DNA from: a virus
Strand: one strand, 5' to 3'
DNA length: 29,495 nucleotides
Virus record (IMG/VR): IMGVR_UViG_3300045741_000166
Location: 1 to 29,495 of that record
Shown here: positions 1-29,495 of the stretch, one piece after another
Layout of the letters: each line of letters begins with the position of its first letter
Numbering within the stretch: the stretch's first letter is position 1
The notes under the pieces: generated by a model
Told to the model about the DNA's origin: nothing
Databases searched by the model: none
What the model saw: the letters and a program-made list of their open reading frames with translations, nothing else
Position numbers and translations under genes: made by a program

Positions 1-32
1 CCAATAAAGTACACGCAGATAACAGGGCCAAA

Positions 33-48
33 AGCGCCAAAAGGCGCT
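33..48 (-). terminator. Candidate intrinsic terminator at the end of the gene run
   Basis: A perfect 6-bp GC-rich inverted repeat (AGCGCC, loop of four, GGCGCT) overlaps the first base of the stop codon of the last gene. On the minus strand it is followed by a short T run of three. The stem is short and the U tract weak, so this could be a partial or Rho-assisted terminator, or chance. Confidence 0.3.
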
Positions 49-401
49 TAAGGAATGTTGCTATCAATGACATTTAATGCGTCAATAAATCGCTCTCTCT
101 TTGGAGCGGGGGTTGAGCCGTTATCAATTTCCAAATCAATATAAAGGCGCTCGCCTGGCGTAAGAAGTTTAGTATCATTAGGGCCAACTGTTACTTGCAA
201 AATACCAAGTATTGAATTGCCTAATACAGAAACAACCGAGCCATTTCCATTCGCTGTTTGATTAATAAGTAGCCCAGCGCCAGAGCCCAGGGGAAATTCA
301 ACCTTAAACCTATCGTATGGGGTCAAATCAAAAGGCCGTCCGTTTGATTGTCTAAGGTCTATTTGAAAAACTTTTTTCTCGCCTTTAGTAATTTTAATCA
401 T
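48..401 (-). CDS. Hypothetical phage structural protein, beta-rich, 117 aa
   Basis: I do not recognise a named family. The N-terminus has the pattern of small beta-sandwich phage baseplate or fibre domains: a short charged start (IKITKGEKK), alternating hydrophobic strands and the phrase RPFDLTPYD, which resembles the D-L-T-G turn of BppU-N/Ig-like tail domains. There is no signal peptide or membrane segment. It starts with ATG 1 nt downstream of the stop of the previous gene and ends at a terminator-like hairpin, so it looks like the last gene of this transcription unit in the window. A virion accessory protein is the best guess, from position and composition only. Confidence 0.55.
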   Translation of the reverse strand: MIKITKGEKKVFQIDLRQSNGRPFDLTPYDRFKVEFPLGSGAGLLINQTANGNGSVVSVLGNSILGILQVTVGPNDTKLLTPGERLYIDLEIDNGSTPAPKRERFIDALNVIDSNIP

Positions 402-402
402 T

Positions 403-885
403 TTAGCAATCCTCTATAGTTTCAAAATTTGAATCGTCATTTTGAACGACAACCAATTGGTCATCGGCAGAGACAATTTCGATTGTGTCATCGGTTATAA
501 CCAAATCGTTTGAATCATTATTGTCATTTAAAATGAGCTCGTCATCGCCAAATATTGTTTGCAAAGTATCAATACCGCCAGGGCCCGAACCTGATTGGTT
601 TTGACCCTCTTGCAAAAATGCGTCGGTGCCAAAACCGTATTTTGTGCTTAAGGTTGTAAAACCAGCGTCATCAAAAACCTTGTAAGTAACATCAATCCAC
701 TTAAAAGCGCCAGGCGGCATGGTTAATGAATCATTTACATATTTGCCATTGGCTAAATGAGCTAGCGCAATTGTTGCCGTACTAAAAGGTGTGCCATTGT
801 CGTAATAAAGAAAAGCCTTAACAAATTTTGTATCGTTGCCGTCCTCTATTTGCAAACTTAATGGCAGAGTATCACCTGGAAACAT
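403..885 (-). CDS. Hypothetical structural protein with Asp-rich nonapeptide repeats, 160 aa
   Basis: The N-terminal ~95 residues look like a beta-sandwich (alternating hydrophobic positions, many Asn, Asp and Gly). A Gly/Ser/Gln linker follows at residues 94-104. From residue 114 to 158 there are five consecutive 9-residue units starting DDELILNDN, NDSNDLVIT, DDTIEIVSA, DDQLVVVQN and DDSNFETIE: an acidic pair followed by alternating aliphatic residues. This suggests a short beta-roll or a cation-binding tail, but it is not the GGxGxDxUx RTX consensus. The start is an ATG with a strong GAGGAA Shine-Dalgarno. It overlaps the upstream hydrolase gene by 14 nt. The function is unknown; a virion or surface-binding role is inferred from its neighbours. 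Confidence 0.6.
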   Translation of the reverse strand: MFPGDTLPLSLQIEDGNDTKFVKAFLYYDNGTPFSTATIALAHLANGKYVNDSLTMPPGAFKWIDVTYKVFDDAGFTTLSTKYGFGTDAFLQEGQNQSGSGPGGIDTLQTIFGDDELILNDNNDSNDLVITDDTIEIVSADDQLVVVQNDDSNFETIEDC

Positions 886-1456
886 TTTTGGTTTCCTCGC
901 TTTGATAAACTACAGAAAATTTATCTTTGGCCGCCCAAATATCACTTGGCACAATTGTCTTGTCGCCAAGGCGCTCTCTTAACTCCAAAGGGCTATTGCC
1001 GTTCATTGCCTCTTTGTATGAGGCAAAACAGAGCTCAGAGCAATAAAAAGCCTTAAGGTCGGATTGAAACTCATAGTCGTATGGCTTGCCAATATTTTCC
1101 CTGGCAAAGTCAGCCGCCTTTTGCATTTGCTCGGGGGTTGCAAACGACGGACGCAGTAAAACCAGATAGTCTTTTGAGAGCATAAAGGAAATAATGTCAT
1201 TGGCTCTTACACCCTCACCAACGGCCTCGCAAATGGTATTTGAATCAATGCAAATGGCCGCATGAGTAAAAAACCCAGGTATAAAATTGTTAGAAAACAT
1301 GCCTCTTGTGCGTGATAAAAAAATCTGCCCCGGCACAATCTTTTCTCTTACTCTGAAATAGTCAAAACCGTTTATGTATTTAACAGAAAAAGGCGCGTGA
1401 AGTTTACCAATGAGTTTGGTTATAGGTACGCTTAAATCTAAAATCCATTTTCTCAT
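872..1456 (-). CDS. YiiX-like permuted papain-fold hydrolase (NlpC/P60 superfamily), 194 aa
   Basis: The order of motifs is that of circularly permuted NlpC/P60 enzymes (YiiX/YebB, Peptidase_C92 type). PGQIFLSR at residues 42-49 opens the fold, FTHAAICI at 63-70 carries the candidate catalytic His65, CEAVGEGV at 76-83 carries Glu77, GKPYDYEF at 123-130 precedes the nucleophile, and FYCSELCFASY at 137-147 holds the candidate nucleophile Cys139. Family members cleave amide bonds in peptidoglycan peptides or act on lipids. The N-terminus is amphipathic with no clear signal peptide. It starts with an ATGA overlap with the upstream gene. In a phage structural block it could be a virion-borne cell-wall enzyme or an accessory lysis protein. 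The fold is fairly sure, the substrate unknown. Confidence 0.75.
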   Translation of the reverse strand: MRKWILDLSVPITKLIGKLHAPFSVKYINGFDYFRVREKIVPGQIFLSRTRGMFSNNFIPGFFTHAAICIDSNTICEAVGEGVRANDIISFMLSKDYLVLLRPSFATPEQMQKAADFARENIGKPYDYEFQSDLKAFYCSELCFASYKEAMNGNSPLELRERLGDKTIVPSDIWAAKDKFSVVYQSEETKNVSR

Positions 1457-1632
1457 TGCTCGTCAACCCAATTTTTTAAGGCTTGCTCGTCATCAAAAAA
1501 CTTAAGCCTTTGAATGCCGTTTGGAGCGACAAGGCACCATGATTTTTCATTCTTGGTACTTTGTTTATATTTCCATTCTTTATAAATGGAAAAACTTGAA
1601 TAGTCGTTTTCAACAGGTTGTATTGAATTCAT
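1453..1632 (-). CDS. Small hypothetical protein, 59 aa
   Basis: The start chosen is the ATG at 1632, which forms an ATGA overlap with the upstream stop codon and has a GGAAGG Shine-Dalgarno 7 nt before it. A TTG five codons upstream is less likely. The protein is polar and aromatic-rich, with four Trp including SWCLVAPN and NWVDEQ, and has no membrane segment. It ends in an ATGA overlap with the papain-fold hydrolase, so the two are probably translated in a coupled way. A helper or inhibitor of that enzyme is possible but unsupported. Confidence 0.6.
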   Translation of the reverse strand: MNSIQPVENDYSSFSIYKEWKYKQSTKNEKSWCLVAPNGIQRLKFFDDEQALKNWVDEQ

Positions 1633-2045
1633 ACAAGTACCTTCCAAAGTGTAAAGCCCGCAACAAAATATGGAGTGTTTGCACCATTTGAAAAATTGCA
1701 GCGAATATATAAACCCCCTGGAATTTTGGCAGGGATTGGATGCGCGTAATCTTTAACAAAATTTTCTGGTAGTTTTCTATTCATAAACTGCCGCAAAATG
1801 AAGTTAGCCCCGAATCCAAAAATATTGTCGATATCTATGATTTGAAATTGAACGCTATCGTCATTATTTCCGTCAATATAATTTAGGTCGCCGCCAGTTA
1901 TTAAATGATCGTCGGTCAAGTGAAGTTCGAATGTTTGGTTTGATGTTGATGCAAGTAAAGTGCCTGAAACTGATTGCATATTTAGCATGACTTTTGATGC
2001 ATCAAATTCAGATATATGTATTGGCGAAAATGTAGAGCCTAGCAT
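1629..2045 (-). CDS. Hypothetical phage structural protein, 138 aa
   Basis: I do not recognise this family. The protein is beta-rich, with alternating hydrophobic residues (FELHLTDDHLITGG, VQFQIIDID) and a C-terminal pattern (PGGLYIRCNFSNG, then PYFVAGFTLWKVLV) that looks like the last strands of a small beta-sandwich. It begins 1 nt after the stop of the large 643-residue structural protein and overlaps the next gene by ATGA. Tight coupling to a virion gene suggests a fibre- or baseplate-associated role. Confidence 0.55.
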   Translation of the reverse strand: MLGSTFSPIHISEFDASKVMLNMQSVSGTLLASTSNQTFELHLTDDHLITGGDLNYIDGNNDDSVQFQIIDIDNIFGFGANFILRQFMNRKLPENFVKDYAHPIPAKIPGGLYIRCNFSNGANTPYFVAGFTLWKVLV

Positions 2046-2046
2046 T

Positions 2047-3978
2047 CTATTCCTCCGTTATTTCGCCGTTAATATCGAAAAGACTACCAGTCGACGAAAC
2101 ACCATTAAGATTGATCGACAAAACTTGAGCCACGCCACGCAAAACAATTGCCTGAGCCGGTCTAGTACCGAACTCCCATATAGCTTGGTCAACTGTAACA
2201 GCTGCCGTTGCCGTATTAATGGCAATTTTCTTAGCTCTTACCTGCCCTACTGCCGCGCCTAAAGCGGTTGGGTTGGCTGTATAGGCTAAGACTGAGCATG
2301 TGGCCGCCGCATTGTTTGAATCATGAGGCACTAAAGTTTGAACGGTAGACGTGCCACCTGTATTTGCTGCCGATCTTTTTATAAGCAAAATATCTCTAAT
2401 TGCCGCTGTTGTTTGAGTAGCAGTAACTTCAAGCCTTGTTATACGTACGGTCTTGGTAGCACTTCCAACAATTGCCAAAATATCAGTAGGCGTCGCCGCT
2501 GCGACTAGTCCAGTTATTGAAAAAGAATATGATGTTTTAATGCCGTCATTTCTAGCAGAGTTTACGTTTAACCAGAAATTTGACGCGGCTAGTTGAGTCG
2601 ATGTAATTACATTTCCTGTGCCGTCAAGCAATCGAGCCGAGCTATTTTGCTGTCCTGTCGCAGTATTTACAGCGACGATGACGGTGCCGGATGTATAGGC
2701 TGAGCAACGCACACGTAAATTAGAAAACCCGCCAGATACAATTACATACTGACCATTCGAAGTTGTAAGCGATAATGGTTGAAATGAGAAATTGATTGCG
2801 GTTGAATAAACAGAAAACCAATTAGACCCACCGTCAACGCTCGCCTCAAAATTTAGCGTTGCGACCCATGTTCCAGTAATTGAAAAAATTGAAGTTGAGC
2901 TTCCTGACGTTGAAACCGCGACCGACTGACCAGCCGCCGTTAAATTTCCTGATGCGGCTCTATCGGTGTTATTTGCAATGACAGCAATTGGTTCTCCGGA
3001 AAAATCGTTGTCTATTTGCAGGCGGTCCCAGTTTGAAAAATAGCAAAGGTCAATATTAAGCGCCGTCGTTGTAACAGCGGCAGAGTTAGATATTCCAGAA
3101 ACTATTGCCAAGCTGTCATATGGCCCAGGAATATGAAAGCTGTGTGTGGCGACAACTATGCCATTAATACTAAGTGCCGCCTGATTTGCGGATATATCTA
3201 TTTGATATAAATTAAACGAACTAGTAACCGCCCCGACCGGTATCGTTACCGCCGTCGTTTGTGTGTCACTCGCCGCCGATGACGAAGAAGTTATAAAGCT
3301 GACTGTTGTATTAGTTGTGCCAGTAAATTGCACGATAGCCTGTTTTTGCGTGCCAGTTATTGCATCCATAAACCCCATAAAAGCGGTTTGATTTGCAATT
3401 CTTTGGCTTATTGATGCATAAAACCTAAGTGTATATGGTAGGTAGTCCCCGGCGGTTTGGATATTTGTTGCTGCGCCGTTGGTTGTACCTGAGTTAATGG
3501 ATAAAACAGAATTTGCCACCGCAAAAGAGCCGCCTGAGCCTGTTACGGTTTTCCATCTAGATGATACCGCTGCAACGTTTGCAGTAGTACCAGCGTAATT
3601 ACTTTCTAAAGTTGCCGATGTATCGCTATCGACTGACGTCACTCTAAGATAAAGAGTTTCGCTGTCGGCTGTTTTTTTAACGTAAAGTTGAGTATTAAGT
3701 GACGTTAAAAATCCTGTACCCGTTATCGTTGGCGATCCATTTATAAACTGTATAGTTCCGATTGAAGTCGTAAGGGCAGAGCCAGAGTAGTCGTCTCTAA
3801 ATGAGCCCTCGTCGCTTAAAACCTGACCACGCGTTTTCATTTGTTGATTTGAGTCAATGGCAATATTTGCTAGGCTTTGAGCCCTTGCGTCAGACGGGTC
3901 GGGCGAAAAACCGCTGCTCTGCTCAAGTTTAAGTTTGGCCCAACCTTGTATTTGTTGAAATACTGTTTTTAAACTCAT
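2047..3978 (-). CDS. Large modular virion protein, fibre or receptor-binding candidate, 643 aa
   Basis: Four blocks are visible. Residues 1-60 are helical and polar. Residues 75-130 hold a beta module with ITGTGF and repeated Val/Thr strands, typical of tail-associated Ig-like or boundary domains. Residues 140-320 resemble a concanavalin/LamG-like jelly roll (YTLRFYASIS, FNLYQIDIS, AALSINGIVV). Residues 330-440 carry SITGTWVATLNFEASVDGG, and 460-643 carry TATQTTAAIRDILLIKRS and VPHDSNNAAAT. The last two modules recur, in my memory, in phage structural proteins without a named function. Ser, Thr and Ala are very abundant. It starts with an ATGA overlap with the upstream gene. Carbohydrate or receptor binding is inferred from the architecture. 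Confidence 0.7.
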   Translation of the reverse strand: MSLKTVFQQIQGWAKLKLEQSSGFSPDPSDARAQSLANIAIDSNQQMKTRGQVLSDEGSFRDDYSGSALTTSIGTIQFINGSPTITGTGFLTSLNTQLYVKKTADSETLYLRVTSVDSDTSATLESNYAGTTANVAAVSSRWKTVTGSGGSFAVANSVLSINSGTTNGAATNIQTAGDYLPYTLRFYASISQRIANQTAFMGFMDAITGTQKQAIVQFTGTTNTTVSFITSSSSAASDTQTTAVTIPVGAVTSSFNLYQIDISANQAALSINGIVVATHSFHIPGPYDSLAIVSGISNSAAVTTTALNIDLCYFSNWDRLQIDNDFSGEPIAVIANNTDRAASGNLTAAGQSVAVSTSGSSTSIFSITGTWVATLNFEASVDGGSNWFSVYSTAINFSFQPLSLTTSNGQYVIVSGGFSNLRVRCSAYTSGTVIVAVNTATGQQNSSARLLDGTGNVITSTQLAASNFWLNVNSARNDGIKTSYSFSITGLVAAATPTDILAIVGSATKTVRITRLEVTATQTTAAIRDILLIKRSAANTGGTSTVQTLVPHDSNNAAATCSVLAYTANPTALGAAVGQVRAKKIAINTATAAVTVDQAIWEFGTRPAQAIVLRGVAQVLSINLNGVSSTGSLFDINGEITEE

Positions 3979-4433
3979 GTCGCTGTCACCGCTGTATTAA
4001 TCCAATTTTCATTTGCGTCATATGTATTTGTAAAAGTAATAGTTTTTAAAACAGTTGTCCCATCGTTTTCATTGAAAATCTGCCATACCTCAGTTGATAC
4101 ATTTTGATTGGCGTCATAACTTAAGGTTATAAGAGCCAAACGATTTGCAGTTACTTGCGAGCCTGATTTGTACATTGTCACTGTCGAAACATTTCCGTTT
4201 GCATCATATGCCGGCACTTGAGAGCTCGCCTCAAGGTTGTAAGGAAAACGAAACCAATCATTATTTCCAGCGCCTACTTTGAGCCAATCATAACCGCTGG
4301 CCGTGTCCCTATAAGTTGAACCAACTGGCGCGGCAGAGCCCAAAGGCGTGCCGCTGCCAGAAAAGAAACCAGCGGCCCCACTAACAATGAGGCCGCTATC
4401 TGATTCAAAAGCTAGTTTCTGATCAAAACTCAA
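3975..4433 (-). CDS. Structural protein with YDAN-type repeats, 152 aa
   Basis: The start is TTG, directly after the TAA of the upstream gene, with an AAGGT Shine-Dalgarno 7 nt before it. Residues 23-64 (TPLGSAAPVGSTY, WLKVGAGNNDWFRFP) match a module in the upstream 390-residue protein. Three repeats follow: YDANGNVSTV at 76, YDANQNVSTE at 106 and YDANENWINT at 138, separated by beta strands. They resemble single YD (RHS-type) units. The protein is small, with no signal peptide or catalytic motif. A fibre or baseplate accessory role is inferred. Confidence 0.6.
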   Translation of the reverse strand: MSFDQKLAFESDSGLIVSGAAGFFSGSGTPLGSAAPVGSTYRDTASGYDWLKVGAGNNDWFRFPYNLEASSQVPAYDANGNVSTVTMYKSGSQVTANRLALITLSYDANQNVSTEVWQIFNENDGTTVLKTITFTNTYDANENWINTAVTAT

Positions 4434-5606
4434 TTAAAATACCTTCAATCTTTTTGCCGTAACAGTTACACCGGCACTTGTTGACGATGCGCGTAAACGC
4501 ATAACTTGCGCCGCGCCAGTACCGTTTAAATCAATCGTAAAGGCAAGGTTGAAATTTGAGCCAAGTTTTAATTTGGCAAAAATAGTGTCGTCAACCGAGG
4601 TTGCATCGGCGCTAGCCGTACCGTTATGAATCGCAAAGATTTCAACCGCCTGAATGTTGGCCGGCGCTGCCTCTTCAAAGGCTTGAACCAACCATTTAAC
4701 CGCCTTCGCACCAACTGGCAAATCATCCACAAAAACGCTGTCAACGGTTTGAATTGTTGTTATGCCCGTAACCTGGGCGCGGCCCTCTAACTCAGTTTCC
4801 AGGGCTTGCAATGCCTGTTTGGTTGTTTGGTTGTCGGGAATGGTTGAGCCCGTGAAAGTGCCATTATTTAATGAGCCGCGTGCCATACCAGAAAGTGTGA
4901 TTAAACTATTTTCATCACCGCCAAGTTTGTTGATTGCAACCTGTACCGTGTCTGAGCCGGTTATGGGGCCGGTTGTTGGCGTGTAACCATTCAAGGTTAT
5001 GCCGTCGGCGTAGTTCCAATTTATATCGCCAAGTTTAATGAATGCCGAGCCGTTATAGTTTACTAAGGCTTGTTGCTCTTGTGCGTTGCCGACGTCAGGC
5101 AAGTAATTTACGACAACGAAATTTTGACCGGTTGCCAAAGCTATCGTTGGCACGTCGATTGTGATTGAGGGGCTTGAAACGTTAGTAACTTGGCCCAAAA
5201 CTGCCGTACCGCCAACGCCGTATAAAATCAAATCACCGACAATAAAATCGGTTGCGGCCAAGGTTGTGCCGTCATCGTCAGTGAAAGGGGTTGTTGTAAG
5301 GTTTCTAGTTTGCGGAAATGTTGGGGCCGCTTGTCCGGTTGCCGCTTTTGCAGCGCGCCAACCAATCGAAACAAGGTCGGCATAGGTTGGGACTTTTTCC
5401 CAAACGCCGGTACCAGAGCCGGCTGCAAATTTTCTCCAAATTGTACCGTCCGAGGTTTTTAAATAAATAGACCCTTGGCTAGCGTTGTCCTCTTGCGCTG
5501 CCGAGCCCGGGGTTGCCGAGCCAAACAAATGATCGACAAAAACCGTGTTGTCGTCTTGGGCCGTAATTCTTAGGCCTTTTTCAATCAGAAAATTGTCGCG
5601 AGACAT
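4434..5606 (-). CDS. Modular virion/fibre protein, 390 aa
   Basis: Residues 28-73 (GSATPGSAAQED, then DGTIWRKFAAGSG) form a module also present in the next gene downstream. Residues 95-175 are beta-rich. Residues ~215-235 (TGSDTVQVAINKLGGDENSL) and 260-275 (TTKQALQALETELEGR) look like short trimeric coiled-coil staples common in phage fibres. Residues 283-390 form a C-terminal domain (DDTIFAKLKLG, GAAQVMRLRASST, KRLKVF) that matches the separate 110-residue protein encoded just upstream. It starts at ATG with an AGAGGT Shine-Dalgarno and ends 1 nt before the next start codon. The role is inferred as a fibre or virion surface protein. Confidence 0.7.
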   Translation of the reverse strand: MSRDNFLIEKGLRITAQDDNTVFVDHLFGSATPGSAAQEDNASQGSIYLKTSDGTIWRKFAAGSGTGVWEKVPTYADLVSIGWRAAKAATGQAAPTFPQTRNLTTTPFTDDDGTTLAATDFIVGDLILYGVGGTAVLGQVTNVSSPSITIDVPTIALATGQNFVVVNYLPDVGNAQEQQALVNYNGSAFIKLGDINWNYADGITLNGYTPTTGPITGSDTVQVAINKLGGDENSLITLSGMARGSLNNGTFTGSTIPDNQTTKQALQALETELEGRAQVTGITTIQTVDSVFVDDLPVGAKAVKWLVQAFEEAAPANIQAVEIFAIHNGTASADATSVDDTIFAKLKLGSNFNLAFTIDLNGTGAAQVMRLRASSTSAGVTVTAKRLKVF

Positions 5607-5614
5607 AAATACCT

Positions 5615-5947
5615 CTAAATTTTAAGTATGTTTAAGACTACTGAAACCGCCTCATTATTAGTTGCGGCCAGTATCGCATCGGTCGAAATCTTTGAGAAAT
5701 TAACCGAAACATTTACTTGGTCGCCTAACTTTGCAAAAATACTATCTGTTACGTCGGTGCCTTTTTTGGAAACCAACATTTCAAACGCTTTGAACCTGTT
5801 TTGAGCCGCAATACTTATGTCGATTATATATTTTTTGCTTGTTAGTGCGGAATACAAAACAGTGTCCAAGTTTACTGTCTGGCCTGGGCCTATGGTATAA
5901 GTTTCTCGCTCAAATGTTTGTGCGAGTTTTCTGGAAATTGCGGCCAT
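5615..5947 (-). CDS. Stand-alone copy of the fibre C-terminal module, 110 aa
   Basis: The ATG lies immediately after the TAA of the transglycosylase gene. From residue ~22 onward the protein aligns by eye with the last ~108 residues of the neighbouring 390-residue protein: DSIFAKLGDQVNVSVNF here against DDTIFAKLKLGSNFNLAF there, and both end in a short basic/aliphatic strand (NILKI and KRLKVF). It therefore looks like a domain duplication or a split fibre domain. It has no signal peptide or enzyme motif. It may co-assemble with the larger protein. Confidence 0.65.
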   Translation of the reverse strand: MAAISRKLAQTFERETYTIGPGQTVNLDTVLYSALTSKKYIIDISIAAQNRFKAFEMLVSKKGTDVTDSIFAKLGDQVNVSVNFSKISTDAILAATNNEAVSVVLNILKI

Positions 5948-6439
5948 TTAAGAAACACCTTTTTTCTCGCTTTTAATCTCGTCCCAGGCGCTCATAACTT
6001 TGTCAACGTAGTCTTGATTTATAAACTTACCATTGGCGGCTATTCTTGGCGAGCCCGCGTTATATGCCGCAATCGCCCCTGGTATGCCGTGTTTTTTGAG
6101 CAAAAGAGAGAGGTTTTTGGCCCCATAATACAAGCCCGTGTCAGGCCTTAAGAGCTCGGTTAAAAGCCCCTCATGGCCCAACTCTCTGGCCCTAGCGCCT
6201 ATCACCTGACAGAGCCCCCAACTAATCATTTGACAAATTTTCTCGGTGTCCAATGTTATTAGTTTCGCCCAATGAGCCGGATTTAAAAAAGCCGACCATT
6301 TAGGCTCATACCTAATGAGCCAAGTGTTGCCTTGTGATTCAACAATGCAAATCGCACCGAGTAAATCGGGGTCAATACCAAAAGTATCGGCGGCCTGTTT
6401 GATTAAGCCGTAAGGCAATTTTACCAAAACTGATACCAA
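5948..6439 (-). CDS. SLT-type lytic transglycosylase, probable endolysin, 163 aa
   Basis: This is a compact transglycosylase SLT domain that cleaves the MurNAc-GlcNAc bond of peptidoglycan. IVESQGN holds the candidate catalytic Glu34, SWGLCQVIG at 73-81 is the GLMQ-like motif, and AAYNAGSPR at 124-132 and YVDKVM at 144-149 are the other SLT signatures. There is no signal peptide, so export by a holin is implied. The start is uncertain: the coordinate given uses a TTG overlapping the upstream gene with no good ribosome site. A TTG at 6418, 2 nt past the upstream stop, would give MPYGLIKQ and fits the domain start and termination-reinitiation better. Spanin-like genes lie just upstream. Confidence 0.85.
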   Translation of the reverse strand: MVSVLVKLPYGLIKQAADTFGIDPDLLGAICIVESQGNTWLIRYEPKWSAFLNPAHWAKLITLDTEKICQMISWGLCQVIGARARELGHEGLLTELLRPDTGLYYGAKNLSLLLKKHGIPGAIAAYNAGSPRIAANGKFINQDYVDKVMSAWDEIKSEKKGVS

Positions 6440-6669
6440 GGCTTTGCATTAAGACAGGCGTCATACATATTTTCCATGTGAGCCTTTGGCAAACAAACGT
6501 AGTTGTTTTGCGCCTCGGTTGTTTCACATGAAACATGCTCATCGCCGTTAACAAGTTTGCCGTCCAAAATAGCAAACACTTTAGGGGGCATTGGTTTTGT
6601 CTGACATTGGCACGCTGTCATTAGTGTCAGAGAAAAGCCCAGTATCTTTAAAAAGTTTTTGCACTTCAT
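6421..6669 (-). CDS. Small lipoprotein, candidate outer spanin (Rz1-like), 82 aa
   Basis: A lipoprotein signal is visible: basic MKCKNFLK, hydrophobic ILGFSLTLM, then TAC with Cys20 as the lipidation site. The mature part is 63 residues with KPMPPK near the start and three further Cys after the CQC pair. The ATG has an AGGTGA Shine-Dalgarno. The gene starts inside the end of the upstream membrane-protein gene in another frame (89-nt overlap), the arrangement seen for Rz/Rz1 spanins, and it precedes the endolysin. It is less proline-rich than typical Rz1. A different envelope lipoprotein is possible. Confidence 0.6.
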   Translation of the reverse strand: MKCKNFLKILGFSLTLMTACQCQTKPMPPKVFAILDGKLVNGDEHVSCETTEAQNNYVCLPKAHMENMYDACLNAKPWYQFW

Positions 6670-6820
6670 TTATATCACCTTTTTTTAGAGCGGTTTTCAT
6701 TTCCCGCATTTTGCCAACGGCCTCTTTGTGAGTTTCTTGCCTGGCGTTTAAATATTTAAAAAATTCTTTTGCAAATGATAGCCCAGCCGAAAATGCAGAT
6801 AGCCAAGCTAAAACATTCAT
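6581..6820 (-). CDS. Small N-anchored helical protein, candidate inner spanin or holin, 79 aa
   Basis: Residues 3-18 (VLAWLSAFSAGLSFAK) are a short hydrophobic stretch that may anchor in the inner membrane. Residues 22-70 are charged and helical (HKEAVGKMREMKTALKKG). The gene overlaps the downstream lipoprotein gene by 89 nt, as Rz overlaps Rz1. It is shorter than classical Rz (~150 aa) and the hydrophobic segment is marginal, so a holin or antiholin role is also possible. It starts with an ATGA overlap with the upstream gene. Confidence 0.5.
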   Translation of the reverse strand: MNVLAWLSAFSAGLSFAKEFFKYLNARQETHKEAVGKMREMKTALKKGDINEVQKLFKDTGLFSDTNDSVPMSDKTNAP

Positions 6821-7086
6821 GGTTTAAACATTTCAGAAACGGCTTGCATGATTTCTACGGCCATTGCGGCCATTGCCTGAGCATCCTCTAAAGATAGGCC
6901 TTTTACCTCGGCCTCGAAATCTTTTACCTCAGACAAAAGAGAGAGGCCTTTTGGCAAGTCAGTAAAAAGCATTTGCATGGCTTCCATAGTTGAAATTTTG
7001 CCGTCGTCTTTTTTAGCTGCCGAAACTTGTTTCAAAGCTAAAACCAAAAAATCTTTAACGTCTTTTATCGCGTGTAAATCTTGCAT
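6817..7086 (-). CDS. Small helical soluble protein of the lysis cassette, 89 aa
   Basis: It is predicted to be all-helical and acidic, with DVKDFLVLALKQ, KKDDGKISTMEAMQ and LEDAQAMAAMAVEIMQ. It resembles small helical proteins I recall near the holin or tail genes of other phages, which carry a similar 'x-D-G-K-I/V-S' turn, but I know no function for them. It has no membrane segment. The ATG has an AAAGGAA Shine-Dalgarno. It ends in ATGA overlap with the candidate inner spanin. Confidence 0.55.
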   Translation of the reverse strand: MQDLHAIKDVKDFLVLALKQVSAAKKDDGKISTMEAMQMLFTDLPKGLSLLSEVKDFEAEVKGLSLEDAQAMAAMAVEIMQAVSEMFKP

Positions 7087-7096
7087 GAAATTCCTT

Positions 7097-7369
7097 TCAA
7101 TGTTTGCTAGCTATTAAATCGTCAAGGCGCTTGTGAGCCGCCTTTGTTTTAGAATCAATAATGATTATTTCCCTTTCATGTTTCATTACATTTTTCTGTA
7201 AGTCAACATGCCCGGAAATTTTCCCGTTGATTTCAGCCATGTTTATTTTTAACCCGTCAACGGCCTCGGTCAAATGATCAAGGCTTTTAAAAGTGCGTTT
7301 TAAAAAAAATGCAATCACACCAACGCAAATGGTGCCCAAAACCTCTGTCACATGTCCCAAATCAATCAC
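7097..7369 (-). CDS. Single-pass membrane protein with coiled coil, holin or spanin candidate, 90 aa
   Basis: The start is GTG with an AGGG Shine-Dalgarno and overlaps the upstream lipoprotein gene by 8 nt. Residues 9-24 (EVLGTICVGVIAFFLK) form a transmembrane helix, followed by a long charged coiled coil (SLDHLTEAVDGLKINMAEI to KRLDDLIASK). This resembles XhlA-like holin-associated proteins or a short inner spanin. The position upstream of the endolysin supports a role in lysis. Which protein of the cassette is the true holin cannot be decided from sequence alone. Confidence 0.55.
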   Translation of the reverse strand: MIDLGHVTEVLGTICVGVIAFFLKRTFKSLDHLTEAVDGLKINMAEINGKISGHVDLQKNVMKHEREIIIIDSKTKAAHKRLDDLIASKH

Positions 7370-8432
7370 GATTTGACCCTATTAAATAATGTGAAAAGAG
7401 CCATTCAATACCCTTTCCCCGGTTATTTTCCTGAGCCTCACAAGGAAACCAATCGCCCTTTGAGCTCTCATCACGCTCAAATAGATAGGGCGAGCAATAG
7501 TTTTTTACTGTCGGCAAATGATCACTCGGGAAAAGTGTCTCATCGTTTAAACGCGCCTCGGCGTCTCTTTGATCGCCGTCTAAAAACAAATGATAGGCCG
7601 CTTGATAAAGAGCATTCCTTGGGTTTTCTTTGGCCGCATTTTCCAAAACAATCTTTAAAGAGTTGTCATTTATAGCGCCCTCAATTTGGCCGTTTCTGAC
7701 CGTTGCTAGTACTGCCAAATGTCTCTCAAAACCCGTTAGGTTCGCGGGAATGTTTGGGCCAATTTCCATTGCGGTTTTGCACTCAGAATCGCAAGGGTAC
7801 CCAAGTTTTCTGGCTAGCCTGTAAACATCTTTTATGAGCGATAAAGAAATGGTACAACGCCCCGCTTGGTCTGAGAGGTTAATCGACCAATCTTTTATTT
7901 CCTCATCTGTGCAAAACATCCAAGTGCCAAGAGCGCCCTTGTGAGCTCTGCCATATTGAATGGTTTTTGAAATCAAAGAGAGTGCTTTTTCTTTGTCCTC
8001 ATAGGTATGCAAACACCAAAGCCAGCCCTCAACCATGTCTTTTGACGTAGGCGTGCAAGCCGATTTCCCTGGCATGGGCGGCAGGGTGCAAGCTAGTTTT
8101 TCAAACTCTTTTTTGTTTGATTTTAAAAGTGCGTGCCTTAACGGTCGGCCATTGTCCGATAAAATTTCAGGGTCAAATGTCGTTCCTTTGGCCGCTCTGA
8201 GCAAACAACTGAAAAGAGTTGAATCGCCGATTGAATCGCCTAAGCGCACAAGGCCAAACTCATCGAGTTGACCTTGCACACCAAAATAATAGGCCTTTGC
8301 CTTTTCCTCTGTAAAGCCCCCCGGCGTAATAGGTTGCCTTTCAATGTTGTCTTTTTTGAGCGACGAGCAAGCTGGCTGGGCTATTAACCCAACCGCAACC
8401 GACCACCAAAGTAATCGGCGAATTATTGTCAT
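7362..8432 (-). CDS. Large Cys-rich predicted lipoprotein of unknown function, 356 aa
   Basis: I chose the ATG at 8432, which overlaps the upstream stop as ATGA; an ATG 15 codons upstream would add an Arg/Gly/Pro-rich extension lying inside the previous gene. Residues 1-22 form a signal peptide (MTIIRRLLWW, a hydrophobic core, then PAC), with Cys22 as the probable lipidated residue. The lipobox is imperfect: Gln at -3. The mature part has ten more Cys spread along its length (LFSC, KLAC, LWCLH, MFCTD, GRCT, YPCDSEC, NYCSP, WFPC), which suggests disulfides in the periplasm. Residues ~270-300 (ENPRNALYQAAYHL) look TPR/Sel1-like. It lies between the fibre assembly gene and the lysis genes. Confidence 0.65.
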   Translation of the reverse strand: MTIIRRLLWWSVAVGLIAQPACSSLKKDNIERQPITPGGFTEEKAKAYYFGVQGQLDEFGLVRLGDSIGDSTLFSCLLRAAKGTTFDPEILSDNGRPLRHALLKSNKKEFEKLACTLPPMPGKSACTPTSKDMVEGWLWCLHTYEDKEKALSLISKTIQYGRAHKGALGTWMFCTDEEIKDWSINLSDQAGRCTISLSLIKDVYRLARKLGYPCDSECKTAMEIGPNIPANLTGFERHLAVLATVRNGQIEGAINDNSLKIVLENAAKENPRNALYQAAYHLFLDGDQRDAEARLNDETLFPSDHLPTVKNYCSPYLFERDESSKGDWFPCEAQENNRGKGIEWLFSHYLIGSNRD

Positions 8433-8818
8433 GAGCGCACCGGCCAAACCGGGGCCTCTGGGTCGCCGCCCGTACATGTCGCCGGCACGTTTCTAAGTGC
8501 CGCACGATAGCTTGCCCAACTAGCTTTTTGATTGTCATTTAAAGGCGCATCGGCGAGTTGTGTCCAATCACATTCAGACAATTTAGCATCACGCTCGGCC
8601 CTTAGATTGACCCAAAAAGGGTTAGAGTTTTGGGTTTCTTTGCCTGGGTTTTGACCCATGTCAACTAGCGACAATGTGCCGTTATCGTCTTGCACCTTGC
8701 AATTTCCTGGCGCTATGCCGTTGGGGACTTCTAAAATTACATCGTCACTGCCAACTGAAATATGATTGTTGGCAGTAGGATGCATAGAATGATTGATTTT
8801 ATTAACTACAAAATACAT
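8429..8818 (-). CDS. Tail fibre assembly chaperone-like protein (Phage_tail_APC type), 129 aa
   Basis: The C-terminal half matches the phage tail assembly chaperone signature: RAERDAKLSECDWTQLAD at residues 73-90, then DNQKASWASYRAALRNVP at 94-111. This W-T-Q-L-x-D-x-P-L and Y-R-x-A-L-R-x-V-P pattern is shared by many fibre assembly proteins. The N-terminal half is a small beta domain (VILEVPNGIAPGNCKV). It lies directly downstream of the 770-residue fibre gene, as fibre chaperones usually do, and has an AAAGGA Shine-Dalgarno. It probably helps fold or trimerise that fibre, or forms a small fibre tip. Confidence 0.75.
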   Translation of the reverse strand: MYFVVNKINHSMHPTANNHISVGSDDVILEVPNGIAPGNCKVQDDNGTLSLVDMGQNPGKETQNSNPFWVNLRAERDAKLSECDWTQLADAPLNDNQKASWASYRAALRNVPATCTGGDPEAPVWPVRS

Positions 8819-8828
8819 GAAAATCCTT

Positions 8829-11141
8829 TCAGTTTGCCCAAGTTGGTTTTGATGCTAATTCGACGTCACAATAAGAACTAAAGTTTGTCCCTGCCGTTGT
8901 CGCCCTGTTTACGATAGTTCCGCTTGTCGTTTGAATTGTAGCGCCAGCGGTTCCCGTCGACACTGACAGGTTCACTCCAGAACACGCCTGATCTGTCTGC
9001 GCTGAAATCCCAGGTATCGTTATATCTGCCGTAGTTCCAGAGGTTATGGTGTATTTATTCATTACTTTTATCCACCATGACCCATCAAACTTTTGATAAG
9101 GCGTCAGGGCAGACCTTTGAAGCGCAAAACCAGCGGGGCCGGTTATCGTTCCAATTGCCGCATCGCCTACGTTGTTGCATGCCGCAGTTGTACATAGATA
9201 GGTTTTCAACCCCATCTTAGTAGCCGCTGCCGCACTAGCAATTTTGGTTGGGTCGATGTCTGTTAGGGCTATGGCTTGGGGAAATTGTTGGGTCATCGGA
9301 TACATGGTTATATGGACGTCACGTTGACCCTCGGTGCCATTTCTATCAGCTAAAATTATATTTGAACTTAAAGCGCCGGTTGTGAATTGCTCTCTTTTTA
9401 ATCTGAAAGTATGTTTCCCTGTGGTTGTCTCATCGAATTGACCGCAAACATGCAAAGGATGCTCTATTGAATCATTTAATGCAGACACCAAAGATACCCC
9501 GGACGAAACCCTACTGCCGCCCTCTTTTACTATCGCCGTGGCGTTGTTAGCCGTTTCGATAACCTCAAAAATATCCTCAACCGTGTTTGTATTGCCATTA
9601 AAAGAATGCGAGAAATCAAAACAAACCTCAAACCGCCCTGCATATGGCAAGTTAACATGAAAACCCAAAACCTCATTTCCTACAGGACAAGTAAGCGTCC
9701 CAATTGTGTTATCATTTCCACCGTCACACGCAATCGCAACATTTGCCGTGTTGCCATTTTTTACAATATCCAAACCGGCGTCGGTTATTTCTGCCGTTGT
9801 TAGGCCGTAATCATTTATTGAAGTAGATCCTAATGCCGGATTTGCGCCGCCAATATTCGCATCAACATAAAAACCAGTCGTCTCAAGAGTGACGGTATCA
9901 GAGGGTGATTTTGAGGGGAAACGTGTTATTTCAACATGCGCTTGCCGTGTGCTATTTCCTAAAGTGACAACTGTATTTCCAGAGGACATTAATGTACATG
10001 GTTGGAAAGTTAAGCTTGCTTGCGCCGATGTATATTCAAAGTCTCTGTAAAAAGTAAAAGAATAGTCTTCGTTACCACTGCCGCAAATCATGCCTGTCGG
10101 TGAGTTTGCAACATTTGTATTTGAGCATGTGCTATCAGTAATACCAACGGTTGTTGTTGCGTTTCCAGAGCATACAAGCGGCATTGTAAATGCCACACGA
10201 TAGCGCCCAACGGGTAAGTTTGTCACTGTATAAACTGGCGCGGCTGTACCGCTTGGGCTTGAAATTGCTCCACCCTGTAAATTTGTTGTTATATCGGTTG
10301 CCGATGTACAGCCAGCCGCCGTACCAAAAGCAACAAAAGAACCTGTGGCAGTATTTGACGACCAGTTTCCAGTACAAAAGGTATTAATGTTAGCCATTAA
10401 TGTACCCTGATCGCCCAAAACACCGCGCCTTGAATCACTGCCAACATGTAAGTCATCAAGTAAAATTTCGCCGGCCGTTGCAGCTGTACTTTCAAAAACA
10501 AGTTGTACTTGTCCGGTTGGGCAAACAAAGCCAAAAGAAAATTTAACGTATGAGCCAGCGGGTGTTAAGTTTAAAGATTGATCGGCTAGAATTTTGTTTG
10601 CCGAGCCGTCTTTAACATAAAGTTTGTAGTCACCATTTGCATTTGAGCCGATGCCAGTATCATAACGATAAAAACCCTCAACCAAACAAGCCTTACCCTC
10701 TAACTCGTGTGGTACGGTTACTAGGTTTTGTGAAAGTGTTTGAGCCGAGGCCGACGCATCAAATGAGCCCGACTGACCCTCGCGCCCTACTTTTGACGCG
10801 GTTGTTGTTGCGGTAAAAGCGCCCCCGCTAGCCGTGTAACCAGTTGTACCCGATTCAAAGCCTGGGTTGGTATTTAGTTCAATGCCAGAACCCCCGCCAG
10901 AGCCAGAGCCAAGGTCAAAAGTGTTTGTACCGTCATGGGTAAATTGAATTTTGCCGCTCGTAACATTGGCAAAAATCTTTGGGTTTGTCGCATTGACTCC
11001 AGTTGTATTGAAAACAATTTGTTTATTGGTTGCGTTTGAACCGTCACCAATTTGCAAAATGTTTTCTGTAGTTTTCCATGCAATGACGGTAAATGTCAAA
11101 ACCCCGAGTAAATAAGCTAAAATCTTTTGGTACTTTTTCAT
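8829..11141 (-). CDS. Large Cys-rich tail fibre-like protein with N-terminal hydrophobic segment, 770 aa
   Basis: Residues 1-23 look like a signal or membrane anchor (MKKYQKI, then LAYLLGVLTFTVIAW). A beta module follows (ENILQIGDGSNATNKQIVF). Residues ~90-230 resemble a carbohydrate-binding jelly roll: NPGFESGTTGY, YVKFSFGFVCP and GEILLDDLHVGSD. Two further beta-sandwich units sit at about 245-415 and 470-620. The end (TPYQKFDGSWWIKVMN) is a short separate domain. There are 16 Cys, an even number, unusual for a cytoplasmic virion protein. The following gene is a fibre chaperone, so a receptor-binding fibre is likely. The N-terminal hydrophobic stretch is the odd part: it may anchor the protein to an envelope, or be buried in the trimer. 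Confidence 0.75.
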   Translation of the reverse strand: MKKYQKILAYLLGVLTFTVIAWKTTENILQIGDGSNATNKQIVFNTTGVNATNPKIFANVTSGKIQFTHDGTNTFDLGSGSGGGSGIELNTNPGFESGTTGYTASGGAFTATTTASKVGREGQSGSFDASASAQTLSQNLVTVPHELEGKACLVEGFYRYDTGIGSNANGDYKLYVKDGSANKILADQSLNLTPAGSYVKFSFGFVCPTGQVQLVFESTAATAGEILLDDLHVGSDSRRGVLGDQGTLMANINTFCTGNWSSNTATGSFVAFGTAAGCTSATDITTNLQGGAISSPSGTAAPVYTVTNLPVGRYRVAFTMPLVCSGNATTTVGITDSTCSNTNVANSPTGMICGSGNEDYSFTFYRDFEYTSAQASLTFQPCTLMSSGNTVVTLGNSTRQAHVEITRFPSKSPSDTVTLETTGFYVDANIGGANPALGSTSINDYGLTTAEITDAGLDIVKNGNTANVAIACDGGNDNTIGTLTCPVGNEVLGFHVNLPYAGRFEVCFDFSHSFNGNTNTVEDIFEVIETANNATAIVKEGGSRVSSGVSLVSALNDSIEHPLHVCGQFDETTTGKHTFRLKREQFTTGALSSNIILADRNGTEGQRDVHITMYPMTQQFPQAIALTDIDPTKIASAAAATKMGLKTYLCTTAACNNVGDAAIGTITGPAGFALQRSALTPYQKFDGSWWIKVMNKYTITSGTTADITIPGISAQTDQACSGVNLSVSTGTAGATIQTTSGTIVNRATTAGTNFSSYCDVELASKPTWAN

Positions 11142-11159
11142 TTCATTATTTCCTTATAA

Positions 11160-11711
11160 TTATAATGTTAAACGTCGAATGTGACTAAAGCGCATAGTAC
11201 CAACGTATGTTGTCCCGGCAATGTTGGTGCTTTTATATTGTACCTGGCCGTTGCTATCTATGTTCCACGTCATACCAGCGTCATCAAAATTTGAGACAAC
11301 TGCAATGAGCCAGGTTGTCGTTTGAGTATTGTATGAAACATAAATCTCGCCCGATTCATTCACATTTGAGCTATCGGTTTTTCTCAGAATATCATAATAA
11401 ATTCTTGCCGCCTTATAAACGGTCTTGTCAAACACAAGGCCAGTAACATTGGCGAAAGTTCCTTGATTGTTTGTTATTGCAAATGAGGTTGCAGTTGCCG
11501 TACCGCCGTTTGCAATTAGTGCTTGTACTGCGAGCAATACTTGATTTTGTGTTGCTAGCAATGATTGGCCAGAGCCTAAAATAAGGCCCACCAATTCTTC
11601 TTGCAAATCATTCATGGCTTGCGCCGAAACGGTTGTTGCGGGAATAGATAGGCTAGGGTTTCCCTCGCTATAGAGTCCCGATTGGTTTCCAGGTGCCGTT
11701 GTTCGTAACAT
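11160..11711 (-). CDS. Short tail fibre/baseplate attachment protein, 183 aa
   Basis: The N-terminus (residues 8-45) matches a recurring fibre start: GN, SIPATTVSAQAMNDLQEELVGLI, parallel to the PGT-V-x-A-x-W-L-N-x-x-Q-E-E pattern of many phage tail fibres. The middle has a helix/staple (ATQNQVLLAVQALI), and residues 85-183 form a beta domain (AARIYYDILRKTDS, YNTQTTTWLIAVVSNFDD, ending MRFSHIRRLTL). It comes just before the large fibre gene and after the endonuclease, so it may be the connector between baseplate and fibre or a small fibre itself. The ATG has a GAAAGGAA Shine-Dalgarno. Confidence 0.7.
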   Translation of the reverse strand: MLRTTAPGNQSGLYSEGNPSLSIPATTVSAQAMNDLQEELVGLILGSGQSLLATQNQVLLAVQALIANGGTATATSFAITNNQGTFANVTGLVFDKTVYKAARIYYDILRKTDSSNVNESGEIYVSYNTQTTTWLIAVVSNFDDAGMTWNIDSNGQVQYKSTNIAGTTYVGTMRFSHIRRLTL

Positions 11712-11725
11712 TTATTTATTTCCTT

Positions 11726-12247
11726 TCAAAAATTTAAAAGGGCATGCTGGCCAAAATAAAACGTTGCCGCTTTATCGTAGGCTTTTGCCGCCTCATATTT
11801 ACAATCAAACATACCTAAAAATATTCTTTTGCCATTAACTCTAATCACTGACTTATAACCGCTTTTGCGCCCATCTTTTTCTCTATTGTAAAAATGAACA
11901 CCCTTAAGGCCGTGTTTATTATTCTTACTGACAAAACGGTTGGCGCCATTAAAGGAATTGCTCACTAATCTTAAATTTGATTTTCGATTGTCTAATGTAT
12001 CATGATTAATATGATCAACAATGCCTTTGTCGCCTTTTTTAAGGCCTAAAACAAATCTGTGAATTGACCTAGCCGGGTGCTTTGAATTAATCGCATAACT
12101 TCTTGACATTTTTGCAGAGCCATCGCTATTTTTTTCGATCGCCCCCAAATACCATTTGGTCTGGCTCAACTTGTCAAAATCGTCAGAATCAACAATCGTA
12201 TAGACGTCATTATTTTTTGTATTAAGTTTTAAAAGTTTAAATGTCAT
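11726..12247 (-). CDS. HNH homing endonuclease with AP2 DNA-binding domain, 173 aa
   Basis: Residues 60-93 hold the HNH nuclease motif: SIHRFVLG (His63), VDHINHDTLDNRKSNLR with Asp78-His79 and Asn87/Asn91. Residues 112-172 form an AP2-type DNA-binding domain (GLKGVHFY, GYKSVIRVNGKRIFLG, EAAKAYDKAATFYFG). This HNH plus AP2 order is that of free-standing phage homing endonucleases, which nick or cut an unoccupied site and spread by repair. It sits between gp48 and the fibre genes, starts by ATGA overlap with gp48 and has an AGGG Shine-Dalgarno, so it is expressed with the structural operon. No intron or interrupted gene is visible. Confidence 0.9.
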   Translation of the reverse strand: MTFKLLKLNTKNNDVYTIVDSDDFDKLSQTKWYLGAIEKNSDGSAKMSRSYAINSKHPARSIHRFVLGLKKGDKGIVDHINHDTLDNRKSNLRLVSNSFNGANRFVSKNNKHGLKGVHFYNREKDGRKSGYKSVIRVNGKRIFLGMFDCKYEAAKAYDKAATFYFGQHALLNF

Positions 12248-12915
12248 GGTGCCCTAAACGTAAACCAAACCGACGTGTGAGCATGTTTTAATTTCTTAAT
12301 AGTACACTCTAAAACTGGGTTGGAAAAAAGAACTAACTTTTGACCAACCGTATTAATACCAACTTGAAAATGAGTAACTTGGGTCGCTAGCAAATTTACT
12401 TCAAAGTAAAATTGCCAACCGTACTCAACTAAAGGCTTGCCGACCGTGAAATTTGTTGTTGTTGGATAATTTCCCCCAACGACAAAAGCAAATGATTTAT
12501 AGTTTGTTAGTTTCTGCCCTACTGTCGATCGCCCAACATTAAACGGTAAAATATCTATAACAACCGTATTGGGGAAACCCAATTCAGCCGCCAGGTTTTC
12601 AAAGAAATCTGCCGACGCCCCGCCCTGGTCAGATAGTTTATGACGTGCATCAATTTGCCTATCGCTCACAAGAGGGTTAAGCCCTCGGCACTCGTCGGGC
12701 AAACCAAGTAAGGTTTCCCAATCGGTGAGCAATTCGTTAGAGGTTAATGGGTCAAACTCAACAAGCAAACTGTCGCCCCGGTCAATTACGCGAGTAAACT
12801 CGCCAGCCATTGCGTCAAAAACGTCCGAGTTTTTCTCCGAAACGTCTCGCCAAAGACGCCCAGGGGGCAGTAATTTCTTTAGGGCTTGACTAACTTTTTC
12901 TAGCGTTGTCGTCAT
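12244..12915 (-). CDS. Mu gp48-like baseplate protein (DUF2313/YmfQ), 223 aa
   Basis: The family signature is clear: LLPPGRLWRD at residues 15-24, LLVEFDPLTSNELLTDWETLLGLPDEC at ~50-76, and SDQGGASADFFENLAAELGF in the middle. Two VGxxTVGQKL strands occur near residues 126 and 186, typical of the C-terminal half. The last part (CTIKKLKHAHTSVWF) is the conserved end. Mu gp48 and P2 gpI are baseplate wedge proteins that join the wedge to the fibres. It follows the baseplate J gene by 1 nt and overlaps the endonuclease gene by ATGA. Confidence 0.88.
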   Translation of the reverse strand: MTTTLEKVSQALKKLLPPGRLWRDVSEKNSDVFDAMAGEFTRVIDRGDSLLVEFDPLTSNELLTDWETLLGLPDECRGLNPLVSDRQIDARHKLSDQGGASADFFENLAAELGFPNTVVIDILPFNVGRSTVGQKLTNYKSFAFVVGGNYPTTTNFTVGKPLVEYGWQFYFEVNLLATQVTHFQVGINTVGQKLVLFSNPVLECTIKKLKHAHTSVWFTFRAP

Positions 12916-12916
12916 T

Positions 12917-14017
12917 TTATGCCAACGTTGTAAATGTTATCGTGCCAAGCAAAGCAATTGCTCCGCTTGACGGCTGTATATCTGTAACAGGCGATAAAAC
13001 CCTATGGTCTGTTTCACCGGTTGCAATTGAAATTGCCTCGTTGATTCTTGATAGTAAAATTTTACCGTCAAGACGTCCATTGGTTGCAACGTTGTCGGGG
13101 TCAATTGCATTGGCAACGTTGGCCTCTCTTGTAAATAAATCTTTTAACTCTGACGTAACAGCCGCCTGTACTGCCGCGCTATTTGGTTTTAATGCGATTG
13201 AAAAATTAACCGCGTAACTAATAGGCGCAAAAACTATGACGTCAGCCGCAACGGGTTTTTGTGTGTTTATGTATGCCTGTACCTCGGCAACCTTTGCGGG
13301 TATTGGAATGATTGGGCTGTTATTGTCCAAAACAAAAGAAACGTCAACCGTACCTGGGCCGCGATTTGTCGGAAAAACAAAAGCCCTGGTCACTGCCGCA
13401 ACGGACGTTGCCCAAGCAATATAGTCCGATACTTTCCCGCCAGCCGGCGGCTCTTGAATGCGTTGCACAATTCTTGATTGTTGGCTTGCCTCTGTCTCGG
13501 CGTCCTCGCCCTCTGTTACCGTTGCCGATACTGTGGCCGATGTATTGACCCCGGAAATTGGCGATTGCAGTTTAACCGTGTTGCCATTTGATAGGTTGGT
13601 TTGACTGCCGGCATTTACAGCCGTGATTTGTACCGAGTAAACACCGCCTGAAATTGTAACAGCCGCATCGGTTGTATAGGTTTCTCCAGAATCAATTTTA
13701 AAAATTGTGCCTAAAGGAATGTTTGAGCCGTTTGTGCCGCTGCCAGAAATTGTTAATTGAGTATAGGTTGCGGCCTTTGCCGGTACGCCGTAAATAGAGC
13801 CCCAACGTTTCAGAAAAACACCGGTCGCCTGATCGGGAAAGGCTTGTTTAGAAATTTCTTTTAAATGGCCATGAAGTAAATGCGCCGCCCCGGCAATTGC
13901 TTTGGAAATGGCAGATAGGAAACTTCGGCGTATGATTGCCGTAATTTGGAGCTCTGAGCGAAAATCACCTTGTACCCTCGCCTCTATTTCTGTCAGTGTC
14001 GGTCTAGAAAATGCCAT
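12917..14017 (-). CDS. Baseplate J-like protein (Mu gp47), 366 aa
   Basis: This is a Baseplate_J family wedge protein. The N-terminal helical part (PTLTEIEARVQGDF, FLKRWGSIYGVPAKAAT) is followed by GTNGSNIPLGTIFKIDSGETYTT and a repeat of Thr/Val strands, then EGEDAETEASQQSRIVQRIQEPPAGG at ~165-190, which is the classic J signature (E-S-D-E-x-x-R-x-R-x-x-x-x-x-P-x-G). Asp-Tyr-Ile-Ala-Trp follows. Its length is normal for Mu gp47. The ATG has a GAGGG Shine-Dalgarno 7 nt before it. It works with gp46 and gp48 in the baseplate wedge of the contractile tail. Confidence 0.92.
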   Translation of the reverse strand: MAFSRPTLTEIEARVQGDFRSELQITAIIRRSFLSAISKAIAGAAHLLHGHLKEISKQAFPDQATGVFLKRWGSIYGVPAKAATYTQLTISGSGTNGSNIPLGTIFKIDSGETYTTDAAVTISGGVYSVQITAVNAGSQTNLSNGNTVKLQSPISGVNTSATVSATVTEGEDAETEASQQSRIVQRIQEPPAGGKVSDYIAWATSVAAVTRAFVFPTNRGPGTVDVSFVLDNNSPIIPIPAKVAEVQAYINTQKPVAADVIVFAPISYAVNFSIALKPNSAAVQAAVTSELKDLFTREANVANAIDPDNVATNGRLDGKILLSRINEAISIATGETDHRVLSPVTDIQPSSGAIALLGTITFTTLA

Positions 14018-14018
14018 T

Positions 14019-14474
14019 TTAAGCCCTCTTTAACTCTTGGCCGTCCCAAAGGAAACCATAAATGTTTGCCCCTGAATCGGTTGGCTTTGTAATTTTTACA
14101 GTGAAATAAACAAAATTATTGTCGGCCCTAGCCGCCTCAACGTCAATCGTCTTTGCTATTTTATCGTCAACTAGCCATTTTAATGCATCTTTTACAGCTA
14201 TTTCAATTTGGGCGACAACGGGGTTGTTTAATTTGCTACGGTCATAAATCCAAAGTTTTGACCCCCAAACGTCGCCAGAAACGTCGGCTATTAGGTCGCC
14301 CCAATAACCTCGGCGGTCGGTTGTTTGATCGGGTATTTCATTAACTGAAACCCTTTTATCCGAAAAAAGGCTGATTAAAACAGCCGTCTCAAGGCCGTCG
14401 TCACCAACCAAATCGCCGTTTGCTATTTCAAGTTGAAACATATTGTTGATTAAACTTACTGCAATATCGGTCAA
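14019..14474 (-). CDS. Mu gp46-like baseplate protein (GP46 family), 151 aa
   Basis: The family is clear from NGDLVGDDGLETAVLISLFSDKR near the start, then DRRGYWGDLIADVSGDVWGSKLW and ALKWLVDDKIAKTIDVEA, all hallmarks of GP46 (gp25/gpW-like wedge proteins). I place the start at TTG 14474: it overlaps the upstream TGA as TTGA, has GGGGG 7 nt upstream, and gives TDIAVSL, as family members begin with a D-I-A/x-L motif. The open frame runs farther upstream to an ATG at 14597, but that part has a biased Cys/Asn/Arg composition and overlaps another gene, so it is rejected. Confidence 0.88.
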   Translation of the reverse strand: MTDIAVSLINNMFQLEIANGDLVGDDGLETAVLISLFSDKRVSVNEIPDQTTDRRGYWGDLIADVSGDVWGSKLWIYDRSKLNNPVVAQIEIAVKDALKWLVDDKIAKTIDVEAARADNNFVYFTVKITKPTDSGANIYGFLWDGQELKRA

Positions 14475-14701
14475 GTTAAAACCCCCACGCCAGGCCCAGA
14501 AACACCGCCGCCAGTTGTTACACCGGAAACACTTGTTACGCTCACGGTTGTTTGGGTTGTTAGTACAGTAAAAATTGCATTGGCTAGGGCCGTACAAAAC
14601 TTAGTTTGTTGAGCCAAAGCTGCCGCGTCAGCCGGTGCGCCATACTGGGCGTCAAGCTGGGCTTTTATTGTTGTCTGAATTGTTGCCGCACTTAATGCCA
14701 T
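14471..14701 (-). CDS. Small conserved baseplate-region protein, 76 aa
   Basis: The ATG at 14701 lies 1 nt after the spike gene stop with a purine-rich GGCGGGG before it; a longer version starting at 14719 is less likely. The N-terminal half is helical (ALSAATIQTTIKAQLDA, FCTALANAIFTVLT) and the C-terminal half is Val/Thr/Gly-rich (SVTSVSGVTTGGGVSGPG). Small proteins of this shape recur between gp45 and gp46 in Mu-like clusters, as I recall, without a known function. It ends in TTGA overlap with gp46. Confidence 0.65.
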   Translation of the reverse strand: MALSAATIQTTIKAQLDAQYGAPADAAALAQQTKFCTALANAIFTVLTTQTTVSVTSVSGVTTGGGVSGPGVGVLT

Positions 14702-14702
14702 T

Positions 14703-15257
14703 TTACCCCGCCTTAACAACTGTACTTAAATGAGCCGGTACACTTGGGCTATTTGGCGGCCCAGTAGGCGCGCCTAAATTTCCGGTGTGCGTATGGCTAT
14801 TGAAAAAACTTTGAAACGTTTCGCCTTTCAAAACTTTTTCAAGGGCCGTACTGCCTAGCTCAATGTTTGGGCCGTCTAAAACAATTTTTTTACTTGTCTG
14901 AATTAAAATTCTGTCGCGTTTAATATGTACAATTTGCCCTTGGTCGTCATAAAGTGCAACCTCGCCCTCTGCCAATCCTTTAAGTCTGTATGTCCTATCG
15001 TCAACAACTACGGCAATACCATGCTCTCTGTTTCCAGAGGGAAATAAAACCAAAGCCTCGGCCCCTGAAATCGGCCTTGACGTGAAACCATAGTTTTGCA
15101 TTCTGGCGATATTTTCATTAACCTCGCCCTTAAGTAAACTCGCTTGAATGGTTTGCACACCGGTTGAATCGTCCGACGATTCTAAAACGCCTCTTGAAAT
15201 CATGAGCATGATTCTATTTTTCAGAGGGGCAACAAGTTTATTAAAGGCGTCAATCAC
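14703..15257 (-). CDS. Baseplate spike, Mu gp45-like, with HxH motif, 184 aa
   Basis: The N-terminal half is the Mu gp45 OB-type domain (IMLMISRGVLESSDDS, NYGFTSRPISGAEALVLFPSGNREH). It continues into a narrow beta part (ALYDDQGQIVHIKRDRILI, KKIVLDGPNIELG) that would form the spike shaft, and ends with FFNSHTHTGNLG, where His155 and His157 form the HxH motif that binds an iron ion at the tip of contractile-tail spikes (P2 gpV, phi92 gp138). It pierces the outer membrane at infection. The start is GTG, overlapping the hub gene stop as GTGA, with GGGGG upstream. Confidence 0.9.
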   Translation of the reverse strand: MIDAFNKLVAPLKNRIMLMISRGVLESSDDSTGVQTIQASLLKGEVNENIARMQNYGFTSRPISGAEALVLFPSGNREHGIAVVVDDRTYRLKGLAEGEVALYDDQGQIVHIKRDRILIQTSKKIVLDGPNIELGSTALEKVLKGETFQSFFNSHTHTGNLGAPTGPPNSPSVPAHLSTVVKAG

Positions 15258-16519
15258 AAAGCCCCCTTAATAACCGTTTTGCCTGTAAGGCTATCATTGG
15301 TTTCTTTTACGCTTTGTAAAACGCCAGTATCTTTTTTAGCGTCAGCCCAAGTTAATTGGTGAGTTTCTTTAACGTCGGGGTCTGGTATGAATGCGTCGGC
15401 CCTGGTTAGTCCCAAACTTGTTACCGTGCCTTTTGACCGGTCTTGGCTAAAATTAACCGAGTGAATCAAAAGCTGTTGGCCGCCAGCTAGCCCTAAAAAA
15501 CCAGCCTCAACATTTACCATTTCGTTAACCGCCCAAGGCCTGGTATCGCTTTTTAGCCAACCCAAAACGGTTATTTCAACTTGAAAAGATTTTGCCGCTC
15601 TAACAGAGGCCTCCCAGTTTACACGCTTTTGACAAGAGGCAACGTCATTTGCATTGTCAGAAATCAAAAGCAAAACCTTGCTAGCGTCAACCCCGGCGTC
15701 GCCAGTTGTCGCCTCGATTTGGGTTGCATCAACGCCCTTAAAATAATCATTTGGCGGCAATTGCGAGCGTACAATGTATGAGCCAAAACGCTCGGTATTA
15801 TCATAAACGGCTTTGGCCTCTAAAATGTTCTCACCTTGCACAAGCGATTCTTGCGATTGGTCTAAATTTGTTATGGTTGTTGTAAAATCAAAACTCTCAA
15901 CCAATAATTTTGATAGGTCAATTTTCTCTCTGGCTCTGTTTGTTAAAATCAAATTGCCGTTTGTGTCTGAAATGATCAAAAGCCCTCTGTCTTTTGCGGC
16001 TCTCGAAATAGTTTCCCAAATACTTTCCCCTGGCCTAACAACAAACTCTTTGTATTTGTCACCTTGGTCAACGCCCTCGTCAATCGCCGTAACAATGCCA
16101 TGATCATTTAGACAAAAGTTGTCTATGATTTCTTTTACCGAGACATTATTTAATTTGGCTTGGCTTGTGCCCGTGCCAGCCGAAACGTTTACAAGTATGC
16201 CGGCTCTTGAGCGCCCGGTTATCTGCAAAGTGCGGTCTGATTTTGAAACAGAGGTTTCAACCCTATCAACAAAACCATTTAGAATTTTGTTTGAGCCTAT
16301 GGAAATAGCAATTTCAACACCCGGCACAAAAACCCAATCGGTTTTTGATTCGCGCCATTTATCTAAAAATGATAGCGAGAAACTTTGAGCCAAAGAGTTT
16401 AGGTCATGAGTGATATTGATTGATTCAAAGCTATCGTAATATTGCTCGCCAACCCTCACCGTAATTTTATCCGGGTCGGGCGTAAGTGCGCTTTGAGCTC
16501 TTTGGATTAAACTAGGCAC
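15254..16519 (-). CDS. Baseplate hub protein, Mu gp44/P-like, 421 aa
   Basis: The sequence has the gp27/gp44 hub pattern: DKITVRVGEQYYDSFESINITHDLNSLAQSFSLSF near the start, then ISIGSNKILNGFVDRVE, SDRTLQITGRSRAGILV, a central EFVVRPGESIWETISRAAKDRGLLI (the phage GPD-like hub core), and NEMVNVEAGFLGL toward the end. It forms the trimeric platform between tube and spike. The start is GTG with a GAGG site 6 nt upstream, overlapping the gpN-like gene by 8 nt. Its length is normal for the family. Confidence 0.85.
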   Translation of the reverse strand: MPSLIQRAQSALTPDPDKITVRVGEQYYDSFESINITHDLNSLAQSFSLSFLDKWRESKTDWVFVPGVEIAISIGSNKILNGFVDRVETSVSKSDRTLQITGRSRAGILVNVSAGTGTSQAKLNNVSVKEIIDNFCLNDHGIVTAIDEGVDQGDKYKEFVVRPGESIWETISRAAKDRGLLIISDTNGNLILTNRAREKIDLSKLLVESFDFTTTITNLDQSQESLVQGENILEAKAVYDNTERFGSYIVRSQLPPNDYFKGVDATQIEATTGDAGVDASKVLLLISDNANDVASCQKRVNWEASVRAAKSFQVEITVLGWLKSDTRPWAVNEMVNVEAGFLGLAGGQQLLIHSVNFSQDRSKGTVTSLGLTRADAFIPDPDVKETHQLTWADAKKDTGVLQSVKETNDSLTGKTVIKGAL

Positions 16520-17786
16520 TCAAAACCTCGATTGTCCCGCCAATAAACATTGGGTTTTCGACGCTATTGCGCTCAATAATATCTAACTCTTTTGAAAGGT
16601 CTTGATAAAGGTCATAGGCCAAAAGCAAAGTGTTGGTTGTATCGGTTATTGAAAGGCTTTGGATACTAGCCAAATTTGAGCCCGGTACTGCTTTTGCTAT
16701 TTTTGATTTAACATCGACTAGCTTTTGAAATACGTTGTCGTCGATTGCAGAGGTTTCTAACTGACTATCAATGTAAGAGATCACAACCTCTCTTTGTTTA
16801 ACGGCGTCGGTTGTATTTGTATAGGTTTTAATTACTGTGTTTTCTGCCAACCTTAAAACACTCAGTGTCTTAAAAAGTGTTTCAAGTGCGTTTGCATTGT
16901 CCAATTCAGCCTGTCTTGTGTCTGTCGTTGGTGCGGTTTTAAGTTTGCCTTTGGTTGGGCTCTCAAAAGTAACCAAAGATGTGAAACCGTCAAGCTTGTC
17001 ATCGCGCCCGCTTGTAATATCAACGGTTGTCCTCTCGTCGGAAACAACCGAGCCGTCATTGTTTTTCTTTGTTTGGGTTGTATCGTCGGGCAAGTCTCTC
17101 ATAAGTACAACAAGCTGATCCAAAGTTTCAGCTAGGCTTGCCGGGCTATTTAAAAGATTGTCGGCATTTTTAGCCATTGCGTTTTGACCGGCGGTAAGTT
17201 TTGCAAGGGTGTCATGATTGGCCCTAACTGCATTTTTACCTTTTGTGATTGCGTCATTTGTCTCAGTTAAAATTGCTTTTTGTGTGGCAACAACCCAGGC
17301 CGGCAACGCGGTAAGGCTAAAAGCCAATTGAAAAGCATTTTTAACAAAGGCAACGGCCTCAGAAACAGAGCTCAAAAAAGTTGTTATTTTGTCTATGAAC
17401 GCAATTGGTGCCGAGGGGTCGCCGGCCTCAAAAAATTGCAGAGTAAAACGGCACATTCTGCCCTCTGCCGTTTCCTCTCTTAAAGTAAACTCGCCCGGCT
17501 GTACTTCTTTAACACCAAGGTACGGGTGTATTAAAACGCCCGAGCCTTTATCGGTCATAGCCCTAATCAGGGCGTCTCTAATCAGGAAATACCCGTCGCC
17601 TAGTATATGCCCCTCTAGGGTGTAACCGTCGGTCTTTTTCCCCATGTCCTCTGCAAAAACAGAATCTCTGTCGGGCGGCTCATGTTGGACGTTTTGGCGA
17701 CCCGTCGCAAACTCATGTTTATCAACATAAAAAGGAATACCGCGAAAACTCGCGGGTAAAAGCCTTAATTTCCAAACATCACTCAT
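16512..17786 (-). CDS. Mu gpN-like tail/baseplate protein (DNA_circ_N family), 424 aa
   Basis: The N-terminal ~130 residues carry the DNA_circ_N signature: LLPASFRGIPFYVDKHEFATGR, then DMGKKTDGYTLEGHILGDGYFLIRDALIRA and GVLIHPYLGV, RMCRFTLQFFE. In Mu, gpN is a baseplate or tail-hub component; the 'circularisation' name is historical. The rest is helical and charged, including RTTVDITSGRDD and a C-terminal helical bundle. It begins in ATGA overlap with the tape measure gene and ends 8 nt into the hub gene. Confidence 0.87.
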   Translation of the reverse strand: MSDVWKLRLLPASFRGIPFYVDKHEFATGRQNVQHEPPDRDSVFAEDMGKKTDGYTLEGHILGDGYFLIRDALIRAMTDKGSGVLIHPYLGVKEVQPGEFTLREETAEGRMCRFTLQFFEAGDPSAPIAFIDKITTFLSSVSEAVAFVKNAFQLAFSLTALPAWVVATQKAILTETNDAITKGKNAVRANHDTLAKLTAGQNAMAKNADNLLNSPASLAETLDQLVVLMRDLPDDTTQTKKNNDGSVVSDERTTVDITSGRDDKLDGFTSLVTFESPTKGKLKTAPTTDTRQAELDNANALETLFKTLSVLRLAENTVIKTYTNTTDAVKQREVVISYIDSQLETSAIDDNVFQKLVDVKSKIAKAVPGSNLASIQSLSITDTTNTLLLAYDLYQDLSKELDIIERNSVENPMFIGGTIEVLSA

Positions 17787-19618
17787 ACGATTGCCATACC
17801 TTGCGCCCCACGCTGGAGCATGAGACTAATATTGTCGCCGTTTGATTTTCCTTTGTATGCCGTGATATTTCCCGGCACGTCGCCCTCGAAACGCAAAATT
17901 ATTTCTTGCGAGCTATTTTGAGCACTTTTGCCGCTGCTTAAATCGTCGATTGTTTTTTGATAGCGATTAATAAGCTGTTTCTCTGTTTCTATTTGCGGGC
18001 CGAAAAGGGTTGGCTGTTTTTGAAATTGCTCAAGCCTTTTCTTTGCGTCGTTTAAACGGTCAAGAGTTTTGTCTAGCTCTTTTTGTTTGTCGGTCATCGG
18101 CACGCTAGTCTCATTTCCTAGCTCGGCGCCGGTTATCATATTAAACATGCCCTCGAAAATTTTGCGCTTGTCGCCCGTCGTAAAATCGGTGATTTGATCG
18201 ACAAGTTTTTTGGTTGCCTCAAGAGCCTTACCAAATACGTCGCCCGCAATTTTTCCAAAGTCTGTTAATAATTTTATAAACGTTGCGATTGATTCTTGAG
18301 TGTTTTTTGCGCCAAGGCCTTTTTGAAATTTTTCTAGTAAGTTTCCAATAACCTCAAGAGCTCCGCCCGCTGCCTTTTCAACGCCCCCGCCTTTTGTGAA
18401 AGTATCAAATAGGGTATTGAAAATATCAACAACCTTAAGCGCATTAGGCCCAAGTTTCATGCCGAGCTCGATTTCATGTCCAGCTAAACGGTTTTTAGCC
18501 ATTTGCAGTTTTGCGCCAAGGCTATCAAATTTGGTATCATTCACTAAAGTCTTTTGCTCTTTAAAAGCCAAGTTTGAGCGTTTGATTTGTTGCGTGAGTT
18601 TATCGCCGTGATTAACCATTGCGGGAATGATTTTTTCAAGGCGCATACCGCCCAAATTAAACTCATCTAAAAACGCGGTTAATTTTTCCTCTTTGACGTC
18701 TCTTAAGCCCTCAATAAAGGTTTTGAAAACGCCAACCGAGTCTTTTTTGAAATTTTCTTTTAAGTCTTTTCCTGTTTGTTTTGTGACACCTTGGAGCAAT
18801 TCAAATTTATTGCCGCCTTTTTGTATTGCGTCCTCGATTTCAATAAAGGCTCTTGTGATAGCTGTGCCGCCAGAGCCGGCCTCGATTCCAATATCAGAGA
18901 AACCAGCGGCAAGGCCGAGCAAGTTTTCTTGTGTGATACCGCCAAAGCGTTTAATGCCTTTTAACTCATTTGCGAAATCAAGGATATTTCCGGCACTCGC
19001 CTTTGAATGGTGCGCCAATTCTAAAAGGGCATTGGCAACATTTGGAATGGTTTTGTATCCGTCCTGAATGCCCTCAACAAATTGACCGATTTTCAAAAGC
19101 CCCTCGGGCTCTTTTATGTCAGAGACTTTTGAAAGTCGGGCAAAGGTTTCAGTTAAGTTGAAAATATTTTTTTCTGTACGTTGCTCAGGGTCAAGTATCT
19201 TTGCGGCATTGGTGCCAATATCAAGCAAGGCGTCGGCTGTTACAGGTATGCGGTGAGATAGTTTTATAAACTTTTCGCCTAAGTGCTCTAGGCCTTTTCC
19301 CTGTATTTGGGCCGTGCGACCAAACTCATTTAGGTGACTTTGAAAATCAACAAATTTTATCACCGCCTCTTTTGCGTGCTCTGCAACCTTTTCGACAACC
19401 TGACCGGCAAAAGAAATGCCTTTGCCTAATACATTGGCGGCAGTAGTACCGACAAATGAGCCAATGGCAGCGGCCTTTTGAAACCCTGACATTGCCTCTT
19501 TAGTTTTTTTGGAGTTTTCCTCTAGTTTCTCAAATGCCTTGGAAACTTTTTCAAGCGTAGAGGTTAGCTTGTCATCAAGAGCCTTAAGATGTAGTTCGAT
19601 AGGGAAATTTTCAGCCAT
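17783..19618 (-). CDS. Tail tape measure protein, 611 aa
   Basis: A mostly helical protein with a basic, coiled N-terminus (LTSTLEKVSKAFEKLEENSKKTKEA), a hydrophobic stretch at ~45-80 (AAAIGSFVGTTAANVLGKG), and the PhageMin_Tail core (FVDFQSHLNEFGRTAQI, ALLDIGTNAAKIL, GGITQENLLGLAAGFSDIGIEAGSGGTAITRAF). At about 0.15 nm per residue, 611 residues would set a tail of roughly 90 nm, short for a myovirus; this is an estimate. It starts 3 nt after the stop of the frameshifted chaperone and overlaps gpN by ATGA. Confidence 0.92.
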   Translation of the reverse strand: MAENFPIELHLKALDDKLTSTLEKVSKAFEKLEENSKKTKEAMSGFQKAAAIGSFVGTTAANVLGKGISFAGQVVEKVAEHAKEAVIKFVDFQSHLNEFGRTAQIQGKGLEHLGEKFIKLSHRIPVTADALLDIGTNAAKILDPEQRTEKNIFNLTETFARLSKVSDIKEPEGLLKIGQFVEGIQDGYKTIPNVANALLELAHHSKASAGNILDFANELKGIKRFGGITQENLLGLAAGFSDIGIEAGSGGTAITRAFIEIEDAIQKGGNKFELLQGVTKQTGKDLKENFKKDSVGVFKTFIEGLRDVKEEKLTAFLDEFNLGGMRLEKIIPAMVNHGDKLTQQIKRSNLAFKEQKTLVNDTKFDSLGAKLQMAKNRLAGHEIELGMKLGPNALKVVDIFNTLFDTFTKGGGVEKAAGGALEVIGNLLEKFQKGLGAKNTQESIATFIKLLTDFGKIAGDVFGKALEATKKLVDQITDFTTGDKRKIFEGMFNMITGAELGNETSVPMTDKQKELDKTLDRLNDAKKRLEQFQKQPTLFGPQIETEKQLINRYQKTIDDLSSGKSAQNSSQEIILRFEGDVPGNITAYKGKSNGDNISLMLQRGAQGMAIV

Positions 19619-19621
19619 TTT

Positions 19622-20016
19622 TTACTCATGATTAATCAAGTCTAACCAAAATTGAAAATCGTAACTTGTAAACTCCCAGAGCTCAGAGGGTTGAATGTGA
19701 AAGTGTTTAGCTAGCACACCAAACCCTATTGGCCAATTGATTGGCCAGGCGCTAAAAAATCGCTCACCGCCTCAACAACCTTTAAAACGTCCTCAACATA
19801 GAGCTCAGACAAAACTGCCGTCGATTGATCGGCAATTCTGCCGGCAAGCAAAAGCAAATCGTCATAGGTTATTTTCCCCATGGCAATACCTTTTAAATGT
19901 TTGCCCTGTATCGGCGAGAGGGTGATTTTTTCAATAAGCCTTGGCTCGGCACCCTCTGCCGTAAATTTAACCGGATATTTAAGCGTAATGACTTTTGCTT
20001 GAGGCGTGGAAGTCAT
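19622..20016 (-). CDS. Tail assembly chaperone fusion made by -1 frameshift, 131 aa
   Basis: Reading is in the zero frame from ATG 20016 to TTA at 19755-19753, then shifts to the -1 frame by re-reading base 19753 and continues to the TAA at 19624-19622. The zero-frame part gives 88 residues and the extension 43, starting SAWPINWPIGFG and ending QFWLDLINHE. Tail chaperones of lambda (G/GT) and Mu (gp41/42) are made this way, and the extension recruits tube subunits around the tape measure. Here the shift site, hairpin, long open -1 frame and placement just before the tape measure gene all agree. The efficiency is unknown. Confidence 0.8.
19726..20016 (-). CDS. Tail assembly chaperone, unshifted form (Mu gp41-like), 96 aa
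   Basis: This is the zero-frame product. It matches the Mu gp41/P2 gpE-type chaperone: a beta start (KVITLKYPVKFTAEG, LIEKITLSPIQGKHLKG) followed by YDDLLLLAGRIADQS and VEDVLKVVEAVSDFL. It coats the tape measure during tail assembly and is normally absent from virions. ATG overlaps the tube gene stop as ATGA. The unshifted end (APGQSIGQ) is encoded by the frameshift hairpin, and its TAG stop follows the hairpin by 1 nt. Confidence 0.88.
   Translation of the reverse strand: MTSTPQAKVITLKYPVKFTAEGAEPRLIEKITLSPIQGKHLKGIAMGKITYDDLLLLAGRIADQSTAVLSELYVEDVLKVVEAVSDFLAPGQSIGQ
19730..19759 (-). promoter_or_regulatory. Programmed -1 frameshift signal: slippery heptamer plus hairpin
   Basis: On the minus strand the zero-frame codons GAT TTT TTA contain the heptamer T TTT TTA (19759-19753), the X XXY YYZ type used at the HIV-1 gag-pol junction. 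A spacer of 5 nt (19752-19748) leads to an inverted repeat, TGGCCAA-TCAA-TTGGCCA (19747-19730), that can form a 7-bp stem with a 4-nt loop. Heptamer, spacing and stem are exactly as expected for -1 frameshifting. Confidence 0.82.
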
Positions 20017-20381
20017 GCGGTGATTTCCTCGGCGCTTGTGCCCTCAAACTTAATTACAGCCTCGCCCTCTGCCGTAGTTACATTGCCGTCCGATGCCTCA
20101 ACGGCCTCGTTTAATTGAATGGTTTTCCCATTCGCTAGCTGCAATGTCACGGTTACGTCCTCTAAGTCTCTTACAAGGGCCATATTGAGAGACTTATTGT
20201 CTGTAATTTTTCCCTCGATCATTGGCACTTGTGGTTCTACTTTCCAACCGTGCACGCCGTCCGAGCCAATAACCTGGGTTTTCTTTGCTCTGCCCAGGTT
20301 GTAAGTAAACTCGCCTTTTGCGTCAAGCTGGGTTGAACCAACCTTTAAAAATATGATTCCACCAATTCTTTTCTGAGCCAT
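20013..20381 (-). CDS. Tail tube protein (Mu gpM-like), 122 aa
   Basis: A small beta-rich protein with the Mu gpM signature: KRIGGIIFLKVGSTQLDAKGEFTYNLG, then GSDGVHGWKVEPQVPMIEGKITD and LEDVTVTLQLANGKTI, ending FEGTSAEEITA. Six-fold rings of this protein build the inner tube of the contractile tail. Its length matches the family (~118 residues). It follows the sheath gene by 12 nt and overlaps the chaperone gene by ATGA, the usual order sheath-tube-chaperone-tape measure. Confidence 0.92.
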   Translation of the reverse strand: MAQKRIGGIIFLKVGSTQLDAKGEFTYNLGRAKKTQVIGSDGVHGWKVEPQVPMIEGKITDNKSLNMALVRDLEDVTVTLQLANGKTIQLNEAVEASDGNVTTAEGEAVIKFEGTSAEEITA

Positions 20382-20393
20382 TTATTTACCCTC

Positions 20394-21866
20394 TTATAAT
20401 AAAAATTGTATTTGAGCGGCTGTGTTTAACAATTGATTGATTAAATTAGGCGGTAACATGAAATCCAAGCGGTTTGGATTGCTCGCATTCCGCTCAACAA
20501 TCAAGTCTCTTTTAAATTGATCGACGTCCTCCATTAAACCGTTAAACTCCCACTCTCTCGCGAGAGAAATAGCCTCTGCTTTTGCAGAGCTCGGAGTTAC
20601 GATTGCTTGGCCTGGCGCAAAACGGGTGCCGTCATTTGCGAGTTTAGAGCGCGGGAAACGGAGTAACATGCGCGCCTTAAACGCATACCGCATGTAACTC
20701 AGAGTGAAAAGTGTATTCATGTCCAAGTAACTTGCATCGGCTTGGTTCGCCGCATTTGTTTTGTAGGTTGTAATTGGGCGCTCAATCTGTACTGCCGTTG
20801 AAACAACATTGCAAGTACCAATGCCGTCATAAAGTAAAGTGTTGCGCTCAGACAAAACAAACAAGTCTGTTATTTTTGGCGCTAAAATACCGCTTAGCGC
20901 AAGGGTTTTAAATGGACGAGCCGGGTCAATTTGCGCACTCTTAGAAATTTGTGCCGCCTCTGCCGCCGCCCATTGCCAGGGTGTTTGTGGGGCAGATTTT
21001 CCGCCTGTATGAATGCATGAATACGGGCTATTTCGCCCATTGCCAAGCGACGCCAAGTTTGAAAGTGTGTCAAACTTGAACGCGATAGCCATACCGTCAT
21101 CTTGTACAAGCGGCCCCCATCTATTTGAGAGCTCTGTTTCAATCGCGGTTAAGCTTGAGCCGTCCGTCCAAGGGTGCGCTATGACGTTATAAGAATTTTC
21201 TGGCAGCGCATCGAGTAAAGTTGAAACGGCTGGGTTGGCCGTGCCGGCGGTTGGCTGAGTAACTGCCCAGGTTGGGCCAGCCGGATATTTGTCGCTATCG
21301 TAATAGTTGAAACGTAAATCAACCTCGTTTCCGGTTAAACCTTTATGTCTAAAAGTAAGATCGGCCTCGTTTGTGTTGGTGCCGTTTACCGCTGCCGTAA
21401 ACATTAAATCAGTGTTTGCGTTAACCGCTGCAACAATCGCGGTTGCTATTTGCGCTTGGGTCATACCATTTGTAATTGCAACTGGTACATACTCGCCGTG
21501 TACATAAAGAGCAAGGGTGCCGTCGGCAGTAGCCGAGCCAGTGGTTGCAATTTTCCAGATTGCTTTTACACCTGCCGCATTGTCGTCAATGCAAGCAACA
21601 TAAAGAGGGGTTACTTTATCATTTGCAAGATAGCTTTTTACCATCCAATAGAGCATTGAGCCCGCACCAAAGAGCAAACGCGCTTGAGCCTCGCTTGAAA
21701 CAAGGTTAATGCTCAAACTCGCTGCCGAGCCGGCGCTAGTACGTTGGCCCAAAAGTAAACTTGTGTACTTTTGCAAAGCCGGGCCTTGTTGCGCCTTTGA
21801 GTTGTCAAACTCGACGGCAACGAAAGGCACTCTAATGTCAGTGATTGAATTGAAACTGATAGTCAT
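20394..21866 (-). CDS. Contractile tail sheath protein (Mu gpL-like), 490 aa
   Basis: This is a Phage_sheath family protein close to Mu gpL: RVPFVAVEFDNSKAQQGPALQKYTSLLLGQ at the N-terminus, FGAGSMLYWMVKSYLAND, ALPENSYNVIAHPWTDGSSLTAIETELSNRWGP in the middle, and at the C-terminus YMRYAFKARMLLRFPRSKLANDG and LAREWEFNGLMEDVDQFKRDLIVERNASNPNRLDFMLPP, the conserved handshake region. Its contraction drives the tube through the envelope. The ATG has a strong GGAGGA Shine-Dalgarno. Confidence 0.95.
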   Translation of the reverse strand: MTISFNSITDIRVPFVAVEFDNSKAQQGPALQKYTSLLLGQRTSAGSAASLSINLVSSEAQARLLFGAGSMLYWMVKSYLANDKVTPLYVACIDDNAAGVKAIWKIATTGSATADGTLALYVHGEYVPVAITNGMTQAQIATAIVAAVNANTDLMFTAAVNGTNTNEADLTFRHKGLTGNEVDLRFNYYDSDKYPAGPTWAVTQPTAGTANPAVSTLLDALPENSYNVIAHPWTDGSSLTAIETELSNRWGPLVQDDGMAIAFKFDTLSNLASLGNGRNSPYSCIHTGGKSAPQTPWQWAAAEAAQISKSAQIDPARPFKTLALSGILAPKITDLFVLSERNTLLYDGIGTCNVVSTAVQIERPITTYKTNAANQADASYLDMNTLFTLSYMRYAFKARMLLRFPRSKLANDGTRFAPGQAIVTPSSAKAEAISLAREWEFNGLMEDVDQFKRDLIVERNASNPNRLDFMLPPNLINQLLNTAAQIQFLL

Positions 21867-21869
21867 TTA

Positions 21870-22046
21870 TTAGTCCTCCGAAATTTCGTTTGAAACTTTT
21901 ACAACGTCGCCGTCAGCTAAACGTCGTCGCCAATATTTTGTAAGTAAAACACGCTCGCCCTCTTTTGCCAAAAGTGCGCCCGTGCCCTCTTTTCTAACAA
22001 TTTTCTCATCGCTCGCCGGTTTTAGTGTTGCGTATTGCTCGTCCAT
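21870..22046 (-). CDS. Small DUF2635 protein (Mu gp38 position), 58 aa
   Basis: A short gene in the gap between the tail terminator candidate and the sheath. Its translation contains LKPASDEKIVRKEGTG, GERVLLTKYWRRRLADGDVV and ends NEISED. The motif Y-W-R-R-R-L-x-D-G-D-V-V is the signature of DUF2635, found directly before the sheath gene in Mu-like phages. Its role is unknown. The ATG has AAGGAA upstream; the stop lies 3 nt before the sheath ATG. Confidence 0.85.
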   Translation of the reverse strand: MDEQYATLKPASDEKIVRKEGTGALLAKEGERVLLTKYWRRRLADGDVVKVSNEISED

Positions 22047-22059
22047 TTAAAAAATTCCT

Positions 22060-22617
22060 TTATGTTGGCAAATCAAACTCTTGTTTAGTTCTATCTGCCG
22101 TTGGCATTATTGTCGCACCATTCGGCGAAATTTCCGAATGAATGGTGTTAAAATCGCTTGTTTTCTGGTCAAACAAATTACGCGGTAAATAAGTGACATA
22201 GTACACTTGCCAGTTCATGATTGCCGTATGGTGCAAATGCTTTGTGCCCTCGCCTTCGTAACTAAAATCGACCCTTGCCAAATTAATTCGATCACATGTA
22301 CCACCTAATGAATCGTCAGCCATTAAGGCGTTTTCCACTTTGTGGCATAGGTCATCTAATTTATCTGCCGCCAGGTCGTCTTTATCACTCGAAACTGAAA
22401 CCTCAACAAGTAGGTCAATCACTCGTTTAAGTTGTACTGGCGCATCCGACAAAACCGATTCAGTTGATTCATTCCTTGTATAAACTGAAATTGACGGCAA
22501 TTTTTCTTGGTCATAAACTATCGACCTATTTGCCCTGATTTCGTTTACGTCAACTATCTTTGAGCGTTTTAAAATCTCAACAACCTTGTTTCTGATTTCT
22601 TTGCGCTCAATACTCAA
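22060..22617 (-). CDS. Candidate tail terminator/completion protein, 185 aa
   Basis: The protein has an alpha/beta pattern like tail-terminator proteins (lambda gpU, Mu gp37 position): IERKEIRNKVVEILKRSK, LPSISVYTRNESTES, VIDLLVEVSVSSDKDDLAADKLDDLCHKVENAL, and INLARVDFSYEGEGTKHLHHTAIMNWQVYYVTY. It sits between the head-tail connector and sheath genes, the usual place for the ring that caps the tail before joining to the head. The start is TTG, overlapping the upstream stop as TTGA with GAGG upstream. The identity rests on position plus fold pattern. Confidence 0.7.
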   Translation of the reverse strand: MSIERKEIRNKVVEILKRSKIVDVNEIRANRSIVYDQEKLPSISVYTRNESTESVLSDAPVQLKRVIDLLVEVSVSSDKDDLAADKLDDLCHKVENALMADDSLGGTCDRINLARVDFSYEGEGTKHLHHTAIMNWQVYYVTYLPRNLFDQKTSDFNTIHSEISPNGATIMPTADRTKQEFDLPT

Positions 22618-22925
22618 CTTAGCCTCAACAAATAAAGATAGGCACCGCCTTGGCCGTCCTCATCAACATTTGTAATTTCAAAGAGCTCATTTTTGATTCT
22701 AACTTTGTCGCCCGGCTCGGCCTTGGGCAAATCTTTTAACCTAATACCGAGCCTCGGCCTTGTCACATTCATGATAACTTGCGTCTCAGTATTTAAGTCG
22801 TCAGCCGGTTGATCGAAAACCGCGATTAAAGTTAGTTTGCCGCCCGACCTTGGGCGATATTCCACATACTCGCCAAAGGTCGGAATGGCAACACCTAGCA
22901 AATTGTTTACTAGGTCTTTAAACAT
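22614..22925 (-). CDS. Head-tail attachment protein, lambda gpFII-like, 103 aa
   Basis: A small beta-barrel-like protein with the Phage_attach pattern: FKDLVNNLLGVAIPTFGEYVEYRP, KLTLIAVFDQPADDL, LGIRLKDLPKAEPGDKVRIKNELFEITNVDEDGQG and AYLYLLRLS. The D-K-V-R-I-K-N-E-L-F-E-I phrase resembles the V-x-V-D-G-x-x-Y-x-V core of lambda FII. It would bridge the head connector (gpW) and the tail terminator. It follows the DUF2190 gene by 3 nt. Confidence 0.78.
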   Translation of the reverse strand: MFKDLVNNLLGVAIPTFGEYVEYRPRSGGKLTLIAVFDQPADDLNTETQVIMNVTRPRLGIRLKDLPKAEPGDKVRIKNELFEITNVDEDGQGGAYLYLLRLS

Positions 22926-22928
22926 TCG

Positions 22929-23279
22929 TTATGGCACCGCTGTCGCATACACGTTGTCAAGTTTTACTCTGACAACTGTATCGCTATTTACAGTTGATTT
23001 AACTGCAACGCCAATCGGGAAATATCCGGTTGCGCTCAGTTTAACCAGTTTATTGACGTTGTCCCAATAAACATGATCGCCCTCGGCATGCGAGGTTGCG
23101 GTTGTTGATTTTGGCAATTCAACCACGCCCTCAGAAATTGCGCCAAATTTTTCGCCGACCAAATGCGTTGATTGGGCGACTACAAATAGCCCGCCAATCA
23201 TATAACCAACGCCAGAAGTGACCCCGCCGCTTGGCGCGGTCAGGGTAAGTGTATCGTCATCGTGCATGAAACCTTTCAT
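22929..23279 (-). CDS. DUF2190 head protein, possible capsid decoration protein, 116 aa
   Basis: DUF2190 features are visible: HDDDTLTLTAPSGGVTSGVGYMIGGLFVVAQST, then GEKFGAISEGVVELPKSTT, EGDHVYWDNVNKLVKLSATGYFPIGVAVKS and VRVKLD. Members lie just after the major capsid gene in many tailed phages and are thought to be capsid cement or head fibre proteins with a small beta-barrel; this is family knowledge, not shown here. It has an ATG start 29 nt after the capsid gene stop. Confidence 0.82.
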   Translation of the reverse strand: MKGFMHDDDTLTLTAPSGGVTSGVGYMIGGLFVVAQSTHLVGEKFGAISEGVVELPKSTTATSHAEGDHVYWDNVNKLVKLSATGYFPIGVAVKSTVNSDTVVRVKLDNVYATAVP

Positions 23280-23308
23280 ATTTTAACCCTCTATAAAATT
23301 GTTGTTAA

Positions 23309-24682
23309 TTAAACGCCCGTTGATTTTTGTAAACCGCGATAGTCGATTGCTTTTGCCGCAAGGTCGATACGACATTTAATTTTCATGCCCTCAACGTCAA
23401 ACAACGAATCGCTTTCGATAACCGGTCCAACCTCACCTGATAGTCTCGCCAATTCTACAATGTCTAATTGTTGAATGTCGGCAGTTAAAAAATATGCCGT
23501 TGTTGACGCGCCAGCGTTGAAAACGCTATCGGACAACCGTGGCTCAACTGCAATTTTGATTGAACCTACAAACGGGTTAACGTTTGAAACCTGGGTTGCG
23601 GAAATTGGCGCAATGATTTGTTGCGCTTTTGTTTCTAACTCAGGTGGTACAAAAAGCCAGGTTGGTGTGAGGTTGATACGCGCACCATTTAGGCCTTTTT
23701 GTTTTCTCATTGCTTGGCGTAGTGGGCTCAAAGAGCTCGCATCGGACAGAGCACCCGATTGCAAGTTTGAATGGCTTGCATGAAACAAAGCAATACTATC
23801 GGCCAAAGCCGCATTGCTCAAAATAACGCCCCAAACTAGGTCGCTCTCTTTTTCAGCCGCTCTAACACCAAACAATTGAGGCAATCTTACAAATGCATTT
23901 AGGTCGTCATTTATAAGTGCTTTTCTAGAAACGCGAACCATTTTCGCATAGGTTTCTAGTTGATATTTTTCAGCCGTGTCGCTCACTGTACCGGAAACGA
24001 TTGGGCCGCCTTCCGGCACTAGCTCCAATTCAGGCGCATCGCCAAAGGAAACAACTGAGCGTTGTTTGAAATCAGGTATTTCTACCTCGCGGGTGATTGG
24101 TTGAAATACTTTTGGCGCTGCCATATAGGCGTCGCGCAAAACTTTGTTTAAAACATTTTCTAAGAGTGACGGGAAATCGGAAATGGAATGGAGCCCACCG
24201 CCGCCGTCTCTCACTTTCAAATCAAACATGGTGCGAGTAAGTTTCTCGTTGTTCATGCCTCTGGTTTTTACGCCGCCGGCCTCTAAACAATCGCGAACCA
24301 TTTCGCAAAGAGACATGCCACGAAATTCGCGGCCAAGGTCTGTTAGTTTATTGTGTACAGAATCGGCTCTGTGCATCAAAGCCTCGAAATAGCCTTTCAT
24401 GCGGCTATCATTCTCGTCTCTGGTAACAACTGCATTTGCATTTGTTGTACGGGTTTCTGGTTTAACTGCCAGTTTTTCTAAAATGAGTTTTCGAGCCTCA
24501 TCAATTGTCGTACCTTTTTCAATGAGCTCGTCAGCGAAATCGCGCAATTCAACTGCCGCGCACGCCGATTTAATTTCTTGTACACGCTTGCGCTCTGTTT
24601 CAACGCCGCGCTTTTCAGCGTCCAAGTCAATTTTAACCTCTGGTTGCGCCGGTGTAACAGGCGCTTTTGTCTCAACTGCCAT
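23309..24682 (-). CDS. Predicted nested major capsid product from an internal start, 457 aa
   Basis: Within the protease-capsid frame an ATG at 24682 is preceded by GAGGAG with a 9-nt spacing, one of the best ribosome sites in the window, and it falls exactly in the linker after the protease domain (residue 203 of the long form). Translation from here would give a scaffold-like helical segment plus the capsid shell domain without the protease. This would supply the hundreds of capsid subunits a head needs against few protease copies, as lambda makes Nu3 from an internal start in gene C. It is inferred from sequence only. Confidence 0.55.
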   Translation of the reverse strand: MAVETKAPVTPAQPEVKIDLDAEKRGVETERKRVQEIKSACAAVELRDFADELIEKGTTIDEARKLILEKLAVKPETRTTNANAVVTRDENDSRMKGYFEALMHRADSVHNKLTDLGREFRGMSLCEMVRDCLEAGGVKTRGMNNEKLTRTMFDLKVRDGGGGLHSISDFPSLLENVLNKVLRDAYMAAPKVFQPITREVEIPDFKQRSVVSFGDAPELELVPEGGPIVSGTVSDTAEKYQLETYAKMVRVSRKALINDDLNAFVRLPQLFGVRAAEKESDLVWGVILSNAALADSIALFHASHSNLQSGALSDASSLSPLRQAMRKQKGLNGARINLTPTWLFVPPELETKAQQIIAPISATQVSNVNPFVGSIKIAVEPRLSDSVFNAGASTTAYFLTADIQQLDIVELARLSGEVGPVIESDSLFDVEGMKIKCRIDLAAKAIDYRGLQKSTGV

Positions 24683-25288
24683 AACAATTTTCTCCTCGTT
24701 ATGATTGCGAAAAATTAATTCACAATGGTTTTTAAGATCACTATTACGAACCTGTGCGCCAGAATCGGCGGGTACTGTAACAAAACTTATTTCGGCAGGC
24801 GTCCAATCGGTCGCCAAAAAATGCCGCGTGCCGTCCTCTAAAGGTTTTTGCTCTTCAAATTTATTAATTTGATAGCCAACGGAAATATTTCTAATAATAC
24901 CGTCTTGAATATCTTTTATAATTGATTGTACCTCGGGACGATTTGAGAAACGAATGGTTGCGAGCCCCTCGTTTCCTTGAATGCGAGCATTTTCAACCAC
25001 ACCCAAAACGTCATTTAATGATTGTTGGCCGTGATTATTTAAAACGCTTGCGCCTTTATTTAAACGCTCAAGGTTTGCGCCTTTTACGCTCAATTCTTCA
25101 ATGAATTTTGAGCCTGAAAACCAATCAAAGCGCCTTACTTTTGCGCCCGTTGTAAAAACAACGTCAATCGTCCTTTTTTCGGCATTAAAAGTACTTGGCG
25201 AAAATTGAGCAAGGCGTGTGAGTGATTCAATTTGCATTGATTTTTTATCACCCAGGTTTTCTGCCTGGTTTTCTAATTTCTCTGCCAT
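23309..25288 (-). CDS. Prohead protease/major capsid fusion protein, 659 aa
   Basis: Residues ~20-185 are an HK97-type prohead protease: FSPSTFNAEKRTIDVVFTTG, LNNHGQQ with candidate catalytic His86, IIRNISVGYQ with Ser136, and WTPAEISFVTVPAD with Glu166. The spacing His-50-Ser-30-Glu matches the HK97 gp4 pattern. Residues ~220-290 are a charged helical region (DLDAEKRGVETERKRVQEIK) like a scaffold/delta domain. Residues ~295-659 form the capsid part (FKQRSVVSFGDAPELELVPEGG, VWGVILSNAALADSIALFHASHSN, GARINLTPTWLFVPPELETKAQQI). Such protease-capsid fusions are known in phages. The ATG has GAGGA upstream and overlaps the portal gene by 16 nt. Confidence 0.92.
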   Translation of the reverse strand: MAEKLENQAENLGDKKSMQIESLTRLAQFSPSTFNAEKRTIDVVFTTGAKVRRFDWFSGSKFIEELSVKGANLERLNKGASVLNNHGQQSLNDVLGVVENARIQGNEGLATIRFSNRPEVQSIIKDIQDGIIRNISVGYQINKFEEQKPLEDGTRHFLATDWTPAEISFVTVPADSGAQVRNSDLKNHCELIFRNHNEEKIVMAVETKAPVTPAQPEVKIDLDAEKRGVETERKRVQEIKSACAAVELRDFADELIEKGTTIDEARKLILEKLAVKPETRTTNANAVVTRDENDSRMKGYFEALMHRADSVHNKLTDLGREFRGMSLCEMVRDCLEAGGVKTRGMNNEKLTRTMFDLKVRDGGGGLHSISDFPSLLENVLNKVLRDAYMAAPKVFQPITREVEIPDFKQRSVVSFGDAPELELVPEGGPIVSGTVSDTAEKYQLETYAKMVRVSRKALINDDLNAFVRLPQLFGVRAAEKESDLVWGVILSNAALADSIALFHASHSNLQSGALSDASSLSPLRQAMRKQKGLNGARINLTPTWLFVPPELETKAQQIIAPISATQVSNVNPFVGSIKIAVEPRLSDSVFNAGASTTAYFLTADIQQLDIVELARLSGEVGPVIESDSLFDVEGMKIKCRIDLAAKAIDYRGLQKSTGV

Positions 25289-26796
25289 ACGTCCTCATTA
25301 TTTTCATTTAGGCTTTGAGTGCCTAATGTTGGTTGTTGGGTATTATTGTTGGGTTGTTCGATTCCGCTGCCAGTAATTTTGCGCGGGTCGGTGTCAAGTG
25401 TCAAGCCCAACTGATCAAGCGTCTCATTGGTTTTTGCAATTTGCTCATAGTGCTCTTGAGGATCCTTGCCCATTTCAAGTATGGTATCGTCAAGGCTTTG
25501 GAGCCCGCCACGGATCGCAGCTATTTTTGCCGAAGTCTCTCTTGTCGGGTCAATCATTTCGCGTCTTGGGGGGACCCAAGTTACAAGTGTATCTTCGACA
25601 ACTCTGACACCCATCACACCAGCCAATTGCAGAAACCAATAAAATACGCCGTCGTTTAATTGTGGGTTCAAAATTGTTGCTCGCCAAAGATCAATGTTGC
25701 GGCCAAACTCAAGCCAACCCATACGCGCACTAGAAAAATTAACTTGGCTCAAATTTCCTGAGAGCGATTCAAAAGAGAGCCCAAGGCCCGTTGCGATTGA
25801 TTGCAACATTGCATTGACGTAAGTGTCATAACCTTCAACGCCAGGTGGCGAGGCAAACTTGACATCTTTTCCAGGCGGCAAAAATTCAATAATGCCTGGC
25901 TCTAAATTTGAGCCGAGTTCTGTCTGAGTTGTTTGTGTGTCGTCGATCATTTGCCCGTCATAAACAAAGACAGAAAAACATGCAGCGATTTTCTGGCGCA
26001 TTAATTGTGCGTCCTCGAAATCGTCTAAGTCTCTTAGTCTCATCATAACGGATGTGAGCCAAGGTATGCCGCGCATTTGCCCAGGGCGATCGGCCCGGTA
26101 AACGTGCAAAATTTCCTCGGCGGGTATTCTGATCACCTGCAAACCTTGGCCCGTCATATTGAAACTGTCTTGGTTTCCAGGGTGCATTTTAAACATGTGA
26201 TAGGCAATGCGCCTTTGTGTGTCTTTGTCTATTTCAATGCCTTGAATGATTGGATTGCCGTTGTTTGCTTTGTAGCTTTGATAGGTCGCTAGAAAATCGG
26301 ATTCTAAAACTTGGAGTTTTAGCGGAAAAGTGCCATCCGATTGTGGCTGTACAAATTTTCTAACGAAACACTCGCCCGATTCTGCGACGGCTTCCATAAC
26401 AATCTTTTGCATTCCCGCAAAAGTATGTTGGCCCTCAATATCGCAATCGGTTGAATTGGCCCAATCGTCCCAAACTTTTTGCAAGCCTTTATCTTTAATG
26501 TTGGCGCGAATGCCTTTGCCAACAACATTTGAGCCAATGATTCTTATGCCGCGTTGAGCATAGGGATTGTTTCTTACGAGCTCGCGTGAGCGGTTTCTTA
26601 AAACATGCAAGGCCGCTTTGTTTTCAGTATTTGCACTTGTGCCCGTTGCCTGCCAACCAGCCGTGCGCCTAGAATTGGCGGCAGCGTCAAATTTTCTTGT
26701 TTCGCTCTTGATTGCAGCGTTTAAACGGTCGTATTTTATGCGGGTATAGGCCGCTTTTGGGCTGAAAAAACCGATTAAACTATCAAACCAAGTCAT
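25273..26796 (-). CDS. Portal protein, lambda gpB family, 507 aa
   Basis: This is a lambda-type portal (Phage_portal_2): NRSRELVRNNPYAQRGIRIIGSNVVGKGI at ~68-96, AESGECFVRKF, IPAEEILHVYRADRPGQMRGIPWLTSVMMRLRDLDDFEDAQLMRQKIAACFSVFV at ~222-276, and GLGLSFESLSGNLSQVNFSSARMGWLEFGR, all family landmarks. It forms the dodecameric ring at the capsid vertex through which DNA enters. The ATGA start overlap with gpW and the lambda-like order (terminase, W, portal, protease) support the call. The C-terminal ~35 residues are Asn/Gln-rich and likely disordered. Confidence 0.95.
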   Translation of the reverse strand: MTWFDSLIGFFSPKAAYTRIKYDRLNAAIKSETRKFDAAANSRRTAGWQATGTSANTENKAALHVLRNRSRELVRNNPYAQRGIRIIGSNVVGKGIRANIKDKGLQKVWDDWANSTDCDIEGQHTFAGMQKIVMEAVAESGECFVRKFVQPQSDGTFPLKLQVLESDFLATYQSYKANNGNPIIQGIEIDKDTQRRIAYHMFKMHPGNQDSFNMTGQGLQVIRIPAEEILHVYRADRPGQMRGIPWLTSVMMRLRDLDDFEDAQLMRQKIAACFSVFVYDGQMIDDTQTTQTELGSNLEPGIIEFLPPGKDVKFASPPGVEGYDTYVNAMLQSIATGLGLSFESLSGNLSQVNFSSARMGWLEFGRNIDLWRATILNPQLNDGVFYWFLQLAGVMGVRVVEDTLVTWVPPRREMIDPTRETSAKIAAIRGGLQSLDDTILEMGKDPQEHYEQIAKTNETLDQLGLTLDTDPRKITGSGIEQPNNNTQQPTLGTQSLNENNEDVWQRN

Positions 26797-27020
26797 TTTC
26801 GCCCCGTTGAATTGCAGTTTAAACCTTTAGAAAATGAGCCTAAAACACGGGTATTTTTGGCCGAAAGGCCTAATTCGCGGGCCATTAGGTTGCGTAAATT
26901 GAGCATTTCGCTTAAAGAGTGATAGGTGATTTCTTTATCCGTATATTTTACGGTACGCACACCCTGGGCTATCGCTGCCGTGAGCGCCTCATATTGTGCC
27001 AATGTAAAAGTTGTTGCCAA
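26793..27020 (-). CDS. Head-tail joining protein, gpW-like, 75 aa
   Basis: A small protein between terminase and portal, as lambda W. The pattern ALTAAIAQGVRTVKYTDKEITYHSLSEMLNLRNLMARELG matches the gpW helix-turn-strand-helix fold (A-x-G-x-x-x-V-x-Y-x-D-x-x-x-x-Y-x-S-x-x-x-x-L). It completes the head after packaging and provides the tail connection surface. The start is TTG with AAGG 7 nt upstream, after a 13-nt gap from the terminase gene. Confidence 0.88.
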   Translation of the reverse strand: MATTFTLAQYEALTAAIAQGVRTVKYTDKEITYHSLSEMLNLRNLMARELGLSAKNTRVLGSFSKGLNCNSTGRK

Positions 27021-27033
27021 AATTAAACCTTAT

Positions 27034-28911
27034 TTAGAGCCAATTACTAGGCCGCCTCTTTATAACTTGGCTTGGTTGGCTTTGGGGCTTTGGGTTTTGG
27101 CATTGGTTTTGGTTTTCCGGCACTTTTACCCATGGTACTTGCTCCGATTCGAGTTGTTTTAGTTTTTCCTCTGACATCCGATCAATGCCGCAAATGCTAG
27201 CTGCCGCTCGCGCATACACGCGACAATCGAGAGCCTCATTTCGTTCAGTGATTTTTTGCCATTCTATTCTTTTATACCCTCTTATTATTTTTTCAACAAC
27301 AACCTCTGACGTCAACATGCGGAAATATTCCTCGCCGTACTCAGGGAAAAAACAATATCCGTATGGAATGACTTCGGTGCGAGGCAATCTTAAAAACCCG
27401 TACAATTCAGCCTTAATCAAGTTAACGCCAACGTGCCAAACCTTTTGGCCTCTAATTGGTTTATCGCCTCTGACAGTGACATCAACATTCATTGGCCTTG
27501 AAACTAAGGTTTCTAAAGTCTCTCGGCCTTTAACGGGTATGACTTTAGTATTACTAAACTTGCGCGCCCAGTTGTAAACAACTTGAGTGTTGAAACCAGA
27601 ATCGACGCACATGAGTTTGATCGGTAAGGACATTGTAGGCTCATTTTCCATAGGAAACAACTCGTGTACAATTTTTTCTAGCTCAACCCAAACGGCCTCT
27701 TGGCTTGTATCACCGAGTAAAACGCGATAGTCAACCGACCAAGAGTTTTTATTTCTGCCCCAAGCAACAATTTCACATTCAATTCTGTCTTTTTGAATAT
27801 CGACGCCAGCCGTTAAAAATAAACCGCCCTCGGGCACCGTACCAATTTTATATTTCTCGCGCCTTTCATAAAGTCTTTGCCAATCGGGGCGCTCTGTTTT
27901 TTCTTTCCACGTCTCACCAAGTACAGTGTTAACAAAAGTTTTCAGAGTTTCTTGGCCTTTTTTCTTGGCTTTTACGAAATCAGAGGCCAATTCGCCCCAT
28001 GAATACCAACCCACCGGCGAGTAAAGAGAGTTTATAAAGAAACCCGCAACGTCCGATTCTTGGGTTTTTTGCCATTTACAGGCCTTAATCATGTCTGTTT
28101 TCTGCCAGTTTTCTATTAAATATGAGCAAAACTCGCATTTATATTTTGCTTTTTCTGGCTCGTTTTCAGGCCAAATTAGGTTTTTAAACTCCAATTTCTG
28201 CATACCGCCACACTCTGGGCAGGGCACCAAACAAAACCTTTTGTCAGAGCCCTCAAACTCTTTTGCTATTACGCTTTGCCCCTCGATTGTCGGGGTTGAC
28301 GCTAGAAATGTTTTGCGTCTTGAAAATGTCCTCTGTCTCGCAATGGCCAAATCAATCGCCGAGCCCTCGCCGTCCAAATCCAATGGATATGCGTCAACCT
28401 CGTCTAGAAATAAGTTTTTGATTGGTGCCGAGCGCAACCCGCTTGAGCTATTTGCGCCGGTTATAATTAGGGTGCCGCCAGTAAAATCTTTTTGAGAAAG
28501 GGTATTGCTTGAATCTTTGTCTTTTCTCTCGGCAACCTTTTCCCTAAGTCTCGGCGTCTCGTCAATCATTGGGTCAAGACGTTGCTTTGTAAACCTCTTC
28601 GCCAAATCAACCGTAGGCTGCACAATCATTGTTGGTGCGGGGGCATAGTCAATAATATAACCAATCCAATTATTGCCCGTTTCTGAGGCACCAACCTGAG
28701 CCGATTTCATAAAAACGATTTTCTTTGTTGGGCAATCTTGGCTCAGGGTTTCCATTATCTCAATCATATACGGCGTGCGAGAGCTCCGGTATTTGCCGGC
28801 CTCTGCCGAGGCATGGGTTGATAAAAATCTATGCTCGTCGGCCCAGGTTGAAACTGATAGCTTTTGGTCTGTTTTGATTGACAGCCAAAACCAAACTTTG
28901 GGGCTAGTCAT
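27034..28911 (-). CDS. Terminase large subunit, lambda GpA family, 625 aa
   Basis: The ATPase-nuclease motor that packages DNA. Residues 69-76 (KSAQVGAS) are the variant Walker A of GpA proteins, and LFLDEVDAY at 167-175 is Walker B with Asp170-Glu171. A four-Cys zinc-binding site sits at Cys231/Cys234 (CPEC) and Cys259/Cys262 (CEFC). GLFLTAGVDIQKDRIECEIVAWG at ~363-385 starts the nuclease domain with candidate metal-binding Asp371. Its length is near lambda gpA (641). The ATG overlaps the small subunit gene by 8 nt. This family usually cuts at cos sites, so cohesive-end packaging is likely. Confidence 0.96.
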   Translation of the reverse strand: MTSPKVWFWLSIKTDQKLSVSTWADEHRFLSTHASAEAGKYRSSRTPYMIEIMETLSQDCPTKKIVFMKSAQVGASETGNNWIGYIIDYAPAPTMIVQPTVDLAKRFTKQRLDPMIDETPRLREKVAERKDKDSSNTLSQKDFTGGTLIITGANSSSGLRSAPIKNLFLDEVDAYPLDLDGEGSAIDLAIARQRTFSRRKTFLASTPTIEGQSVIAKEFEGSDKRFCLVPCPECGGMQKLEFKNLIWPENEPEKAKYKCEFCSYLIENWQKTDMIKACKWQKTQESDVAGFFINSLYSPVGWYSWGELASDFVKAKKKGQETLKTFVNTVLGETWKEKTERPDWQRLYERREKYKIGTVPEGGLFLTAGVDIQKDRIECEIVAWGRNKNSWSVDYRVLLGDTSQEAVWVELEKIVHELFPMENEPTMSLPIKLMCVDSGFNTQVVYNWARKFSNTKVIPVKGRETLETLVSRPMNVDVTVRGDKPIRGQKVWHVGVNLIKAELYGFLRLPRTEVIPYGYCFFPEYGEEYFRMLTSEVVVEKIIRGYKRIEWQKITERNEALDCRVYARAAASICGIDRMSEEKLKQLESEQVPWVKVPENQNQCQNPKPQSQPSQVIKRRPSNWL

Positions 28912-29398
28912 ACTTGTCAGCCAGGGTTGCGAGCTCGTCTAAAACTTGGTCGATTTCTGTTAACATCATGGTTTCGACCTTGTAAGGGTCAACCTCTGCC
29001 GCGAGCTCGGGGGCTATCTTTTGTGGTAAGGCTCTGAATGCGTCCCGAGCCTGACGCACGCAAGTTGTAATTTGGTCTTTTACCTCGTTTTTATCGAGTA
29101 ACTCGCCTTTGAGTTTTTTTAGTTCGATTTCAGCCTTGTCGGCTTGCGCTTTTTTTAGTCTAGTTTCGTGCGCTGCCTTACCGGTTGGCGCGGCCCCGTC
29201 GTCGTCCGAGCTTTCATTCAAATTGTTTTTGATATTGGTTTCCCAAGCCTTGTCGGCAACCTCTGGGTCGAAAAGCCTTTGCCCATTTTTTTTGATAAAT
29301 GGCAGATTGCCTTTGATTGCGTGGTAACTGATAGTTTTATGGTGTACGCCCTTATATTCTGCATATTGGGTTGTACTTAAGAGCTCTTTTTCTGCCAT
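28904..29398 (-). CDS. Terminase small subunit, Nu1-like, 164 aa
   Basis: The N-terminus (ELLSTTQYAEYKGVHHKTISYHAIKGNLPFI) is a winged helix-turn-helix of the Nu1/MerR-like type that binds the packaging site. Residues ~75-110 are charged helix (GKAAHETRLKKAQADKAEIELKKLKGELLDKNEVKDQI), the phage Nu1 core, and the C-terminus (RQARDAFRALPQKIAPELAAEVD) contacts the large subunit. I chose ATG 29398; a TTG at 29440 would add 14 residues but has no ribosome site. The gene directly precedes the large subunit, as in lambda. Confidence 0.85.
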   Translation of the reverse strand: MAEKELLSTTQYAEYKGVHHKTISYHAIKGNLPFIKKNGQRLFDPEVADKAWETNIKNNLNESSDDDGAAPTGKAAHETRLKKAQADKAEIELKKLKGELLDKNEVKDQITTCVRQARDAFRALPQKIAPELAAEVDPYKVETMMLTEIDQVLDELATLADKYD

Positions 29399-29414
29399 TT
29401 TCTTGTTAAAAACC

Positions 29415-29423
29415 TGTGGATAA
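29415..29423 (-). promoter_or_regulatory. Single DnaA-box match before the small terminase gene
   Basis: On the minus strand the sequence TTATCCACA matches the high-affinity DnaA-box consensus exactly. It lies 17 nt upstream of the preferred small terminase start (or inside the gene if the TTG start at 29440 is used). Only one copy is seen, so this is not an origin; it may be chance or a host-factor site near the packaging region. Confidence 0.3.
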
Positions 29424-29440
29424 CTTTTTTTATTTTCCAA

Positions 29441-29495
29441 AAATGTGAATGATATTAATGCAGTACACTAGCATGTTTGCGAGGCCAGAGGCACC
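29441..29495. other. Right edge upstream of the terminase genes; no feature resolved
   Basis: These 55 bases lie upstream of the terminase genes, where lambda-like phages usually carry cos. I see no clear promoter, ribosome site, tRNA or cos core. On the minus strand a short open frame ending at a TAA (about 29450-29448) with the last residues ASVLH could be the tail of a gene lying outside the window, but the stretch is too short to judge. Confidence 0.25.

Follow-up and report, generated by a model that had tools for sequence, protein, structure and literature searches.

A conserved Shine-Dalgarno and start codon at the protease/scaffold junction of fused protease-capsid genes in tailed phages: a probable internal translation start

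Nested starts in head protease genes are known for the phages lambda and Mu. In lambda C/Nu3, one frame encodes a head protease of the S49 family at the N-terminus, and an in-frame internal start gives the protease-free C-terminal part. Mu likewise has an annotated internal start in its protease gene (Z, 'start site internal to gene I'). HK97 gp4/gp5 and Faecalibacterium phage FP_Epona keep protease and capsid as two genes with a stop between them, in the same order as in the gene described here and with an N-terminal scaffold region on the capsid. Because the stop separates the two genes, these phages need no internal start for two products. The Gifsy-2-type tripartite ClpP-scaffold-capsid gene and MD8 gp5 have the same tripartite order in one frame. 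The MD8 paper describes a protease-capsid fusion gene, and its section on the fused gene makes no mention of an internal start (PMC8508860). Annotation treats a fused protease-capsid gene as encoding a single protein, and this creates a puzzle, namely one protease for each capsid subunit (about 420 in a T=7 head).

We describe such a gene in the IMG/VR virus record IMGVR_UViG_3300045741_000166, of which the whole stretch of 29,495 bases was analyzed (hereafter, the window). The junction between its protease and scaffold-capsid parts very likely holds a working internal ribosome-binding site, consisting of GAGGAG, nine nucleotides and ATG (minus strand, 24697–24680). Two products would thereby be made from the one gene and the dose of protease would be lowered. 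The same signal is retained by hundreds of phages that are distant relatives.

The fused gene and its probable internal start

The fused gene (23309–25288, minus strand) encodes a 659-aa protein, assigned with Pfam and PHROG as an S78-type prohead protease, a scaffold region and a PF25209 HK97-fold major capsid protein. Pfam placed PF04586 (prohead serine protease S78) at residues 65–184 and Phage_capsid_4 (PF25209) at residues 369–655, and the best PHROG was phrog_4523 ('major head and protease protein', E 1.7e-203). One frame runs from an S78-type protease to PF25209, which makes the gene a fusion of the phrog_4523 type. It is not one with a lambda-type S49 protease, as its N end is PF04586 and Pfam gave no CLP_protease match. 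The surroundings are those of a normal head operon, with the portal gene (25273–26796) upstream, a Phage_cement_2 protein (22929–23279) downstream, and terminase, decoration protein, head-tail attachment and tail genes as neighbors. The end of the portal gene and the start of the fused gene overlap by 16 nt (window 25273–25288), and the full-length form may therefore arise via translational coupling to the portal. An Rfam search of the window returned no RNA element.

The AlphaFold model of the 659-aa protein (48-sequence alignment, mean pLDDT 81.6, pTM 0.56) revealed, in order along the minus strand, a protease-like domain at residues 34–177 (24758–25189), a disordered linker with pLDDT below 50 at residues 178–220 (24629–24757), a helical, delta-domain-like scaffold region at residues 222–354 (24227–24625) and an HK97 fold from about residue 372. 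The capsid domain as delimited with PF25209 and Foldseek covers residues 369–659 (23312–24184), and its Foldseek matches are phage capsids, HK97 and Mu among them. Invariant alignment columns in the protease domain give H86, S136 and E166 as candidate catalytic residues.

On the minus strand the junction reads 5'-AACGAGGAGAAAATTGTTATGGCAGTTGAG-3', in which the Shine-Dalgarno sequence (SD) GAGGAG (24697–24692) is followed by a 9-nt spacer and an ATG (24682–24680), codon 203 of the 659-codon frame 25288–23309. This is the arrangement that the original prediction had claimed, and AACGAGGAGAAAATTGTTATGGCA is found in the window as given there. The claim that the site lies where the protease ends and the scaffold and capsid begin also held, since the S78 match ends at residue 184, PF25209 begins at residue 369 and the low-pLDDT stretch lies between the domains. 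Met203 sits midway in the disordered linker and, therefore, a product begun there would lose exactly the protease. The proposed nested gene (23309–24682, minus strand) would encode a 457-aa scaffold-capsid protein without protease and corresponds to the capsid gene that stands alone in split relatives. The window gene thus combines an SD and an in-frame start codon at the boundary of protease and scaffold, an arrangement for which lambda Nu3 and Mu Z were the positive controls.

To score an SD, we computed the duplex energy between the 3' end of 16S rRNA (CACCUCCUUA) and the 16-base stretch that extends from 5 to 20 nt ahead of a start. At the internal site this was −8.9 kcal/mol, compared to −5.0 at the start codon of the full-length product (25286–25288), which is preceded by a weak GAGG at 25296–25293. 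The annotated nested starts, by the same measure, are of comparable strength (lambda Nu3, −6.9; Mu Z, −7.4). The original claim that no start in the operon surpasses the site in strength was a slight overstatement: it ranks fourth among the 34 minus-strand ORF starts in the window, and three score higher (−9.5, −9.5 and −10.6). Within the fused gene it is the strongest of the 35 in-frame ATG, GTG and TTG codons. A pairing of SD and ATG by chance in this single gene would have several opportunities, the gene having 12 in-frame ATGs; yet only 3 of the 835 ATGs on both strands of the whole window reach −8.9, and the site recurs in all relatives. The likelihood of chance is practically nil, this reading being refuted by the conservation described below. 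As judged from the sequences, the internal SD-ATG of the window gene is not due to chance.

Conservation and nucleotide-level constraint at the junction

A search of viral contigs with the single sequence gave no relatives, whereas a search with a family alignment did recover them. In that alignment (14 members, 29–37% identical to the window protein) the junction Met is present in every member, though the linker itself cannot be aligned. To the phage records and the window we added 160 further loci from viral and bacterial genome contigs. The gene is one open frame in 176 of the 177 loci; the exception (L079), with a frame broken in the protease, was set aside. Dereplication left 76 genes at 70% identity and 37 at 50%.

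A start codon was found in the linker of all 76 representatives (<70% identity), as ATG in 72 and as GTG with an SD in four, for example GCAAGGAGCAGCCC-GTG in L041 and AAAGGAGAAAGAA-GTG in L140. The number of ATGs per linker is underdispersed, with 4 linkers lacking an ATG against the 23 expected from a Poisson distribution of the same mean. The best junction ATG has an SD with dG ≤ −5 in 87.5% of cases, compared to 18% of the 925 in-frame ATGs found elsewhere in these genes, and with dG ≤ −8 in 40%, compared to 1.7%. The SD is weak (> −5) in 9 of the 72 representatives with a linker ATG, and two of them (L088 and L131) are essentially without one. The original prediction had named conservation of the SD in relatives as its check; the site survived it, as most relatives carry the SD.

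Two observations on individual loci are of note. L131, from a Chitinophagaceae bin, keeps the junction ATG without an SD. Bacteroidota rarely use SDs, so that this locus is consistent with an internal start; it is a possible natural control, as one case. Several Rhodobacterales prophage loci (L102, L101, L106, L110 and others) have two SD-bearing in-frame ATGs in the linker, approximately 23–30 codons apart, as in the pair AAGGAGCATCCCCG-ATG and GAGGAGACCACC-ATG of L102. These pairs are possibly two nested starts.

The constraint on the site was evaluated at the level of nucleotides. For the first ATG of each linker, taken irrespective of its SD, the seven preceding codons were recoded synonymously with the gene's own codon use. 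The sample consisted of 34 genes from the 37 representatives that are less than 50% identical. The larger set contains p-values equal to 1 and Stouffer's method is unusable there; the Wilcoxon test and the smaller set were used. The SD at the first linker ATG is stronger than in the synonymous recodings (mean −6.5 vs −4.6; Wilcoxon p 1.4e-5, Stouffer p 1.6e-3), and 470 other ATGs showed no such excess (−2.65 vs −2.84). The test for a single gene reached p < 0.05 in 5 of the 34 genes; the per-gene values being mostly non-significant, the signal is a collective one, seen in aggregate. As a control for composition, all codon positions of each linker were ranked by SD strength, and the first linker ATG stands at a median of 6.5%.

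These data bear on a constraint at the level of protein, by which an acidic or Lys/Glu-rich peptide with its Met would be a processing or docking motif of the protease, and the SD would arise from the codons of that peptide as a side effect. Glu and Lys are indeed common at positions −3 and −4 before the junction Met. Yet the junction SD is found in all three codon phases (44/14/6) and hence encodes different, unrelated peptides; the GAGGAG stretch, for one, encodes NEEKIVM in the window and RGEDGM in its closest relative, L018 (53% identity). A peptide motif also does not account for SDs stronger than their synonymous recodings, nor for GTG (Val) in place of ATG in the four representatives. 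We regard the protein-level reading as highly improbable.

The details of the site speak in the same manner to a different role for the purine stretch. Ribosome pausing has been proposed for SD-like sequences at domain boundaries, and the AlphaFold model does place the site at such a boundary; a pause there could let the protease domain fold ahead of synthesis of the capsid part, and the Met would be incidental. The spacing from the AAGGAGG register to the ATG clusters at 4–8 nt, however, and a pause needs neither a start codon at this distance downstream nor a GTG in place of a lost ATG. The residue after the junction start is start-like (A/S/T/P/D/E/K/N in 92%, compared to 53%), and the site has less local structure than do other ATGs (p 6e-21) or random linker codons (p 6e-4). 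A pause requires neither this second residue nor an open local structure, and we consider it very unlikely that pausing explains the site.

Split relatives and other fusion architectures

The separate S78 protease and PF25209 capsid genes of FP_Epona, the latter with TAGGAGG at its start, allow the junction to be compared with an undisputed gene boundary. Among Epona and 80 related contigs, 71 are split, 4 are fused and 6 are without a protease in the stretch that was analyzed. In the split members the protease stop adjoins or overlaps the capsid start (median gap −1), and the median SD is −11.6. The start of the split capsid gene occupies the same place as the internal start of the fused genes. 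The fused locus L394 and the split locus L400 are 84% identical over the capsid, and their junctions differ by an indel of about 1 nt. In L400 the junction is TTCAAGGAGGTAAAAGGAGCATGA, where the protease stop TGA overlaps the capsid ATG; in L394 it is CTCAAGGGAGGTAAAAAAAACATGA, one base longer, by which the frames are joined while SD and ATG are retained. This retention across a one-nucleotide difference suggests that the internal start originated as the start of a separate capsid gene. The difference between L394 and L400 lies beside an A8 run. It may represent a recent fusion or a slippery site that makes both forms; because of the run, it is also possible that the L394 fusion is an error of sequencing or assembly. 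Further fusions of different sequence are found in L411 and in L419/L422, with SDs of −12.8 and −11.6, respectively.

An origin of this kind raises the possibility that the SD and ATG are a relic of the separate capsid gene, no longer used, such that only the 659-aa protein is made and the protease is controlled by slow folding or late activation. The site does have a historical source, as the split relatives start at the same place. Yet the linker is hypervariable, and in it the start codon is present in 76 of 76 representatives and the SD in most, with constraint at the synonymous level. Decay would be expected across lineages less than 50% identical and in three architectures; the site was kept instead. 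A relic is thus unlikely, and we favor a site at which ribosomes initiate.

The second architecture joins a ClpP/S49 protease to PF25209. A linker start was found in 19 of 19 representatives, and most of them have an SD-ATG 20 codons past the ClpP domain, with an SD near −6 (synonymous p 2e-5). In these genes a conserved Met at the end of the ClpP domain is the first in the stretch, and the unbiased test on the first ATG is uninformative there; the best-ATG and synonymous tests apply, both of which pick the ATG by its SD. The peptide around the start is conserved and the codon phase of the SD is constant, which is in favor of the protein motif discussed above. As the peptide is conserved and the ATG was picked by SD, constraints on nucleotides and on protein are not fully separable in this family.

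In the third architecture an S78 protease is joined to PF05065 (VP882, ep3, RcCronus and others). The linker has an ATG in 51 of 52 representatives; the remaining one has a GTG whose SD scores −10.3. The first ATG has dG ≤ −5 in 84%, compared to 14.5% of other ATGs (synonymous p 2e-8). The gene of Vibrio phage VP882 (EF057797, 2468–4366) is such a fusion, with an internal SD-ATG at codon 185; it is annotated only as 'putative phage-related protein'. None of the approximately 25 annotated fused records examined lists the nested product, whereas the lambda and Mu records list Nu3 and Z. The surmise that the internal site is a general but under-annotated feature of fused protease-capsid genes is supported by the linker start codons in 76 of 76, 19 of 19 and 52 of 52 genes of the three architectures. 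Internal capsid starts are likely to be near-universal in the fused protease-capsid genes of tailed phages, across at least three architectures, with the nested start setting the dose of protease. Fused and split operons would then be two forms of one two-product system, and a single indel where stop and start overlap would turn one into the other.

Two proposed products from one gene, in relation to known systems

In the mechanism that we propose, the mRNA of the fused gene would be read from two starts, a weak one upstream (25288) and a strong internal one (24682). The upstream start would give the 659-aa protease-scaffold-capsid protein as the minority form, and the internal start the 457-aa scaffold-capsid precursor without protease. 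Both products would share capsid and scaffold, and would co-assemble; therefore, a minority of the subunits in each prohead would bear the protease, the 659-aa form carrying it inside via its own capsid part. The protease would then remove the scaffold and itself. On joining of the two frames, the stop codon between protease and capsid would have been lost and the capsid start kept. We infer that ribosomes use the internal site, that the two products differ in amount and that they co-assemble, and initiation at this site would lower the ratio of protease to capsid. Phages with the fused gene very probably make, from one gene, many protease-free and fewer protease-bearing shell subunits.

A conserved internal start would answer the puzzle of the protease excess, and predicts a capsid precursor of about 50 kDa that annotation pipelines have missed. 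This bears on the definition of the capsid precursor for structural work, on prohead expression and on searches of proteomics data. Protease dosage becomes genetically testable by removal of the internal start, and the internal start accounts for a possible passage between the split and the fused form in which function is preserved. Outside the Gifsy-2 capsid paper (Effantin et al. 2010), which may discuss an internal start, the literature searched contained no report of one in fused protease-capsid genes.

The comparison with the described systems defines what is distinct about this locus. In lambda the nested product Nu3 is the scaffold only and the capsid protein E is a separate gene, and in Mu the capsid gpT is a separate downstream gene. 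The window does not have this arrangement of a nested scaffold alone with the capsid in another gene, as its predicted nested product contains the capsid domain; its protease, furthermore, is S78-type and that of lambda is S49. The Gifsy-2-type gene and MD8 gp5 differ from the window gene in protease family; S49-PF25209 relatives share the internal SD-ATG. Epona has an S78-type protease as in the window, and its capsid gene begins at the homologous junction. The minority of protease-bearing subunits proposed here is what HK97 and lambda achieve by separate or nested genes, and lambda (C/Nu3) and Mu (I/Z) likewise obtain a protease-free partner from a protease gene. Nested starts were already known from lambda and Mu; what sets the present case apart is a nested start whose product would be the capsid itself, common to three fusion architectures.
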